Source of the DNA: a virus
IMG/VR virus record: IMGVR_UViG_3300027287_000002
Location: 62,001-126,000 of that record
Reading direction: 5' to 3' (one strand)
Length of the DNA: 64,000 nt
Below, one piece after another: positions 1 through 64,000 of the stretch. Below the pieces are notes generated by a model. The model made no database searches and was not told the origin of the DNA. It saw only the letters and a program-made list of their open reading frames with translations. Positions within the stretch are counted from its first letter, which is position 1. Each line of letters begins with the position of its first letter. The translations under genes and the position numbers were made by a program.

Positions 1-1317
1 TTCACCTACTTGATTTCCATTTACATTTTTAATGACTACTTGACTGCATTCCTTTAAATCTAAATCATTGATTTGGATATTTTCAATGATTAAGGTTGCA
101 CCTTCTGTCATTTGGAATTTCATTCCATTGATGCCTGCACTCTTAAACACTTTGGTTTCTGTTTTAATAGTATCTGTTTTCATAACAGGTATATCCTTTT
201 CTATAGGTGGTTGCTCTACTATAGGTTGCTCTATAATGGTTGGTTGTTCTATAATGGTTGGTTGTTCTATAATGGTTGGTTGTTCTACAATGGTTGCAGG
301 TTGCTCTACAATGGTAGGTTGGTTATCTAAAAGATGTTTAAAATCATCTTGGTATTTCATTTCCATCATGTCTTTTACTTCTGTTTTAAGTACAGATGGA
401 ATGCCACAACCAAAAATGCCTTTAAATGCTTGATCAATCTTATGGAAGTTTTTAGTCCATTCTTTATCAAGAACAGGATCAGTAACCATATCAATCAGCC
501 ATTGTCTTTTGATTTCAAGATACTGTTCTTTGCTGTATCGTTCTGATTTACCTTGTATTACAGATAAAACATGATCTGTTAATAAGATCGCACCTTGTTC
601 ATACCAAGATTCTACTCTTGGTGGTAAAGGTGTGCTTGTAGTCATATCCAAAGGATTTTCAAGACCATTTAAGAAATTGTTAATGTTTTCTCTGATACAT
701 TTTCTGTAAAAATCTACAGGATTTTCATTATGCACATTCACAGGTAGTAAACGATATGGTTTATCCATACAGTTTTTTTCAATCACTAACCAATCTTCTT
801 TTTGAATGATTGTTTTAATAAAATTTTCAACTGTGAACACAAAAAAGTCACTTTCTTGTTTGCAGTCCTCTGCTGGTAATAGAGATCTTAACATTTTAAA
901 CCTTTGTGATATTTCCCAAAAGTTTGGATAGTGTTTTTGAATGGTTTCAATCGTAGGTTTGATTTTTTGCACAATCTCAATAAATGGTATGCCTAAATCA
1001 TCTGCTTCTTTTTTTGCCCATTCTCTTATAGGATGTCCTGACATATCTTTTAAATGAAAGACAAGCATTGTAGTAAATGGAATGATTGGAAAAGACTTTT
1101 TGGTTGGATCTTTATGTCCACCAAACATAAAATTCATGCCTAGTTCTTTTCTCAATGCAGGTAAAATCACATCTTTAATGTTTTCCAACCTGCCACCTAC
1201 AAAGTAGCATTGAAATGGAAAATTGAGATTGTCATTAGTGATTTGAAAGCTATTTGGATTATCAAATAATGCTTTAATTTTTTTGCCATCTGTTGGTAAT
1301 GGTATGCTTGTTGTCAT
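1..1317 (-). CDS. Partial phage protein with QPTIIE repeats
   Basis: A minus-strand frame stays open from an ATG at 1317 to the window edge. About 439 codons are visible and the C-terminus lies outside the window. AAAGGA sits 9 nt before the ATG, which supports this start. The protein begins MTTSIPLPTDGKK. It has a mixed alpha/beta-looking body and, around residues 330-370, a run of Q-P-T-I-(I/V)-E units coded by 18-bp DNA repeats, probably a flexible linker. I do not recognise a family. A modular virion or enzyme protein with a linker before a C-terminal domain is possible. That the gene is real is well supported by its length and ribosome site; its function is unknown. Confidence 0.8.
   Translation of the reverse strand, partial: MTTSIPLPTDGKKIKALFDNPNSFQITNDNLNFPFQCYFVGGRLENIKDVILPALRKELGMNFMFGGHKDPTKKSFPIIPFTTMLVFHLKDMSGHPIREWAKKEADDLGIPFIEIVQKIKPTIETIQKHYPNFWEISQRFKMLRSLLPAEDCKQESDFFVFTVENFIKTIIQKEDWLVIEKNCMDKPYRLLPVNVHNENPVDFYRKCIRENINNFLNGLENPLDMTTSTPLPPRVESWYEQGAILLTDHVLSVIQGKSERYSKEQYLEIKRQWLIDMVTDPVLDKEWTKNFHKIDQAFKGIFGCGIPSVLKTEVKDMMEMKYQDDFKHLLDNQPTIVEQPATIVEQPTIIEQPTIIEQPTIIEQPIVEQPPIEKDIPVMKTDTIKTETKVFKSAGINGMKFQMTEGATLIIENIQINDLDLKECSQVVIKNVNGNQVGE
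207..322. repeat. 18-bp in-frame tandem repeats
   Basis: Three perfect copies of an 18-bp unit (CTATAATGGTTGGTTGTT on the plus strand, starting at 231, 249 and 267) are flanked by degenerate copies on both sides. On the minus strand they encode the QPTIIE linker of the partial gene. All units are multiples of three, so copy-number change would keep the frame. Confidence 0.85.
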
Positions 1318-1414
1318 TTAAAGTTTTCCTTTGTTGACTGTTTGGTTTTTATTCTTAAAGTATTTAAAATTAAATTTTACATTTTTAGATCACTTTTTTT
1401 GTGATCACCTGCAT

Positions 1415-1966
1415 TTAGAACATTATCTTTTCTAAGACTTCTCTTAAATCACTTAATGTTCTATGACTGCCTGTATCTTCAAAACCTTTTTCTTTTTGCT
1501 CTTCATAACTTTCATAGATACCGAAAAGTTCACCTGTCAAATCTGACATATCGGAATATTCGTTATGTTCTACTATGAGTTCAAATGGTTCTGTCAAAGT
1601 ACCAAGTGTATTGAATATCTTTGATCTCATTGTCTTTTCAAGACTGTGAAATTCAGTTTCTGTTGCCACTTCTTCAAGTAAACCTCTTAACTTGCTAACT
1701 GTCTTTTCACAAATCTTAAAGTTTGCATAGACTTCACTTGCATCTTCTGCATCTCTCATGATGCTACAAATCACTTCTTCAATCTCATCATTCGCTTGAT
1801 AGAGATCATGCTGTTTAGACAATGTACTATCTGTATAGTTAACTGCTACTGCTTTGACAACGAATGCCTTGAAATCTGCCTCAAGACCTGCAAAGTCATT
1901 GTCATGTTTACTGTGTAGGTCTTGAAGACCTTTGAAAATATTTAGGATTAAAGATGACTTCTTCAA
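1415..1966 (-). CDS. Hypothetical helical protein, 183 aa, TTG start
   Basis: The protein is 183 residues, acidic and largely helical by composition (many E, L, K and few G/P), with no motif I can name. No in-frame ATG lies near the start. AAGGA followed by 6 nt and TTG at 1966 decides the start. It is the only gene behind the promoter at 1998-2039 and ends about 100 nt before the next minus-strand gene. A small inverted repeat (GATCAC, seven-base loop, GTGATC) follows the stop, without a clear T-tract. The promoter type suggests an early gene; that is inference. Confidence 0.8.
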   Translation of the reverse strand: MKKSSLILNIFKGLQDLHSKHDNDFAGLEADFKAFVVKAVAVNYTDSTLSKQHDLYQANDEIEEVICSIMRDAEDASEVYANFKICEKTVSKLRGLLEEVATETEFHSLEKTMRSKIFNTLGTLTEPFELIVEHNEYSDMSDLTGELFGIYESYEEQKEKGFEDTGSHRTLSDLREVLEKIMF

Positions 1967-1997
1967 TTTTGATCCTTTTGAGTGGTTGGTTTGTTTG

Positions 1998-2039
1998 GTA
2001 ATAGGTAAACACTTAAGATCAGAACTTATTGCAAGTTCA
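1998..2039 (-). promoter_or_regulatory. Phage promoter element (TTGCAA class), copy 1
   Basis: Read on the minus strand: TGAACTTGCAAT, then about 13 nt, AAGTGTTTA, CC, TATTA. The same layout recurs at nine other intergenic sites in the window. It lies about 30 nt upstream of the TTG-start gene at 1966. The downstream leader is A/C-rich (CAAACAAACCAACC) and leads into AAGGA. Confidence 0.75.
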
Positions 2040-2050
2040 TTTAAGTTTTT

Positions 2051-2437
2051 TTATTCAACTAGGATATACGATTGTAATCCATCGTTTTCATGTAGTGGTC
2101 TGAACTCAACAAGTTTAAAATTTCTTATTTTTTCAGACCAATCTTCTGCTGTCGGATCATGGAATTTAGTTAAAAATTCAAAGACCATTTCATTTCTTAG
2201 TTTATTGAAACTAGGACTCAGATGCTCGATTTTATTAATCACTATCGTATAGTTAATACCTTTGTGATCTTCGGATTTGACCTTTGCCATGATAATTTCT
2301 TTACCATCGCTATCAATAAACCAAAGTGTTCTTTGGAATGCCACCAAAGATTTACTACGGATACCATCATTCAACCATAATGATACCTGATTAGAGAGGA
2401 AGGATGAAATCACTTCGGAATTTGTAAATGTAGCCAT
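2051..2437 (-). CDS. Hypothetical protein, 128 aa
   Basis: Unrecognised soluble protein of mixed alpha/beta character (begins MATFTNSEVISSF). A GTG 24 nt upstream is in frame, but I chose the ATG at 2437 because an AGAAAG-like ribosome site precedes it at normal spacing. It is transcribed from the promoter at 2531-2570 after an unusually long leader of about 90 nt. Together with the next gene downstream, it is a stand-alone unit with its own promoter copy. No transmembrane or signal segment is visible. Confidence 0.75.
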   Translation of the reverse strand: MATFTNSEVISSFLSNQVSLWLNDGIRSKSLVAFQRTLWFIDSDGKEIIMAKVKSEDHKGINYTIVINKIEHLSPSFNKLRNEMVFEFLTKFHDPTAEDWSEKIRNFKLVEFRPLHENDGLQSYILVE

Positions 2438-2530
2438 AATAGCAACACTTCTTTCTGCCACCTACAAGTAAAGTAGCACAGAGTAAAAAGAACTAGAGTT
2501 TTCAAAGAGCTTACGATTTTTTCATTTCGT

Positions 2531-2570
2531 ATCATATAAACACTTATGCTCAATTTAAATTGCAAGTTCA
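2531..2570 (-). promoter_or_regulatory. Phage promoter element (TTGCAA class), copy 2
   Basis: Minus-strand TGAACTTGCAAT, spacer, AAGTGTTTA, then TATGATA. The upstream ACTTAAA stretch is nearly identical to copy 1. Its long leader carries GAGTTTTCAAAGAGCTTA at 2496-2513, resembling a segment in the leader of the SspB-like gene (43359-43376). A plus-strand promoter for the peptidase gene may also lie in this gap, but I cannot define it. Confidence 0.72.
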
Positions 2571-2642
2571 TTTAAGTTTTTTCATATTCTTTTTATATTC
2601 TATCTATCTTTCATACATATAAAGATGAAAGGTTTTAATCCT

Positions 2643-3203
2643 ATGTTTTTTAAAAATCGTATTGCCAAAGCTAATGTAAATCCTGTTAGGCAAAGAACAC
2701 AATACTCTTGTGTATCTGCATCTACTGCTATGGCATTAAATGCTTTAGGTTTTGACACATCAGAAGATGAAGTTCAAAAAGTAATTGGTGCTAAACCTAT
2801 GCAAGGTGCTAGATGGGAAGAAGTTTTAGCCTGCCTGCAACATTATGGCTGTAGAGGTACTTTAGTTGTACCTTCTACTTTAAAGCAAGTTAAAGGCTGG
2901 ACAGATCTAGGCAAGCCTGTTCTCATCTCTTGGAATCCTGAAGGTAGAGAATGGAGTCATGCAAGTTTAATTTTTGATGTAGTAGAAAAACCTGATGGTA
3001 CTATGGATGTTTATGTTGCTGATCCAAATATCCCTGATCCTGATCAAACTGTTAGGATTGTAGATTCAAGTACTTTCTATTCTAAATGGGCAGAGAAATG
3101 GCCCAATTACATGGTTCGTAGACCTGCTCTTATGGTTGATCGTGAAGTAAACTCAGAAGGTCGTCAAGTGATGGCATCTCTAAGAAAAAGAAAAGGATTT
3201 TAA
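2643..3203 (+). CDS. C39-like (papain-fold) cysteine peptidase
   Basis: 186-residue protein resembling peptidase C39-like domains that recur in large phages. Visible catalytic layout: RTQYSC near residue 23 (nucleophile Cys with an upstream Gln), WSHAS near residue 105 (His) and VADPN near residue 125 (Asp). The N-terminus is short and basic (MFFKNRIAKANVN), like other leader-bearing proteins here. An ATG at 2625 is in frame, but AAAGG precedes the ATG at 2643 by about 10 nt, so I prefer the latter. The next gene follows after 4 nt and is probably co-transcribed. The substrate is unknown: virion maturation or host-protein cleavage are both possible. Confidence 0.75.
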   Translation: MFFKNRIAKANVNPVRQRTQYSCVSASTAMALNALGFDTSEDEVQKVIGAKPMQGARWEEVLACLQHYGCRGTLVVPSTLKQVKGWTDLGKPVLISWNPEGREWSHASLIFDVVEKPDGTMDVYVADPNIPDPDQTVRIVDSSTFYSKWAEKWPNYMVRRPALMVDREVNSEGRQVMASLRKRKGF

Positions 3204-3207
3204 TAAA

Positions 3208-4218
3208 ATGTTAAAAAGAAATAGATTTAATCGTTTTACTGCCTGTGGCTGTAATGGTGATGATTCTCAACAAGAATTATCTCAACCTTTAATGATGAGA
3301 AGAGATTATGGTAGCATTGAAGCAAATGATATGTTTGCTGATTTTGATAAAGAATCTAGATTTCATGAAGGTCCCCAAGGCAAGAAAGAATTTAAAGAAT
3401 GGTTTGAAGATCAACCTGAAGATTTTCAAGATGAATGGAAAGAAAACACTGATAAATATAAAGATCAGTTTAAAAAAGCTGATTTGGAAAGACAGTCAAG
3501 ATTTCATTCAGGACCCAAAGGTAAAAAAGAATGGAGCAAATGGATTAAAGAACAAGACTTTGAAGATGAATGGAAAGTAAACACCTGTATGTATGGTGGT
3601 ACTATTACAGGTCAAGCACCTAAATCTCAAGAGTCCTGCGAAAAAGAATTGAATGTTAAACTAGCATCAAGAGTAGCTAATAAGTTTATTAATGCTAACA
3701 ATACTCAAAATAAGTTTCTTAATAGAACTGCTAGAATGCTAGTAGCATCTATTGAATCTGAAATGAATGATCTTTTAGCTGATGCTGATAAAGCTGATGA
3801 AAAAGCTAAAGAATATAAAACTGCATGGTCTAAACATGATTTGACATACCTTAAGAAATCAAATGTTATTCCAGCTGATCTACATGATAAACTAGCATCG
3901 TCTTTTGATATTATTAAAAGTGCTGAAGAACTTGTTAAGAAAGCTGTGAGAACTCTTAAAGCTACTGCAAAAAAGAAAAGAAAAGAAGCTAGAAAGCTAG
4001 GTAAGAAAGCTAATGCTATTATGGATATTCAAGCTGATTCAGATGGTTCTTATATGTCTGTTTCTCATATCGAACAAATGATTACTCAACTTTCTACTCT
4101 TGCTGATATGATTAATTCAGATACACCATTAGAAGATTGGGTTGAAAGTAAACTTGCTCATGCACATCAAAACATTATGGATGTAGCAAGCTATATGCTA
4201 TATAGTCCTAAATCTTAA
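3208..4218 (+). CDS. Conserved phage structural-like helical protein
   Basis: 336 residues. A basic leader (MLKRNRFNRF) is followed by two copies of an acidic/aromatic repeat at about residues 50-85 and 93-125 (SRFHxGPxGKKE...W...DEWK). A Lys/Ala-rich helical middle has K/R clusters around residue 250. The C-terminal 45 residues (ends DWVESKLAHAHQNIMDVASY) resemble a segment common to many myovirus proteins of unknown virion role. It follows the peptidase gene by 4 nt, with the ribosome site AAAAGG inside the peptidase stop region. It may be a scaffold or internal head protein. The family resemblance is remembered, not searched. Confidence 0.7.
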   Translation: MLKRNRFNRFTACGCNGDDSQQELSQPLMMRRDYGSIEANDMFADFDKESRFHEGPQGKKEFKEWFEDQPEDFQDEWKENTDKYKDQFKKADLERQSRFHSGPKGKKEWSKWIKEQDFEDEWKVNTCMYGGTITGQAPKSQESCEKELNVKLASRVANKFINANNTQNKFLNRTARMLVASIESEMNDLLADADKADEKAKEYKTAWSKHDLTYLKKSNVIPADLHDKLASSFDIIKSAEELVKKAVRTLKATAKKKRKEARKLGKKANAIMDIQADSDGSYMSVSHIEQMITQLSTLADMINSDTPLEDWVESKLAHAHQNIMDVASYMLYSPKS

Positions 4219-4410
4219 ATACCATTTGATTGTCCACAGGTCTTTATCTACCATATAATCTAATATCTCTAAAGACCAAAATAAAAAAAGGTAGCCTGAT
4301 ATTTTTACATACCAAACTACCTTCTCTTGTACTGCCAATTCGCTTTTAAATAATATGATGCTTACTTTTATATAACATAGAAACCATAAAGCTAACCATA
4401 TTATTAACAT
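4198..4410 (-). CDS. Small membrane protein, 70 aa
   Basis: 70 residues with two strongly hydrophobic segments (about residues 2-20, starting LIIWLALWFLCYI, and about 40-58, GYLFLFWSLEIL), so probably a two-pass inner-membrane protein. An in-frame TTG lies upstream. AAGG six nt before the ATG at 4410 favours the shorter form. Its 3' end overlaps the end of the convergent plus-strand gene by 21 nt. Phage proteins like this can be lysis, superinfection-exclusion or envelope-modifying factors; nothing here distinguishes them. Confidence 0.6.
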   Translation of the reverse strand: MLIIWLALWFLCYIKVSIILFKSELAVQEKVVWYVKISGYLFLFWSLEILDYMVDKDLWTIKWYLRFRTI

Positions 4411-4457
4411 CAAATACCTTATCAAGAGACTTTATCAAGATAAGATATATTTAATGT

Positions 4458-4715
4458 TTAGGCTTTCTTAATGGCAAAGCCTGTTGCATACTTCTTTTTT
4501 GGATTTGCTTCTTTTTCTGCTTTTCTCTTTGCTTTTTCTGCTTTAGAGATTTCTAACAATTCTTTTCTTAAACCATTTAAAGATTTAGAAATTGTTAGAA
4601 GTTCTTTTCTTGCTCGCACACTTGGCTTGAGTTTGCCTTTTTCTGCTGATTCTACATCAGCTACAACTGCTTGTAATTGTGCAATCGCTTCGGATAACTT
4701 TAATGATAATGTCAT
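4458..4715 (-). CDS. Small basic histone-like helical protein
   Basis: 85 residues. The first half is helical (MTLSLKLSEAIAQLQAVVAD). The C-terminal third is rich in Lys/Ala (KAEKAKRKAEKEANPKKK), like histone H1-type tails. AAAGGA lies 8-9 nt before the ATG. It is the last clear soluble gene of the minus-strand block after the polymerase and small-protein array. A DNA-compacting or nucleic-acid-binding role is plausible from composition alone. No family was recognised. Confidence 0.7.
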   Translation of the reverse strand: MTLSLKLSEAIAQLQAVVADVESAEKGKLKPSVRARKELLTISKSLNGLRKELLEISKAEKAKRKAEKEANPKKKYATGFAIKKA

Positions 4716-4742
4716 TTGAACATTTCCTTTGTTTTGATTGGT

Positions 4743-5111
4743 TTATTTTATAATACAATAAAAAGGTCTAAGGTATTCCACAATTTTTTTATGTGATGTC
4801 ATTTTTATCACTGTCTGAAATTGCTCTTCACCACAGATCTTTGCTATGTCTATCAATTCCTGCATCGTAGGTTTAATAATCGTGTTTACAAAAACATGAT
4901 TTTCTTCCATATATACAAACTCATCTTTTCGGATTAGTCCTTTAAGATATAAGATAGTACTGCCATATTTTAAAACCCATGCTTCTGCTTCTCTCATTGC
5001 TCTTTTTTGTTTCTTATTTACTTTAGGTATAAGATCAGGTGGCAAAACCAACACAGGATCAATCCACCTCTTAAAGTAAAAATTGTTTCCAAGATAATCT
5101 TTCAAGTTCAT
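4743..5111 (-). CDS. Hypothetical protein, 122 aa
   Basis: Basic-to-neutral soluble protein with no recognised domain (begins MNLKDYLGNNFYF, ends YLRPFYCIIK). Two ATGs are possible (5117 and 5111). GGGAAG lies six nt before the second and abuts the first, so 5111 is preferred. The start lies inside the end of the preceding gene (about 40 nt overlap in another frame), indicating translational coupling. It belongs to the minus-strand run that descends from the polymerase gene. Confidence 0.7.
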   Translation of the reverse strand: MNLKDYLGNNFYFKRWIDPVLVLPPDLIPKVNKKQKRAMREAEAWVLKYGSTILYLKGLIRKDEFVYMEENHVFVNTIIKPTMQELIDIAKICGEEQFQTVIKMTSHKKIVEYLRPFYCIIK

Positions 5112-5283
5112 TCGCATCTTCCCATTTCAAGAAAATTAACTTTTCTTTGTTGATTACTTCTTCTTTGGTAGTGATGATCAAGTTATAAAACTTTAACTCG
5201 ATCTTTAAATCTTTTTTTACTGCCAATGGCAATACGACTTGATAGCCATCACTAATGGCTTGGATGATTGTTGAGTTTAACAT
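5071..5283 (-). CDS. Hypothetical protein, 70 aa
   Basis: Small protein (begins MLNSTIIQAISDGYQVV) with alternating hydrophobic residues that suggest a beta-rich core. It sits between the Cys-motif protein (2-nt gap) and the following 122-residue gene (about 40-nt overlap). A weak GGGAAAA ribosome site precedes the ATG. No family was recognised. The tight packing on both sides supports a real gene in the same transcript. Confidence 0.65.
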   Translation of the reverse strand: MLNSTIIQAISDGYQVVLPLAVKKDLKIELKFYNLIITTKEEVINKEKLIFLKWEDANELERLSWKQFLL

Positions 5284-5285
5284 TT

Positions 5286-5771
5286 TTATTTTCCCATTTG
5301 AAATTTGCCACCTACTTTTAAAGTTTTAGGTGGCAAAGACCATTCGTCTTGTTGAATGACAGGTTGTTGTGGTTTAAGGTCTTGTGGATTACCTACAAAA
5401 TATAGATTTTGCACAGGTGTGTTTATCTCATCATTTTGAGATATGACAACAGGTTTTTCAATCTGTCCTATCTTATAATGTTTAGGCTGTGTTTTATTAA
5501 AATCTAAACTAGCTGGTGTCCATACATCAATAGCTGGATTGATATGGTATTCTTCAAAATCACTGATGCCTTTATATTGAGATGCTTCAGATTGCTTTAT
5601 TGTAGGTGTATTAAAAAACCTATCGACTTGAGTAATAATTCTTTCATCCCAAGTAGAAAATGCCCAGCTTGCTCTTTCACATTTTCTATTTTTACAAACC
5701 TTGCAAAACATTTCAGTAAAGTCTTTTTCTGTCATGCCTTGATTATTACATTCAAATAATAAATCTTTCAT
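5286..5771 (-). CDS. Cys-motif phage protein, 161 aa
   Basis: Residues 20-35 hold an F-C-x-x-C-x-x-x-x-C cluster (FCKVCKNRKCERA), followed by a W-D-E-R-I-x-x-Q-V-D-R-F motif near residue 42. I associate this arrangement with a small metal-binding domain in large-phage proteins of unknown function. The rest is Pro/Gln-rich and probably disordered, ending in TLKVGGKFQMGK. It starts 1 nt after the last gene of the seven-paralog array, behind the same GATAAATAAAATG junction, so it is translated from that transcript. The role is unknown; protein- or nucleic-acid binding through the Cys cluster is a guess. Confidence 0.72.
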   Translation of the reverse strand: MKDLLFECNNQGMTEKDFTEMFCKVCKNRKCERASWAFSTWDERIITQVDRFFNTPTIKQSEASQYKGISDFEEYHINPAIDVWTPASLDFNKTQPKHYKIGQIEKPVVISQNDEINTPVQNLYFVGNPQDLKPQQPVIQQDEWSLPPKTLKVGGKFQMGK

Positions 5772-5772
5772 T

Positions 5773-5991
5773 TTATTTATCTTCTTTCTTTGGTGAGATA
5801 TATAAATCAGAATCTACAATCCAATTATTTCTGCCTACGATTTCTCTTGCTCTTGCAATCGATAATGCCATACACCTTCTAAAATTATCTTTTGTAATCA
5901 CAAGTCCAGCTCCTTCATAATTGTTTATATAATGACATAGCTTTTCATTATATTGAAACCTATTGCCACCATGATGAAACCAATATAACAT
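5773..5991 (-). CDS. Array paralog 7 (MICWF family)
   Basis: 72 residues, last member of the array. It begins MLYWFHHGGN. It keeps the family features: aromatic start, Asn near residue 10, F-R in the middle (DNFRRCMALSIARA), W-x-x-D-x-D near residue 60 and a YISPKK end. It is closest to the fifth member (both have an NNY-x-GAG segment). The start follows the previous stop by one nt in the AGATAAAATG context. No function is known. The repeated architecture indicates duplication and divergence under selection. Confidence 0.82.
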   Translation of the reverse strand: MLYWFHHGGNRFQYNEKLCHYINNYEGAGLVITKDNFRRCMALSIARAREIVGRNNWIVDSDLYISPKKEDK

Positions 5992-5992
5992 T

Positions 5993-6229
5993 TTATCTAC
6001 ATTCTTTCTTAGGTGCTAAATACACATCTGCTTGATTTATCCAAGTATGTTTTATTAAAGATTTAGATACACTTAATGCTATGCTATCTCTAAAATAATA
6101 AGGCTGTAAAAAGAAACCTTGTTTGCCACAATCATCTCTACTAGCTTTTGAAGTAATAGAACTAATAAAATACTTATATTGTGATGAGTGCATTACATCA
6201 TTTGATGATAATTCTAACCAACAAATCAT
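5993..6229 (-). CDS. Array paralog 6 (MICWF family)
   Basis: 78 residues, beginning MICWLELSSND. The middle region is the longest of the family (YKYFISSITSKASRDDCGKQ). The conserved tail (HTWINQADVYLAPKKE) closely matches members 1 and 2. Its ATG overlaps the TGA of the preceding member (ATGA), so translation is coupled. Small, soluble-looking and weakly hydrophobic. No enzyme motif is visible. Confidence 0.82.
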   Translation of the reverse strand: MICWLELSSNDVMHSSQYKYFISSITSKASRDDCGKQGFFLQPYYFRDSIALSVSKSLIKHTWINQADVYLAPKKECR

Positions 6230-6453
6230 TTCTCTTCATCCTTAATAATAGGAGCATAATATCTATCACAATTATTTATCCAAGTTCTATTTATAACATC
6301 TCTTCCTCTTGCTACATAGATAGACATATTTAATCTAAAGTTTTTCTGATCTATGTAATATCCTGAATGTCTACTAGATACACTTGATAAAAAGAAGACA
6401 TGAGAATCAATAGATGTGATGTCATTATTTGAATTTTCAAACCAACAAATCAT
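6226..6453 (-). CDS. Array paralog 5 (MICWF family)
   Basis: 75 residues. MICWFENSNND start, F-LSSVSS strand, Q-KNFR-x-N-MS in the middle, then R-TWINNCDRYYAP at the end. The tail is extended and acidic (IIKDEEK). AAAGATAAGTAAAATG forms the junction with the upstream member. The aromatic, Asn and terminal D-x-Y-x-x-P positions agree with the family, while the centre is strongly diverged. Function unknown. Confidence 0.82.
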   Translation of the reverse strand: MICWFENSNNDITSIDSHVFFLSSVSSRHSGYYIDQKNFRLNMSIYVARGRDVINRTWINNCDRYYAPIIKDEEK

Positions 6454-6458
6454 TTTAC

Positions 6459-6686
6459 TTATCTTTCTATAGTAGGTTTAAAATACATATCATTAGCACG
6501 ATGCCAATTCTCATATTTCCTAGAATCCATAAGATAACCTGTTCTCACAATATAGAAAGCTAAAGCATCTCTAAAATTAGTTTCTTTTATAGGTAATCCT
6601 GTGTTTCCAAAAGAACTTGAAGTGATTAACACAAATCGAGTATTTCTTTTCACTTCATTCGCTGACATCTCAAAACTAAAAATCAT
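6459..6686 (-). CDS. Array paralog 4, most diverged
   Basis: 75 residues, beginning MIFSFEMSANE, so the Cys-Trp pair of the other members is replaced by Phe-Ser. It keeps TNFRDALAFYIVRT in the middle and W-x-x-A-N-D-M-Y-F-K-P at the end. It is separated from its neighbours by the same short AGATAAGTAAAATG junction. It is the most divergent copy and may have specialised. Function unknown. Confidence 0.8.
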   Translation of the reverse strand: MIFSFEMSANEVKRNTRFVLITSSSFGNTGLPIKETNFRDALAFYIVRTGYLMDSRKYENWHRANDMYFKPTIER

Positions 6687-6687
6687 T

Positions 6688-6909
6688 TTACTTATCTCTC
6701 TTACATGGTGCTAAATGCACATCACAATCTTGATACCAATTTCTACCATTAGGCTGGACTAATGCTCTAACATTAAAGAAAGCTATACTCTTCCTAAATG
6801 AGTTTCCCTCCCTTATATGAAATCCTGCACCTTGATAGTTATTTACTAAGAATACTAACTCTTTATTGTATCTTACTAAATTTCCATGTGAGTGAAACCA
6901 ACAGATCAT
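6688..6909 (-). CDS. Array paralog 3 (MICWF family)
   Basis: 73 residues: MICWFHSHGN, LVFLVNNYQGAG, SFRKSIAFFNVRAL and W-YQDCDVHLAPCKRDK. Its N-terminal half is nearest to the last array member, while its C-terminal tail is nearest to members 1 and 2. That suggests a mosaic history. AAAGATAAGTAAAATGATCTG is almost identical at its start and at the start of neighbouring copies. Confidence 0.82.
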   Translation of the reverse strand: MICWFHSHGNLVRYNKELVFLVNNYQGAGFHIREGNSFRKSIAFFNVRALVQPNGRNWYQDCDVHLAPCKRDK

Positions 6910-6910
6910 T

Positions 6911-7132
6911 TTACTTATCTTTCTTACATGGTGCTAAATATACATCAGGATCGTTCATCCATGTATTTTCAGGTAAAGTCCTAGCTATAAATAAACCTAT
7001 TGTATTTCTAAACGATTCTTTATTTCTAGGATACATTCCACTAACATTAGATGATAATTTAGATGAAATAAAACATACAAGTAAAGGATTGAACTGCACA
7101 TTATTGCCATTATTATTAAACCAACAGATCAT
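6911..7132 (-). CDS. Array paralog 2 (MICWF family)
   Basis: 73 residues: MICWFNNNGN, FISSKLSSN, SFRNTIGLFIARTL and NTWMNDPDVYLAPCKKDK. An upstream in-frame TTG is possible, but GGAAAG about 8 nt before the ATG at 7132 and the array pattern fix the start. The start lies within the end of the first member (17-nt overlap in another frame), giving coupled translation. The C-terminal half is nearly identical to that of member 1. Function unknown. Confidence 0.82.
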   Translation of the reverse strand: MICWFNNNGNNVQFNPLLVCFISSKLSSNVSGMYPRNKESFRNTIGLFIARTLPENTWMNDPDVYLAPCKKDK

Positions 7133-7349
7133 TTTTTGTTCTTTCCACTGATAATGCCAAATACACATCAGGATCATTCATCCAAGTATGTTTAGGTAAA
7201 GACCTTCCTATATATAAAGAAATTGACTTCCTAAAATTATCTTTTCTTATATAGAAACCATGTTGATTGTGATATGCACTACTAAATAATGCTACTTGCC
7301 AATGATTATGACATACACAACCACCACGATTATTAAAATAACAGATCAT
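7116..7349 (-). CDS. Array paralog 1 (MICWF family)
   Basis: 77 residues, first member after the polymerase gene. MICYFNNRGGCVCHN start, KDNFRKSISLYIGRSL, then HTWMNDPDVYLA. The usual PxKKDK end is replaced by a longer tail (LSVERTKNDLLV) that runs over the next start. Its ribosome site AAAGGA lies inside the last codons of the polymerase gene, tying expression of the array to the polymerase transcript. No function can be assigned. Confidence 0.82.
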   Translation of the reverse strand: MICYFNNRGGCVCHNHWQVALFSSAYHNQHGFYIRKDNFRKSISLYIGRSLPKHTWMNDPDVYLALSVERTKNDLLV

Positions 7350-7355
7350 TTTAAT

Positions 7356-9956
7356 TTATTCCTTTAATAAGATAGATACATCTCTACCTTGATACATAAT
7401 CTTAATGTCTTTACCTGCATTATTCTTAATCCATTCGCTTAACCTGTCTGTTTCACTATGAGATAACTCACTCAACTCATAAATCTCATAATGCTTTGCT
7501 TTTTCCTCTTGCTCCGTGCTTAAGGTTGTTTCATTTAATACCTTTGGCTTTGGCTGTCCACTATGATCTACTTTAAAAGCATTTACTAAAAACTCATCTT
7601 CACCTTTGCCTTCCCTTAACTCTTTCAAGTCATAAGGCACAGACCAATCTTTTCCTATCTCAACATCCACTGTTAATGGTACAATCCAATTCTTATTTTG
7701 CAATGCTTTATTCCTAACCATAATATCACATAACAAAGGTATCGCTTCACCTATAATGTCTTTATGGATTTCAAACACAATTTCATCATGCACTGTTAAA
7801 ATCATCATTAGCTTATCAAACCAATTTCTCTTTTTAACATTCTCATAAATTAAACTCATTGCAATCTTAGTAATATCTGCACTCGTACCTTGCACAGGTG
7901 AATTTACTGCCTTTCTCTCATCCTTTGATCTCAAAGAAAACTCTTTAGATTTAATATCAGGCATTAACATTCTTCGACCAAAAGCTGTTAATACATATCC
8001 ATTTTCTTTGGCAAAATCCACTTCCTTTTTCCACCACTTTGTTAAACCTTTATATGTCTTTGTAAAGGTTTGATATTTCTCATCACCTTCTTCTTGAGTA
8101 CAACTAATAGTTCTAACTACTGCTTTACCTGTACCACCATAACATAAAGCAAAATTAACACCTTTCGCATTGCCTCTTAATGCTTTCCAATCAGGTCTTT
8201 TCTTTGCCTCTTCACCATAAAAAGCAACTGCTGTCAATGTATGCAAATCACCTATTTTATCTGATCCACATATACAGATAGCTGGTGGTATAATAGGAAA
8301 TCCATCTTCGCCTCGTTCTTTAGTATATTTACGATTGCATGATGAACATCTAAAAAATTCTTCAATCCATAAAGGCTCTTGACTAATGTTTGTTACAATT
8401 CTTAACTCAACACCTGCATAGTCAATTGCTACTAAATAATGATCAGGATTTCTTACTGCAATACACTCTCTTAATCTTGAAGTAATCATTGGTCTTTTCG
8501 GATCATATCCTGATGGAATACCTTGAAAAGGTACTCTACAACCACCATCTTTTGTCTCCCATGGTCTACTTGTAGTACCACAACTAAAACGACCTGTATC
8601 TGCTCCGAACTGATTAAACTTTGGTTTTAATGTACCATCATCTGCAATATCTTCTTTCATAGGTATGAGATATTGACCTAATGCTTTAGCTAGTTCTCTT
8701 AATCTTTTAATCTTTCTCACAAATGGAAAAGTATCGGATGCCTCTTCAATTACTTCATCTAAAACATCAGCACCTGTTGCCACTTGACCACTTGCAGTAG
8801 TTTGTAAATTAGGTACTTCTAATTCTCTAAACATCATGCCTAATTGTTGAGAAGATAAAATATCATATTTATATTCAAAGACTACTTCTTCTTTTTGTTT
8901 AGGATTAGTTAAAGATGCTACCATTTTTCTAGCTACAAAATCTTCACCTGCCATATCTAAATGTGGATACATACGATCAGCTTCTTTTCTTGCCTCGTCT
9001 ATGCAATCTTTAAAGCTATCTGTATTATCTGTATTAAACTTATTAACACCTTTTAAATCGCCTTTCATGATTTTAATGTATGCTGGCATAACATCTCTAC
9101 CAAGTAATTCATTTGCTCCTTCATATACTTCAATAAGGCTGTCCATCCATTCCTTTTGACCAATCTTAATAAACTCTTGTGTTTTCTTTTGATCAATATA
9201 AACTCTGTTTCTGTGCATCCACCTAACTGATGTATTGCATTTCTTTTCTATCATATAAAGACTAATCATTTCTTTAGGAAAGATGTCTTTTAAGATATTA
9301 TAAAGTTTAAGAGTACATAAAGCATCAGCACCTGCATACCATACACAAGCATCCCAAGACGGATCAAGAGTAGAATAATCTTTAATTTTAGATTTAGGAA
9401 TGAGTTCATCAAGTTCAATCATTTCCCAACCTAATTTATCTTTAGACATATCTTTAAGACCACGACCACCTTTATCACGACTGTTCATAAGACAAGCCAT
9501 AATATAGTTATCTTCCCATAGCTTTGGATTTTCAAATCTTTCTTTACCTAAAAGAGTTTCGCCATTATATTCTAAAAACTCTTGATCAAAAGCACCATTA
9601 TGGAATATAGGAATAGCAGTAGCATTTACATTAAGCAAGCGACTAAATTCTCTATCTATGATTGACCATGAAACATTATGTTCTGTACCTGCACTGTGTC
9701 TAATAGGAAAGTAATATGCTTTCTTTTCATTCGGAGCAATAGAAATACCTACAATAGATGCTCTTGTTCTACCATGAAAAACACGATTATCTAAACCTGT
9801 TGTTTCTAAGTCTATGCCATAATGACTAGATGCCAAACATTCATCAATAGCTTGTTTAATATTATCTTTAGTACCTAAAATGAGATCAACTTCTTTCATC
9901 CATTTTTTAGGTTTAACATCTGGTCTTTGTAGTGATTCAAAGAAATCTGAAAACAT
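7356..9956 (-). CDS. Family A DNA polymerase with 3'-5' exonuclease
   Basis: 866 residues; replicative polymerase of the Pol I family. The exonuclease domain shows DLE (49-51), HNGAFD (119-124) and Y-x-x-x-D (207-211), so all DEDDy acidic residues are present. The polymerase domain has motif A DYAGVELR (D512), O-helix R594-x-x-x-K598 with NF-x-x-x-YG, and motif C HDE (723-725). Between motifs A and B there is an inserted C-x-x-C...C-x-C cluster (537, 540, 561, 563) that probably binds zinc. About 85 extra residues follow the palm. There is no 5' nuclease domain. AAAAGG precedes the ATG. The small-protein array is expressed just downstream. Confidence 0.96.
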   Translation of the reverse strand: MFSDFFESLQRPDVKPKKWMKEVDLILGTKDNIKQAIDECLASSHYGIDLETTGLDNRVFHGRTRASIVGISIAPNEKKAYYFPIRHSAGTEHNVSWSIIDREFSRLLNVNATAIPIFHNGAFDQEFLEYNGETLLGKERFENPKLWEDNYIMACLMNSRDKGGRGLKDMSKDKLGWEMIELDELIPKSKIKDYSTLDPSWDACVWYAGADALCTLKLYNILKDIFPKEMISLYMIEKKCNTSVRWMHRNRVYIDQKKTQEFIKIGQKEWMDSLIEVYEGANELLGRDVMPAYIKIMKGDLKGVNKFNTDNTDSFKDCIDEARKEADRMYPHLDMAGEDFVARKMVASLTNPKQKEEVVFEYKYDILSSQQLGMMFRELEVPNLQTTASGQVATGADVLDEVIEEASDTFPFVRKIKRLRELAKALGQYLIPMKEDIADDGTLKPKFNQFGADTGRFSCGTTSRPWETKDGGCRVPFQGIPSGYDPKRPMITSRLRECIAVRNPDHYLVAIDYAGVELRIVTNISQEPLWIEEFFRCSSCNRKYTKERGEDGFPIIPPAICICGSDKIGDLHTLTAVAFYGEEAKKRPDWKALRGNAKGVNFALCYGGTGKAVVRTISCTQEEGDEKYQTFTKTYKGLTKWWKKEVDFAKENGYVLTAFGRRMLMPDIKSKEFSLRSKDERKAVNSPVQGTSADITKIAMSLIYENVKKRNWFDKLMMILTVHDEIVFEIHKDIIGEAIPLLCDIMVRNKALQNKNWIVPLTVDVEIGKDWSVPYDLKELREGKGEDEFLVNAFKVDHSGQPKPKVLNETTLSTEQEEKAKHYEIYELSELSHSETDRLSEWIKNNAGKDIKIMYQGRDVSILLKE

Positions 9957-10012
9957 GATTGTCCTTTTAATAAAAAGAGTTCAATCATATTATATTATAT
10001 TAAATCTTTTTT

Positions 10013-10744
10013 CTAAGTATTTTCATCCGTGTATCTATGTGCTTTAAGATTATATTGACAGCACATCTCAATACCTACATTTAAACGATTGACTTCAAAA
10101 GACATGACAATCTTTTCTAAATGTGTTTGATCAATTTTTTGTTCATCAATAACTAATTGACCTTCCCCGGGGATATTATCTATGTTTTCTTTTCTTAAAT
10201 CAATATTTGATTGAAAAACTTCATCTATAAAATCTTCAATCTTTTCATCATCAAAAAATCCTTCTTCACTTTCATCCCAACTGTCATCTTCATCTTCTTC
10301 TTCAAAACCAATGATTTGATTTTGAATTTCTTTCATCAGTTCATTTTTACCTGCATCAGTAGAAAGATCTGATTTAAGAGCAGTCAAAAGATCAGCTTGA
10401 TTACCATAATTCTTAACAGCCTTTAATAACTTTTTTGCCATGTCTGTATGCAAGATATTTCCTTGAAAGAACATTCTTGCACCAATAACACCTTCAAGTT
10501 CATATTCACCACTGTGTAATAAACTTGGTCTTGTTAAAGTTACCATACCTTTTAAATATTCTAATGGTGTTAGTGATTTAGTAGCATATACTTTTAAATT
10601 CATAATCGCATCTGCCAAAGCTGTGATTAAAGCATCTGCTACAATCTTTTCTTTATCGATTGGAATTAAATTAAAGAGATTGCTAAAAGCTAATTTGACA
10701 ATAGATGTTGGACTAGCATACTTACTGATATATGAATACTTCAT
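10013..10744 (-). CDS. Leader-bearing acidic protein, 243 aa
   Basis: Starts at the ATG at 10744 (AAAGGA six nt upstream; an in-frame TTG further upstream is less likely). The N-terminus MKYSYISKYASPTSIVKLAF has no acidic residue, like the leaders of several other proteins here. The middle carries a very acidic run (EEEDEDDSWDESEE near residue 155). No domain was recognised. A leader plus an acidic body would fit a packaged or scaffold-like protein, but this is inference. It is upstream of the polymerase in the same direction. Confidence 0.72.
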   Translation of the reverse strand: MKYSYISKYASPTSIVKLAFSNLFNLIPIDKEKIVADALITALADAIMNLKVYATKSLTPLEYLKGMVTLTRPSLLHSGEYELEGVIGARMFFQGNILHTDMAKKLLKAVKNYGNQADLLTALKSDLSTDAGKNELMKEIQNQIIGFEEEDEDDSWDESEEGFFDDEKIEDFIDEVFQSNIDLRKENIDNIPGEGQLVIDEQKIDQTHLEKIVMSFEVNRLNVGIEMCCQYNLKAHRYTDENT

Positions 10745-10810
10745 TTTAAATCCTTTGTGTTTTATCAATACAAAGGATCATACTATAGAATAATTATAAA
10801 AAACACACCT

Positions 10811-11167
10811 TTATTGATTGATATAATGCAAAATCACTTTCTTTAAAAATTCAGGTTTGGATACTAAGTTATACCATTTAAATGAATGACTTGAAAATTC
10901 ACTATATGAATAAGTACCATCATTTCTTCCAACATCTGCTATTTTTTCTTCAGTGATCACAATTTGAAGTTTAAAATTTCTACCGAAATAAATTCTATTG
11001 TCTTCACAAATGAAACTCTTTGCTTTAAGTTTATATTTCACTTGAAGATCATCAAAAGAGTTAAGAACATCACAAAGAATTTGTGCACCCTCGATACAAT
11101 AATCTTCATTGCCTTCAATTTCCCAATCGATGTTATTAAGGTCTTGAATTTTTTGATTTAAGTCCAT
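10811..11167 (-). CDS. Hypothetical protein, 118 aa
   Basis: Soluble alpha/beta-type protein (begins MDLNQKIQDLNNIDWEIEG), with an aromatic-rich end (SFKWYNLVSKPEF). AAGGA lies 8-9 nt before the ATG. It is transcribed from the promoter copy at 11198-11240, which sits between this gene and the sheath gene. No family was recognised. Its promoter class groups it with the other candidate early genes. Confidence 0.75.
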   Translation of the reverse strand: MDLNQKIQDLNNIDWEIEGNEDYCIEGAQILCDVLNSFDDLQVKYKLKAKSFICEDNRIYFGRNFKLQIVITEEKIADVGRNDGTYSYSEFSSHSFKWYNLVSKPEFLKKVILHYINQ

Positions 11168-11197
11168 TTGACTTTTCCTTTTTAAGGTTGTGTTAAT

Positions 11198-11240
11198 GAT
11201 ATTAGATAAACACTAAGACACTTAAAAAGATTGCAACTTT
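11198..11240 (-). promoter_or_regulatory. Phage promoter element (TTGCAA class), copy 3
   Basis: Minus-strand GTTGCAATC, an 18-nt spacer, TGTTTATC, then TAATATC. The upstream TGAAC half is not conserved in this copy, but the rest aligns. It follows the sheath stop codon by 12 nt and precedes the 118-residue gene by about 30 nt. Confidence 0.6.
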
Positions 11241-11251
11241 ATTAAAATATT

Positions 11252-14200
11252 TTATCCATTTGAACGAACATTAAATGTAAATTGAATATACAATAATGGG
11301 AATACTGGCTTGTAGAAAGCATTGATCAATAATCCTGTCGCATCTTCAGGATCTTGTACCACTGCCAAACCTGTATATGATTCAATGATGCCACTCAAAA
11401 CAAGTCTTTGAAATTCATTATTGACTGCTAATAAAACCTGTGTTTGAATCACAGGTAAATTCTTAACACCAATAAATCCATCCAAAACACCTCTCATTGT
11501 TCTTTGAACTTGATCTGCAATTTGAATGATTGTAGGTGTCTTTGTCAATACAGATGACATATTGGTTGTTAAACCATGTCTAATCTTAATGGTTGTGCCT
11601 GCATTCTCAAGAATAGAAACACCTTTAACTGCTGTTGCATTTGCCTCAACAGGTGTTAGATTTCTCAATACACCATTAAAGCCATTTACTTGTCTTGATT
11701 CCCATGGGGTAGCAACATCAATATTAATAGATGTTGTTGTACCAGCTACTGCACAAGCTAAATAGCGACCATCTACAATATAAGTAACAGGATTACCTGT
11801 TGCATTTGTGATAGTTAAACTTGCAATATCTGGATAAATAACACGAACACGACTTGAACCTGTAAGATTTGCCAAACGACCTGCTTCTTTTGGAATAGTA
11901 CCACTTGCAAAACCTAAAATCGCTGTTCTTTCAGATCTAAATCTTAATGAACTTTGTAAATCACAATGCTTGCTAATATGACTTAACAAACTTTCACTTG
12001 CAGGGATCAATGGCAAAATTACTGATGGTGTCAAAACTGCTGTAATGCCACCTTCAATAGAATCAATCGCTTCAATCATTTGTGTTTCTGTGATTTCAGC
12101 ACTACCTGCTAATCTCTTAATTTGTTTACAAGCAATTGTACCTGCACCATTCAAGATTGCAAGATAAGCACCTAATGACATAGGATTTTGTGTAGATACT
12201 TCACCATATTCAGATACAACATCTGCAATGCTATTAAATACCTTTGTTGTATAGTCTACTTTCTCTTGTGTATAAGAGATATAATAAACTTGACCAATAT
12301 CAGGTTCACTGCCACCTTTGTCAAAGGTTTCAAGATTAGCTGTATCACCTACTGAAACACCTGTTGTATTTGATACGATTACAGATACACCATTAACAAA
12401 GTTCTTTGGAATATTTGCATTACAAGTGATGTTTTGACTTACATTCCATTTAAAGAAAGCATTTGCATCTTGGGGATAATCTACACCACCATCTCTTGGC
12501 AAAATAGTGAATGTTAATCCTGTTACAGCATCTACATAGGTTTGACCAATATAACCATCTTGACCAAGACCACTATTGAAAATAGAAGTATTAGCTGAAC
12601 CTGATCCATTAGATACACTTGATTTTACATAGAAACCTTGTTTAGCATCTTCACCAACTGCACCATCTAAATTTGTAATCTTTAATCCTGTGCCTTTGGT
12701 TGTAATCGCATTGCCACCTGTGAAATCTACAATAGATCCTACACCTGTGCTTAAACTTTCAATCGCTAGATATTGCTTGTTAGTTGCACTAATATGTACA
12801 AAAGCAACAGCCTTTGATTTGAAATAGTCATTTGCAAGAGTTTCACCAAAAAGCAAATCTGTTAATGTATTTGATTGATGGCTCATTAATGCACTTACAA
12901 TTTGACTTGCATTTACACTAGATGATGTAGAGGTTTGATTTGCAGTTAAACCTAAAGTTTCATTTGCACTACCATTTAAAACTTTAAGATAACTATTTAC
13001 AAAAGATCCACCACCTACAATACGAATGCCTGCACCTTCTTGAGTAGCTACTACAATAGCATCTACACCAGCATCAGCAAAAGCATTATTGATTTGATCT
13101 ACAATAGAATTAGAGATCAAGATCAAACCATCTACAATACTCTCACCTACACAAGTTAAAGTGCCTGTGCCACTAGATGTAAATTCTACACTTACAATAG
13201 TTCCATTCACATCAAGCAATAAAGTATTATTAGCTGGATATGAGTTATTAGTACCATTATAGAATTTCACAGCTGGTTGACTGTCTGCTGTCTTTTGTTC
13301 TGTCCAACCTGTTAATAACTTTAATGTAGGTTGTTGAACGACTGCACCTTTAAGAGCAGATGCAAAACTTGCTTTTAATCCTGCCTTTGTTAATAAGCTA
13401 CCTGCTACTACACGGATACCTAACTCACCACTTGGTAAGAAATATGTATTGCCTTGAAAGAAACGATTTCTCAAAATCAATCTTTCTTTTAAAGCACCAC
13501 CACCTAGTGAAGTAGTAGCAACTTGTGCAACAGGTAAAAGACCAAATTTAGTTTGTGTACCATCTGCATCATCTGTATCAATACCTGCAATGATAGCAAA
13601 ATCATCTTCAGGATCAGCTTGGCTAATAAATTCAAGGTAACCATAGGTATCTTCATCAGCTAGAATGTGGACTACTGTGCCTGTACCACCTAAGAAAAAT
13701 CCATTATTGTTAGCAGTAAAGACAGTACCAATATTATTATCTGCACTACCTACCATTGTATAGTCTGTACCACCTACTGTTAAAATAACATAGGTATCAC
13801 CATCTACAATATCTTGAGCATCTACAATTTCAAATTTCTTGCCTAATTGATCTAAGCTAAAAATCAAACGCCCTTGTGAATTTGCAGTAACAGAAATAAT
13901 CACACCTTCAGTAACACCATCTACTTCATATTGAAGTAAAGCATCTACTAATGCACTATTGATTTGTGTTTCAAGTTCTGTTGCCAAAGCAGTAGCAGTA
14001 GAATAAACAGCATCATTTAAAGTGATTGAAATTTCGCCTACTGTTCCATTTACATTACCTACAAATTGGAAAGATAAAGTATCATGGCTGTTTGCAATAA
14101 TCTCTACACCACCATTTAAGGTAGTCATGGTTTGGTATTGAGCAGATACAGAATTACAAGCAATATTAATAGCATTTGCAATATCTGTAGCAGTACAATT

Positions 14201-16300
14201 TGCGACTGTGCCAATGTTCACTACTACATCTTGATTATCCAGCTTTAATTGAATGCTGTCATTACCTGCACTAATTGTACCTAAATCTTCCAATCCACTT
14301 TCTACTGTATATGGCAACACATCACCTACGATATGTGCAATCGCTCCAAAACGACCTGCACCTGTTGGTGCTGATAAACTTACACCACCTGTGATAGTTG
14401 CTTCATCAATAGCTAAATTGATTTGATCGCTTGTATCTTTAATGGTGAAATATGGACTTGCTCCACCACTAATATATAAAGCACTTGTAGGATTGCTAGA
14501 TGCAAATTTAACAGTCACTGTTTCATTAATAGGTGTGCCTGTTGTGATACGAGCATCAGGTAGTAATTCACTGCCACTTGGGAAAGACAAATCTACACCA
14601 TTTAAAGATGATCCTTTTGTACCTAAAGTAACATCATATAAAGCACTACCTTGCTTTAAAACTTGATATTTACCTGATCCACTTGCACCATCTGAAATAC
14701 AAACAAATTGATATTGATTATTTCCACCAATAGTAGAATCAGTCAAAGTGTTATAATAGAAAGTAGCAAATACTTCTTTGCCTTCTTCTACTTCTTCAGA
14801 TAAGACGATTGTGGAATCAACAGGATTAACACGAACGACTACTGAATCAGCTTTCTCAATCGCATCGGTAAAATTATATCCTACTTTGACTTGAACTAAA
14901 TCTGCTCTTGAAGTAGGTGTGCCTGAACCTGTACCATCGACAGGTTGGTATGGCAATTTAAATGTGCTTGGTAAAGGTCTAGGTGGTACAACACTTGTGT
15001 CAATTACTCTTTCACATTTAACAAGATAAACCTTATCATCTTTTAAAGATGCTGTGATTTGGCTGTCATTAAATGCTGTTGCACCTGTTGAGGTTTCACC
15101 TGCTTCAACAAGAACAGAAGTACCCCAAACAATCTTATCATCTTTAAGAACCCATGAAACACCTTCGATAAAATTAGAAGATGCACCACCTGATCCATCA
15201 GCAACAAGAGAAACAGATTCAACACTAACAACACCTGTGCTTGGAATGTAATCAAATTGATCTCTAAAGCTATTAAAGTAATAAGTTACTGTTAAAGTAG
15301 CATCAGTAGCTGGAGCATCTTTCAAAGTAATGCTACCATTAGTACCATCTACACTTGCAGGTGAAATTGTACTGCCATTAAGTTTAACTACAACATCAGT
15401 AATATCAGTAGTAGTAATACCACCATTAGTACCATCGACAATAGGATAATGACTTGTAAAGAAAGTCTTGTTTCTTGAAGTAGCTTGATTAACGACAAGA
15501 CCAAGTTTAGCATTAGCAGATCCACTACCAATAACAATAGAGCCATTAGCATTTAATTGTAAGTTTTCTTGATTAAAGTTATCTGTGTATGTAGATGCCT
15601 CTAAAGAACCATAAGATCCTGAATTAATAATAGCAACTACTCTATTAAGATCATCTTCTCTATTGCCTGTTGAAACTGTTGGCAAAGAAATAGAATATTG
15701 AACACCATCTACTAAGAAAACAAAAACATTACTTAAAGCATCAAAATCAAAGCTACCATTTGAGCCAATGATTTCAGCTTGAGTAGTAGTGATTTGAGAT
15801 GAAATATCTTCATTCTCAATTAAAGTATCTGTTCTCTTAAAAAAATAAGAAACTAAAACAGTATCTGTGATAGCTGGTGTAGATGCAAGTTCAACAATAC
15901 CTTTAGCACCATCTACACTTAAAACAACAGTAACTTGACCATTGACATAAGCAGTGACACTAGAACTATCAGTAGCGACTACACCACCACCCGTACCATC
16001 AACCATAGGAAATTTTTGAACTTGCACTTTAGTTGCAGTTCCATTGAAATTACCTAAAATTGGTGTACCATCAGGATTAAATCCTAATACTGCACGACCA
16101 CTCATATTTTCATTTACAATTCGTTGATCTACAGATGAAGAAGATCCACGAATCATTTGAACTCCAACAGATTGAATAGTTTCTTTACCTGCACCTAGCA
16201 ATAAAGGTATTTGACCTGTGAAATTGCTAGATGGTAAAGGTGAATCAAAAACTGTTTGAGTATATACACCGGGCGGTGCATAGCCACCTTGAATAGCCAT
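11252..16300 (-). CDS. Tail sheath protein, very large
   Basis: 1682 residues; contractile tail sheath subunit. The N-terminus (MAIQGGYAPPGVYTQTVF) carries the P-G-V-Y signature of sheath proteins. The last 400 or so residues match the sheath core (QNPMSLGAYLAILNG, later RTMRGVLDGFIGVKN and the terminal FPLLYIQFTFNVRSNG). Known sheaths are usually about 400-700 residues. The extra length is a central beta-rich region with repeated Ig-like units (for example near residues 110-155, 290-345 and 450-510, each with V-D-G-T...V-x-V-x-x-N-G...Y-Y/F-F). AGGAG precedes the ATG. It is followed by no tube gene on this strand. Confidence 0.9.
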   Translation of the reverse strand: MAIQGGYAPPGVYTQTVFDSPLPSSNFTGQIPLLLGAGKETIQSVGVQMIRGSSSSVDQRIVNENMSGRAVLGFNPDGTPILGNFNGTATKVQVQKFPMVDGTGGGVVATDSSSVTAYVNGQVTVVLSVDGAKGIVELASTPAITDTVLVSYFFKRTDTLIENEDISSQITTTQAEIIGSNGSFDFDALSNVFVFLVDGVQYSISLPTVSTGNREDDLNRVVAIINSGSYGSLEASTYTDNFNQENLQLNANGSIVIGSGSANAKLGLVVNQATSRNKTFFTSHYPIVDGTNGGITTTDITDVVVKLNGSTISPASVDGTNGSITLKDAPATDATLTVTYYFNSFRDQFDYIPSTGVVSVESVSLVADGSGGASSNFIEGVSWVLKDDKIVWGTSVLVEAGETSTGATAFNDSQITASLKDDKVYLVKCERVIDTSVVPPRPLPSTFKLPYQPVDGTGSGTPTSRADLVQVKVGYNFTDAIEKADSVVVRVNPVDSTIVLSEEVEEGKEVFATFYYNTLTDSTIGGNNQYQFVCISDGASGSGKYQVLKQGSALYDVTLGTKGSSLNGVDLSFPSGSELLPDARITTGTPINETVTVKFASSNPTSALYISGGASPYFTIKDTSDQINLAIDEATITGGVSLSAPTGAGRFGAIAHIVGDVLPYTVESGLEDLGTISAGNDSIQLKLDNQDVVVNIGTVANCTATDIANAINIACNSVSAQYQTMTTLNGGVEIIANSHDTLSFQFVGNVNGTVGEISITLNDAVYSTATALATELETQINSALVDALLQYEVDGVTEGVIISVTANSQGRLIFSLDQLGKKFEIVDAQDIVDGDTYVILTVGGTDYTMVGSADNNIGTVFTANNNGFFLGGTGTVVHILADEDTYGYLEFISQADPEDDFAIIAGIDTDDADGTQTKFGLLPVAQVATTSLGGGALKERLILRNRFFQGNTYFLPSGELGIRVVAGSLLTKAGLKASFASALKGAVVQQPTLKLLTGWTEQKTADSQPAVKFYNGTNNSYPANNTLLLDVNGTIVSVEFTSSGTGTLTCVGESIVDGLILISNSIVDQINNAFADAGVDAIVVATQEGAGIRIVGGGSFVNSYLKVLNGSANETLGLTANQTSTSSSVNASQIVSALMSHQSNTLTDLLFGETLANDYFKSKAVAFVHISATNKQYLAIESLSTGVGSIVDFTGGNAITTKGTGLKITNLDGAVGEDAKQGFYVKSSVSNGSGSANTSIFNSGLGQDGYIGQTYVDAVTGLTFTILPRDGGVDYPQDANAFFKWNVSQNITCNANIPKNFVNGVSVIVSNTTGVSVGDTANLETFDKGGSEPDIGQVYYISYTQEKVDYTTKVFNSIADVVSEYGEVSTQNPMSLGAYLAILNGAGTIACKQIKRLAGSAEITETQMIEAIDSIEGGITAVLTPSVILPLIPASESLLSHISKHCDLQSSLRFRSERTAILGFASGTIPKEAGRLANLTGSSRVRVIYPDIASLTITNATGNPVTYIVDGRYLACAVAGTTTSINIDVATPWESRQVNGFNGVLRNLTPVEANATAVKGVSILENAGTTIKIRHGLTTNMSSVLTKTPTIIQIADQVQRTMRGVLDGFIGVKNLPVIQTQVLLAVNNEFQRLVLSGIIESYTGLAVVQDPEDATGLLINAFYKPVFPLLYIQFTFNVRSNG

Positions 16301-16312
16301 AATCTTTTGCTC

Positions 16313-16738
16313 CTATTTTTGTTGGAAATTACATCCAATTTCTTTTCTGACTTGGTTTTTTATATCTCTTTGAGTTTCATGATAATGCTTATCCATTACA
16401 TATTCATTGTCATATCCAACAACAATATCTAATGGATTGCCTTTTGTTTCTTCAAGTAGCTTTACTTTGTCTTTATATCTCATCTTTGCAATTTCCCATT
16501 TTCTAATAGAATCTTGCATCAATACTCTTTCAAAGTTCGTATCCAAACTCTCAACACCTGTTGATTGTGGTTTTACTTCTTCTACTTGAATTGCATTATA
16601 TCCAATACTCTTTGTACCTTGTAATGCAGAAAAGGCTTCTTTTCCACAGGATGTACAAGATTGAGAATTGACATCAGTAGCTACTCTTTTACTAAAAGAT
16701 AAACCACATGATCTACATTGGAATTTTAAGATAGGCAT
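16313..16738 (-). CDS. Zinc-ribbon tail-associated protein
   Basis: 141 residues. The N-terminal zinc ribbon has C-R-S-C at residues 8-11 and C-T-S-C near 28-31 (FmdB-like layout). The body has a charged helix (IRKWEIAKMRYKDKVKLLEE). AGGAG precedes the ATG. It lies between the sheath gene (12-nt gap) and the 369-residue tail gene, so a role in tail assembly or attachment is likely from context. Similar zinc-ribbon proteins lie beside tail genes in other large phages. The exact function is not known. Confidence 0.75.
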   Translation of the reverse strand: MPILKFQCRSCGLSFSKRVATDVNSQSCTSCGKEAFSALQGTKSIGYNAIQVEEVKPQSTGVESLDTNFERVLMQDSIRKWEIAKMRYKDKVKLLEETKGNPLDIVVGYDNEYVMDKHYHETQRDIKNQVRKEIGCNFQQK

Positions 16739-16783
16739 TAAGATTACTCCTCTTTGTCTAATAACATTGATTTAATAAATAAA

Positions 16784-17893
16784 TTATTTAAGATCTTGGA
16801 TTTTATATTTCACCAAACCTGTGTAGCCTACTTGATTTTCTGCATCAGGCAATTCCTTTTCTAAACTTAATGATTTCCCATAAGACATTAATGGTTCTAT
16901 CAATGGAATGTGCATAAACCAATCCACCTGCAAGGTTGTAGATACACTCGCTGTGTAAAAATAATCATCACCATTTTCATCATACACCTCTTCTGATTCA
17001 CCACCTAAACTCACTTCATTCATATTGATGCCTCTTGTAGCCAGCTGATCTTTTAATACTGCCCACATCCACACTGTTGTTCTATCAGCCAAATCTGCTT
17101 GCGAATGGACATCTCTTGCTATAATTTCTATTTCTACAGAAACATCCCATCTGCCACCATACTCTTTATAAATATCATCAGGTTCATCTAAAACAACAAT
17201 CGCTTGCTGATCACCACCTCTTAACCTGCGACCAAAATAAATTAAAACCCCGGGGATAATCTTATGATAGACTTGATCAGGTCTTACATATTTTGGCTCA
17301 ATCACACCTACCTGCAATTCTGTATATGTGATCTCTATATTTAAACCATTTAATAATTCATTAGCTAATTCTATCACATCACCATTTAAAGTATAGTCTA
17401 CACCTTCTACATATCGCATATATGATGGTTTCTCAATAATCCTTAAACTATTTTCCACAGGTGTACCTAACAATTGGATTTCTGTTGGACTAATAAACAC
17501 AGGTTCTGTTTCTTTTACTCTTTTATATTTAGTGATGTCTATACGATAAGTTTCATATTGATCTTCTATTTGAGTAATATCTAAAATATAAATACCTTCA
17601 TCTGCACGGAATTTTGGATTTTCTTTGACCCACTCAATAGATCCATATTGTAGCTTTTTTGTTTTAGCTAGATAAACATATCCTCTTACTGTTGTTAAGT
17701 AATTATCTGCACTCATCACTACATTATTTGCTCCACCTGTCTTAATCACCATGCCAAATTGTGGTCTTTGGTCAAAGCTATATTTACCTTGTATATTATT
17801 TGCCAATTCAGGATATCTAGGATGATCTGACCAATATTTTCTTAGTTCTTCTATCATGAGATTGCGAACTTCTAATGTTAAGTAATGAAACAT
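16784..17893 (-). CDS. Putative tail terminator/neck protein
   Basis: 369 residues (begins MFHYLTLEVRNLMIEELRKY). Mostly beta by pattern, with RWDVSVEIEIIARDVHSQ-like strands and no enzymatic motif. It has the look of virion connector proteins. AAAGGAG precedes the ATG. It lies between the zinc-ribbon gene and a likely gp10-type neck gene, upstream of the sheath. The assignment to tail completion is contextual. It could equally be another neck or baseplate-hub component. Confidence 0.6.
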   Translation of the reverse strand: MFHYLTLEVRNLMIEELRKYWSDHPRYPELANNIQGKYSFDQRPQFGMVIKTGGANNVVMSADNYLTTVRGYVYLAKTKKLQYGSIEWVKENPKFRADEGIYILDITQIEDQYETYRIDITKYKRVKETEPVFISPTEIQLLGTPVENSLRIIEKPSYMRYVEGVDYTLNGDVIELANELLNGLNIEITYTELQVGVIEPKYVRPDQVYHKIIPGVLIYFGRRLRGGDQQAIVVLDEPDDIYKEYGGRWDVSVEIEIIARDVHSQADLADRTTVWMWAVLKDQLATRGINMNEVSLGGESEEVYDENGDDYFYTASVSTTLQVDWFMHIPLIEPLMSYGKSLSLEKELPDAENQVGYTGLVKYKIQDLK

Positions 17894-17930
17894 TTCTTAT
17901 TTGCTCCTTTTAAAGATACTTTTAATAACT

Positions 17931-18515
17931 TCATCTATTATCTTGTCTACCATTTTTATTATTACTCCTTGTAGTCATTGCTTTAAATCTAGCTTGTTTT
18001 CTTTTAGCTTGTAGCATTATCTTTTTACGATCAAGCATTTCTTGACCTGTCATTTTCTCATAAGCTAGAATAGCAGTAGCTTGCATGACTGCACGATCTA
18101 TTGCTTTTTCTATCCAAGAGTATTTTACAATCGCTGGATGAATCCATGACTTATCTGTTACTAATGGTAGTGTTCTAAATTCTATTTCACCTTGTTTATT
18201 TTTTACAGGTATTGCTTGTCTTGGTCTATTTCTATCTGTCTTTAACCATGTCATTGGATATGCAGGCTTATTTTTTAAATGGTATTTGATATGTTGCCAT
18301 GTAGAATATAAAACTATATCACCATTCTCTTTTATTGTTGTACCGAATGAGTAAATAAATTCTTGTGTTTTAGGTACTGCATCAAATATTTGACCTGCTC
18401 TTTTTGCCTCTTCCCTTACTTCATTTAAGATCATTTCTGCAATAAATTTTATTTCTTTTTTAGTCTTGTCTTTTAAAGGCTGTCTAAAGACAAATTGCTT
18501 TTTTAATCTATCCAT
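17931..18515 (-). CDS. Head-tail joining/neck protein, HK97 gp10-like
   Basis: 194 residues. Segments resembling gp10-type minor tail/neck proteins: LYSTWQHIKYHLKNKPAYPM near residues 75-95, a WLKTDRN loop, then FRTLPLVTDKSWIHPAI and a C-terminal helix (SWIEKAIDRAVMQAT). The C-terminus is strongly basic (KRKQARFKAMTTRSNNK). AAGGA precedes the ATG. It is first in the minus-strand tail block. The role as a connector or tail-completion protein is inferred from pattern and position. Confidence 0.65.
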   Translation of the reverse strand: MDRLKKQFVFRQPLKDKTKKEIKFIAEMILNEVREEAKRAGQIFDAVPKTQEFIYSFGTTIKENGDIVLYSTWQHIKYHLKNKPAYPMTWLKTDRNRPRQAIPVKNKQGEIEFRTLPLVTDKSWIHPAIVKYSWIEKAIDRAVMQATAILAYEKMTGQEMLDRKKIMLQAKRKQARFKAMTTRSNNKNGRQDNR

Positions 18516-18563
18516 TTTCTCAATCCTTTTATATAAGCAATCCGATATAAAAGGATTATGACC

Positions 18564-18716
18564 TTATGGTTCAAAAGACTCTGCATCCCAATATGCTTCA
18601 TCTTCTGTACCATAACCTTCAAGTTCAATTTCATAGATGATGTGTCCATCTTCTGAAAAGGTTACGATTGCTGTCCAAGTGGTTTCATTTTGGTAGGTTT
18701 GAATATGCTTTTCCAT
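18564..18716 (-). CDS. Small hypothetical protein, 50 aa
   Basis: 50 residues (begins MEKHIQTYQNETTWTAIV), with acidic C-terminal residues. A longer in-frame reading upstream exists, but AAAAAGGA placed 9-10 nt before the ATG at 18716 and the promoter position define the short form. The central beta-hairpin-like segment (WTAIVTFSEDGHIIYEIE) suggests a compact beta fold. It is transcribed from the element at 18743-18782, divergent from the next plus-strand gene. Unknown function. Confidence 0.65.
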   Translation of the reverse strand: MEKHIQTYQNETTWTAIVTFSEDGHIIYEIELEGYGTEDEAYWDAESFEP

Positions 18717-18742
18717 ATTAAAAAATCCTTTTTGTTGTTGTT

Positions 18743-18782
18743 GTATATATGTAAACCAAAACCATATAAATTTATTGCATAT
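18743..18782 (-). promoter_or_regulatory. Variant TTGCAA-class promoter, copy 4
   Basis: Minus-strand ATGCAATAAA, spacer 17, GGTTTACATATATAC. This is a degenerate match to the common element, with the same spacing. The leader is ACAACAACAAAAAGGA. Read on the plus strand, TTGCAT and TGTTT at similar spacing point toward the divergent gene at 18838, so this short gap may serve both directions. Confidence 0.5.
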
Positions 18783-18837
18783 TGATAATCTTTTTATATG
18801 TTTTTTTATTTTGATTATAAACAAAAGGATAAACATT

Positions 18838-19656
18838 ATGTTTAATTATAAACTATCATTCATTCGTTCTCGTCTTGCTAATTTAAAGAAAGCAAATACG
18901 ATTAGACCATTTTTTATTGATAACTCTTTTGGTAGATCCTATAGAGATGATTCAAGAAGTCTTTTGCCATCTGTACCTTTAGGTACAACATGGGGTAATC
19001 TTTTTTGGACTTTGGAAGATCTACTTGAAGCTAAGAATATTCGTAATGTTGAAGTAGTGGAATTTGATCCAACTCAGACAGGTGATTTAAGAAAATTTTC
19101 TATCTCAGCTGAATTAGGTTTATATGTTTCACCTACAGAAGAGGGTAGAAGATTAAGAGGTTTTGAGCGAGTAACATATAACTGTCCACCAAGTAAATGT
19201 GTTTGGATTGATGGCAAACCTAAAATTACTGCACACTTAAAAAATTTCTTTTTAAAATACTTTAAAGAGCTTGTTTTTATGCCTAGAAAAAATTCCTCTC
19301 AAATACCTACTTGCACCATTACTAATTATAGAGATGCTACTTTTGAAGTAGTTGAAGATCCTAATTTTCATATGGTTGGTGTTGCCATGAAAATTACAAT
19401 GGACATTGTGGCTGATTTTTCAGGAATTAGAGAATCTTTCACACCTGCATCAGATGATGAAAAACAGTTAAATGTTAGAGAATTACAATTGTTAAGCGAT
19501 AAAGAGTTTGATGCTGTGTTGGAAGATTTTAAAAGAAATCCACCTAAAAATATTTCTAAGAAAACTAGAAATTTCTTTATGCTTGTAAGAGAATACAAAA
19601 ATAGATATCCAAATATTAGAGATGTTGAGTTCTTGGTTAGACCATACCTTTCCTAA
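18838..19656 (+). CDS. Leader-bearing hypothetical protein, 272 aa
   Basis: AAAAGGA lies eight nt before the ATG at 18838. An upstream in-frame extension has no ribosome site and is rejected. The N-terminus MFNYKLSFIRSRLANLKKAN is basic and acid-free, like other leaders in the window. The body is alpha/beta with PPSKCVWIDGKPK near residue 120 and a charged C-terminal helix. I recognise no family. It is a single-gene plus-strand unit between minus-strand genes, which suggests its own late-type promoter. Confidence 0.75.
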   Translation: MFNYKLSFIRSRLANLKKANTIRPFFIDNSFGRSYRDDSRSLLPSVPLGTTWGNLFWTLEDLLEAKNIRNVEVVEFDPTQTGDLRKFSISAELGLYVSPTEEGRRLRGFERVTYNCPPSKCVWIDGKPKITAHLKNFFLKYFKELVFMPRKNSSQIPTCTITNYRDATFEVVEDPNFHMVGVAMKITMDIVADFSGIRESFTPASDDEKQLNVRELQLLSDKEFDAVLEDFKRNPPKNISKKTRNFFMLVREYKNRYPNIRDVEFLVRPYLS

Positions 19657-19663
19657 ACTAAAT

Positions 19664-19984
19664 TTACATTTCTCTTCTGATCCATCTTAAGATGCTTTCC
19701 ATTTCACTCATCAATAAATCTTCATTTTCTTCATCACTGCGAATATCCCATTTTTCAACTTGTTGTGTTGTTGTTTCAATATAATCATCTGCATCATCAT
19801 CCCAATCTTCAACTGTGTTTGTGATTTCCACATAGACAGTTTCTTCATGTCTGTTATATTCTACAGAACAGTGACTTTGACTACCATCAACATCAAATGA
19901 TGTTGAGTTATGTTCTGATAGAGAATACATCATGCCAAGTTGCCATGATAACCATTCCATTGCTTTAATAAGTTCGCTACTCAT
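19664..19984 (-). CDS. Hypothetical acidic protein, 106 aa
   Basis: Begins MSSELIKAMEWLSWQLGMMY; very acidic (EDWDDDADDYIETT near residue 65). AAAGGA with 8-nt spacing supports the ATG at 19984 over an upstream TTG-type extension. It is transcribed from the promoter at 20029-20072. The highly negative charge recalls DNA-mimic inhibitors of host DNA-binding proteins, but charge alone does not prove that. Confidence 0.7.
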   Translation of the reverse strand: MSSELIKAMEWLSWQLGMMYSLSEHNSTSFDVDGSQSHCSVEYNRHEETVYVEITNTVEDWDDDADDYIETTTQQVEKWDIRSDEENEDLLMSEMESILRWIRREM

Positions 19985-20028
19985 TTGCTTTTTCCTTTTT
20001 TTAAAGTGTTTTGTAATCAATCATTTCT

Positions 20029-20072
20029 TACATATATATAACACTTGTCTATTAGCTTTCATTGCAAGTTCA
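20029..20072 (-). promoter_or_regulatory. Phage promoter element (TTGCAA class), copy 5
   Basis: Minus-strand TTGAACTTGCAATGAAA, spacer, AAGTGTTATATATATGTA. The TGTTATATA form is shared with the plus-strand copy at 50181. It lies about 45 nt upstream of the acidic 106-residue gene. Confidence 0.7.
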
Positions 20073-20134
20073 ATAAGCTATTTATAAAAATGTTTTAATA
20101 GAAAAACATTCTTAAACACAAAGGATTATATATC

Positions 20135-20629
20135 ATGTTAAGAAGAAATAAACTTGCATCTCTTAAAGTTCGCTTGGCTAGTTTAAATACCAAAAAAGCA
20201 TATTGGGGTGATGATGATGATGATGATGTTGGTGCTTTTTTTATTATGCCACATCTTGAAATGATCCATAAACACCTTGAACATTTTGTAGAAAGATATG
20301 CTCATGATCGATATCGTTATCATAGAGCATATCCTTCAGGTACATTTGATGTTATTGTATATGATGAACACACAGGTGAACACAACAAAGAATTAGTAAC
20401 AGTAAAATTCCATCTTTCCCAAAAAGAAGAAGATGAAATTTTAATTCAGTACTCTGCTTATATTGATGATGGTCAATTCAATTTTGACGATAGTTTAGAA
20501 GCTGATGATGTTGTTAGAGAATCAGAAGGTCCCATCCAAATTGCTATTCATGAAAGTATAGAACATTTTGTAGAATATACACTTGATCATTGGCTACATC
20601 AATTTCATTTGACTGTGCATGAAGATTAA
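20135..20629 (+). CDS. Leader-bearing hypothetical protein, 164 aa
   Basis: The N-terminus MLRRNKLASLKVRLASLNTK is basic and followed by a run of six Asp (GDDDDDDVG). The body is rich in His and acidic residues (HLEMIHKHLEHFVERYAHDR) and may bind metal. AAAGGA lies 10 nt before the ATG. The LAS repeats in the leader match those of the proteins near 52.5 kb. It is a single-gene plus-strand unit. No family was recognised; a packaged virion protein is a reasonable guess. Confidence 0.72.
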   Translation: MLRRNKLASLKVRLASLNTKKAYWGDDDDDDVGAFFIMPHLEMIHKHLEHFVERYAHDRYRYHRAYPSGTFDVIVYDEHTGEHNKELVTVKFHLSQKEEDEILIQYSAYIDDGQFNFDDSLEADDVVRESEGPIQIAIHESIEHFVEYTLDHWLHQFHLTVHED

Positions 20630-20631
20630 TC

Positions 20632-21999
20632 TCATCCTCCATGATTGTGATTTTCCCATACTGCTGTCCTGCCTCTTAATTCATGATTTGCAGATACACT
20701 ATCTTTCTCACTCATCATTGGTATCGCTGAATCAGGCTGTGTTGAATATGGTGCATCATTTCTAGCTGAATATGTATCTCTAATTGTTTGATATGTGTAT
20801 TTTGTCTTATGCCATAACACAGGCACACCATCCATAGGTACTGAATATCTAATATCTGCTGGCTCAAAATATCCCAAATTAAAATGCTGTTGTAATACAT
20901 TTCCTCTTGCATTTGGTCTTCTTACCGGTCCTATTGAATACCTGTCATTATTTTGCTTAACTATAAAATCCCTTTGAGATACAATAGGTGAGGGTCCAAT
21001 ATACACTTCATATGAATGCTCTTTTTTCCTACCTTGAGTTGCTTGACTTATTCTTCTTTCTGCATCATCAGGTGCAACAATAATATCATAGGGTCCATCA
21101 TATCCACCTATTAATCCTGTGCCAAAGCACCTAATACATCTTGAATCAGGTTGCTTTCCATATTCTAATGTAAACCTATTAAATGCTCCACACTCGCATG
21201 GCTGTCCTACTACTTTCTTTAAGAATAATCTTACTCGTTCACCACCTTGCTCTAATGCCCATTGATTTCTTCTCACACCTTCCCTCCACATCCAATCTAC
21301 TTTCTCAATCTCAATATCACTAAATGGCTGTGTATAATCTAATGGACTTTCATGCAATGCACTTGTTAATGGATCTTCTGCCACTGTTGTTACTCTATAA
21401 TATGTCTTTTTATCTATAATAGAACTAATTATGCCTTCAGGTAAATAAGATAAATAAGAACAAGTAACAACACTTGTATTCGGATCAAAGGCAAGCTGGA
21501 TGTCATTCATTAAAGTAATAACATTTGTGGTTGCACCTTGTCTTAATACAATATCACCTGTTTGACCAAAGACACTAGCAGGATATGCTACTTGTCCATC
21601 TATTTTAACAACCACATCTCTATATGAAGTAGAAGGCTCAATCGCACTGCCTATTCTAGCTATTGGTCTAGCTGTTCTAAAACGATATGAACCATCTGCA
21701 TTACTGCCTTTGCTTATCCAATTTGTAATCACTTCATCATAGATCATTTCTGTGATATTTGTATCTCTATAAAAGGTAGCAGATATAGGCTGTTGATTTA
21801 TTCTTTGGTAAGGTCCCCGATCTGATGTATTTGATCTATATATATTAACACCACGAATGATCCAGCCTTCATTTTCATGAATGAAAGAAGGACTATCCCA
21901 TCTTAAATCTATTGCACCTTTAAGAAAAGGTGAATTAGCTGATGTGTTTCTAGGTGGCATAGGATAAGGTGATCTTGAATATTCCCAACCTGCTGGCAT
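20632..21999 (-). CDS. Conserved virion neck/adaptor protein with zinc motif
   Basis: 455 residues. Residues 240-360 hold a conserved block (RNQWALEQGGERVRLFLKK, then C-E-C...C-I-R-C-F-G-T-G, then GPSPIVSQRDFIVKQ and IGPVRRPNARGN) that I associate with neck or structural proteins of large myoviruses. The four cysteines probably hold zinc. An Ig-like segment (DVVVKIDGQVAYPASV near residue 125) resembles units in the sheath. It ends at 20632, two nt from the stop of the convergent plus-strand gene. Function is structural; the exact position in the virion is uncertain. Confidence 0.72.
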   Translation of the reverse strand: MPAGWEYSRSPYPMPPRNTSANSPFLKGAIDLRWDSPSFIHENEGWIIRGVNIYRSNTSDRGPYQRINQQPISATFYRDTNITEMIYDEVITNWISKGSNADGSYRFRTARPIARIGSAIEPSTSYRDVVVKIDGQVAYPASVFGQTGDIVLRQGATTNVITLMNDIQLAFDPNTSVVTCSYLSYLPEGIISSIIDKKTYYRVTTVAEDPLTSALHESPLDYTQPFSDIEIEKVDWMWREGVRRNQWALEQGGERVRLFLKKVVGQPCECGAFNRFTLEYGKQPDSRCIRCFGTGLIGGYDGPYDIIVAPDDAERRISQATQGRKKEHSYEVYIGPSPIVSQRDFIVKQNNDRYSIGPVRRPNARGNVLQQHFNLGYFEPADIRYSVPMDGVPVLWHKTKYTYQTIRDTYSARNDAPYSTQPDSAIPMMSEKDSVSANHELRGRTAVWENHNHGG

Positions 22000-22050
22000 G
22001 ATATGTATCCTTTATTTAGAGCATATATAAAGGATTTAGATATAAATATT

Positions 22051-22476
22051 TTATTCGTTAGCCATCTCAAATAAGATTTGATCTGCAAGACCATCTTCTA
22101 AGGTTTTTTGTTTTAAGACAAGCTGTCTATATAAGACATCAAAGATGTAGTGTTTATTGTAAGAGATGTCTTGTTTTCCTAATAAGTTTTTTCTTAATTC
22201 AGATAGAAAAATAAAACACCATGATTGAAATGTACTAGGTGTATCAAGATTTGACTGCATCAAATCTGTTATTGTATAAAAGTTAAGTTCTATTGTGATC
22301 TGTGGTGGATGAAAGACACGATTTAAAAGGTATTCAAATAAATGAATTTCAGTTTGATCTAAAAACTTGCCTGCTAGAACACGATTTAATAAATGCTCAA
22401 CTTTATTTTTAGTCCATATAGAAGTACTGCATATCAAAATAGATTTTGCATTATTGATAAAGGACTGTATATCCAT
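22051..22476 (-). CDS. Helical repeat protein, paralog of upstream gene
   Basis: 141 residues, start ATG at 22476, one nt after the stop of its paralog. The shared pattern is FxNNAKxL...W-T-K, then a VLAGKFLDQTEIHLFEYLL helix and PP near residue 57. The second half is diverged. It looks like an all-helical two-repeat protein. No catalytic motif is present. The close pairing and similarity indicate duplication. Confidence 0.72.
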   Translation of the reverse strand: MDIQSFINNAKSILICSTSIWTKNKVEHLLNRVLAGKFLDQTEIHLFEYLLNRVFHPPQITIELNFYTITDLMQSNLDTPSTFQSWCFIFLSELRKNLLGKQDISYNKHYIFDVLYRQLVLKQKTLEDGLADQILFEMANE

Positions 22477-22477
22477 A

Positions 22478-22915
22478 TTAATTTATATCATCCAAAGAAA
22501 CCCAAGATTCAAAATCAATACCTTCAACATCTTCATCCTGTTCTACTTTTTTAGGTTTAATTTTCAAAACTAATCTGTCATATTTGCTTTGAAAACAATC
22601 TTTTTGTTTTTCTGTTAATGCTTTGCCTGCTTTCATTTGTTTTTCTAAACTTTCTAAGAAACCTAATAACCATTCGGATTTGGTCTTTTTTCTTAAAGTT
22701 TCAAGTTTAGTAACAAATTCAGGATCAATCTCTACAGGTGCAGGTGGATTTAAGACTGCATCTAATTTTGCATTAAAAATAGTCATTTGTTTTTCAGATA
22801 ATGTTCTACCTGAGTTCACTTGCTCAATAAGAGAACTTACGAAACCTTTAGTCCATTCATCTGTGGTGATCATGATTAATGCTTTTGCATTGTTTAAAAA
22901 GGCTTGGTCTGCCAT
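22478..22915 (-). CDS. Two-repeat helical protein (LTEKQ type)
   Basis: 145 residues with two internal copies of a helical unit of about 45 residues: D-E-W-T-K-G-F-V-S-S-L...G-R-T-L-S-E-K-Q near 18-45, and S-E-W-L-L-G-F-L-E-S-L...G-K-A-L-T-E-K-Q near 78-105. An acidic tail ends the protein. Units of this kind (W..F..S....Q...G..L(S/T).KQ) recur in phage replication and accessory proteins, but I cannot give a function. AGGAG precedes the ATG and the promoter at 22942 drives it together with its paralog. Confidence 0.75.
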   Translation of the reverse strand: MADQAFLNNAKALIMITTDEWTKGFVSSLIEQVNSGRTLSEKQMTIFNAKLDAVLNPPAPVEIDPEFVTKLETLRKKTKSEWLLGFLESLEKQMKAGKALTEKQKDCFQSKYDRLVLKIKPKKVEQDEDVEGIDFESWVSLDDIN

Positions 22916-22941
22916 TTTTTTACTCCTATGGTTGGTTTGTT

Positions 22942-22984
22942 GATACTACCTAAACACTTGCTCTAAAGGTTTATTGCAAGTTCA
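22942..22984 (-). promoter_or_regulatory. Phage promoter element (TTGCAA class), copy 6
   Basis: Minus-strand GTGAACTTGCAATAAA, spacer, AAGTGTTTAGGTAGTAT, then ATCAACAAACCAACC and AGGAG. It begins about 8 nt after the stop of the preceding 46-residue gene. Confidence 0.75.
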
Positions 22985-22991
22985 CTTATAT

Positions 22992-23132
22992 TTATTGGTG
23001 CTTTAAAAGTTTTGTCTTTAAAGCAGTCAAGGTTTTTATGCTGAGTTTGTTTTTAACTAGAACCAATTCAACTTCCATTCGGATTTGAGAATTTTTACAA
23101 GTATATAACAAACGATATACTTCGTTTAACAT
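22992..23132 (-). CDS. Small hypothetical protein, 46 aa
   Basis: A short frame found by reading the gap: begins MLNEVYRLLYTCKNSQ and ends KTKLLKHQ. Its ATG overlaps the TAA of the upstream gene (TAATG), with AAAGGA 6 nt before it in the last codons of that gene. The stop falls just before the promoter for the helical pair. Basic and helical. Overlap, ribosome site and exact fit into the gap support a real gene; function unknown. Confidence 0.6.
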   Translation of the reverse strand: MLNEVYRLLYTCKNSQIRMEVELVLVKNKLSIKTLTALKTKLLKHQ

Positions 23133-23422
23133 TACCATCCCTTCTTGCTCAACAAAAATTTGAGTTTTGGTTTTACTGAATCAGGATCAGTCTGGTCAAT
23201 GTAGAAAGTCCTAGACTTTGTAAAGTCACCATTTATTTGAATGACTTGCACAAGGATATAGGTTTTACCTTTTTGGATTTGTTTCATCCCATGTATGTGG
23301 ATTTTGGTATTAACATCCAAGTGAATGTCAATACTGCCATTCTGCAAAATATCAGATTTGATATCTGCATAGACAGAAGAAAGAGTAGAGATGATGGATT
23401 GATTTAAAATTTGAGTTAACAT
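23132..23422 (-). CDS. Hypothetical protein, 96 aa
   Basis: Begins MLTQILNQSIISTL. The beta-rich body (SIDIHLDVNTKIHIHGMKQI) ends KPKLKFLLSKKGW. AAGGAG lies 8 nt before the ATG. It is second in a three-gene minus-strand unit (97-, 96- and 46-residue proteins). It shares general form with the 97-residue gene before it: initial helix 'ILNQSIIST' versus 'TLNQIISTK', central strands, and a terminal LL-x-K-K/N. The two may be distant paralogs. Confidence 0.72.
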   Translation of the reverse strand: MLTQILNQSIISTLSSVYADIKSDILQNGSIDIHLDVNTKIHIHGMKQIQKGKTYILVQVIQINGDFTKSRTFYIDQTDPDSVKPKLKFLLSKKGW

Positions 23423-23433
23423 AGTAATACTCC

Positions 23434-23727
23434 TTATTTGATGTTTTTTGGTAAAAGTTTGGTGATGACTTTTTGACTATCTTCTGATTTGCAGGACTCA
23501 AATCTATCTTCGATTTGAATGCCATCTTTATCATAGATAGATAAAGTAAAGGTGCAGATTGCTTTATTTACAGGTGTTCTGTAAATAAGATTTACTCTTG
23601 TTTGGTCTTTGTGTTTACCTGTGTACTCACAAGTAAAGATATAACCATCGAAACTACACACGGATGTGATTTCGAGGTTGCTGTATTTAGTAGAGATGAT
23701 TTGGTTTAGTGTAGAAAAGTGGATCAT
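23434..23727 (-). CDS. Hypothetical protein, 97 aa
   Basis: Begins MIHFSTLNQIISTKYSN; central beta strands (YIFTCEYTGKH, CTFTLSIYDKDG); ends VITKLLPKNIK. AAAGGA lies 7-8 nt before the ATG. It is the first gene of its unit, behind the promoter at 23752. Possibly a distant paralog of the following 96-residue protein. Function unknown; candidate early gene by promoter class. Confidence 0.72.
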   Translation of the reverse strand: MIHFSTLNQIISTKYSNLEITSVCSFDGYIFTCEYTGKHKDQTRVNLIYRTPVNKAICTFTLSIYDKDGIQIEDRFESCKSEDSQKVITKLLPKNIK

Positions 23728-23751
23728 TTTTTTATCCTTTGGTTTGTTGTT

Positions 23752-23793
23752 GTACTAGATAAACACTTAAGATTAAAACTTATTGCAAGTTCA
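23752..23793 (-). promoter_or_regulatory. Phage promoter element (TTGCAA class), copy 7
   Basis: Minus-strand ATGAACTTGCAATAAG, spacer, AAGTGTTTATCTAGTA, then CAACAACAAACC and AAAGGA. This is a near-consensus copy, about 25 nt upstream of the 97-residue gene. The same gap also holds the start of the large plus-strand baseplate operon. Confidence 0.75.
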
Positions 23794-23858
23794 TTAAATT
23801 TTTTATTTTAAATATAAATGTTCTTTGTAGCTAAACTTATTATGTGAAAGGCATACAG

Positions 23859-24887
23859 ATGAGTAAAGACATTCATGTTTCACACCAATGTCCACATTAC
23901 ATTAGGTTTGAATCCTATACTTTAGATAATATCACTGATGTTGTCACTAGATCACCTATCAATGGTTCTAGTCTTTTTACCATCACTAAAAATAATATTA
24001 CCATAAACCAAGAAGGTCTTTACTCACCTGCTGAAATTATCTTCCCTGCTAATGCTCCATATAAAATCCTAAATCCTAACTACACTTTTGTTTATCAAAA
24101 TGTATCTTATCCTGTGAAATTTGATACAGGTCTTTTATCTGCATCTCAAATCCAAAACACTCTTATTAAATACCTGCCTATGAATAAAGTAGAAGTCAAT
24201 CTTGTAAACCAATCTATTCAGATAAAAGATAAATCCACAGGTCTATCTTCAAGACTAGAAATACAAGGTGATTTAAATAAGTTTGGATTTACTTATGAGA
24301 AATTTAAAGCACAAGGTAAACAAGTGCATACAGGCTGGAAACTTTTTAAAAGAGATGATGGCTTAGGCTATTTCATTCGCTTTAATGAAAATGTAAAAGG
24401 TAATTATCTTATTTCATACACTACAGAAAAGAATTATTGTAATCGATGTGCAAGCACAGGCATTGAAAATGATTTAAGATTTAATGAGTATGGTGAAATT
24501 AAACAAGTGGAAAAACACGATCTACTTTATCAGCAGGTTGCCAAAGTTTGCCTTACTAAAATTAATACTAATCCTCAACACTCTTGGTATGGTACTAATG
24601 CTTTTGATTTTGTAGGTGCTAAACAAGGCAACCTAGCTAAACTTAGCATTCAAGAATCTGTAAGACAAGCACTCAATCAGCATATCAATATTCAAAATCA
24701 AGTTGGTAAAATACAAAAGCTATCTTTAGAAGAACAAATTGCATCTGTTCGGAAAATTGATGTGCAACAAGTTCCTAATACTAATAATGCCTACCTTGTT
24801 GATATTGGTCTTGTTAGCAGAGCAAATACACCTGTTAATCTTAACATTGTGTTTGCAGTCCCCGGCTCTATTGACTTAACAAATTGA
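23859..24887 (+). CDS. Baseplate wedge protein, gp25-like C-terminus
   Basis: 342 residues, ATG at 23859 with AAAGG seven nt upstream (an in-frame GTG upstream is rejected). Residues 1-180 are beta-rich. A C-N-R-C-x-x-T-G motif follows near residue 193, then a gp25-like region (DLLYQQVAKVCLTKI, WYGTNAFDFVGAK, IQESVRQALNQHIN, terminal VNLNIVFAVPGSI). It is first in the plus-strand baseplate operon, directly before the J-like gene, the order expected for gp25-gp6-type baseplates. Confidence 0.78.
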   Translation: MSKDIHVSHQCPHYIRFESYTLDNITDVVTRSPINGSSLFTITKNNITINQEGLYSPAEIIFPANAPYKILNPNYTFVYQNVSYPVKFDTGLLSASQIQNTLIKYLPMNKVEVNLVNQSIQIKDKSTGLSSRLEIQGDLNKFGFTYEKFKAQGKQVHTGWKLFKRDDGLGYFIRFNENVKGNYLISYTTEKNYCNRCASTGIENDLRFNEYGEIKQVEKHDLLYQQVAKVCLTKINTNPQHSWYGTNAFDFVGAKQGNLAKLSIQESVRQALNQHINIQNQVGKIQKLSLEEQIASVRKIDVQQVPNTNNAYLVDIGLVSRANTPVNLNIVFAVPGSIDLTN

Positions 24888-24900
24888 AAGATAAAATAAA

Positions 24901-27900
24901 ATGATACAAATTATTTCACCTAGTGGTTCTTTACTAGATAGTCCTGCTAACTATTCCACTACTCAAAAAGCTATCTTTATTAAAGGTATTACTGATGATC
25001 CAAGCAATCTTAGTATCACTATTGAAAACCAAACCTATACAGGCATGGATATTTTCTTTGATGGTAATTACTTTACCTTTCCTAATCCTGCTCTTAGTCC
25101 TGATGGTCTTATTCTCTATAATGGTAATAACAATCTTATTCTTAATCTTTCTACTACTGAAACCTTTTATCTTAATGTTATCCAACCTATCGTCAATCTC
25201 TACCAACCACCTGCTCAACCACAAGGCATCTATATTGAAAGACTTGCACAAGATGTTCTTATTAAATTCCAACATACAGACAGTGAAGTCAAATATTATA
25301 ACTTGTATGCTAGTGTTTCTTCAGGTGGTGGCATCAATGGTTATCAAAAAATTAACTTTGAACCTTTAGATCCTATTAGCTATGGCATAGGTAAAGAAGT
25401 TTTAACTACCATTGCAGATGAAACCTTTAATGCAAATACTCAAACTGCTGATCCTTTATATGCTAAATTAAATTTCATCCAAACTGATGGTTCTACTAAT
25501 TTAGCCAGCGATGTCATTTTTAATAGTGAAGTCAGTGAAGCTATTAAACGATTGAGATTGACTGCTACTTTATCTGCTATTGATATCCAAACTGAAATCG
25601 TCTTTAAACATAATAGACAAGCTACTCAAAATTCTACACCACCTACTATTCAATTTGGTGCTTTCGCTTCTCTTTCTAATGAAAATGTTCTTTACTATGT
25701 TGCCACTGCTGTTAAAGTTGTTAATGGTACTGAAATTGAAAGTGCATATTCTTTAGAAGTAGTAGGCAAGCCTGTCAATATTAATCAATCTAATGTTTCT
25801 TTACCTGTAGTCAATCGTCAAACCTTAACTACAGAAATGATTACTACCATCCATAAATTACAACCTGATGCTTTAGTGAACCCGGGCTCTGTTACTAGAG
25901 ATGTCATTATTGATCCTTTTGTTAATGAAATGGAAAGAACTAGATTCTTATTAGACTTTACCTACCGTGCTATGTCTTTTACTACTTTACTCACTATTGA
26001 TGATCCTAGAAACACAGGTAAAAGTATTGCAGTCAGTAATTCAAATTATAAAACTGCTCTTGGACAAGCTCTTTTCTTTAGTGAACAAAATAGAGTACAA
26101 GCAGTTATTGATTCAGCCTTTGATAAACTTGCATATAACTTTGGCATTAAAAGAAGATTAGGTAGTCGTGCAATTGGTGAAGTAGTTTTCTTTGTTAAGA
26201 CTGCTCCTACTAGAACTATCAATATTCCTTCATACACTACGATTTATGCAGGCAGTATTCCTTTTCAAACTACACAATTCGCTAGAATTTCAATAGATAC
26301 ATTATCTTCTTTTTATGATCCTGTTAAAGATAGATATGCAGTTTATGTACCTGTGCAAGCATTAAATATAGGTATTGCAGGCAATGTCACTAGCAACCAA
26401 ATCAGAAACTCTTCTATTAATGGTCTTTCTGTGAATAATGAAAATCCTACCTTTGGTGGATCAGAAGTAGAATCAAATTTAGATTTAAGTTCAAGAGCAA
26501 TTAATACTCTTGCTAGTGTAGATACAGGTACTAAATCAGGTATTGAAAGAATAGCTAGTGCAACTGCTGGTGTTACTGAAGTTTTTGTCGCAGGTGCTGA
26601 ATCACCTTATCAATTTAGAGGTGATGGCAAAGTTGATGTGTGGATTCGTGGTGTGTCTTTAGCTACTGCTACTGATTTATATGCTCCAAATTTCCAAACA
26701 CATAAAGATAGTCTTTTCATTCCTATTGCTGAAGGCATCTATCAATTTAAATTAGGTGATCTCAATTTGTCTTTATATAAAATGATAGATAACCAAACAT
26801 TAGGATATGGTTTAAAAAATGCCACAACAGGTGAATGGTTTGATCTCACTAACCATACTATAACAAATGACAATATTGTTATTTTAGATACTAGCTTAAC
26901 ACAGCCTGATTACAATATCACAGATGTTATCATAGGTGATTGGCAAGAAAATATTAGTGAAATCATTTATCTCACTAGACAGCCTGTTGAAAGCATCTCT
27001 ACTTTAATAGATGAAAATAATGTAGAATATGCACAAGGTACTGATTATCTTTTTAAGAAAACACAAGATCCTTTACTTGAAGGATATTCCACCAAAGCTA
27101 AAGATAATATCTTAATCAATAATGGTGCTATCACTTCTGATTTCTATTCCACAAGCGAAGTGTTTAGCTTTATTGGTTTTTATCCATATCAATTGACTAA
27201 AAAAGGTGTAGATGCTTTAAGCATCCAGCTTAGACTTGATTCGAGTGGTGATGGTGAAACAGGCTATACTTTCTATAATTCATCTTATGTTGCTAATCCT
27301 GATTTCATTATTGAAACTACAGATGAAGGATATACTACTTTAACTAGAACATCTAATTCTGACATCCCTGAAAATGTCACAGTCAAAGTCAATTATAGCT
27401 ATCTCTTAAATCTTGAAGTCACTTATTCATATAATCAAGTACTGCAAAATGTTCAATCTCAAATTAATAACTCAAAACATTTGACTGCTGATATACTTGT
27501 TAAACAGTGCATTCCCTGTCCTATAGATGTAAAAGCAAATATTGTTATCCGAAAAGGCTATCAAGTTAGCCAAATCGATCTTGCTATTAGAAACAATGTA
27601 CAAAATTATATTTCTTATCTTAATCTAGGTGCTAACCTAAGAGTGAGTGATATTGTAAGAGTGCTGGATAATGCAGATGGTGTTGCTTTTATTGACTTGC
27701 CTTTAACACAGCTTTCTTTTTCAGTAAATACTCTTGTCATTAGAGAAGAAATCATACCTAATAACTCATACACTCAAATTGTATCTTTAACTACAGGTGT
27801 TGCAGTCGCATGGCTTATTGATGTAAACCTAGCACAACCTGCATCTACAGATGGTGGTGAAATAGGTCGTGTTTATGGCAATGGTTTAGAATTTAATCTA

Positions 27901-28170
27901 GTTTCCCAATCACTGATCACTACTTTGGGGAATAAACCAAATAGTGTTTGCATTATAGGCAATACTGATCTTGTAATAGGTGGCAATCCTATTACAAACA
28001 GTAAAAATAAAATCCTTGTTGCTTTGCCTATTGGTAAATCACCAAGTGATTACACCTTTCATGTAAATTACCAAACAGCAGATGGCTCAGGCTTTGTTAA
28101 TAACTTATCCTTAAATCCATTCTCTTATTTCACTGTTGGCAACTTAAACTTCACTTACAGAGCAGAGTAA
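24901..28170 (+). CDS. Baseplate J-like/gp6-like wedge protein
   Basis: 1089 residues. The N-terminal 300 or so residues carry Ig/fibronectin-like strands. The baseplate J region begins near residue 325 (SVTRDVIIDPFVNEMERTRF) and includes IKRRLGSRAIGEVVFF, a TINIPSYTTIYAG strand and NIGIAGNVTSNQI. The C-terminal region has VIRKGYQVSQIDLAIRNNVQ and NLRVSDIVRVLDNADGVA, the typical J ending. Such proteins join wedge subunits around the hub. It is larger than the usual 300-650 residues. It is followed 4 nt later by the next baseplate gene. Confidence 0.88.
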   Translation: MIQIISPSGSLLDSPANYSTTQKAIFIKGITDDPSNLSITIENQTYTGMDIFFDGNYFTFPNPALSPDGLILYNGNNNLILNLSTTETFYLNVIQPIVNLYQPPAQPQGIYIERLAQDVLIKFQHTDSEVKYYNLYASVSSGGGINGYQKINFEPLDPISYGIGKEVLTTIADETFNANTQTADPLYAKLNFIQTDGSTNLASDVIFNSEVSEAIKRLRLTATLSAIDIQTEIVFKHNRQATQNSTPPTIQFGAFASLSNENVLYYVATAVKVVNGTEIESAYSLEVVGKPVNINQSNVSLPVVNRQTLTTEMITTIHKLQPDALVNPGSVTRDVIIDPFVNEMERTRFLLDFTYRAMSFTTLLTIDDPRNTGKSIAVSNSNYKTALGQALFFSEQNRVQAVIDSAFDKLAYNFGIKRRLGSRAIGEVVFFVKTAPTRTINIPSYTTIYAGSIPFQTTQFARISIDTLSSFYDPVKDRYAVYVPVQALNIGIAGNVTSNQIRNSSINGLSVNNENPTFGGSEVESNLDLSSRAINTLASVDTGTKSGIERIASATAGVTEVFVAGAESPYQFRGDGKVDVWIRGVSLATATDLYAPNFQTHKDSLFIPIAEGIYQFKLGDLNLSLYKMIDNQTLGYGLKNATTGEWFDLTNHTITNDNIVILDTSLTQPDYNITDVIIGDWQENISEIIYLTRQPVESISTLIDENNVEYAQGTDYLFKKTQDPLLEGYSTKAKDNILINNGAITSDFYSTSEVFSFIGFYPYQLTKKGVDALSIQLRLDSSGDGETGYTFYNSSYVANPDFIIETTDEGYTTLTRTSNSDIPENVTVKVNYSYLLNLEVTYSYNQVLQNVQSQINNSKHLTADILVKQCIPCPIDVKANIVIRKGYQVSQIDLAIRNNVQNYISYLNLGANLRVSDIVRVLDNADGVAFIDLPLTQLSFSVNTLVIREEIIPNNSYTQIVSLTTGVAVAWLIDVNLAQPASTDGGEIGRVYGNGLEFNLVSQSLITTLGNKPNSVCIIGNTDLVIGGNPITNSKNKILVALPIGKSPSDYTFHVNYQTADGSGFVNNLSLNPFSYFTVGNLNFTYRAE

Positions 28171-28174
28171 AAAC

Positions 28175-30541
28175 ATGAGTGATAAAATTCCTTTTTATCC
28201 TGATTTCCCAATTGCCAATACAGATCCGATTGGCAGTAAAAGTGAAGAAAAAAAAGCATTACAGGATTCACTTGTAGTCGCTTATGCTAATGCTCTTTCA
28301 GGTTCTTTAGCATCTAACTACCTTTCCGAATATGGTAGCAATAATAGAATTTTATATGAAGGTCTAGGTAAAACTCTTTCTAGTCTTTTATTAGATTGCT
28401 TAGACCTTGTAAATGAAGTGGACTACTCTCAAATTAGACCTGAGTTTTTTAATGATAGACTTTATGGACTACTTTTTCCTAAATCTGTAGATAGACCTTC
28501 TTTTAATAATGAAACAGAATTGAGATATACGATTTTAAATCTTATCCAAGCATTATTACAAGGTAGCACAGGTAAAGCTATTTTATATCTTCTTAATAAA
28601 GTTCAAGCGAATAGTCTTGTTGAGATTTCAGAAATAGGTGATTTTTTAATTGACTGTCTTATCTCATCTTATGCTTTGACAACAGAAGTGAATGGACATA
28701 AACATTATGTATATGCACCTATTTTAGGTTTAGGTAAAACATCTGCACCTATAGGATATAAATGGGGTGATGATCTACACCAACATGATGTTTTAGATGG
28801 CATCGTTCAAACTGCTAGTGGACATACACATGAAGTCTTATATGGTTTTCAACAGGATGTGATTACACTACAGGATAATTTATATAAGCTACTCTTAAAA
28901 ACTAAACCTGCTCATGTCAATATAGGTAATAGACCAAGTACTTTATTTAAAGAAGTTATTAATAAACCTACCTTTGATTTTTCTTTGACTGCTGGTTTAA
29001 TGTTTCAAGAGGATTTAAGAAAGACAGATCAAGGCATTTATTTATCTAGTGTTTATGGATATACTCTTACAAACTCTAAATTCCTAAGAGTGTATGATAG
29101 TGGTTTTAGGATAAATGATCGTATCCGTGTAAATAATCAAGAGAGAAAGATTGTTGCCATTAATACTGTTTTGGCAGATGATGCACCTAGTGTTTCTTAT
29201 TCTGTACCAAGACTTAACTTAACAGGCACAGGTTCTATTGTAAACCATTGCTTAATTGCATCTATGTTAGTTATGCAAGAAGGTGAATTAGTCTTAATAG
29301 GTGCATCTGCTTATTTCATCTTAAAAGTAAATCCTTATACATATAAATTATCTGCACAGGTTTTCACTTTGGATAGACCTTTGACTGCTACCACAGCTAA
29401 CTTATATCTATTAGAAAATCTACAATCTTCTTTTAAGACAAGACCATTGAGATATAAAACATATAGTCAAACTTTCCCTGTCTTAACAAGTCAATTTACT
29501 TTACCTTTTTCTACACCATATACAATTTATGGTATGCCTATCCTACCAAGTGATTTTACTAGCAGTGTAGAAATTACAGAATACAATCCATTTACTCGTG
29601 TTATTTCTTTAAGTACATCCACTACTGAAATTGAAATCACTTATCCTTATGATGAAACAGATCAAGTATGTTTCACTGCTTTAAATGATACTAGCTTTGT
29701 GCTTAATTCATATAGACCTAGAAACCAAAGACCAACAACAAATCTTTTGCCTGCGAATAGAATTGAAAAAAGAAATGCACAGGTCTTATTTCACCATAAG
29801 AATACATATCCATTAGTAAAAGAATGGGTAAGATCATTTTATGCACATAGTAATACAGATACTCTTAATAACTCATCTTTGCTTTTAAATTCTAAAAATA
29901 AATTAAACAGACACAATGTTATTAATGCTGTGCATAGAGTATTAGCACCTGCTAGTGCAAGTGTATCTGTCTTAGATGGTAAAGTGATTTTACCTTTTCA
30001 TGTGAAACGAATGATATCTGTTAAGCAAGGATTGACAAATATCACTGCATATAAAGTAAATGGCAATGCAATTACTTTTAATGGCATAGCAGATGGCATA
30101 GTGATAGATGTTGTATGCTTAACAAATCGTTCAGTTAGTCAAAGTGGTGATTGGTTTAGACCTGATGATTTAAATGAAGGCATGATACCATTTAAGAATA
30201 TTGTTAAGCAGGTTGCTTTTAATGTGGATGAATTTATGGCAAATCCATTAGGCAATGCAAATCCACCTGAAAAGCCTAGACAAACTAAAATTAAAGATAC
30301 AGTAACAGACAATAGTGGTTTAGCTAGTGAGTTTAGTTTTTTTAAAGATGAGTGGATAGGCTTAGAGCAAACCTTTGTTTTTGAGGATGTTTGTCCTGTG
30401 TTTAAGAGCAGTGGTGTAAATAATGCACCTTTCTTATTAAATAATGGCATCTTAAATCTTGAGCAATATGTATTAAATAATAACACTCAAGTTATATATG
30501 ATGGTACTGCAAGTGTTGAAATAATACTCATATCGCTTTAA
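28175..30541 (+). CDS. Putative baseplate/tail protein I-like, HxH motifs
   Basis: 788 residues. Its position right after the J-like gene fits a tail protein I or gp7-type wedge component. The N-terminal 150 residues are helical (LASNYLSEYGSNNRILYEGL). Residues 172-220 hold H-K-H, H-Q-H and H-T-H motifs (NGHKHYVYAP, DDLHQHDV, GHTHEVLYG), suggesting metal ions bound in a beta structure as in phage fibre trimers. The rest is beta-rich, without an enzyme motif. Structural role likely; exact homology unproven. Confidence 0.7.
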   Translation: MSDKIPFYPDFPIANTDPIGSKSEEKKALQDSLVVAYANALSGSLASNYLSEYGSNNRILYEGLGKTLSSLLLDCLDLVNEVDYSQIRPEFFNDRLYGLLFPKSVDRPSFNNETELRYTILNLIQALLQGSTGKAILYLLNKVQANSLVEISEIGDFLIDCLISSYALTTEVNGHKHYVYAPILGLGKTSAPIGYKWGDDLHQHDVLDGIVQTASGHTHEVLYGFQQDVITLQDNLYKLLLKTKPAHVNIGNRPSTLFKEVINKPTFDFSLTAGLMFQEDLRKTDQGIYLSSVYGYTLTNSKFLRVYDSGFRINDRIRVNNQERKIVAINTVLADDAPSVSYSVPRLNLTGTGSIVNHCLIASMLVMQEGELVLIGASAYFILKVNPYTYKLSAQVFTLDRPLTATTANLYLLENLQSSFKTRPLRYKTYSQTFPVLTSQFTLPFSTPYTIYGMPILPSDFTSSVEITEYNPFTRVISLSTSTTEIEITYPYDETDQVCFTALNDTSFVLNSYRPRNQRPTTNLLPANRIEKRNAQVLFHHKNTYPLVKEWVRSFYAHSNTDTLNNSSLLLNSKNKLNRHNVINAVHRVLAPASASVSVLDGKVILPFHVKRMISVKQGLTNITAYKVNGNAITFNGIADGIVIDVVCLTNRSVSQSGDWFRPDDLNEGMIPFKNIVKQVAFNVDEFMANPLGNANPPEKPRQTKIKDTVTDNSGLASEFSFFKDEWIGLEQTFVFEDVCPVFKSSGVNNAPFLLNNGILNLEQYVLNNNTQVIYDGTASVEIILISL

Positions 30542-30558
30542 AGGATAGATAAGAAAAA

Positions 30559-31182
30559 ATGATTAGTGAAAATATTAAAAGACCACAAAGTTCAGTAGCT
30601 TTTGGATTTGGATTTAATGAAACTACATACCGTGTAAAAGGTGAAGTGTTTATTAAGCTGGATGATCAAGAGATTAAAGTAAATAATGTTTACACTTTAG
30701 ATGGTAGCTTGCTTGCATCTATTCTCTTTTCAGGATTATATCCAACACGATCACCTATTACAATGTTAGCAGTAGGTACAGGTGCAACAGGTACAAGTTT
30801 AGTACCTAGTGTTGCAGATCAAAGACAAAGAAGATTAAATACTGAAATTGCTCGTAAAGAATTTGCATCTGTCTTATTTAGAAATCCTACAACATTTGCA
30901 GTCAGTACAATTCCTACGAATGTTGTAGATTTCACAACTGTTTATAATGAGGGTGAAGCAGTAGGTGCTTTAAATGAAATGGGATTGGTTAGTCCTTATG
31001 ATGCAAGTCCTTTATCTAATTATCCTTTATTAGATGGTAATGGTGATCCTGTTAGTTTTCCTGATTATGATACTACTTTAGATGTTACGAATTATGACAT
31101 TCTGATTAACTATTTGACTTTCCCTGTGATCAATAAGCCATCTAATTCTGTTTTAGCAATTACTTGGCGATTGACTTTTTAA
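30559..31182 (+). CDS. Tail fibre/baseplate-associated protein, 207 aa
   Basis: Beta-rich. It contains TMLAVGTGATGTS near residue 68, LNTEIARKEFASVLF near 92 and a FTTVYNEGEAVGALNEMGLV block near 124. This layout (AVGTG ... L-x-x-E-x-x-R-K ... E-A-x-G-x-x-x-E-x-G-L) is seen in small phage tail-fibre-linked proteins that sit between baseplate and fibre genes. AAAGGA lies upstream of the ATG. Co-directional with short gaps on both sides. Confidence 0.72.
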   Translation: MISENIKRPQSSVAFGFGFNETTYRVKGEVFIKLDDQEIKVNNVYTLDGSLLASILFSGLYPTRSPITMLAVGTGATGTSLVPSVADQRQRRLNTEIARKEFASVLFRNPTTFAVSTIPTNVVDFTTVYNEGEAVGALNEMGLVSPYDASPLSNYPLLDGNGDPVSFPDYDTTLDVTNYDILINYLTFPVINKPSNSVLAITWRLTF

Positions 31183-31198
31183 AAGGTAGATAAGTAAA

Positions 31199-34093
31199 AT
31201 GGCAAAATATATTACTACTACATCCAGAAACCTTGATCCTAGTTTAACAAATTATGAGAGTGTTGTCTTTCAAACAGGCAAACCTTTACTTGATAGCGAA
31301 TTAAACTTAGTTCAAGATATTAGTCTAGTCAATTCCAAACCTAGTGGCATCATTTCAAATAAAAAAGACATCTTTTCTGATTATGTTTTTAACACTACTC
31401 CAAATACCTTAACTTTAAGTGCTTTTGATGTCCGTGTTAAAAATAAAGTCATTAGAATTGCTTATGCAAATGATAACACAGGCTCAAATAAAATCTCTTT
31501 ATCTAGTCCACCAGCTACTCAAAAATCTACAACCTTTGTCTTTTTAGAAATTTGGAAAGCATTAGTTAGTCCTGCTACTTTACCTAATGCTAGATTAAGA
31601 ATAGGTGATAATGTTGCCAATGGTGATACGATTACCATTGATACAGATACAATTACTTGTGGTGTGGATTTTGTCTTAGGTGCTGATAAATATGTCACTG
31701 CTTTAAATATTGCTACTGCTTTAAGTAGCTTATCTAATGTAGTCAGTTCAGATAGCAAAGGTACAGATTTTATTTTCTTAACTTTAGATACTACTGTTTC
31801 CATTAGTACAACATCACTTGCTATTACTGTAACACCTGCCACAGGTGAATCAAGTGGTTTAAATATTCCTGCGAATAATAAGATATACATTTATGGCAAT
31901 GTGCAATCTTTAACAGGTGCTTGGTTAGATGATGATATTTATGATACTACTTTAAATGCAGAGTCCACTAAGAGAATACAATATCAATATCGTTTCCGAA
32001 CAGTAGATAACTTTGCAGTAGATACATATCAAGATGGTTTTTCAGATACTACTAATGTTAAAGCACAAGGTACTAATGGATCACCTACTTCTTATTCTTT
32101 TAGTGCAAGCTCAACAGATAATGGCTTATGGATTGCAGGCTCAGGTAATGAAGCATCTGCTACTGATTTAGGTACTGTAGATGGATATGTATATGCTTTA
32201 CCTATTTGTTTTGTCAATCGTAGAAATAGTGGTGGTTTTAATCCTGTTAATCCTAATGGTGCTTTATTATCTACACATACAGGTGCAACAGAAAATTGGC
32301 TAGATCTTGATCCTATTATTATTCCTGCTGGATTAAGCGACAGACCTGATGGTTTATTTGCTGATTTAATATCTGATGTGGATATCACAGACATGAGAAA
32401 GAAAGTGATTGATATTTTAGACAGTGAAAAGCTATTAACAGAGCAAACACATTATCTTTTTGACAATAACATTAAGACAGTTCAAAGAGATGGTAGAAAT
32501 AGATTTTATATAGGCAATCAAATTACAGATGGTGATCGCAGTACAGAACCTTTGGTTTGTGATGCGATTGAATATTATGGTGTTACTCAACCAAATACCT
32601 ATGGCAATTTAATCGGATATGCAGATGGTTTAAGACGAAGATTTTCAGGCTATCCAAATGTAGAGAAAGTAATCGCAACAATAACAATTTCAGATGATGA
32701 TCCGACAGCTTTTGCTTATGTAGATAAAGTAGTAGGTACTTTTAATTGGTATGAAAATGATGAGATCATTTTAGACTTTGGCAACTATTATAATGCAGGC
32801 TTTTTTAATCCTGTTACTGATTCATTCCCAACAAGTACAAAAATCATTGATGTCTTAAGAGCATGGCATGATGATGGACACACAACTACAGCAGTTAGTC
32901 AAAATATTCAATTTAAGAAAATAGAATTTATCTCTGCAACAAAGGTTTCTTTAATCTTAGATAAAAATGACTTCACTGTAAATGGTGGTCTATCTGCTAC
33001 AAGTAATTACCAAATGACAGGCAATACTACAGATGGTGATGTAGGCAGTCCTAGAAATATCTTTATTGAACTTGCTTTATGTTATCCTGAAGGTAATGGT
33101 TTAAGTGCAACACCTATTTTATTAAATCCTGATTCAAGTGTTTATCCACAAGGTAGTGTTATTAACGAATCTAGTCTTTTCTTTTCAGAATTTGAAGATG
33201 GTGTTTTAGCATCTTTTAATGATACGAATAGAGAAATTGCTTTAGAGTATGTTAAGAAAATACAGACAATAGAACTTGTAAGTAAGTCTGCCACAGAAAT
33301 CTTAACTCCTTTTAAATTCTATGGTGATGGCATTACTTATTTTGTGCAATATGAAGATCAAGAAGTAGGTGCTGGATATTCAGATGTACTTAATACATCT
33401 GATTACAATAAATCCGATGCGAGTGTTTTGGTAAATGCTTTAACAAATGCAGGTCAAACTTTAGTTAGCTTAAAATATTATCCTTTACTAGCAAACAAAG
33501 CTAGAACGATGGTCTATTATAGATACCTAGCATCTCAAACTACAATCCCATCAGGATTAACGATTGATGTTGAGCCTATTTATATTTCTAAATCTATGTA
33601 TGCTATTCAAACAAGCAAAGGCAGTTTAAGTGTATCTTATCCTTATCCGAGTGCAAGTGACATGGTAGGTATCCATAGTGATTTTGACTTAGACGAATGG
33701 GATTTAAGAGCAAATGCACAGATCTCTATTAGTGATTTTAATATTGATGCTGGTATGTTAAGTCTTAATAACTTTATGCCTATTGATATTAACACGGATT
33801 TGACTTTTACAAGCAAGACAACAGACTCACAAGGCAATACAATTTATGAAGGTGGTTCAGGATATTTACCTGTCACTTATTCATCACCTTTCTCTAGTGA
33901 AGTAAGTCATAAAAATGTATTACCTTTATTATGTAAAGCGAAATCAAACACTTTATATTTCAGAAAAGGTGAAGTGCTTTTGGTTTTGATTAGTAGATAT
34001 GCAGAATTGGATAGTGAGAATAAAATTACATTAGGTAGTAATTACACGATTGCAAGTATCTACAACACTAAAAACAGATTGATGATGGAGTAA
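31199..34093 (+). CDS. Baseplate/fibre protein, paralog of 1714-aa protein
   Basis: 964 residues. The N-terminus shares a module with the protein at 37746: F-Q-T-G-K-P-L-L-D-S-E-L-N near residue 27, then VFLEIWKALVSP near 113, RIQYQYRFRTVDN near 260 and DRPDGLFADLISDVDITDMRK near 382. The rest is beta-rich and diverged. AAAGG precedes the ATG in an AGATAAGTAAAATG context. It is probably a large trimeric or ring component that mounts fibres on the baseplate. Structural role from context. Confidence 0.75.
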   Translation: MAKYITTTSRNLDPSLTNYESVVFQTGKPLLDSELNLVQDISLVNSKPSGIISNKKDIFSDYVFNTTPNTLTLSAFDVRVKNKVIRIAYANDNTGSNKISLSSPPATQKSTTFVFLEIWKALVSPATLPNARLRIGDNVANGDTITIDTDTITCGVDFVLGADKYVTALNIATALSSLSNVVSSDSKGTDFIFLTLDTTVSISTTSLAITVTPATGESSGLNIPANNKIYIYGNVQSLTGAWLDDDIYDTTLNAESTKRIQYQYRFRTVDNFAVDTYQDGFSDTTNVKAQGTNGSPTSYSFSASSTDNGLWIAGSGNEASATDLGTVDGYVYALPICFVNRRNSGGFNPVNPNGALLSTHTGATENWLDLDPIIIPAGLSDRPDGLFADLISDVDITDMRKKVIDILDSEKLLTEQTHYLFDNNIKTVQRDGRNRFYIGNQITDGDRSTEPLVCDAIEYYGVTQPNTYGNLIGYADGLRRRFSGYPNVEKVIATITISDDDPTAFAYVDKVVGTFNWYENDEIILDFGNYYNAGFFNPVTDSFPTSTKIIDVLRAWHDDGHTTTAVSQNIQFKKIEFISATKVSLILDKNDFTVNGGLSATSNYQMTGNTTDGDVGSPRNIFIELALCYPEGNGLSATPILLNPDSSVYPQGSVINESSLFFSEFEDGVLASFNDTNREIALEYVKKIQTIELVSKSATEILTPFKFYGDGITYFVQYEDQEVGAGYSDVLNTSDYNKSDASVLVNALTNAGQTLVSLKYYPLLANKARTMVYYRYLASQTTIPSGLTIDVEPIYISKSMYAIQTSKGSLSVSYPYPSASDMVGIHSDFDLDEWDLRANAQISISDFNIDAGMLSLNNFMPIDINTDLTFTSKTTDSQGNTIYEGGSGYLPVTYSSPFSSEVSHKNVLPLLCKAKSNTLYFRKGEVLLVLISRYAELDSENKITLGSNYTIASIYNTKNRLMME

Positions 34094-34099
34094 AGAAAA

Positions 34100-37081
34100 A
34101 TGCCTACAAGTTCATTTACAGGTGGCAATGCAGGTAGTGGTACAAATAAGAATGTAAATAATGTGATTTATGTTCAAGATAAAGGCAATACTACATTTGA
34201 TGGGTATATAACAATAGATGGAAATTTGACTGTTAATGGTACAACTACAACAATAGATAGTGTTACTTTGACAATAGAAGATCCTGTGATTACATTAGCT
34301 AAAAATGCTAATCTTAATCCTACTGCTAGTACAGATGCAGGCTTGTTTTTACAAAGAGGAAGTACAGAAAATCCTGCTGTTTTTATTTGGAATGAAACTT
34401 TAAATCAATTTGAACTTGCAACAGTAGCAGGTGCAACGAGTGCAACAACAAATTTCACAAGTCTTACAAAAACATATTCTACTTTAAAAGCAGGTATTTT
34501 TAGTGGATCATCTGCTACCTTTACAGGTGTAGTTACTTCAAATGGTCTATCTTTAACAACAGATGGTCAAGTTTCAATTAAAAAACCAACAGACACTTCT
34601 ACTACACCTGCTATTTTATTAAATGCAGATAGAACAGGTAATGGACAACAAGCAGATATTATTGCTCTTGAAGTAGAGAGAGGTGCATTAACAAATGCTA
34701 AAATTAAATGGGATGAAACAAATGATTGGTGGGATTTTAATTCCAATGTTTATTTTTCTGAAAATTTGACAATAGGCAGTGATGATACAAAAGATTTAAC
34801 AATTCTTTCTGAAACCACTATCTCAAATAATCTCATTCCTGTCTATATTTATGTTAAGTATAATGCTACATCCTTTACAGACAATGAGTATTTTTATATC
34901 TTTAGTACAGACGATAATGGTCTTACAAGAGAAGTCATTCCGATAAAAGTTAATTTTAGTTCGCCAAAACTAAAATTAAATCAAAGTGCTGGATATAATC
35001 GTTATATTGCATATTCAGCATCAACATATAATAACACCACACCACCTACTATCAATGGTATTGTCTATATTAATCCAAATAAAACTTATTATTTTCATAT
35101 GGTGAGTGATGCAATAGACTTGTCTAATTTAGATTTTCAAATTTATGCAAGTAATTCTATTTTAGGATATGCTCCAACATATTGGAAAGTATTTGACGGA
35201 TATGATGTAAATACTACAACTGCTATCGTAACATATACATTTGTCAGAGGTTCTACTTGGAAAGAAAGTGATGTTGTTTACAAAGCAGGGATTTTAGGTG
35301 GATTTGGATTTATAGATGTTTCTGATATAAGTAGTCCTACTTCTGTGAGTGATATTCAAGCTAAGACTTCTTTAAAAATCCAAAAAGGTAAAAATGCAAT
35401 TTTATTAAATAGTGATTACACAGGCAATCCTAATGTAGATGGTTCAAATGTCATTGCTCTCGAAGTAGAGAGAGGGATAGGCACTAATAGTTATATTGAA
35501 TGGAATGAAGAAAATCAAAGATGGGATATAGAACCAAGTTCTTTTTCTACATCTTTCGCAACAGATACTTTAGATGCTACTACTACTACAATAAATATGT
35601 TAGATGCTAATAACATTACAACAGAACAAATTGAGATTGAAAACAATCATTTCCCTGTTTATATTTATGTTAAGTATAATTCTTTATCTTTAGGTGATAG
35701 TGAGTATTTTTATATTTTTAGTACAGATGACAATGGTATTACAAGAGATGTTGTTCGTTTATCTAATTTAGATCATCTTTCCGAAAACACAGGTGCTGGT
35801 TATTATCGTTATATTGCAAGTGCAGGTTCAACATATAATAACACAACACCTACACCTACTGTAAATGCTATTGCTTATTTAGATCCAAATAAAACTTATT
35901 ATTTTAATATGGACAGTACTGATATTGAATCTTTAGTGCCTGATTTTTATGCTTATGTAAGTACAACAGAATTAGGATCAGGAGAATTACCTTCTTATGC
36001 ACTTGTATTGAGTGGTTTTAGTTCAAGCACTACTACTTCGGCAAATATTGTTTATACTCTAATTACCAATGCTCAATGGAATGGCAATAATATAGTTCGT
36101 AGAGTAGATAATGGTACAGTAGAAATTAGTACAATGAATGGTGCAACCACAGTAGATGATATTGATACCATACCTCTTAGAATACACTCTAAAAAAGAAA
36201 ATCAATCTACTACTGCTATCTTATTAAATAGTGATGAAACAGGATCACCTACAAAAAGTGTACAAATTGAAGTAGAGAGGGGTACAAGTACTAACAGCTA
36301 TATTAAATGGGATGAAACAAATGACAGATGGGAAATATTCAATGATCTTAAAGTTTTAGATTCATCTTCAAATACTACTTTACTAACAGATACTTCTTTT
36401 ATTTATACCTATAAGCCTTTAAGTTTAAATAATAGTCTATTCTATAAAGTACAAAGAATATCCTCTACACCAACTAATATCACCTCAGATGTGTCTTTTG
36501 TAGTTATAGAAAATGGTGCTTTAGGTAGTGCTGTTTTCCAAATGAATCTTCCTAATTTAAATGATGATACAATAGGTGGAAGAGTTATTAATATTGCAGT
36601 CAAAAATGCAAACTATGCAGAGATTTACACAGGTGGTACAGGACAAAATATTAGACATGGTGGTACTATATACTCACCATCAGATGCTTTTATTTTAAGT
36701 GGATATAGTTCTGTTCAATTAATATCTCATATTGTAGGTGGTGTTAAAGATTGGTATGTCACAGCTATATCTAATTCAGATATGATAGATTATATCACTG
36801 CTAGTGGTGCTATTACTATTTTTAATGGCAAGACCTATCACTGCAATCCTGCAGGTACTATTGCTTTAACTTTAGGTGTTGCACCTAATGGTACACAACT
36901 TACATTTAGATCTAGATCTAATCAAACCACTACAATCACTACTGCAAATAGTGGTATTGAAGGTACACATAATACAATCACCTTCAATTCAGATGCAAAA
37001 GGTTTAAGTATATATTATTATGGTACTAGCTGGTGGGTTTCTAGTATGTATGGCAATGTCGGCATAACCACAGTCCCTTAA
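34100..37081 (+). CDS. Tail fibre protein with internal repeats
   Basis: 993 residues. The N-terminal region has a fibre-shaft signature (ITIDGNLTVNGTTTTIDSVT, then IEDPVITLAKN). Three repeats of A-I-L-L-N-x-D-x-T-G...E-V-E-R-G...I-x-W-(D/N)-E-x-N start near nt 34610, 35395 and 36215. Two long copies of a (V/F)-P-V-Y-I-Y-V-K-Y-N...YFYIFSTDDNG domain lie between them. The C-terminus is compact (TYHCNPAGTIALTLGVAPNG and onward), as in fibre tips. Likely a host-binding fibre, by architecture. Confidence 0.8.
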   Translation: MPTSSFTGGNAGSGTNKNVNNVIYVQDKGNTTFDGYITIDGNLTVNGTTTTIDSVTLTIEDPVITLAKNANLNPTASTDAGLFLQRGSTENPAVFIWNETLNQFELATVAGATSATTNFTSLTKTYSTLKAGIFSGSSATFTGVVTSNGLSLTTDGQVSIKKPTDTSTTPAILLNADRTGNGQQADIIALEVERGALTNAKIKWDETNDWWDFNSNVYFSENLTIGSDDTKDLTILSETTISNNLIPVYIYVKYNATSFTDNEYFYIFSTDDNGLTREVIPIKVNFSSPKLKLNQSAGYNRYIAYSASTYNNTTPPTINGIVYINPNKTYYFHMVSDAIDLSNLDFQIYASNSILGYAPTYWKVFDGYDVNTTTAIVTYTFVRGSTWKESDVVYKAGILGGFGFIDVSDISSPTSVSDIQAKTSLKIQKGKNAILLNSDYTGNPNVDGSNVIALEVERGIGTNSYIEWNEENQRWDIEPSSFSTSFATDTLDATTTTINMLDANNITTEQIEIENNHFPVYIYVKYNSLSLGDSEYFYIFSTDDNGITRDVVRLSNLDHLSENTGAGYYRYIASAGSTYNNTTPTPTVNAIAYLDPNKTYYFNMDSTDIESLVPDFYAYVSTTELGSGELPSYALVLSGFSSSTTTSANIVYTLITNAQWNGNNIVRRVDNGTVEISTMNGATTVDDIDTIPLRIHSKKENQSTTAILLNSDETGSPTKSVQIEVERGTSTNSYIKWDETNDRWEIFNDLKVLDSSSNTTLLTDTSFIYTYKPLSLNNSLFYKVQRISSTPTNITSDVSFVVIENGALGSAVFQMNLPNLNDDTIGGRVINIAVKNANYAEIYTGGTGQNIRHGGTIYSPSDAFILSGYSSVQLISHIVGGVKDWYVTAISNSDMIDYITASGAITIFNGKTYHCNPAGTIALTLGVAPNGTQLTFRSRSNQTTTITTANSGIEGTHNTITFNSDAKGLSIYYYGTSWWVSSMYGNVGITTVP

Positions 37082-37097
37082 AAAATGAAAGTATAAA

Positions 37098-37733
37098 ATG
37101 ATAATCGTAAACAGAAAAGATGATAAAATCATCCAAAGGTCTAGTGAAATCACAATCACAGATATGAATGGCAAATACCTTTTAGATGAACCTGAAACCA
37201 CTAAAGTTTCTTTAGCTAATTCTATTCCTACCATCCAATCCGATATTCAAGATAGCTTCCTTGCTCTTTATCCAGATTACACAGATATAACCTTTAAATC
37301 TTTACCTGTGCAATCCGATTTTGATGCTAGTGCTTTATATACTACTTATCCATCAAGATGTCAGTTAGGTAGTGATTATAATACCTGTGCTATTTTACCT
37401 AAAAATGAAAACACTAATGCTTATGGTGTGCTTATCACAGATACAATCACTACTACAAGTAAAGATAAATTCCTTGTCTATTGGAAGGTTGCTATTGTTA
37501 GCTATGGTCAAGAGCAATCAGTAAATGTAAATGTACCAAGCACAATGACATATGAAATTTTAGAACCTAGTGATATTCAAGTGTATATTTCTAATGATGA
37601 CGGTGTATCTTATACAGAGGCGAATTATTTGACACCTGTGAGTTTTCCGAGTGCATCCACTACTCTAAGACTAGCATTTATCAATAATTCATTAAATAAA
37701 ATACACTTATTAGGATATGCAATACTTTACTAG
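37098..37733 (+). CDS. Fibre-operon protein, 211 aa
   Basis: Beta-rich protein (begins MIIVNRKDDKIIQRSSEITI) without a recognised domain. The C-terminal half has repeated strands (TMTYEILEPSDIQVYISNDD). It lies between the repeat-bearing fibre gene and the 1714-residue gene with gaps of about 12-16 nt, so it is part of the fibre operon. It could be a fibre tip, a linker or a trimerisation aid. No sequence evidence separates these. Confidence 0.68.
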   Translation: MIIVNRKDDKIIQRSSEITITDMNGKYLLDEPETTKVSLANSIPTIQSDIQDSFLALYPDYTDITFKSLPVQSDFDASALYTTYPSRCQLGSDYNTCAILPKNENTNAYGVLITDTITTTSKDKFLVYWKVAIVSYGQEQSVNVNVPSTMTYEILEPSDIQVYISNDDGVSYTEANYLTPVSFPSASTTLRLAFINNSLNKIHLLGYAILY

Positions 37734-37745
37734 GAGATAATTAAC

Positions 37746-40700
37746 ATGGCTGATAATTTTGGAACAGAAGTCAGTAGAGTTCTCAATAATCAAAACACTA
37801 AATTTACACATCTCATTTGGCAATCAGGTAAACCACCTTTGGATTCTGAATTAAACTTTGTTGGACAGCTTGCCAATGATTCTTTAATTGATGCAATTAA
37901 ACAAACTACACCTAGTGGTTTTCTTGCTGATCCTATTAGTGCGATTGATTTTGAATGTAATCCTTTAGATAGCAATCAGTTCAGATTAAATTCTATTGAT
38001 GCTATTGTTAATGGTATGCCTATTCGTATTCGTGGCTGTAATACGAATAGTGAAACCTCTAACATCATTAAATTATCTGCACCACCTGCCACAGGCAATC
38101 GTGTAGATTTTGTTTTCTTAGAAGTTTGGCGATCTTTAGTTAGTCCAAATCCTTCTACTGATTATAAACCTAGTGCTATTACTTTCTATAAATATGGCAA
38201 CACTCAATTTGGTGGTACTAATATTACAGATGATCTTATTGATAATGACATAGGATTTGAAACCACTAAACGAGTTCAAATTCAATATCGTTTAAGAGTA
38301 GAAACTAATATTGATATTGACACTTATCCACAAGGCTTAGGTGATCCATCTGTTTTTGGTCAAGGTAATTCTATTAATCCTGTGACAAGTGCAGTATATA
38401 CTAATATGGCAAGCGAAGGTGATCCATCCTGCTGGAAAGCATCATCTGTTGATTTTGAATCAACAGATAATTATTCCTATGCTATTCCTATTTGTGCTGT
38501 CTTTAGACGATCTACTTCTTCTTATATTGCTGTTCTTAATGGTTCATCACCTACACATAATGGTGCATCTGTAAGATCATCATCTACACCTAAAACCTTA
38601 ACACAAGCTATTTTATCTGCAAGTTTGACTTCATCTGCTACTACTTTAAATTTAGGCAGTTCTATTGTAGGCAGTGGTTTAGATGAAGGTAATTCTGTAG
38701 GTGATTATCTAGTTTTAAACACAGGCATTAATAAAGAGATTGTTTTGATCTCTAGTGTGAATGTAGGCACAGGTGCTATTGTTATTGTTCGTGGTCAATT
38801 AGGTACTCAAGCTAAATCTCATCTAGCATCTACACAAGTGAGTTTATATAATGCAAGACCTGATGGTTTATATGCAGATCAAATTCATGAACAAGATATT
38901 TTAGATTTGATGAATAGCATTTCTTTAACAGGATTTGATTATTCACAGCTATTGCAAAATGCAGTAAATGACTTGATCACAAATAATTTAAGAACAACTT
39001 GGAAATCAAGTGCTACAGGCAGTGATAGTAAAGGTATTACTTTGGCTCAAGTGGATGTTATTGGTAATCCTAATACAACAAGACCATATACTGAAATTTT
39101 AGATGCTCCAAATGGTATTAGAACAGTATGGTCAGATAGTGCAGTGGTTGAGAAAAATGTAAATATCATTATTGATCCAGCTACAGCTTTAAATGATGAT
39201 GGTACTACTGTTGGATATTTTGATAGTGGCTTAACAGACAATTGGACGATTAGTGCAGATTTAAAACCAACAGGTTTTATGCCTAGTGTAGATATTGGTG
39301 GTGGTACATATCAACAAGCATGGTCAAGTGGTGCTGTCATTTTCTTAAACTTAGGTGGTCTTGATGGTCAAAGTGGTGCAAGAAAAGGTTTTAAGAATAA
39401 TCAAAAAGCAGTTCGTTTCTTAACTGAATCAGAGGAAGATTTAAAGCTATATCTTATTAATGATAATGGATATACCGATCCATTCACCAAAAAAACTCTT
39501 TTGCCTGTACTATCAACTTTTGCAGGTTATCCATCTAAAGTAGAAATCTTTGGTGGTCTTGTACACTCATCTTTAAAAGTTACAGGTATTTCAACAGTCT
39601 TAGCTGATCTTCAAATTAAAAGAATTTCTAATAGTGCAGATGTCAATCTTGAATATTATTATGAAATTGATTTAGGTGTAAATCTTGCAAGTTTACTTGA
39701 TGGTACTACTAAAGTTTTAGGTAATGAATCAGTAGCTGATCTTCTTACAAACTATGGTAAAGATAATACAGGCTTTAGTTCTGAATTATTTGCTATTGTT
39801 TATGGATCACCTAAAACACAAAACAACCAATCCTTTCAAATTATAGGCATGGGAAAAGATGGTTTAACTTCTAGTGAAACTGATGCTAGTGGTTTAAATA
39901 CAAATTCTACCATTCGCTTACTTCGTTTAAATGGTGCTTTCTCTAATTGGACAGAAGATACAGATGGCAATACTTTAACAGTAGAAATCAGAACTAGAAG
40001 AACTTATGCTTTTGATGGTACTACTGCTACTGATCCTTCTTTATGTATCGTCTTGCCTTATCATACTGTTTATGAAAATAATGCAGTATCTCAAATTTAT
40101 GCTACTGAAGGCACATACTCTACATCTAAACTTTTAATTAATGCTACTTTACAATATGCACCCGGTCACAGTGGTCTTGCTCGTTCACCTGATCAAATCC
40201 ATAATGTGTCTTTAAGAAATAAAAGCACAGCTTATCTTAGAAATGCTATTAGTGATCTTGATGCTACTCAAACTATTTTTGAAACAGACCTTGTTAAATA
40301 TGATGCCAATACTCATATTCAATTATGGAATGCTTTAGCATCTAAAAATGCTGATCCTAGTCCTACAGGTAATCTTAATACTTTTGGTGGCAGTGTTATT
40401 GGTGGTGCAGATATTGATCGTAATAATGAAATCTTTGCTGATCCAAATTCTAAAACTTTAATTCTTAAACCTTTTAAGCAACATAATCTATTATTGCAAT
40501 CCTTCCGTGCAAGTACATCTACTGATTTGCTTTTAAGTCAATATTATCAAGATGGTGTCACTGATAAAGATGGTGCAGGCATCTTCACAGGTGCTGGATT
40601 GCCTCAAGATTATTTTGAATTTCCACCTATGCACCTACCTAAATTTGGTAGACAGGATATTCCTTTCCATACAAACACAGGTTTAGGTGATCCTTTCTTA

Positions 40701-42890
40701 AATGGTTTACATCATCTCTTTATTGACACTAATACAAATACAGATGATGTCTATAATATCATTGGTGGTGATAGTAATGAGGGTTCAGCTGGTGTTGAGC
40801 CTATGCTTTTCTACACTGCTATTGATTATGGTACAAGTGATGATATTACTACAGGTCATCCATCTTTAGGTGCTAGAAAAGTTTCTCTTGAAATCCCAAG
40901 TACAGACTTTGGCAATATCTTAAATGGTATTGAACTGCCACCTTATCATGGTCTTGCTCGTGTTTATGGTGTATATGAAAAAACAGATTACCTTGCTAAA
41001 GTAGGTTCATCTGTAGCTGGTGGACATGAATCAGATCGTGTTACTCCTATTGCAAATCCACCTATTAATTTATTAAGAACAGATGCTACTAAATACACTA
41101 TGTTTATTAGACAAGATGGTGCAAGTGATGTAGCAGACACAACAGGCAGTCATACTTATATCTTAACAGAACATTCTCTTGATATTCGTAAAATTCCTAC
41201 TTATGTAGCAGGCGATGAATTTGCAGATTTTGATTATGTAGTAGAATGCTGTGTCTTTGGCTTTGCAAATGGATTTATTAATAAGAATAGCTTTATTCTC
41301 ATTCGTAAATATGATGGTGCTGGTGTTGAGAATGTAAATCTCACTACCTTACCAACAGAATTACAAAATGTGGATGTTGTTATCCCTTCACCTTTTGGAT
41401 CAGCAGATGAACTTTATGTAGAGTATTCAAGAACAGCATATCAAGGTGATATTTACCATACAAGAGGAGGATCAGTTGCAAATTATAATGATGAAGTTAT
41501 TAGACAAGGACAACTTAATCCAAATGATCACTATTATGGTGGACTTACAAGAAAACAATTTAATACAGATGGTTCATCAGCTATTACAATCACTAATCCA
41601 AGAGGATTTGCAGTGCTTGCATCTATGGATTTTTATTTGACATTAGGTACAGGTAATATCGGTGGTACTCTTTATGAGAACACAGTAACAGATATTGGAT
41701 ATGAATCTACACATACACCACCAACTGCCTTAAATCAAGAATTGATCCATATCAAAGCAAAAGCCTTTAATGGAAAAGAAATTGGATTAACAAATGCTAC
41801 TGCTACTTTAGTTTATGTAAAAAATAAAATTGTAGATGGTGTCTTACAAGTAAACCATTGCTATATTACAATCACATTGCCTAATGGTACAATTAAATCA
41901 GATGACTTTGCGATCACTAATGTTTTCACAGATGAGAGTTTAGCATCTACCATTATTGACACAGTAGGCATTTTATCTGACTACATTATTAGTGGATCAT
42001 ATACAATAGATCTTTATGTAAATAGAATTGTGTTTACATATATGGAAAAAGGTGTGATTGGGAATCAAGCTCAAATCTCTATTTATTTTACCTTCCCTGT
42101 AAATCAAAATAAGTTCACATATAAATTAGGTGTAGATACTTTATATGCCACAACAAAAGTGTATATGACAGGTGGCACAGGTATTCAAAATAATGCAGGC
42201 AATGGATCACTTGACTCATCTTTAATAGGCTTAACATCTCGATTGCCATTAGGTTTACTTGTAAATGATTATGATTTCTTATGTGAAGATATTCTTAATG
42301 ATGGATCAAGCTATTTACAATCTACTTTAGGTAGTGTTAAGACTGCTAATATCTCTTTACCTATTGGTAGCAATGGTCTTGCTTATTCTAAAGTGAATGG
42401 TGTTGCTGGTGATGCTCTTATTATGAGTGAAGCAGTAAATGATACATATATTGCTTTTACTGATCTTAGTCCATCAGGTACTAAAACCTATAGAACACAT
42501 CGTGGTGCTGTTTTATTTGGAGCATCAGGTAAAGTTAAAGGTGGTGCTGTTTCTTATGTTGTCACTAGCTTTCCTACAAGTGTACAACCTGTCCTTAAAG
42601 GTGGTGTTTTAGCTTGTAAAGCTATGCTCGTTCAAAACTTTGATGAAACTGCATTTACTACAGATGATGAAGTATCTTATGGTAGTGAATTACAATTAGT
42701 TATCATTACACAGGCAATTTACAGATCAGATGTGAATCAGGCAATTACTTTACAAGGTAGTATTTCACCAAGTGGATATGGTGAAGGATATGCAAGTGCA
42801 GATAGATTTAATATTAAAGGTAGACCTGTGATTAAGAATAAAATTCAGAAACCTGATTTAACAATTAGTCCTGCACCATTTACAAGGTAA
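37746..42890 (+). CDS. Giant baseplate/fibre protein, 1714 aa
   Basis: Shares the N-terminal module of the 964-residue protein: LIWQSGKPPLDSELNF near residue 23, VFLEVWRSLVSP near 122 and RPDGLYADQIHEQDILDLM near 373. The remaining 1300 or so residues are beta-rich with receptor-like loops (LPPYHGLARVYGVYEKTDY near 1067, then RTDATKYTMFIRQDG) and end in LTISPAPFTR. GGAG precedes the ATG. It is last in the plus-strand tail operon and followed by the convergent SspB-like gene after 12 nt. Fibre or fibre-collar role is inferred. Confidence 0.75.
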   Translation: MADNFGTEVSRVLNNQNTKFTHLIWQSGKPPLDSELNFVGQLANDSLIDAIKQTTPSGFLADPISAIDFECNPLDSNQFRLNSIDAIVNGMPIRIRGCNTNSETSNIIKLSAPPATGNRVDFVFLEVWRSLVSPNPSTDYKPSAITFYKYGNTQFGGTNITDDLIDNDIGFETTKRVQIQYRLRVETNIDIDTYPQGLGDPSVFGQGNSINPVTSAVYTNMASEGDPSCWKASSVDFESTDNYSYAIPICAVFRRSTSSYIAVLNGSSPTHNGASVRSSSTPKTLTQAILSASLTSSATTLNLGSSIVGSGLDEGNSVGDYLVLNTGINKEIVLISSVNVGTGAIVIVRGQLGTQAKSHLASTQVSLYNARPDGLYADQIHEQDILDLMNSISLTGFDYSQLLQNAVNDLITNNLRTTWKSSATGSDSKGITLAQVDVIGNPNTTRPYTEILDAPNGIRTVWSDSAVVEKNVNIIIDPATALNDDGTTVGYFDSGLTDNWTISADLKPTGFMPSVDIGGGTYQQAWSSGAVIFLNLGGLDGQSGARKGFKNNQKAVRFLTESEEDLKLYLINDNGYTDPFTKKTLLPVLSTFAGYPSKVEIFGGLVHSSLKVTGISTVLADLQIKRISNSADVNLEYYYEIDLGVNLASLLDGTTKVLGNESVADLLTNYGKDNTGFSSELFAIVYGSPKTQNNQSFQIIGMGKDGLTSSETDASGLNTNSTIRLLRLNGAFSNWTEDTDGNTLTVEIRTRRTYAFDGTTATDPSLCIVLPYHTVYENNAVSQIYATEGTYSTSKLLINATLQYAPGHSGLARSPDQIHNVSLRNKSTAYLRNAISDLDATQTIFETDLVKYDANTHIQLWNALASKNADPSPTGNLNTFGGSVIGGADIDRNNEIFADPNSKTLILKPFKQHNLLLQSFRASTSTDLLLSQYYQDGVTDKDGAGIFTGAGLPQDYFEFPPMHLPKFGRQDIPFHTNTGLGDPFLNGLHHLFIDTNTNTDDVYNIIGGDSNEGSAGVEPMLFYTAIDYGTSDDITTGHPSLGARKVSLEIPSTDFGNILNGIELPPYHGLARVYGVYEKTDYLAKVGSSVAGGHESDRVTPIANPPINLLRTDATKYTMFIRQDGASDVADTTGSHTYILTEHSLDIRKIPTYVAGDEFADFDYVVECCVFGFANGFINKNSFILIRKYDGAGVENVNLTTLPTELQNVDVVIPSPFGSADELYVEYSRTAYQGDIYHTRGGSVANYNDEVIRQGQLNPNDHYYGGLTRKQFNTDGSSAITITNPRGFAVLASMDFYLTLGTGNIGGTLYENTVTDIGYESTHTPPTALNQELIHIKAKAFNGKEIGLTNATATLVYVKNKIVDGVLQVNHCYITITLPNGTIKSDDFAITNVFTDESLASTIIDTVGILSDYIISGSYTIDLYVNRIVFTYMEKGVIGNQAQISIYFTFPVNQNKFTYKLGVDTLYATTKVYMTGGTGIQNNAGNGSLDSSLIGLTSRLPLGLLVNDYDFLCEDILNDGSSYLQSTLGSVKTANISLPIGSNGLAYSKVNGVAGDALIMSEAVNDTYIAFTDLSPSGTKTYRTHRGAVLFGASGKVKGGAVSYVVTSFPTSVQPVLKGGVLACKAMLVQNFDETAFTTDDEVSYGSELQLVIITQAIYRSDVNQAITLQGSISPSGYGEGYASADRFNIKGRPVIKNKIQKPDLTISPAPFTR

Positions 42891-42902
42891 CAAAGTAAAT
42901 GA

Positions 42903-43331
42903 TCATTGTGGTTTGTCATTATATTGACCAACAGTAATATCATCTCTTTCAAATTGTTTTTGTAAATCTGAAATAAATTTCATTGCATCAATATCACCTA
43001 ATTCAATTAAAGGAATCAATCTCTTTGTGGAATCAGGAATTGCATCATCAAAAAGAACTGCATCTTCAAGTGATGCACCTGCAATGAAAACTGCAAAGAT
43101 TGCATTGTATGGAATATGACATTCAAAAGGTACACCACCAAAGGATAAAGTTGCCACGACTTTATCATCTCTAAACTGCATAGGATATGAAAAGTGATTT
43201 GAAAGATTTAATCGTACATTATCTTTACTCATTAAATCTTTTGGTAATTTAACACCTTCATAGGTAGGATTAATTGCAACAGTGGTTTTTGCTATTGCTA
43301 AGTGATCTAAAAGGATTTGCTTTCTATCCAT
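42903..43331 (-). CDS. SspB-like ClpXP adaptor homologue
   Basis: 142 residues. Residues 25-90 follow the SspB core: V-K-L-P, then DNVRLNLSNHF, VVATLSFGGVPFECHIP and Y-N-A-I-F-A-V-F. These match the E. coli SspB pattern V-P...IVLNI...FNARFGGIP...VP-x-x-A-V-x-A-I-Y. SspB binds ssrA-tagged proteins and hands them to ClpX by a C-terminal peptide. This protein ends DDITVGQYNDKPQ, with no obvious ClpX-binding tail, so it might redirect or block delivery. AAGGAAAATACAAATG forms the ribosome site. Own promoter at 43382-43425. Fold assignment strong by eye; mechanism is inference. Confidence 0.8.
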   Translation of the reverse strand: MDRKQILLDHLAIAKTTVAINPTYEGVKLPKDLMSKDNVRLNLSNHFSYPMQFRDDKVVATLSFGGVPFECHIPYNAIFAVFIAGASLEDAVLFDDAIPDSTKRLIPLIELGDIDAMKFISDLQKQFERDDITVGQYNDKPQ

Positions 43332-43381
43332 TTGTATTTTCCTTCGTTATTGAAGTTTGAGTTCTCAAAGAACTTATTGTC

Positions 43382-43425
43382 TACATATACCTAAACACTA
43401 AAGATAAATTTTTATTGCAAGTTCA
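43382..43425 (-). promoter_or_regulatory. Phage promoter element (TTGCAA class), copy 8
   Basis: Minus-strand ATGAACTTGCAATAAA, spacer, TAGTGTTTAGGTATATG. The TGA at the left end of the element is also the stop codon of the ligase gene. The leader contains GAGTTCTCAAAGAACTTA, whose AGTTCT and AGAACT can pair. The element drives the SspB-like gene about 50 nt downstream. Confidence 0.75.
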
Positions 43426-45249
43426 TTTACACATATTTAAAAATTCTTGTTCTGTGATAACCTTAATGCCAAGTGCATTTGCTTTATCTAGTTTACTGCC
43501 AGCTTTTTCACCTGCTACAAGATAACTTAAATTCTTGCTTACTGATGATGCTACATTGCCACCTAACTCTAATACCTTTGCTTCTGCATCATTTCTCTTT
43601 AAGGTAGTCAATGTACCTGTGAAAAGAAATGATTTGTTTTTAAAGATACCTGTCTTTTCACTGCCATTGTCAATTTGGATATATTGCAAAAGATCAGTAA
43701 TAACATTTACATTTGCTTTAAGACCATTAACAATATCCTGTGCTGTGATACTGCCAAAACCATCTAGTTTTTCAATATCAGATGTCTTTAATGCTAAAAC
43801 TGCATCTAAGGTTTTAAATTGACTTGTTAAAACATCACTTGCTTTTTTACCTAAACTGTGAATGCCAAGAGATATTAAAAACTTATCTAAAGATAATCTA
43901 GTGCTTTTGGTAATGCTAGATAACCAATTATCTGCTCTAGTTTCACCAACACTTTCAATCTTTAATAAATCTTCTCTTTTAAGTCTATATAGATCAGCAA
44001 AGTTATTGACAAGACCTTCTTCTATTAACTTTTCAATCCATACATTGCCTATGCCTTCAATACCTACTTTTTCCATAAAGTAACTTACCTTTGTAGATAA
44101 ACTACAATTCGCTGTGCAATATAGAAAATCTTCTTTTTGTTCTGTTGCTGATGAACAGAATGGACAACATACAGGAATTTCAATAGATGTATCACCTGCA
44201 TTAATGACTTTTTCAAGGTGTGGAATAACACCACCTCTTCTTATTGCCAAAACATCTGCATTAAGAGTTAAACCTTTTGTCTTAATCATACCTGCATGAT
44301 GCAAAGTAATCCTGCCTACCATTGCACCACTTAATTTCACAGGTTGGACGATTGCTACAGGTGTTAAGATACCTGATCTGCTAATTTGCCATTCAACATT
44401 TAAAAGTTTAGTTGTACCAAACTCACCTTGAAATTTATATGCTATTGCTCCTTTAGGGTGATGTGATGTATATCCTGCATTTTCATATGCTTGATTATCA
44501 TTTACACGATAAACAACACCATCTAGTTCATAGTCCAAACTATCTTTAATGTTTAGGATATGATCATAACCTGCTTGTAGATGATCAATACCATTAAAGA
44601 CAGTATAAAATGGGATTTCAAAACCTAATGCTTTAAGTGCATCTATTTTATCAGAAAATAGATTAAACTCACTGCCTATGAAATCGTATGCAAGAAACTT
44701 GATGCCTTGTACATTGCCATCTTTTCTCTTAATAATACCTGCTACTGCATTTCTAGGATTTGCAAAGATATCCTTTTGAGTATTAAATACAGAAATAGGC
44801 ATATATAATTCACCACGAATTTCTACAGGTGTTGTTATGCTAATTTGCTTTGGTACGATGTTGATAATGTTTTGTGTAATATCTTCACCTATATTGCCAT
44901 CACCTCTTGTTGCACCTTGTACCAAAATGCCATTTTCATATTTGATACTGCAAGCCATACCATCAATTTTAGGTGTGCATACATAAGATGAAAAAGACCT
45001 AGACCATTTCTTTAAGTCATCTTCATTATAACACTTGTCTAATGACAACATAGGTTTAGAATGTTGTACTTCCATACCAATTTCTGCGAATGTGCCTAAA
45101 CTGCTTAAGACAGGTGATGTAGGTGCAACTGCTCTTAATTGCTCTACAAGTGCATCATACTCTACATCAGAGATTTCAGGTGCATTCAAATCCCAATAAA
45201 GAGAATTGTGTTTCTTAACTAGATTTTCAAGTTCTGTGATAGATAACAT
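43423..45249 (-). CDS. ligA: NAD-dependent DNA ligase
   Basis: About 608 residues; LigA architecture in order: NAD-binding Ia-type N-terminus, adenylation domain with K-I-D-G (Lys near 94), VEIRGELY, FANPRNAVAG and DGVVYRV; OB region; four-Cys zinc finger (C-C-P-F-C and C-x-x-x-C near 362-382); HhH repeats; and a C-terminal BRCT domain (FLFTGTLTTLKRNDAEAKVL). Seals nicks, chiefly in lagging-strand DNA. Two ATGs exist (45255, 45249); AAAGGA is 9 nt before the second. Shorter than the bacterial norm of about 670 residues. Replication set with polymerase, clamp and primase. Confidence 0.95.
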   Translation of the reverse strand: MLSITELENLVKKHNSLYWDLNAPEISDVEYDALVEQLRAVAPTSPVLSSLGTFAEIGMEVQHSKPMLSLDKCYNEDDLKKWSRSFSSYVCTPKIDGMACSIKYENGILVQGATRGDGNIGEDITQNIINIVPKQISITTPVEIRGELYMPISVFNTQKDIFANPRNAVAGIIKRKDGNVQGIKFLAYDFIGSEFNLFSDKIDALKALGFEIPFYTVFNGIDHLQAGYDHILNIKDSLDYELDGVVYRVNDNQAYENAGYTSHHPKGAIAYKFQGEFGTTKLLNVEWQISRSGILTPVAIVQPVKLSGAMVGRITLHHAGMIKTKGLTLNADVLAIRRGGVIPHLEKVINAGDTSIEIPVCCPFCSSATEQKEDFLYCTANCSLSTKVSYFMEKVGIEGIGNVWIEKLIEEGLVNNFADLYRLKREDLLKIESVGETRADNWLSSITKSTRLSLDKFLISLGIHSLGKKASDVLTSQFKTLDAVLALKTSDIEKLDGFGSITAQDIVNGLKANVNVITDLLQYIQIDNGSEKTGIFKNKSFLFTGTLTTLKRNDAEAKVLELGGNVASSVSKNLSYLVAGEKAGSKLDKANALGIKVITEQEFLNMCK

Positions 45250-45270
45250 TTTCATTCGTCCTTTCGTTTT

Positions 45271-45663
45271 TTAACAATCTACTTGATTGACACTCATTTT
45301 TGTTAGTCTTTTTATTTGTAATCCATCAGGTACTTTATCGCTAGGATTGTTTCTACATTCCCATGATAAGTAAGATAGGATGAAATCTATATCACTTGTC
45401 ACAAATTTACCATCTGTGAAAAGAGGATAATTATTATCATTTTCTGTGAAGGATAATAAATTTTTGTGATTGACTACTAGACCTGTGACATATTTACCAT
45501 CTTCTGTTGTCCTAATGGTGATACTTTCAAATCCCATTGCTACAAAATCATGAAGAATTACTTCATTCTTTTTGATTGAGAAGTTTAAACCTTTCATGGT
45601 CAATCTTTCTTTGATGTATGTCTTTTCCTTGAGAACAGTAATACCTTTTGATCTTCTTGCCAT
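45271..45663 (-). CDS. Hypothetical protein, 130 aa
   Basis: Begins MARRSKGITVLKEKTYIKER; basic N-terminus, then alpha/beta segments (FVAMGFESITIRTTEDGKY, VTSDIDFILSYLSWE). AAAGGA lies 8 nt before the ATG at 45663; an ATG 6 nt upstream is too close to it. It is the first gene of the unit with the ligase, behind the promoter at 45703. No family was recognised. Confidence 0.72.
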   Translation of the reverse strand: MARRSKGITVLKEKTYIKERLTMKGLNFSIKKNEVILHDFVAMGFESITIRTTEDGKYVTGLVVNHKNLLSFTENDNNYPLFTDGKFVTSDIDFILSYLSWECRNNPSDKVPDGLQIKRLTKMSVNQVDC

Positions 45664-45702
45664 TTTCATTTTCCTTTTTTTGAAAAGTGGTTTTGTCTTA
45701 TT

Positions 45703-45743
45703 GATACTACTTAAACACTTAAGATTAAGATTTATTGCAAGTC
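45703..45743 (-). promoter_or_regulatory. Phage promoter element (TTGCAA class), copy 9
   Basis: Minus-strand CTGACTTGCAATAAA, spacer, AAGTGTTTAAGTAGTAT, about 45 nt upstream of the 130-residue gene. It probably also transcribes the ligase. It is divergent from the T5orf172-like gene at 45787. Confidence 0.72.
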
Positions 45744-45786
45744 AGATAAAAAAGATTATAAGAAAAAAAAGAAAGCAGGTGTTTAA

Positions 45787-46131
45787 TTGATTAAACTTTA
45801 CTTACCTTTTACACAAGATTTGATAAAAGTGCCTTATTCCGAACAGGATATGTATTTGATCCAAGCTAAAGGATCAGGTTCTATTAAAATAGGTGTAGCT
45901 AAAGATTGTGATGCTCGTATAAAGCAATTACAGACAGGCAATGCTGTAGAATTAAGATTGATTCATGTCTTTAAAGGATATGGCAATGTAGAAAGACCAC
46001 TGCATAAAGAATTGAAAAAGTTTAGAGAAAAAGGTGAATGGTTTTCCTATAAATGTGTTGGCTCACTGCCTGTTGAGATATATGAACAGATACCTTATGG
46101 TGCATTAGATTCATGGTGGCTTTCTATATAA
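45787..46131 (+). CDS. T5orf172/MUG113-like GIY-YIG-family protein
   Basis: 114 residues, compact. It shows Y-L-I-Q-A near residue 22, IKIGVAKDCDARIKQLQTGN near 33, V-E-L-R-L-I-H-V-F, E-R-P-L-H-K-E-L near 74 and KGEWF near 86. This is the layout of the T5orf172/MUG113 branch of the GIY-YIG superfamily, common as stand-alone phage genes. Whether it cuts DNA is unknown. No good ATG exists before the domain. TTG at 45787 has AGGTG six nt upstream and is taken as start. Single-gene plus unit between minus-strand genes. Confidence 0.8.
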   Translation: MIKLYLPFTQDLIKVPYSEQDMYLIQAKGSGSIKIGVAKDCDARIKQLQTGNAVELRLIHVFKGYGNVERPLHKELKKFREKGEWFSYKCVGSLPVEIYEQIPYGALDSWWLSI

Positions 46132-46218
46132 GAGCCAAGCAAACCTACTAGATATATAAATAATGCCTCTTTACTTAAAAAGAATAAAGCTAAACAAATT
46201 AAAAGATGCTTAATCATT

Positions 46219-47055
46219 TTACAAAGCTGTCCATTTCTCTTCATTATTAGGTGCATTATCTACTAATGTAGGAAAAGCACTTTCTACTGTTGTTATTCGT
46301 GGATTATTAAAATCCCTGCTTAGATTTGTATCTAAATTAGGATAAACAATATTGTCTATGTTATTTACAATGAAACTTAAATGATGTGTATCTGAATATG
46401 ATTCACTATCAAATAAAAGACTTGGTGTGACACCACCTACTGCACCTAATAAGATTTCATCTCTTTCTTTGACCAGCTGTTCTCTTAAATCGCATAGCTT
46501 AATAATTCTTGCCTCAAGATCATTTCTCAATTCTTTAATTTCCTGTGGCAACCATCTTTTAGCTGATTCGACTGCATCACTAATCTCTTTGCCAAAGTCA
46601 TACATATTTAAATTCTTGCCAAACTTTCTAGGTGGAAATTTCCATAATGGCAACCAACCACCTGTACTTAATGTACCTGTTTGTGGATTTTTATCTGGCT
46701 GTGGTGCAATGATACCCGTGTAAGGCTGTGTTTCAATAATTTGTTCATCACTGTAAAAATATGAATCTGGTTTTAAGAACATAGAAATATCAAAAGGATT
46801 TCCACCTTGCACAACATAAGCAATAATGAGTTTATGCAGGCTTGATCCTTTATTGACTTCAAATCCTATTCTTCTTTCTGTCATTTTACTTGTAGAACCA
46901 TCTTTTAAAAAAGATACACGGATATATCCTATTTGTGAAAGTTCATTGTTAATAACTTTCAATCGTGCTTCGACATTTCTTCTTTGGTTTAAAGCAAAGT
47001 TTCTGAACTCATACCAACTACCTTCTCTAAAATAAACAGACCAAGCAAAAGACAT
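46219..47055 (-). CDS. Virion protein, 278 aa
   Basis: Begins MSFAWSVYFREGSWYEFRNF. It has a YIRVSFLKDGSTSK strand region, then FPPRKFGKNLNMYDFGKEIS and a long helical pair (KEISDAVESAKRW, KELRNDLEARIIKLCDLREQ). AGGATAATAAAAATG forms the ribosome site. It lies 5 nt after the 826-residue protein gene in the same transcript. A structural role follows from pairing with that large protein; no catalytic motif is visible. It converges on the T5orf172-like gene across an 87-nt gap with no obvious terminator. Confidence 0.65.
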   Translation of the reverse strand: MSFAWSVYFREGSWYEFRNFALNQRRNVEARLKVINNELSQIGYIRVSFLKDGSTSKMTERRIGFEVNKGSSLHKLIIAYVVQGGNPFDISMFLKPDSYFYSDEQIIETQPYTGIIAPQPDKNPQTGTLSTGGWLPLWKFPPRKFGKNLNMYDFGKEISDAVESAKRWLPQEIKELRNDLEARIIKLCDLREQLVKERDEILLGAVGGVTPSLLFDSESYSDTHHLSFIVNNIDNIVYPNLDTNLSRDFNNPRITTVESAFPTLVDNAPNNEEKWTAL

Positions 47056-47060
47056 TTTTA

Positions 47061-49541
47061 TTATCCTCCAAAGATAGCAGAGAAAAGATCAATAACAATT
47101 TGTGGTGGACCGGGGATGACAACACATTGACCAATACCTAAAGAAGGAGCATTAGGTTTTTTAGTAGCAGATAAGAAATCAGCAAGTAAACCATCTGTAC
47201 CTTGTGAAACAACAAAAAGCATACCGACAGTTGCACCTAGATCTAAAGCGAAATTTAAGATAGCATCTATAAATGCTTTTAGTTTAGCAATGATTCTTTG
47301 AATTTCTTGTATTCTCTTTTGCAAGACTTCAATAAAATCTTTAATCGCTTTAATAAGACCTTCTAAACCTAAAGTTAAGGTTTCTACAAAAGCAATAATT
47401 TCATTTAAATAAGCTGTGAAATCAGGAAAGCCATCAATAAAGAATTTCACATTAAACCAAGCACCTGTTTCATTTAATACCTTCTGTGGTAAAGAAGTAA
47501 GCATCCGTCTAGCATTATCTACAATATCTTGATCTACCAAATCATACATAAGAGAAAGTTTAGCAGTAGTCTTTACTTGTTCTTTTTCTGAAACACCTAA
47601 TTTCTTTTCTGTGTATGCAGTAGGAAACAAAGGTTCGATTCTTCTTTCAAGACCTGTAGTTAAGTAGATGATGTTATTAAATGCAGATCCTTCAACACGA
47701 GGTTTATTTGCCTTTAGAACTTCATCAAAAGAAGTATCGCCAAAGCTACCATAATTATTAGCATTCCCATGCACACCATACATATTATCTTCTATTAAGA
47801 AATCATAAAAACTTTTCTTTTGAATTTGATCGCCTACTTTAACATCTATTCTTTTTTCAGAAAGAAATTCAATTGGCTCTTGCAATGCTATCAGTTGTGC
47901 TTCTGTTGGAAAAGGTAATTTATTTACTATGTTCTGAATGACAGCTAAAACATCTGATCTAAAGCTATTCGCATCTTGATCAAATTTCACAAAGCTGGTG
48001 GCATTTGCCTGTCTATTGGCATATGCCATAAGATTGAATTTCACTTGTGATGGCAAATTGAAAAAATGAAACTTACTTGTACCATATAAATATGATTTGG
48101 CAAACTCAGCACTTTTTACACCAGCCTCTTGACCATTCAAATAATTCTTTTCATTTAAATAATCACCTAAAATGAAAATAGCTAATGCCTCTCTTAAAGC
48201 ATTGATATAATCTACACGATCATATTTAGGTAGCTTGGTTGAGATAGCATTAGAATTAGTAGAAACCAAACCTGTAACAATCCCATTAGAAACAATAGAG
48301 TTCCATAAGTATAAAGGAAGATTTTCTACAAGATCACTATCACTAAAACCTAAATCTGAACTTAAAGATAAAACTTCTACATATAAATCTTCTGCTTCAC
48401 TTTCAGTTTGTTTATCAATAACAGTGATGCCATTTGTTGTATTGCCATCTACTTCATATGGTTTACTTGAATATGTGATTTTTTTAGGCAAATCTTTATA
48501 TGGTATGGTTAAGCTATATGAATTACCTGTTAAGAAAGCACCTACTGCGAAAGGATTGTAGTAAAAAGATTTATTTGTCTTTTCTACCAAGTCTTGTGGC
48601 AGGATCACTTTATCATTAAAAAAATACTGATAACTAAAGGGATAACCTTTTTTAATAATGTCATCAATAAAGTTTTCAAAATAAGGTATTACACGACTAT
48701 CTTGAATGAGTGTTGGACTACTTAATAATGTAAATGACTTTCCATTTACAGTAACAGGCTTATATAAACTTGCACCTATTTCTTGTGCAAGTTCAATATT
48801 AGTAGTTGTCTGTGCAGATTTAGTTCTTCTTAATAAACCTACTTTCACAGGCATAGTACTTATATTTACTAAGAAAGCATCAGGTGGTACTACAAAAGAT
48901 GGAAAAAAACTGTCTTGACTATTAGAAGGTGGTGTTAATTCCCAAGAGATTTTTAAACCTTCAGGTGTTTTAAGTTTTGAATTAGAGAAAGGAACTCCGA
49001 ACTTTGAAACAAGTGTTGCTTTAACATTGGATGCGACTGGCAAACCACTATCTTCTAAAATTCCTGTAAATAGCTTTTTCAAATCATTAAATATTTTGAT
49101 GAGTCTTAAAATCCCTTCTATATTAGAACCTGCGAATTGAAAAATACCAAGCACAACACTATCTTTACTGATAACAGGTCTTGTTGTATCAGCTGGATTA
49201 GTAAACTTGTTTACCATCCTTTGCTCAAATGCTTGATATCCACCAGCATACACTTTATAGCCTTCATCAAAAACTCTTGGCAACATATCCAAATCGGTAG
49301 TTAAATAAAGACCTAAGTTTTGAAGATCTGAAATGATATTTTTAATAAGTGCAATAAGCTCTTTCAAAAGCAATAACAAAGGATTACTGAAATCTATTAG
49401 AAAGGCTTTCACAAATTCTAACACATTATTAAGAAAGGTAAGAAAGATATTAAGAGTAGCAAAGATGTTATCTACAATTGGTCTAACTTCTTTAAAGATG
49501 TCAGGTATTTTAGGTGTTTTAATAATTGACCATTCTGCCAT
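47061..49541 (-). CDS. Large virion protein with hydrophobic ends, 826 aa
   Basis: The first 100 residues carry long amphipathic or hydrophobic helices (NIFLTFLNNVLEFVKAFLID, LLLLLKELIALIKNIISDL). The middle is soluble alpha/beta. The end again has helices (LTLGLEGLIKAIKDFIEVL, IDAILNFALDLGATVGMLF), then a Gly/Pro-rich tail. This pattern is seen in large tail-hub or tape-like virion proteins, but length and composition do not identify it. The ATG follows directly after the stop of the upstream 61-residue gene. The function in the virion is inferred. Confidence 0.68.
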   Translation of the reverse strand: MAEWSIIKTPKIPDIFKEVRPIVDNIFATLNIFLTFLNNVLEFVKAFLIDFSNPLLLLLKELIALIKNIISDLQNLGLYLTTDLDMLPRVFDEGYKVYAGGYQAFEQRMVNKFTNPADTTRPVISKDSVVLGIFQFAGSNIEGILRLIKIFNDLKKLFTGILEDSGLPVASNVKATLVSKFGVPFSNSKLKTPEGLKISWELTPPSNSQDSFFPSFVVPPDAFLVNISTMPVKVGLLRRTKSAQTTTNIELAQEIGASLYKPVTVNGKSFTLLSSPTLIQDSRVIPYFENFIDDIIKKGYPFSYQYFFNDKVILPQDLVEKTNKSFYYNPFAVGAFLTGNSYSLTIPYKDLPKKITYSSKPYEVDGNTTNGITVIDKQTESEAEDLYVEVLSLSSDLGFSDSDLVENLPLYLWNSIVSNGIVTGLVSTNSNAISTKLPKYDRVDYINALREALAIFILGDYLNEKNYLNGQEAGVKSAEFAKSYLYGTSKFHFFNLPSQVKFNLMAYANRQANATSFVKFDQDANSFRSDVLAVIQNIVNKLPFPTEAQLIALQEPIEFLSEKRIDVKVGDQIQKKSFYDFLIEDNMYGVHGNANNYGSFGDTSFDEVLKANKPRVEGSAFNNIIYLTTGLERRIEPLFPTAYTEKKLGVSEKEQVKTTAKLSLMYDLVDQDIVDNARRMLTSLPQKVLNETGAWFNVKFFIDGFPDFTAYLNEIIAFVETLTLGLEGLIKAIKDFIEVLQKRIQEIQRIIAKLKAFIDAILNFALDLGATVGMLFVVSQGTDGLLADFLSATKKPNAPSLGIGQCVVIPGPPQIVIDLFSAIFGG

Positions 49542-49727
49542 TTATTTTTTCTCTCTTTGATTTCTTTTTTGTGCTTCTAATCTTTCTAATTCCATTTGTG
49601 CTTTACTTAATTCCATTAAGTCTTTATCCAGCATAGATTGAAACATCTGCTTTAAACTTTCTAACTGATCTGTAAAGGATTTAACTTTTTCTTGATCTGG
49701 ATTGATCTTGCTTTTCCATTCTGTCAT
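49542..49727 (-). CDS. Small coiled-coil protein, 61 aa
   Basis: Almost entirely helical and charged: FTDQLESLKQMFQSMLDKDL then MELSKAQMELERLEAQKR, a heptad-like pattern fitting a coiled coil. AAAGG lies 11 nt before the ATG at 49727 (an in-frame GTG lies inside that ribosome site and is rejected). The stop abuts the ATG of the 826-residue gene. It may be an assembly chaperone or partner of the large protein; that is inference from coupling. Confidence 0.68.
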   Translation of the reverse strand: MTEWKSKINPDQEKVKSFTDQLESLKQMFQSMLDKDLMELSKAQMELERLEAQKRNQREKK

Positions 49728-49816
49728 TTTTAATCTCACCTTTTTTCACATAAAGAACATTTAATAAAACAAATATAGTATAAGATACATATCTCTTTTA
49801 AATAAAGGAAAAGAAA

Positions 49817-50179
49817 ATGGCTTTAAAAACTCGTAAAGCAATACAAGTTCAAAATGCAATCCTACAAGACCTGCATCAAATCTTCTTAGAACTCGAAGAA
49901 CCTGTAAGACCTTTCGTTTCTAATAATGAAACAAAAGAAGATCGTGATGGACAAACTTATATTGTAGTGAAAAAAGACGACTTTGAAGATTACTTGGTGC
50001 TATGGATTAAAGAATATCAACATGACATTATTAATGTTAAGCATCCTATTGTGTCTGTTGGTTTTCCACTTGAAAACTTTGAAGTGAATGAAATTTCTCA
50101 TATTCATAATGCAGATGACTATTACTTTTGGAAACAGGATGTCTTAAGAGAAAGGATTAAAAAAATTTTAGAAATTTAA
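49817..50179 (+). CDS. Hypothetical protein, 120 aa
   Basis: Begins MALKTRKAIQVQNAILQDLH. Acidic/aromatic body (DGQTYIVVKKDDFEDYLVLW) and a helical end. AAAGGA precedes the ATG by 8 nt. A TATAGTATAAGATA stretch about 40 nt upstream could be its promoter. The stop codon lies 1 nt before the plus-strand promoter copy at 50181. No family was recognised. Confidence 0.72.
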   Translation: MALKTRKAIQVQNAILQDLHQIFLELEEPVRPFVSNNETKEDRDGQTYIVVKKDDFEDYLVLWIKEYQHDIINVKHPIVSVGFPLENFEVNEISHIHNADDYYFWKQDVLRERIKKILEI

Positions 50180-50180
50180 A

Positions 50181-50221
50181 TGAACTTGCAATAATATCTT
50201 ATGCAAAGTGTTATATAAGTA
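50181..50221 (+). promoter_or_regulatory. Phage promoter element (TTGCAA class), copy 10
   Basis: The only plus-strand copy: TGAACTTGCAATAAT, spacer, AAAGTGTTATATAAGTA, then CAAACCTAAACAAAAAGGAG. It immediately follows the stop of the 120-residue gene and drives the 89-residue gene and probably the transglycosylase and primase genes behind it. Its opposite orientation shows that the element is directional with the genes, not a fixed genome repeat. Confidence 0.75.
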
Positions 50222-50246
50222 CAAACCTAAACAAAAAGGAGTTCTT

Positions 50247-50516
50247 ATGAACACTATCTTAAATCAAATCAAATCTGTTGATCTAATCTCTTCTATTGAT
50301 GTACTTGACTGTTCCGATACTGAACTAGAAAGTCTTCTTTACTGTGATAAAGGTAGTTTTTACCTTTACAGTTATATATCTGATAATAACAAAATCGAAA
50401 TCTCTTTAGATGTAGATGACAGTGAAAATGATGATATGTATCAAGTGTATCATAAGTCTTATGATACATCTGATGATATTGCACAAGACCTTAAAACTTT
50501 TTTCTCTAACCTATAA
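50247..50516 (+). CDS. Hypothetical protein, 89 aa
   Basis: Begins MNTILNQIKSVDLISSIDVL. Beta-rich and acidic (YLYSYISDNNKIEISLDVDD), ending TFFSNL. AAAGGAG lies 7 nt before the ATG at 50247; an upstream in-frame extension overlaps the promoter and is rejected. It resembles in outline the small beta proteins at 23.1-23.7 kb (initial ILNQI helix, then strands), a possible distant relative. Candidate early gene. Confidence 0.72.
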   Translation: MNTILNQIKSVDLISSIDVLDCSDTELESLLYCDKGSFYLYSYISDNNKIEISLDVDDSENDDMYQVYHKSYDTSDDIAQDLKTFFSNL

Positions 50517-50527
50517 GGACAAAAAAA

Positions 50528-51073
50528 ATGATCAAGTCAATCGATATTCTCTTTACTCTCTTATCTATGTTAAACACCGAAACACCTGTCTTAGATACAG
50601 ATGAAATCTGTAAACTAAACCAACTCTCAAATGTTATCTATTCCTATAGTGTAGAGAACACATACTTTACTCAAGAGCAATCTGTGCAACATTTAATTGC
50701 ACTTGCATGGAATGAAACTAGATTTTCTTTTGATACAGATCATATCACACCAAACTACTATGGTGAGGCTTGTGGTGTGTTTCAACAGACAGATAAATTA
50801 AGCATGAATAAATTTGATTGTGTTGATCTTTTACATCCTACTAGAGCAACCAAAGAGGCATTAGATCAATTGAAATACATAAAAGAAAGATGGGATGGCA
50901 AACTAGATAAAACCATCTGTCATTACTTTAGTGGCAATAGATGTGATGATAAAGCATCTGAAACCTATGCAAGTAATCATAAAAATGCAAGACTTAAAGC
51001 AGTAGAGTTTTTAAAGAAATCTAAAAATATTGATCATTCTGAAATTAAGAAAGTAATAGAAACCTGTCTTTAA
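50528..51073 (+). CDS. Lytic transglycosylase-like protein (SLT fold)
   Basis: 181 residues. HLIALAWNETRFSF near residue 55 supplies the helix with a likely catalytic Glu (63), and YGEACGVFQQT near 79 matches the G-L-M-Q-type SLT segment. A CHYFSGNRC segment near 137 fits the end of the domain. The first 15 residues are hydrophobic and could act as a signal or anchor. A muralytic role, as endolysin or entry enzyme, is plausible. The motif match is by eye. The plus-strand operon continues with the zinc protein and primase. Confidence 0.7.
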   Translation: MIKSIDILFTLLSMLNTETPVLDTDEICKLNQLSNVIYSYSVENTYFTQEQSVQHLIALAWNETRFSFDTDHITPNYYGEACGVFQQTDKLSMNKFDCVDLLHPTRATKEALDQLKYIKERWDGKLDKTICHYFSGNRCDDKASETYASNHKNARLKAVEFLKKSKNIDHSEIKKVIETCL

Positions 51074-51111
51074 TATAATGAATTTGAATTTTTATAAAGG
51101 AGTACTTAAAA

Positions 51112-51279
51112 ATGAATTGCACGATCTGTGGCAAAAAATACCACGACCTGCCTAATGCTATCAAATGGACTGAAAGAGATGGTGGTGCTTGTGAACCTTG
51201 TGTACATAGACTTAGAAAAACCTTTGGCAAATACCATGAACATTTCATTACACATGAAAATAAGAAAGCTAAAAAATGA
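51112..51279 (+). CDS. Small zinc-finger protein, possible primase ZBD
   Basis: 55 residues read from the gap: begins MNCTICGKKYHDLPN. C-x-x-C at 3-6 and C-x-x-C near 27-30 form a likely zinc ribbon. The tail is basic (RLRKTFGKYHEH, ENKKAKK). AAGGAG lies 8 nt before the ATG. Its stop overlaps the start of the TOPRIM gene (ATGA). T7-type primases carry a C-x-x-C...C-x-x-C module in the same polypeptide as the TOPRIM domain, so this may be the template-reading half supplied in trans. Confidence 0.75.
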   Translation: MNCTICGKKYHDLPNAIKWTERDGGACEPCVHRLRKTFGKYHEHFITHENKKAKK

Positions 51280-51953
51280 ATTGGCTAGATGATTTTATCT
51301 CAATCCTGCCTTTAAGCACAGAGCATCAAAACTACTTAAATAAAAGAGGTGTGGATCAAAACACTAATGTTAATTTTAAAACCTTTGATATGGTAAACTT
51401 TAACATTCCGTGTGATCGATTTAAAGCAACCTTTGGCAAAGCAGGTGAAAAATTAAAAGACTGTTTAATCATCCCTGCTACCTGTCCAAAAGGTGAAACC
51501 TATGGATTTGAAGCAAGGTCTTGGGATGCAAATGGTAATAAAAAAGTTTTTAAATATATGCTAGATCGCAGTCAATGGATACCTTCTTTACTTAATGGAC
51601 ATGAAGTAGCTGAATCATTATGGTCTAATGGTGATGTTTATTTTGTTGAAGGTGTCTTTGATATGGTTGCTCTTAAAAAGGTTATCTCATATCCCAATGC
51701 AGTAGGCTGTACTATGAGAGCAGGTGTAGATGAATTAACAATCTCTTTAATCCAAAGGTTTGCTAATAAGATCAGTACTATTTATATGGCATACGATAAT
51801 GACAACACAGGTAGATTGAAATCTAGTGATGCTATTTATAAATTCAAAAAGTTAGGTATTCGTGCTGTGGAATGTAAATATCGTGGCAAAGATCCAAATG
51901 AATTATGGACGATACAAGGAGATGCAGGTCTAAAAAGATACTTCCTATTTTAA
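51276..51953 (+). CDS. DNA primase-like TOPRIM protein
   Basis: 225 residues. A DnaG-type core: N-terminal basic domain (RFKATFGKAGEKLKDCLIIP, then FEARSWDANGNKK), TOPRIM glutamate in VYFVEGVFDM (Glu 125) and D-x-D-x-x-G in YDNDNTGR (174-179). It lacks the N-terminal zinc domain and any helicase domain; a four-Cys protein is encoded just upstream with a 4-nt overlap. It would make RNA primers for the family A polymerase. Shorter than DnaG, but TOPRIM is clear. Confidence 0.85.
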   Translation: MNWLDDFISILPLSTEHQNYLNKRGVDQNTNVNFKTFDMVNFNIPCDRFKATFGKAGEKLKDCLIIPATCPKGETYGFEARSWDANGNKKVFKYMLDRSQWIPSLLNGHEVAESLWSNGDVYFVEGVFDMVALKKVISYPNAVGCTMRAGVDELTISLIQRFANKISTIYMAYDNDNTGRLKSSDAIYKFKKLGIRAVECKYRGKDPNELWTIQGDAGLKRYFLF

Positions 51954-52008
51954 TAATTCTTTTATCTTATTATATTTAGATATGAACACAATATGAAAGG
52001 TAATCAAA

Positions 52009-52407
52009 ATGAAGTATCTTATTTCATCTTTAAAGAATCGTTTAAATAAAATAGCAGGTGTTGAAAAGATTGCAGGTGGTCTTTTTAGTGAGATTTTTTT
52101 TAAGACTGTAGAAAAGCAATTGAAGTCTAATCCTGTGATTAAAAAATCAGAATATAAAGTAGCTGTGGATGATGATGCAGAAAGTATTGTTATTTATAAA
52201 GATGATCAAGAACTTGCATTAGTTTTTAGATTGATGTTAGAAAGTCCTAAAATTAATGGTTATGCCATCTCTTGGGAAATCGCAGGATTTTCAAAGGTTT
52301 GGGATGGTAAAGAAAGCAATCTTACATCTGATGAAATTGAACAAGAACTCGTAGGTTATATTGTAAAGATGTTTAAACTCTCTTGGCAAAAAGGCTACCT
52401 TCAATAA
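52009..52407 (+). CDS. Leader-bearing hypothetical protein, 132 aa
   Basis: The N-terminus MKYLISSLKNRLNKIAGVEK is acid-free until residue 19, like other leaders here. The body is alpha/beta (YKVAVDDDAESIVIYKDDQE, GYAISWEIAGFSK). GAAAGG precedes the ATG by 8 nt. It lies upstream of the three-paralog cassette, separated by the hairpin at 52414-52450. Function unknown; may be packaged if the leader is a targeting signal. Confidence 0.7.
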   Translation: MKYLISSLKNRLNKIAGVEKIAGGLFSEIFFKTVEKQLKSNPVIKKSEYKVAVDDDAESIVIYKDDQELALVFRLMLESPKINGYAISWEIAGFSKVWDGKESNLTSDEIEQELVGYIVKMFKLSWQKGYLQ

Positions 52408-52413
52408 AATTTT

Positions 52414-52450
52414 GATATTCCCTTCTATTATAAAATAAAAAGGGAATATC
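52414..52450 (+). promoter_or_regulatory. Perfect 11-bp hairpin covering a ribosome site
   Basis: GATATTCCCTT and AAGGGAATATC form a perfect inverted repeat around a 15-base A/T loop. The right arm contains the AAGGG ribosome site of the gene starting at 52453. No T-tract follows, so it is not a standard terminator. It could occlude initiation, stabilise the message or be a DNA operator. Confidence 0.7.
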
Positions 52451-52452
52451 AG

Positions 52453-53325
52453 ATGAGTAGACAAGTTTTAATAAATAATGTAGTCAAAAGACATATCATT
52501 CGTTTAGCATCTATTGATGCTATTCGTGAAAGTAAAAAATATAAAACAGCTAGTGCTGGATATGTTCGTTCTGAAATCACACCTGAAGTTTTAGAAGTTT
52601 TAGGCAATCATCTTTTCTATAAGACTGCTTTTATTAAAGACATTACTTCTTTATATGAAAACACTAAAAATTCTTTAATCCATATCTATGAAGAAATACA
52701 AAAGAAACCAAACAAATGGGAAGAAATTAAAAAAACCTTAAATCTCGATCCTAAAAATATTGGTTCTATGCTAATGGACTTGCCTAATTTTAAATCCAAT
52801 TTTGGCAAGTGGTTAGAAAGTGTTATTAAAGATATACCTTTCTTAAACATCATGTATAAAGTGTCTAAATTAGAATATACACAAGCGAAACAATGGTTAG
52901 AGAACTTATATGCTAAACTACCTGCTAAAATCCAACAAGGTATAGATAAACTTAAAAATATGGCTACATCTGTTAAGGATTGGTTAGGAAAGATTTGGGA
53001 TTTATTAAAAGAAAAAATTAAAAAGACAGATAACAAAGCAGTAAACATAGCTGTGTTTTTAGTCTATTTAGGTATTTCAAGAAAAATAGATGATGATACC
53101 TTTGCAAAGAAAAATCTAGTATCAGGACTAACAGGCAAATTAGATAGTGATCAGATACTAGATGATTTACCTATGGATAAGTTAAGTGATTTCATATCTG
53201 CTCTTTTAGAGGATTTCATAGATATTGAAGATATTGTGAAATATAAGACTTTACCTTTTCAGATTTATTTCCTTTATCAAGAAGGATATTTAGATGAAGA
53301 ACTAAGAATATTGAAAGGACATTAG
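52453..53325 (+). CDS. Leader-bearing paralog 1, 290 aa
   Basis: The leader (MSRQVLINNVVKRHIIRLAS..., ending YKTAS near residue 35) is basic. The body is helical (IYEEIQKKPNKWEEIKKTLN; LPAKIQQGIDKLKNMA). The C-terminal half has a hydrophobic stretch (KAVNIAVFLVYLGISRK) and an acidic helix, ending DEELRILKGH. It shares the leader and a helical x-KxPNxWEexKxxLx motif with the next two proteins. AAGGG within a hairpin is the ribosome site. Possibly an internal head or ejected protein; no family was recognised. Confidence 0.75.
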   Translation: MSRQVLINNVVKRHIIRLASIDAIRESKKYKTASAGYVRSEITPEVLEVLGNHLFYKTAFIKDITSLYENTKNSLIHIYEEIQKKPNKWEEIKKTLNLDPKNIGSMLMDLPNFKSNFGKWLESVIKDIPFLNIMYKVSKLEYTQAKQWLENLYAKLPAKIQQGIDKLKNMATSVKDWLGKIWDLLKEKIKKTDNKAVNIAVFLVYLGISRKIDDDTFAKKNLVSGLTGKLDSDQILDDLPMDKLSDFISALLEDFIDIEDIVKYKTLPFQIYFLYQEGYLDEELRILKGH

Positions 53326-53327
53326 GA

Positions 53328-54203
53328 ATGAAAAGAGAAATTTTAATAAAACTTGCCTGTCAAATAGCAGTACATAAAAGCATTAAATATAAAACTGCAT
53401 CACATTTAAGACAAGAACTTAATGCGACTACTTTAATACCTTTTGGCAATCAAATTGTTAAGTATGGTTCTATTAAAGGTCTTGTTGGTAAAATTAAACA
53501 AATCTATGAAGGTTTTCAAAAGATGCCAAACCTTTGGGAAAAGTTTAAAGAAAAATTAGGTATCACTGCGACTAATGTTGTTTCTCTATATAAGCAACTT
53601 AATGAAAAGTTATCTGAATATCTTGAAGAAGGTAAAAAATGGATTGATGGACATAAACAGAAACTAGCAAAAGAAAACAAGCTAATTTATTTTATGTTCT
53701 TATATGCAGAGAATGCACCTACAATAACAGGTTCTATAAAAACACTACTTGAAAAGATCAATCCTGATAATTCATCTAAGCTGTCTAAAAAACTTAAACA
53801 ATTATCAGATGGATTTGGAAACCTAAAAGACACAATAGATGAGTTCTTTAAAAAACATCCTGTTCTACATACAATCAGTATTCCTGCTAAAGCATATTTA
53901 TTTTGGATCATTTGGGTCAATGTAGCTGAAGTCAGTTGGAAAATCACAGATATTATTAAAGGTTTTCTAGGTCAAATCTCATGGGGTGATCTTTTAGAAT
54001 CACTACCTGAAAGTGGTTTAGGTTTTCTTATCCAAATCTTTATGCCTTTCATCCCAAGTGGCATGGTTGCATCTTCTTTAAAGATAGGTTGGAATGCACT
54101 GATCATCCCTGCTATGGGTATACAATTTTATTATCTGTATCAACAACACTTAATAGATGAACATGGTAAACTGATTGAAAGTGAAGTAGAGAAACTAACA
54201 TGA
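53328..54203 (+). CDS. Leader-bearing paralog 2, 291 aa
   Basis: Leader MKREILIKLACQIAVHKSIK ending YKTAS near residue 25, then LRQELNATTLIP. Middle helices include MPNLWEKFKEKLGITATN and a Lys-rich GKKWIDGHKQKLAKENK. The C-terminal 110 residues are hydrophobic and conserved with paralog 3 (AKAYLFWIIWVNVAEVSWKI; FIPSGMVASSLKIGWNALII), which could insert into membrane. It starts 3 nt after paralog 1. Combined leader and membrane-active segment would fit an ejection protein; inference only. Confidence 0.78.
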   Translation: MKREILIKLACQIAVHKSIKYKTASHLRQELNATTLIPFGNQIVKYGSIKGLVGKIKQIYEGFQKMPNLWEKFKEKLGITATNVVSLYKQLNEKLSEYLEEGKKWIDGHKQKLAKENKLIYFMFLYAENAPTITGSIKTLLEKINPDNSSKLSKKLKQLSDGFGNLKDTIDEFFKKHPVLHTISIPAKAYLFWIIWVNVAEVSWKITDIIKGFLGQISWGDLLESLPESGLGFLIQIFMPFIPSGMVASSLKIGWNALIIPAMGIQFYYLYQQHLIDEHGKLIESEVEKLT

Positions 54204-55072
54204 AATATATAAAACTTGCCTGCATACAAGCAATAAAAGAAAGTAAAAAGATAAGGACAGCTAGTGCATATCAAGTTAGAAAAGAACTTAATGCGACTAC
54301 CTTAATACCTTTTGCTAACCAAATTGTTAAACATGGTTCTCTTTTTGGACTAACAAGTAAACTCAAAGATATTTATGAAAAGTACCAAGAGCAACCACAG
54401 ATGTGGAATCTTTTTAAAAAGACTTTAGGTATTAATGCTATAGATAATGTTTCTCTATATCACCAGCTTAATGATAAATTAGCAGGATATCTTGAACAAG
54501 GTAAAGAATGGGTCAATAAGCATAAACAACAGCTATCGGAAAAAAATAAGTATTTGTACTTTATGTTCTTATATGCAGATAAAGCACCAACAGTAACAAG
54601 TTCAATAAACTATTTACTTGAAAGAGTAGATAGTGAAGAAAAGCAAATTATCATGCAGGCATTTAAAAAATACAATGGTGGTTTTAATACCTTTGCAGAA
54701 ATTATTGAAGATTTTTTTGATCATCATCCTGTTTTTGATGTCATGTCTATGCCTGCTAAAGCATATGTATTTTGGTTAGTTTGGACAAATGTAACAGAAA
54801 TAAGTTGGAAGGTTACAGATATCACTAAAGGATTTTTAGGTTTAATGTCATGGGGTGATCTTATTCGTACTTTACCTGAAACAGGTTTAGGTTTACTTAT
54901 TCAAGTATTTTGTCCTTTTATCCCAAGTGGAATGATTGCATCCTCTTTGAAGATAGGATGGAATGCTTTAATAATACCTGCTATGGGTGCTCAATTTTAT
55001 TATCTGTATCGCAGGCATTTAATAGATGAAAAAGGTAATCTAATTGAAAGTGAAGTTTTAAAATTAGAATAG
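54200..55072 (+). CDS. Leader-bearing paralog 3, 290 aa
   Basis: Leader MKYIKLACIQAIKESKKIRT ending TAS near residue 22, then VRKELNATTLIPFANQIVKH. It is closely related to paralog 2 over the whole length, including AKAYVFWLVWTNVTEISWKV and FIPSGMIASSLKIGWNALII. The ATG overlaps the previous TGA by 4 nt (coupled). Two hydrophobic segments are predicted by eye near residues 195-215 and 240-270. Function unknown; see paralog 2. Confidence 0.78.
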   Translation: MKYIKLACIQAIKESKKIRTASAYQVRKELNATTLIPFANQIVKHGSLFGLTSKLKDIYEKYQEQPQMWNLFKKTLGINAIDNVSLYHQLNDKLAGYLEQGKEWVNKHKQQLSEKNKYLYFMFLYADKAPTVTSSINYLLERVDSEEKQIIMQAFKKYNGGFNTFAEIIEDFFDHHPVFDVMSMPAKAYVFWLVWTNVTEISWKVTDITKGFLGLMSWGDLIRTLPETGLGLLIQVFCPFIPSGMIASSLKIGWNALIIPAMGAQFYYLYRRHLIDEKGNLIESEVLKLE

Positions 55073-55152
55073 CATTTTTTAAGTAAATCAAATCCTTAAT
55101 AATATAAGTAAATGGACAACAAAACTCTTCTTTTGTCAAAAGGAAAAAACAA

Positions 55153-56202
55153 ATGGAAGTCCATTTTCATGTTAAACAAAACAGACAACATTTAAGATCA
55201 TTGATCAGTTTGTCTAAAAAAAATAAAACATCTCGTGCAGTAAAATTTGAATGTTTTAATAACACCATTAAAGCAACTGCTACAAATAATGATTTCATCT
55301 TGTCATGTATTTTAGACGGATCTATCTATGATGATGGTATTGTCTTTTTACCTACTGATGTTTTAGATAAAGCTATGAGATCATCTACTATCATTTTAAA
55401 AGATGATCGCATCTCTTATGGTGAAGAACCTGATGGTCTTTTCTCTCAAGGTGATATTGAAACTGTTGAGTTTACTCAATTAGAATTTACTAGCAAAGAA
55501 GATGATTTTGAAACCTTTACAGGTAAAAAGATCAATCAAGCACAAGCGATTGAACTCGGATATGCTCTTAAAAATGCTGTTCGTTTCTTATCCAAAGAAG
55601 AAGGAAAGAATAAAATCACAGGTGTTTATTATGATCCAACCAATCGTAATATCGTATCTACTGATGGTACTAAACTCTTTACTCAAAAGCTAACATTTGA
55701 ATTTGTCAATCAAAAGGCTTTGATCCCTGCTGATGCTATTCCTATTCTTGCTGATAACCTTATTAATGCTCATGCTAGTGTTAAGGATTGTCATTTGAAT
55801 ATCCAAAATGCGACTACAAGATATTCAATTTTGCTGGTGAATGAAAGTTTTCCAAACTACTTAAATGTCATGCCTAAAGATGCTGATCTTGAAAAGATCA
55901 ATATCTCTGCTCGTGGCAAACAAGCATTATATGAAAGCGAAAAAGTGATTGATACACCTATTATGAAAATAGATGTAGATGAAAGATCCACATTGAGATT
56001 GACCAATACAGAAAGTCAATATGTATGGCAAGAGAATGAATTTCAAGGTAAAGAACGATCTGTTAATTTCAATATTAACAACCTCACTCAAGTTCTAGCT
56101 TTAACTGAAAACATTTACTGCAATCCTAGAAACTTTTCATCTGCACCATTCTTATTTACAAAAGATAATGTTAAAATCTTATTGATGCCTACAAAAGTTT
56201 AA
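55153..56202 (+). CDS. dnaN: DNA polymerase sliding clamp, beta-type
   Basis: 349 residues, close to the bacterial beta-clamp length of about 366, with three repeated domains by pattern. Diagnostic segments: VYYDPTNRNIVSTDGTKLF (domain 2), LLVNESFPNYLNVMPKDADL near 235 and the terminal ILLMPTKV, matching the beta-clamp ending M-P-x-x. It would tether the family A polymerase to DNA. AAAAGGA precedes the ATG by 8-9 nt. CTTAATAATATAAGTA about 40 nt upstream could be a promoter. Replication gene within a plus-strand run of virion-like genes. Confidence 0.9.
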   Translation: MEVHFHVKQNRQHLRSLISLSKKNKTSRAVKFECFNNTIKATATNNDFILSCILDGSIYDDGIVFLPTDVLDKAMRSSTIILKDDRISYGEEPDGLFSQGDIETVEFTQLEFTSKEDDFETFTGKKINQAQAIELGYALKNAVRFLSKEEGKNKITGVYYDPTNRNIVSTDGTKLFTQKLTFEFVNQKALIPADAIPILADNLINAHASVKDCHLNIQNATTRYSILLVNESFPNYLNVMPKDADLEKINISARGKQALYESEKVIDTPIMKIDVDERSTLRLTNTESQYVWQENEFQGKERSVNFNINNLTQVLALTENIYCNPRNFSSAPFLFTKDNVKILLMPTKV

Positions 56203-56208
56203 AAAGTG

Positions 56209-56218
56209 ATGGTATAAT
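56209..56218 (+). promoter_or_regulatory. Extended -10 type promoter candidate
   Basis: TGGTATAAT (TGn plus TATAAT) right after the clamp stop codon, about 65 nt before the start of the 73-residue gene. No convincing -35 is seen. It looks like a host sigma70 extended -10 promoter and differs from the TTGCAA class. Confidence 0.45.
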
Positions 56219-56281
56219 ATAAAAAGATAGGCAATGTTGCTTATTAAAACACACACACACTTTTTTATAGGAATAATGATC

Positions 56282-56503
56282 ATGTCTGACAAAGTAAATG
56301 GTTATCAAATTCGTACAGATCTTTTACATTTAGCAACTCGTATTGTAGAAGAACAATCTCAAACACAGCTTAAATTATTTGAAGCAAAATTACATATGGC
56401 AAAGTCTTTAGAAGATTTAGCCAAGCTAAATGCACCTGCCAATACAATTGAAGAAATTTTATCTGTTGCTGATAAATTAAATCAATTCGTGCAAACTAAG
56501 TAG
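56282..56503 (+). CDS. Small conserved-type phage protein, 73 aa
   Basis: Begins MSDKVNGYQIRTDLLHLA, then a helical body and ends ILSVADKLNQFVQTK. This N-terminal K-V-N-G-Y-x-I-R-T-x-L-L pattern is familiar from small unannotated genes of large myoviruses. An ATG 6 nt upstream is closer to AGGA; I prefer 56282. Its 3' end overlaps the convergent gene by 8 nt. All-helical; function unknown. Confidence 0.7.
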   Translation: MSDKVNGYQIRTDLLHLATRIVEEQSQTQLKLFEAKLHMAKSLEDLAKLNAPANTIEEILSVADKLNQFVQTK

Positions 56504-56768
56504 CATCATCAGGCAAACTTGTAGGATTAAGGATAGACTTATAATCTACTAAAATCCCATCATACATAGGAATCCTGCGACCATCTTCTTGAAATCTTAA
56601 AGCAAATGCTTTGTGAATCTTAAAAATATCATCACTTGAATATCCATCTTCTGTAAGCATATTGATAAAAACTTGAGTGCCTGCATATTTAGCTTGCACA
56701 ATTAAATCTTCATCTGAAATTTGTGATACATACAAAATCCATTCTTTTAGTGTCTTTGGATCTTCCAT
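56496..56768 (-). CDS. Small hypothetical protein, 90 aa
   Basis: Begins MEDPKTLKEWILYVSQISDE. Helical with AKYAGTQVFINMLTEDGYSS, DIFKIHKAFALRFQEDGRR and a terminal GILVDYKSIL. This layout is familiar from small genes of unknown function in large phages. It starts 2 nt after the giant helicase gene's stop and is in the same transcript. Convergent with the 73-residue gene. Confidence 0.68.
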   Translation of the reverse strand: MEDPKTLKEWILYVSQISDEDLIVQAKYAGTQVFINMLTEDGYSSDDIFKIHKAFALRFQEDGRRIPMYDGILVDYKSILNPTSLPDDAT

Positions 56769-56770
56769 TT

Positions 56771-59700
56771 TTATTTATTGCCTTTCTTGCTTAGATCAAA
56801 AGGATTTAAAACAGGTTTCAAATCACCTCTCAATACTGCAATTTCTTTTTGTGTATTTTCTAAAGTTTTTTCATTTTCTAGTTCTTTAGTAATAGTAGTA
56901 AAAAGAGCATCGTCTTGTACTGCTAACATTCCCATTAAACTTTCAGATGATACTTCTTGATCTTCATCTGCATACTTTTTAGATGCTAATTTCATAGATG
57001 AAAGTTCAGGATTATTTTCTTTAAACATTTTTAAACTATCTAGAATAGCTACTCTTTCATTCATATTAGCTTTGACAAGAACTTCTTTTAAGTCTTTCAT
57101 ATAAGTTTTTACAAGAGTAGATTTTTCTGATTTTGTTAACTGTGTTAAGATTTGATCTCTAAAGAACAAAAACCAACATTCAGTACTTTTAGTATCAAAT
57201 GGATCTGTAGGTGCTGATAAATATTCTTCTAAAGTTTCAAAGCCTGCCTCTTTAACTTTTGCATCTACATATTTAGTTAAATGCTTATATGACTTAGAAT
57301 TGTCATCTAAAGATAAAGTAAGTTTTGTAGTACTACCAAAGAATTTCCATAGTTCTTCACCTGCTTTAACAACATTACCTTCAGAATCTGTAAAAGTGAT
57401 TGCATAAAGATCTAAAAGACTATAAGTTTGTTGCTTGTAAACATCTGTCATTTCGGAAACAAGATAATAACATTTAGCTAGTTTTAAAAGCCACCAACCT
57501 GCACCATCTCTAAGGAAAGTAACAATTTGATGTTTTTGTTGAGAATTAAGTCCTTTAGTATCAGGATTTTTTAGTTTTGAAATTAAATCCAAAACACTTT
57601 CTTTATCTACTTTTACATCTACTGCTTTTGTTTTTAAACTTGCATTGTGTTCTTCGACTTTTTCAATATAGTTTTTCAATTCTTCCTGAAAAACCAATTG
57701 TGATTGTGCATCATTTCCTGCTGGTAGTGGTGAAACTAGATTAGTTGGATTTAAGAATTTTAATACCAAATCAAAATTCTGTTGTAAAGGAGGATACTGT
57801 AGTGTAAGTATTAGCACAGTAGCATCATATCCAAACTTGGGCCAGATATAATAACCAATCATAGGATTATGTCCTTGACCTTTTTTACCAAGTCCTGTTT
57901 CAGGATCAAAGCTATTAAAAGAACCACCACCATCTGTTACAAGTTCTTTTTTACCTGCCTTTTTACAAGCTACTAATTGAGAAAACAATGCTTTGTTTCC
58001 AATACTCTTTGGGGCACAAGTTGTTGTAAAAAACTCACAATTTTTTACTGAATCAGAATTGACTGCTCTAATTTGTGATGCAATCCAATCGCCTTTTAAC
58101 CTAATATGCTTTACATCAGGTACAGAAACACTACTTGTAATTTCAGCAGGTGTTACATTCAAAACACCTGATATACCTGAAACATCTAACTTTTCTTTCA
58201 ATTCAGGTGTCAATACAGTAGTGCCTAATTGTTGTAGTATAGTTTTAATTGATGGATGATTAAAACGATTTGGATCTAAAACTGTATGCTTAACAGGATC
58301 TTCCTTCTTATTCTTAAAGTATTCATCAATTTCATTTGATGCTTCTCTTGTAGGCAAAATCGCTCTTGTAAATTCTTCTAAGTTTGGTGTTGTCATTTTA
58401 TCACTTACAACACCATGTTCAATCGCACTGTAGTTTTCAGATAACTTGATAGCACCACTTTTTTTAATAATGTCATTAAAGAACTTCTGATCTGTTTCAT
58501 GTACTAGACCTCTCAATTCATCTATTGACACTGTTGGTTTGCCTTTTTCATCATTAGGTGCTACTGCATCTACCATCACTTCAAGAACTTCATTCTCCTG
58601 TCCTTGTCTAAATGCTCTTGCTGTTCTTTGCTTAATTTCTTCACTATCCCAACCATCTCTATCTAAATGCACAACAGCTTTAAATTTTTGTAAATTAAAT
58701 CCTCTTGCATAAGATGAATTACATACCATTGTAACTACTTGATCATTTTCTGCAATAAAGTTCTTAACAATCTTAATTGCCCATGTCATATCTACAGGCA
58801 TATTTTTTACAGAAGGTTTAGCTACTGCACCTGTCTTTGACATTCTTTCTCTTTCAATCGCTTCAATTTGTTCTTCTGTTAAACGATTGATCTTAAAATT
58901 CTCTACATTGGTTTTTTTAGTAGCACGACCTTTCTTTAAAGGAACACCTGCCTGATAAAACACAATCATATTAGATAAACAAAGAGCATGAATTTTTGTA
59001 CGATGTCTCATAGAAATAGAAATGACTGTTTGTTTTGCTACATCATTATCTTCTGTGAAATAAATTGTTCGTTTAGATTCCTGTAAGAATTTAGTAGCTA
59101 AAGCTGTTGCTTGTTCTACCTTTGGATTTACAAAAGTATAAGTTTTTGGCTCAATGCCTTTCATCTTATTATATTTTGCCATTGCTTTATGTGGATTTAA
59201 ACTAAACAAGTGTAATAAAGCAATCTTATCCTTTAAATTACCAACTGCAATATCTTTTTCTTTTTGCAAGGTTACTGAAATATCTTCAGCATTTTGTGTC
59301 AATAAAGCAGAATACCTGTCTTTCATTTCTTTAAGCTGGTTTTTAATGCCACTTGCTACTTCTACATATGCCTTACCTACTTCAGGTGGCATATTTACAG
59401 CTGTGTTTAATTTCACTAAAGGTTTAAGTTGTTTTTTACCTACTGCCTCGTAATCCACATCCATCTTATCTGCAAAGTAAGCATTTTGCTTTAACCAAAT
59501 ATTAAATTGATGTCTTGCTTCAGGTTTAATACCTACAAACTTGCCACCAATATTGATTGCATATTTATCTGCAAATGCTTTTTCTTTTGCAGGTTCAATA
59601 GGATTACCTGTAGATAAAGATACAAATCTAAATAAATCCATAGGTGATGTTTCTAATGCAGATGCAGTTAGTAAAATCTTTCTTTTATGTTTTACTCCAC

Positions 59701-62617
59701 TAATCGCTTGTGCTTTCTTTCCTGTTAAGGCTTCATTCACTTCATCAAAAATCATGCAGTAATATTCATTTTCAAAATCAAACTTGCTTTCGTACATCTT
59801 AACAAATTCGGTATATCCAATTTCTTTTGCACGACTATCAATCTTTTTTTCTACATTCCCAGCTAATCCATCTGCTACATCTTCTGTTAAAAACTTTCTC
59901 ACTTCACTTAAAAAGTTTCCTCTTAAAGCATCAGGACCCACAATTAAAAACTTTGCATCCTTTTCTTTTTTTGATCCCAATTGCATTGCAGTCACACCTA
60001 CTAAGGTTTTACCTACACCTGTGTCTAATGCCATCACACCTTTTAAATCATTTGCATCTAACCAAGCTAATGCCTCAACTTGCTTATTGTTAAATACAAT
60101 GTTATCTTTAAATCCACCTATTGATACAGGTTTATATTTTTCTAAATTCTGTGCATTTAATGCTTTGTCTTTCTGTAAGACAATACCATAATACTTTTCT
60201 AATTCTTCATGTGCTTTTCTAGTCATCAAACAAGATCCTAAAGAATCTTTGATTGACTCATAATCATCACCATCAAAATAATAAGTTACTCTTGTACCAC
60301 TAATATTTTCAATTTCTTCAACTGATGCTCTTGTCTTCTTTAAATTCTTTAAAGCACCTCTTTCACCTTTAAAAGCATCACCTTTTGGTAATGCAATTAC
60401 AAACCTGCCTTTAAACCATGTGATATATGGTTCTTCCAAAACATTATAATTGATCTTAATATCACCACTCTCTACTTTAATACCTTCATAGATATTAATA
60501 ATTTTACCATTTGCTCCAACAGAATAACATTTATTTTCGCTTGTTAATCTTCCTGTTGCATTTGCTAAATCTTCCACAGAGAAACCTTTCATTGGTCCCC
60601 TTGTGATAATATCTTTAGTAACACCTTTAATAGTAGTAGTCTTTACTTTGACCCAATGTGCAAATCTTAAAGGATTTGATGCCTTTGGTGTTGTATCATC
60701 AGATAATTCTACTTCTCTTTCTTCGCCCGGAAGTGCATCTACTACTGAATCAGGTAAATGATCTATCACAATAGGTGGAATATTCATATCCAAATCTTCT
60801 GTTAATGGAATAGGATTTCCAATCTCATCAAATTTAAGTGTACCATCTTTTTTGGTTTCATATTTAGGTACAGGCTCACCATTTTTAAAAATTACATTTC
60901 CTAATTCATCTTTTTCATAAATCACTCTTCTCTTGATATGCTTAAAGATTAATTGCTTTTGTTGTACTTCTTCACCATTTTGGTTTGTTACTGTAATCGT
61001 TCTGATTTCAGGAAAAGCATCTCTTAAAACCTTTGACTTAATTTGGACATCAAATTTCTTTTGTTGATAAACTTCATATGCAGATAAACCATTTTCGGAT
61101 TCAATCACACCTAGCTTTTCACTATAAATGGTATGTGCTTTATCTAAAAAGTTCTTTTGTTCTTCTTTGATAGCTACCTTTAAAGTTTTACCTTTGACAA
61201 TAGAATTTGGTTTTTCAAGTTCTTTAAGCTGTCCATATAATTGCTTTACTGCTCGCTTATTGATTTGCATATCTGAATCAATAATTTCTTTTTCCATATT
61301 ATATTCATCTAAAACATATTTAAATGAAGGCACATCCACTAAAGACACTAATTTTTCAAACATCTCTTTATATGGATCTTGATCAATATCCCAACCTTGA
61401 CTCAGAAAATAGTTTTGGCAAATTTGAGATAGCTTAAGATTACTATCAATCTTAAATTGCTTAAATTTTGTGATCAATGGTTTTAAAGATAGACCAATTG
61501 GTACAATATTGTTTTTTGCTATCATATATTCCATAAGATTAGCAAAGGTCAAATCCATATCTGTTTGAGATAAAATCTTTTTAATTACATCTTCTGTTGT
61601 ACCTACGACTGATGTACTTAATAATTTGGCACTTAACTTCTTTTTAGCTAATTGATCCATTTTTACTAAGTAATCTTCTTCTTTGACTTCCGACATCGTA
61701 TCAATGTCTAAATCAACAGGCAAATTCATTGTCTGTAAAAAGTCTAGTTTTCTTTTTTTAATAACACCTGCAATCGTAGGCATATTTTTTGGATCATTTA
61801 AATATAAATCAAGACGATCACCATCTTCTAATTTAACTTCTGTAAATGCTCCGATTCCTGATAACTTAGTCTTTAATTGAGCTTTTTCATACTCAACATA
61901 TTTCTTCTTAATCGTATTTGCATTTTCTGCAATCACAACAGCAGGTATTGCTCCTGATACTTCTTTAAACACATCGTATTTTACACCTGTGCTTGTTACT
62001 TTTTGTGTGATCTCATATTGCAAACCTTTTGCTTTGCAAATTAAAGCAATCCATCCTGATAATGACTTCAAACTTTCTTTGAAAAATGCTTGCTTACCTA
62101 AACGATTTGCCACATCAAAAGCACCTGCCATTAAAACAACTTTAGCTTTCTTAAAGACTTCTTCTTGTGAATTACTTGTTGGATTTCCTTGTCTCACAAT
62201 GAACTCTAAATATCCTTCCCATACCTTTTGTAAATTCGTTTCAATGAAAGCATCTACTTTTTGAATATTTACTTTCAAGTCAATCCAAAGGTTTTTCAAT
62301 TCCTCATCTTGTTCTTTTTCTCTGAAAAATCCCAAATAATACAGATATGCTTTTTCCATATCTTCATCTAAAGACCACTTAACTAAAGACTTATCTTTCG
62401 CTACCTGTGATACTCGATCATTAATATAATCGATTAAGTAATCTTCAAACTCTACCAATTGCTGGTAGTGATTAAAAACATAATTGCCATTTCCTTCGAT
62501 CTTGCCTCTAGTAGTATCTCTACTAGACAATTGTGGAACTTTAAAAGCTAATAGAAAATTAGATTTAAATGGATTGGCACTGCGATTTGGATTGTTTATC
62601 AATTTCACAACAGGCAT
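56771..62617 (-). CDS. Giant SNF2-type helicase-containing protein, 1948 aa
   Basis: The helicase core is in the middle: Walker A G-V-G-K-T near residue 866 (ALDTGVGKTLVGV), DEVN near 957 (motif II), LLTASALE (motif III) and motif VI QRTARAFRQGQ near 1335. The N-terminal 850 residues are long, helical and charged. The C-terminal 600 include KGDWIASQIRAV and MIGYYIWPKFGYDA near 1594. No methyltransferase motif (N-P-P-Y type) is seen, unlike DarB-type helicase-methylase proteins. It may remodel or protect incoming DNA, perhaps as an injected virion protein. AAAGGA precedes the ATG. Confidence 0.85.
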   Translation of the reverse strand: MPVVKLINNPNRSANPFKSNFLLAFKVPQLSSRDTTRGKIEGNGNYVFNHYQQLVEFEDYLIDYINDRVSQVAKDKSLVKWSLDEDMEKAYLYYLGFFREKEQDEELKNLWIDLKVNIQKVDAFIETNLQKVWEGYLEFIVRQGNPTSNSQEEVFKKAKVVLMAGAFDVANRLGKQAFFKESLKSLSGWIALICKAKGLQYEITQKVTSTGVKYDVFKEVSGAIPAVVIAENANTIKKKYVEYEKAQLKTKLSGIGAFTEVKLEDGDRLDLYLNDPKNMPTIAGVIKKRKLDFLQTMNLPVDLDIDTMSEVKEEDYLVKMDQLAKKKLSAKLLSTSVVGTTEDVIKKILSQTDMDLTFANLMEYMIAKNNIVPIGLSLKPLITKFKQFKIDSNLKLSQICQNYFLSQGWDIDQDPYKEMFEKLVSLVDVPSFKYVLDEYNMEKEIIDSDMQINKRAVKQLYGQLKELEKPNSIVKGKTLKVAIKEEQKNFLDKAHTIYSEKLGVIESENGLSAYEVYQQKKFDVQIKSKVLRDAFPEIRTITVTNQNGEEVQQKQLIFKHIKRRVIYEKDELGNVIFKNGEPVPKYETKKDGTLKFDEIGNPIPLTEDLDMNIPPIVIDHLPDSVVDALPGEEREVELSDDTTPKASNPLRFAHWVKVKTTTIKGVTKDIITRGPMKGFSVEDLANATGRLTSENKCYSVGANGKIINIYEGIKVESGDIKINYNVLEEPYITWFKGRFVIALPKGDAFKGERGALKNLKKTRASVEEIENISGTRVTYYFDGDDYESIKDSLGSCLMTRKAHEELEKYYGIVLQKDKALNAQNLEKYKPVSIGGFKDNIVFNNKQVEALAWLDANDLKGVMALDTGVGKTLVGVTAMQLGSKKEKDAKFLIVGPDALRGNFLSEVRKFLTEDVADGLAGNVEKKIDSRAKEIGYTEFVKMYESKFDFENEYYCMIFDEVNEALTGKKAQAISGVKHKRKILLTASALETSPMDLFRFVSLSTGNPIEPAKEKAFADKYAINIGGKFVGIKPEARHQFNIWLKQNAYFADKMDVDYEAVGKKQLKPLVKLNTAVNMPPEVGKAYVEVASGIKNQLKEMKDRYSALLTQNAEDISVTLQKEKDIAVGNLKDKIALLHLFSLNPHKAMAKYNKMKGIEPKTYTFVNPKVEQATALATKFLQESKRTIYFTEDNDVAKQTVISISMRHRTKIHALCLSNMIVFYQAGVPLKKGRATKKTNVENFKINRLTEEQIEAIERERMSKTGAVAKPSVKNMPVDMTWAIKIVKNFIAENDQVVTMVCNSSYARGFNLQKFKAVVHLDRDGWDSEEIKQRTARAFRQGQENEVLEVMVDAVAPNDEKGKPTVSIDELRGLVHETDQKFFNDIIKKSGAIKLSENYSAIEHGVVSDKMTTPNLEEFTRAILPTREASNEIDEYFKNKKEDPVKHTVLDPNRFNHPSIKTILQQLGTTVLTPELKEKLDVSGISGVLNVTPAEITSSVSVPDVKHIRLKGDWIASQIRAVNSDSVKNCEFFTTTCAPKSIGNKALFSQLVACKKAGKKELVTDGGGSFNSFDPETGLGKKGQGHNPMIGYYIWPKFGYDATVLILTLQYPPLQQNFDLVLKFLNPTNLVSPLPAGNDAQSQLVFQEELKNYIEKVEEHNASLKTKAVDVKVDKESVLDLISKLKNPDTKGLNSQQKHQIVTFLRDGAGWWLLKLAKCYYLVSEMTDVYKQQTYSLLDLYAITFTDSEGNVVKAGEELWKFFGSTTKLTLSLDDNSKSYKHLTKYVDAKVKEAGFETLEEYLSAPTDPFDTKSTECWFLFFRDQILTQLTKSEKSTLVKTYMKDLKEVLVKANMNERVAILDSLKMFKENNPELSSMKLASKKYADEDQEVSSESLMGMLAVQDDALFTTITKELENEKTLENTQKEIAVLRGDLKPVLNPFDLSKKGNK

Positions 62618-62686
62618 TTTGCTTATCCTTTGTTTTAAGTGAAAATATGCTCTTTTATAATTATGCTTGTAAATATAGATTTAATA

Positions 62687-63067
62687 TTAAATTTTCTCAA
62701 TCTCATTCGTAATAGATAACTTGTCTGTACGATCCATCATAAACCATTCCACACTCACAGGTTCAAATTGTGCAAACTTTGCAAACACTGTTTCTTTGTC
62801 AAATTCCTTGCATGAATATACATCCAATTGAATTAAGCCGGGCACTGCTTCATCCCACACATGAATCGCAATATGTGATGTTTCAATAATAGTCACTGCT
62901 GTTAAACCTCTATTGCCTGCCTTGTCAAGATACACAGCATGGGGTCCACTTAAAATCTTCATGTCAATCGCTTGGATCAAATCCTTTAACCATGATTCAA
63001 TCACATCTGTTGCCATAGGTGGCTTATTTACATAAGCACGGATTACAATATGTTGGTGTTGTAGCAT
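62687..63067 (-). CDS. speD: S-adenosylmethionine decarboxylase family enzyme (SpeD-like)
   Basis: 126 residues, full-length for bacterial SpeD. IIETSHIAIHVWDE near residues 61-73 holds the self-cleaving Ser (64) and His (69); the Cys in LDVYSCKEFD (86) aligns with the catalytic Cys. The residue before the Ser is Thr, where classical SpeD has Glu. SpeD makes decarboxylated AdoMet for spermidine synthesis, and some homologues instead decarboxylate ornithine or arginine. No other polyamine gene is visible here. AAAGG lies 10 nt before the ATG. Confidence 0.88.
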   Translation of the reverse strand: MLQHQHIVIRAYVNKPPMATDVIESWLKDLIQAIDMKILSGPHAVYLDKAGNRGLTAVTIIETSHIAIHVWDEAVPGLIQLDVYSCKEFDKETVFAKFAQFEPVSVEWFMMDRTDKLSITNEIEKI

Positions 63068-63138
63068 TTTACTACGACCTTTCTTTTTCTATTAAAAAAA
63101 ATGAGTTTTTGCTTTATACAAATTTCTTTTAATCATTA

Positions 63139-63573
63139 TTAAAATTCTAACATCCGAACCACTATATATCCCATTCGCCATGCTTGTATTAAATTCCTCT
63201 TTACCATACTCACATCACCATCTACACTAAAACACTCAGGACAATCCTTATTCCTAAAATCACATTTTACTGTATATGATGGACATCCTTTCTTATCTGC
63301 ACATACACTATTCTTTATCGGTATTAACTTTAAACATCCTTTCGGATCTCTTAATCCCTGCGACTGCATTAATGTTTTCGCATCACCTCTTAATGCTCTG
63401 TCTATCACTTCCTCTGATATGACAGGCAATAATCTTTCCCATTCACTATCTTTTAATTCTATATACTCACCCCAATTGTCTACATTCTCTTTTGGTATTA
63501 TTCTAGCTACCTTTGGATTACCATATCTCTCATCTGTTATCACACAAAAGATCATTCCATTTTCTCTATACAT
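63139..63573 (-). CDS. Cys-cluster hypothetical protein, 144 aa
   Basis: Alpha/beta N-terminus (MIFCVITDERYGNPKVARII), then a Cys-rich section near residues 80-115 (C-L-K-L ... C-A-D-K-K-G-C ... C-D-F-R-N-K-D-C-P-E-C) and a helical end. The six or so cysteines could hold zinc or an iron-sulfur cluster. AAGGA precedes the ATG, and it follows the 120-residue gene by 2 nt. No family was recognised. Confidence 0.7.
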   Translation of the reverse strand: MYRENGMIFCVITDERYGNPKVARIIPKENVDNWGEYIELKDSEWERLLPVISEEVIDRALRGDAKTLMQSQGLRDPKGCLKLIPIKNSVCADKKGCPSYTVKCDFRNKDCPECFSVDGDVSMVKRNLIQAWRMGYIVVRMLEF

Positions 63574-63575
63574 TT

Positions 63576-63938
63576 TTAATTATATCCTTTTTTCTTATCT
63601 TCTATTGCCTTTACTGACTGCTCTACCATGTCTTGATCAAATATATCATGATCTGTGATCTGCTCTAATACCTTTTTACTTGCACATAAAATATAAGATA
63701 AGATTTTGGTTTGACCTTCTTCATTATTCACTATTAACTTATGATGTGGCAAAACATGAAATATATTTAAAAGCTGTCCTATCTTAATCCATACATTTAA
63801 TAATTCCTGTTCACCTTCAAAATCATTTTGTCCAAAGTAATATGTCTGTGCTAACTGTGATATTAAAAACTCAAATCCTTCTTGATTAAATACATCACTC
63901 GGTAGTAGTTCTTTATCTTCTTCATTGTTGTCTGTCAT
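63576..63938 (-). CDS. Hypothetical protein, 120 aa
   Basis: Begins MTDNNEEDKELLPSDVFNQE. Helical and acidic; FLISQLAQTYYFGQNDFEGE near residue 25 and LNIFHVLPHHKLIVNNEEGQ near 60. AGGA lies 9 nt before the ATG at 63938 and 3 nt before an alternative TTG at 63944; the ATG is preferred. It overlaps the end of an upstream gene by 17 nt. Function unknown. Confidence 0.7.
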   Translation of the reverse strand: MTDNNEEDKELLPSDVFNQEGFEFLISQLAQTYYFGQNDFEGEQELLNVWIKIGQLLNIFHVLPHHKLIVNNEEGQTKILSYILCASKKVLEQITDHDIFDQDMVEQSVKAIEDKKKGYN

Positions 63939-64000
63939 TTTCAAGTTTCCTGTATATCTTTATCCATAGTTCAGGTTCTGTCTTTTTGGCAAACAATAAA
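63922..64000 (-). CDS. Partial upstream gene, C-terminus only
   Basis: A minus-strand frame is open from the right edge and stops at 63922, giving about 25 residues (LLFAKKTEPELWIKIYRKLE, then NDRQQ). The stop overlaps the next start by 17 nt, as in other coupled pairs here. The other two frames stop sooner. Too short to identify. Confidence 0.45.
   Translation of the reverse strand, partial: LLFAKKTEPELWIKIYRKLENDRQQ

Follow-up and report, generated by a model that had tools for sequence, protein, structure and literature searches.

Tandem arrays of small phage genes related to an internal segment of Type IIG-like N6-adenine methyltransferases

The array behind the DNA polymerase gene

The window analyzed here is a stretch of 64,000 nt, corresponding to positions 62,001-126,000 of a virus record of 146,708 nt (146.7 kb; IMG/VR record IMGVR_UViG_3300027287_000002, designated G000). 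Positions 5773-7349 of the window are occupied by seven consecutive ORFs on the minus strand, which encode proteins of 72-78 aa. The gene of an A-family DNA polymerase (7356..9956, minus strand) is located directly upstream, with 6 nt between its stop codon and the array. Since this leaves no room for a promoter, the polymerase gene and the array are presumably carried on one transcript. Counted from the polymerase gene, the ORFs are W1 (7116..7349, 77 aa), W2 (6911..7132, 73 aa), W3 (6688..6909, 73 aa), W4 (6459..6686, 75 aa), W5 (6226..6453, 75 aa), W6 (5993..6229, 78 aa) and W7 (5773..5991, 72 aa). The start of W2 was taken at 7132; a further in-frame ATG lies upstream at 7177, within W1. 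Genes 1 and 2 overlap by 17 nt and genes 5 and 6 by 4 nt, while the remaining genes are separated by 1-5 nt.

All 21 pairwise alignments of the seven proteins scored above shuffled controls (z 7-32), and chance similarity was ruled out by these shuffles together with reciprocal HMM searches. The proteins therefore form one family, with conserved ends and a variable center. This confirmed the tandem array described in the original prediction, including its start-to-start spacing of 217-238 nt. Two of the predicted details were overstated: the junctions, described as nearly identical, contain the exact sequence AGATAAGTAAAATG at only three of the seven starts, and the proposed MICWF start is exact in three genes, the others beginning with MICYF, MIFSF, MICWL or MLYWF.

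Four of the genes have clear orthologues in a related record, G004. The omega values obtained for W3 (orthologue R4; 0.10), W4 (R2; 0.15), W5 (R3; 0.13) and W7 (R8; 0.07) span 0.07-0.15, compared to 0.044 for the polymerase and 0.14 for the methyltransferases of G000 and G005 described below. The array orthologues are thus under purifying selection. These values and the absence of stop codons rule out decay of the copies, and the dN/dS check upholds the claim of an intact, diversifying multi-copy array. The paralogues are 38-65% identical, with omega of 0.23-0.91 at high dS; because dS is near saturation, we do not claim positive selection among them.

Members at other sites and in other phages

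The seven genes are merely part of a larger set. Twelve further members were found 43-49 kb away in the same record, outside the window (G000:C1 20,075-24,854), beside the gene of a 520-aa methyltransferase (G000:C1:24851-26413, equivalent to L012:8852-10414), which brings the total for G000 to 19. Eight of the twelve lie directly behind the methyltransferase gene and four more about 2 kb further on. Between the two blocks is a gene (L012:6232-6504, plus strand) whose product we take to be a GroES-like co-chaperonin.

Three IMG/VR records (G001-G003) gave the same seven matches as the window, with the same scores. In G004 (L011), whose polymerase is 98% identical as a protein, eleven genes are present at the polymerase site. 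The 316-kb record G005 (L048) carries two members at this site, seven directly behind a 519-aa methyltransferase gene, and three between genes that, by our own reading of the sequences, encode a DnaB-type helicase and a CHC2-type primase. In G000 the helicase and primase genes are adjacent, with no insert, and represent an empty site. Counting copies in related phages, a check proposed in the original prediction, showed that their number varies at all three sites: 7, 11 and 2 behind the polymerase gene, 12 and 7 behind the methyltransferase gene, and 0 and 3 between the helicase and primase genes.

In total, 42 distinct phage members were collected; the seven members of the window alone were too diverged to serve as the query for a collection scan. 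The scans revealed no phages with arrays beyond G000-G005, and tblastn searches of 50,697 phage records with the array consensus, the phage methyltransferase and a bacterial relative found none. The closest polymerase in the phage collection (47.5%) is that of LR745208, a 485-kb uncultured phage, in which neither arrays nor the enzyme were found. The enzyme and the arrays were seen together in two records only (G000 and G005), the other array records being fragments in which the enzyme is not seen; their co-occurrence is consistent, on few genomes. The 195-kb near-identical record G002, which has no methyltransferase gene, was considered as counter-evidence and set aside, as the position of its array puts the enzyme side beyond the record, judging from coordinates.

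Some G004 paralogues have exact DNA stretches of 22-27 nt in common, longer than any obtained in codon shuffles, which hints at recent duplication or conversion. One G005 member (L057:7045-7341, minus strand) is internally duplicated (ENNFRESVDLYIARNRDIYENNFRRAI), which records recombination between members. In both phages the methyltransferase-side array is adjoined by genes for proteins of 370-399 aa composed of repeated helix-turn-helix units (L012:2351-3463 and L012:5019-6218, plus strand; L057:4671-5819, plus strand), possibly regulators of the arrays or mobile passengers. The polymerase gene of LR745208.1 (L063) is broken at two places, by stretches of ~1.1 kb (9860-10956) and ~1.3 kb (11261-12600) that may be introns or inteins.

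Relationship to an internal segment of N6-adenine methyltransferases

Pfam, PHROGs and PDB sequence searches with the array members gave no credible match, and no match was obtained when a single 73-aa model was compared with the PDB by Foldseek, such a piece being too small to be informative. Relatives of the phage methyltransferase were identified on 14 plasmid records, the fully read ones being 795-895 aa long, and a GTDB scan yielded at least 539. An HMM of the array matched an internal stretch in all seven plasmid relatives tested (E 8e-21 to 1.8e-8), and did not match either of the two phage enzymes. Among the best 80 of the at least 539 GTDB relatives, the segment was internal in 79, the remaining one being cut by a contig end, and the fetched flanks of these 80 contained no stand-alone copy.

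In the opposite direction, an HMM built from the bacterial segments alone was run against 1,464 ORFs (duplicates of no member counted); every one of the 42 phage members was matched at E<=0.1, and no other ORF. The E values for W1 to W7 were 2.6e-18, 2.5e-13, 1.5e-6, 5.9e-8, 1.7e-13, 2.3e-13 and 2.5e-8, and the seven alone, aligned with the bacterial profile by hhalign, gave a probability of 98.8% (E 1.2e-16). Similarity to the internal segment is therefore significant both ways and, as judged from these profile comparisons, the array members are stand-alone copies of an internal segment of about 70 aa from gamma-class N6-adenine methyltransferases with a Type IIG layout. The statement that no described family shows this pattern has to be withdrawn, since the homology exists and is missed by Pfam and PHROGs. 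The original prediction had also named a profile match to a family of known function as grounds for giving it up; such a match was found as far as homology is concerned, and the outcome is more specific than the role that had been guessed.

An AlphaFold2 model of W2, made from a 60-row alignment (pLDDT 81), consists of a strand, a helix, two strands and a long helix. The order of these elements matches the internal segment (590-645) in a model of L080, a full-length relative from Clostridium yunnanense; this structural match is not fully independent, because the W2 alignment took in bacterial segments. Two other identities were rejected. A complete recognition domain of the HsdS or Type 1 1/2 S-subunit kind (about 150-200 aa, with dimerization helices) does not fit members of 69-98 aa with one long helix in the model, and an acidic DNA-mimic anti-restriction protein (Ocr-like) does not fit members that are basic, with a median pI of 9.1 and a net charge of 0 to +7.

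The phage members retain seven residues (N, S, N, R, W, D and P) that hardly vary among the bacterial enzymes, and an Arg after N-F, present in 41 of 42 members, is phage-specific. This Arg, the basic charge and the location of two of the three array loci in replication operons would suit small DNA-binding or structural proteins exapted for a role independent of the methyltransferase, at the replisome for instance. We regard such an origin as very unlikely, given that retention of the bacterial positions is expected if the docking place is unchanged, and that in each of the two phages the gapped enzyme is immediately followed by a large array.

The AlphaFold2 model of L080 (pLDDT 88) matched DrdV, BpuSI, LlaBIII, BrxX, MmeI, M.BseCI, CamA and M.TaqI, i.e., structures of the Type IIG, BREX and TaqI types. 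Whole-chain TM-scores were low (0.2-0.4), and therefore the fold class and the order of the domains are supported by these matches, whereas finer details are not. The catalytic domain precedes the recognition domain in enzymes of this type (PMC3874165, PMC11842806), and the segment corresponds to residues ~590-660 of L080, beyond the catalytic fold. A variability profile of the bacterial enzymes, based on 589 pairs whose catalytic parts are at least 72% identical, showed an identity of only 0.40-0.55 for residues 521-640 and a recovery to ~0.75 from 641, with a second, shorter dip at 401-440, in the catalytic part. The excised piece therefore comprises the second half of the longest variable block and a conserved anchor (W, N, D, P). 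The segment thus overlaps the hypervariable block of the target-recognition region, the part that probably reads DNA sequence; indirectly, this overlap suggests that the array proteins may act as specificity determinants.

The conserved anchor also suggests a common docking role, and half of the variable block stays in the phage enzyme. Both observations would be compatible with partners that switch a split methyltransferase on or off, or that set its dose, stability or location, leaving the sequence that is read unchanged; the diversity of the array would then reflect drift and dosage. We consider this unlikely. Orthologues are kept distinct under purifying selection, the paralogues have diverged to the extent given above, and dosage does not explain why the segment takes in the most variable ~60 residues of the bacterial recognition region.

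The phage methyltransferase and a proposed role for the array

Both phage enzymes carry the SAM-binding motif I (VWDCCSGSGNL or VWDCCSGTGNL) and the catalytic NPPY at position 138, and their alignment with relatives places them among gamma-class N6-adenine methyltransferases. The 520-aa enzyme had no match in Pfam or PADLOC; for the methyltransferases as a group, PADLOC, NCBIfam and Pfam gave weak methyltransferase matches at best, and the PDB profile search was likewise weak. An additional domain at the N-terminus of the plasmid relatives contains an invariant E-x-K and Q (E62, K64, Q81), as in PD-(D/E)xK nucleases, and these relatives therefore look like Type IIG enzymes, which are gamma-methyltransferases with N-terminal cleavage domains (PMC3874165). 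The phage enzyme begins ~270-300 residues later than its relatives, without this cleavage domain, and in the alignment it is devoid of ~70 aa after residue ~330, so that its recognition region is not unbroken. The 520-aa protein was accordingly rejected as a Type IIG enzyme.

Aligned with its relatives, the phage enzyme is missing exactly the segment that the arrays encode, while ~60 residues of the most variable block remain in it. Between the two phage enzymes, this retained half of the block is 88.6% identical and the catalytic part 83%, and the lowest conservation (54%) is seen in the short junction present in place of the segment. In the phages, variation has moved from the enzyme to the arrays.

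Other arrangements were observed in two virus records. L158 encodes an unsplit form, a single chain of 836 aa with a much diverged segment. In L159 (1039-3015 and 3003-3509, minus strand) the segment is internal and the nuclease part is on a separate ORF in a different frame, which represents either another split form or a frameshift.

Free copies of the segment might also serve as decoys that insert themselves into the recognition region of host Type IIG enzymes from this family, or compete for a place there, and poison restriction, with one copy per host enzyme. The enzyme family is widespread in bacteria and on plasmids, and the turnover of the arrays between phages fits an arms race. However, host enzymes hold the segment covalently, and a free copy would have to displace the attached one. 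The members are not acidic DNA mimics, and decoys leave unexplained why the phage's own enzyme is without exactly this segment. For these reasons we find decoys quite unlikely. The missing piece is directly explained by dosage partners and by a split enzyme that is completed in trans; the diversity of the array is explained only by the latter.

We consider it probable that the phage enzyme is a split methyltransferase for which a library of specificity pieces, representing the excised middle part of its target-recognition region, is provided in trans. Its ancestor would have been a Type IIG-type enzyme with nuclease, methyltransferase and recognition domain in one chain, which lost the nuclease and from whose recognition region ~70 aa were removed. 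This piece would have become a free gene that was copied and diversified, its descendants now residing in the polymerase operon, beside the methyltransferase gene and, in the relative, between the helicase and primase genes. Most likely, array proteins bind singly to the constant catalytic chain of 520 aa. The bound protein would restore the recognition fold, and its variable strands and loops would help to choose the DNA sequence to be methylated. Given that a single genome holds at least 19 variants, one methylase could mark phage DNA at several motifs and thereby protect it from diverse host restriction enzymes. The comparisons establish the homology and the excision of the segment; complementation by physical association in trans, changed specificity and protection from restriction are what we infer. 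The location of two of the three array loci far from the methyltransferase gene counts against a split enzyme.

We lean slightly toward a broader picture, in which one constant adenine methylase is combined with a plug-in library of ~12-19 fragments at up to three loci, many motifs are methylated at once in each infected cell, and the protected set is adjusted to the restriction repertoires of hosts as fragments are gained, lost and recombined. The counter-defense role suggested in the original prediction is plausible and would now take a specific form, that of specificity pieces for the phage methyltransferase.

Split methyltransferases and systems with separate M and S chains are already known; the chemistry and the source family are familiar, and the arrangement is not. 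Type IIG enzymes (of the Eco57I, BpuSI, DrdV and MmeI kind), the source family, share the gamma-class adenine methyltransferase fold followed by the recognition region, and they contain the array segment internally. In the known ones a single chain carries an N-terminal nuclease and the whole recognition domain, whereas here the nuclease is gone and a ~70-aa piece comes from many genes. Catalytic and specificity chains are separate in the Type 1 1/2 enzymes (M.AhdI, M.BsaBI) and in Type I HsdM/HsdS (PMC3874165). Their S subunits are, however, whole recognition domains with dimerization helices, while here a 72-aa fragment alone is separate, in 12-19 variants, and the remainder is kept in the enzyme. 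In Type I systems, one M subunit can be served by different S subunits. In natural or artificial split methyltransferases (M.EcoHK31I; split M.SssI and M.HhaI; PMC3404938, PMC3439449), a catalytic chain that is inactive alone is reactivated by a fragment bound in trans, as proposed here. These are cytosine enzymes with one fragment each and without a library of alternatives. The multispecific cytosine methyltransferases of phages SPR, phi3T and SPbeta carry several recognition units that shield DNA from several restriction enzymes; their units are few and in one chain, unlike the many separate genes and the adenine class found here. A many-to-one library of sub-domain fragments serving one gapped methyltransferase in trans was not found among the openly accessible journal papers searched.

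If correct, the proposed split enzyme would be a naturally modular methylase, retargeted by exchanging a part of ~72 residues, and a nanopore or PacBio methylome could read this out directly. It would assign a definite function to one class of the anonymous arrays of small genes in huge phages, explain how a phage meets many restriction systems with little DNA, and make fragment-level specificity engineering of Type IIG-like enzymes testable.

Two further features of the window were observed. Another tandem family is located at 53328-55072 (plus strand), where two adjacent proteins of ~290 aa (53328-54203 and 54200-55072) are clearly alike and are preceded by a third gene of similar size. A gene at 62687-63067 (minus strand) encodes a protein that, by our own reading, resembles S-adenosylmethionine decarboxylase (SpeD).
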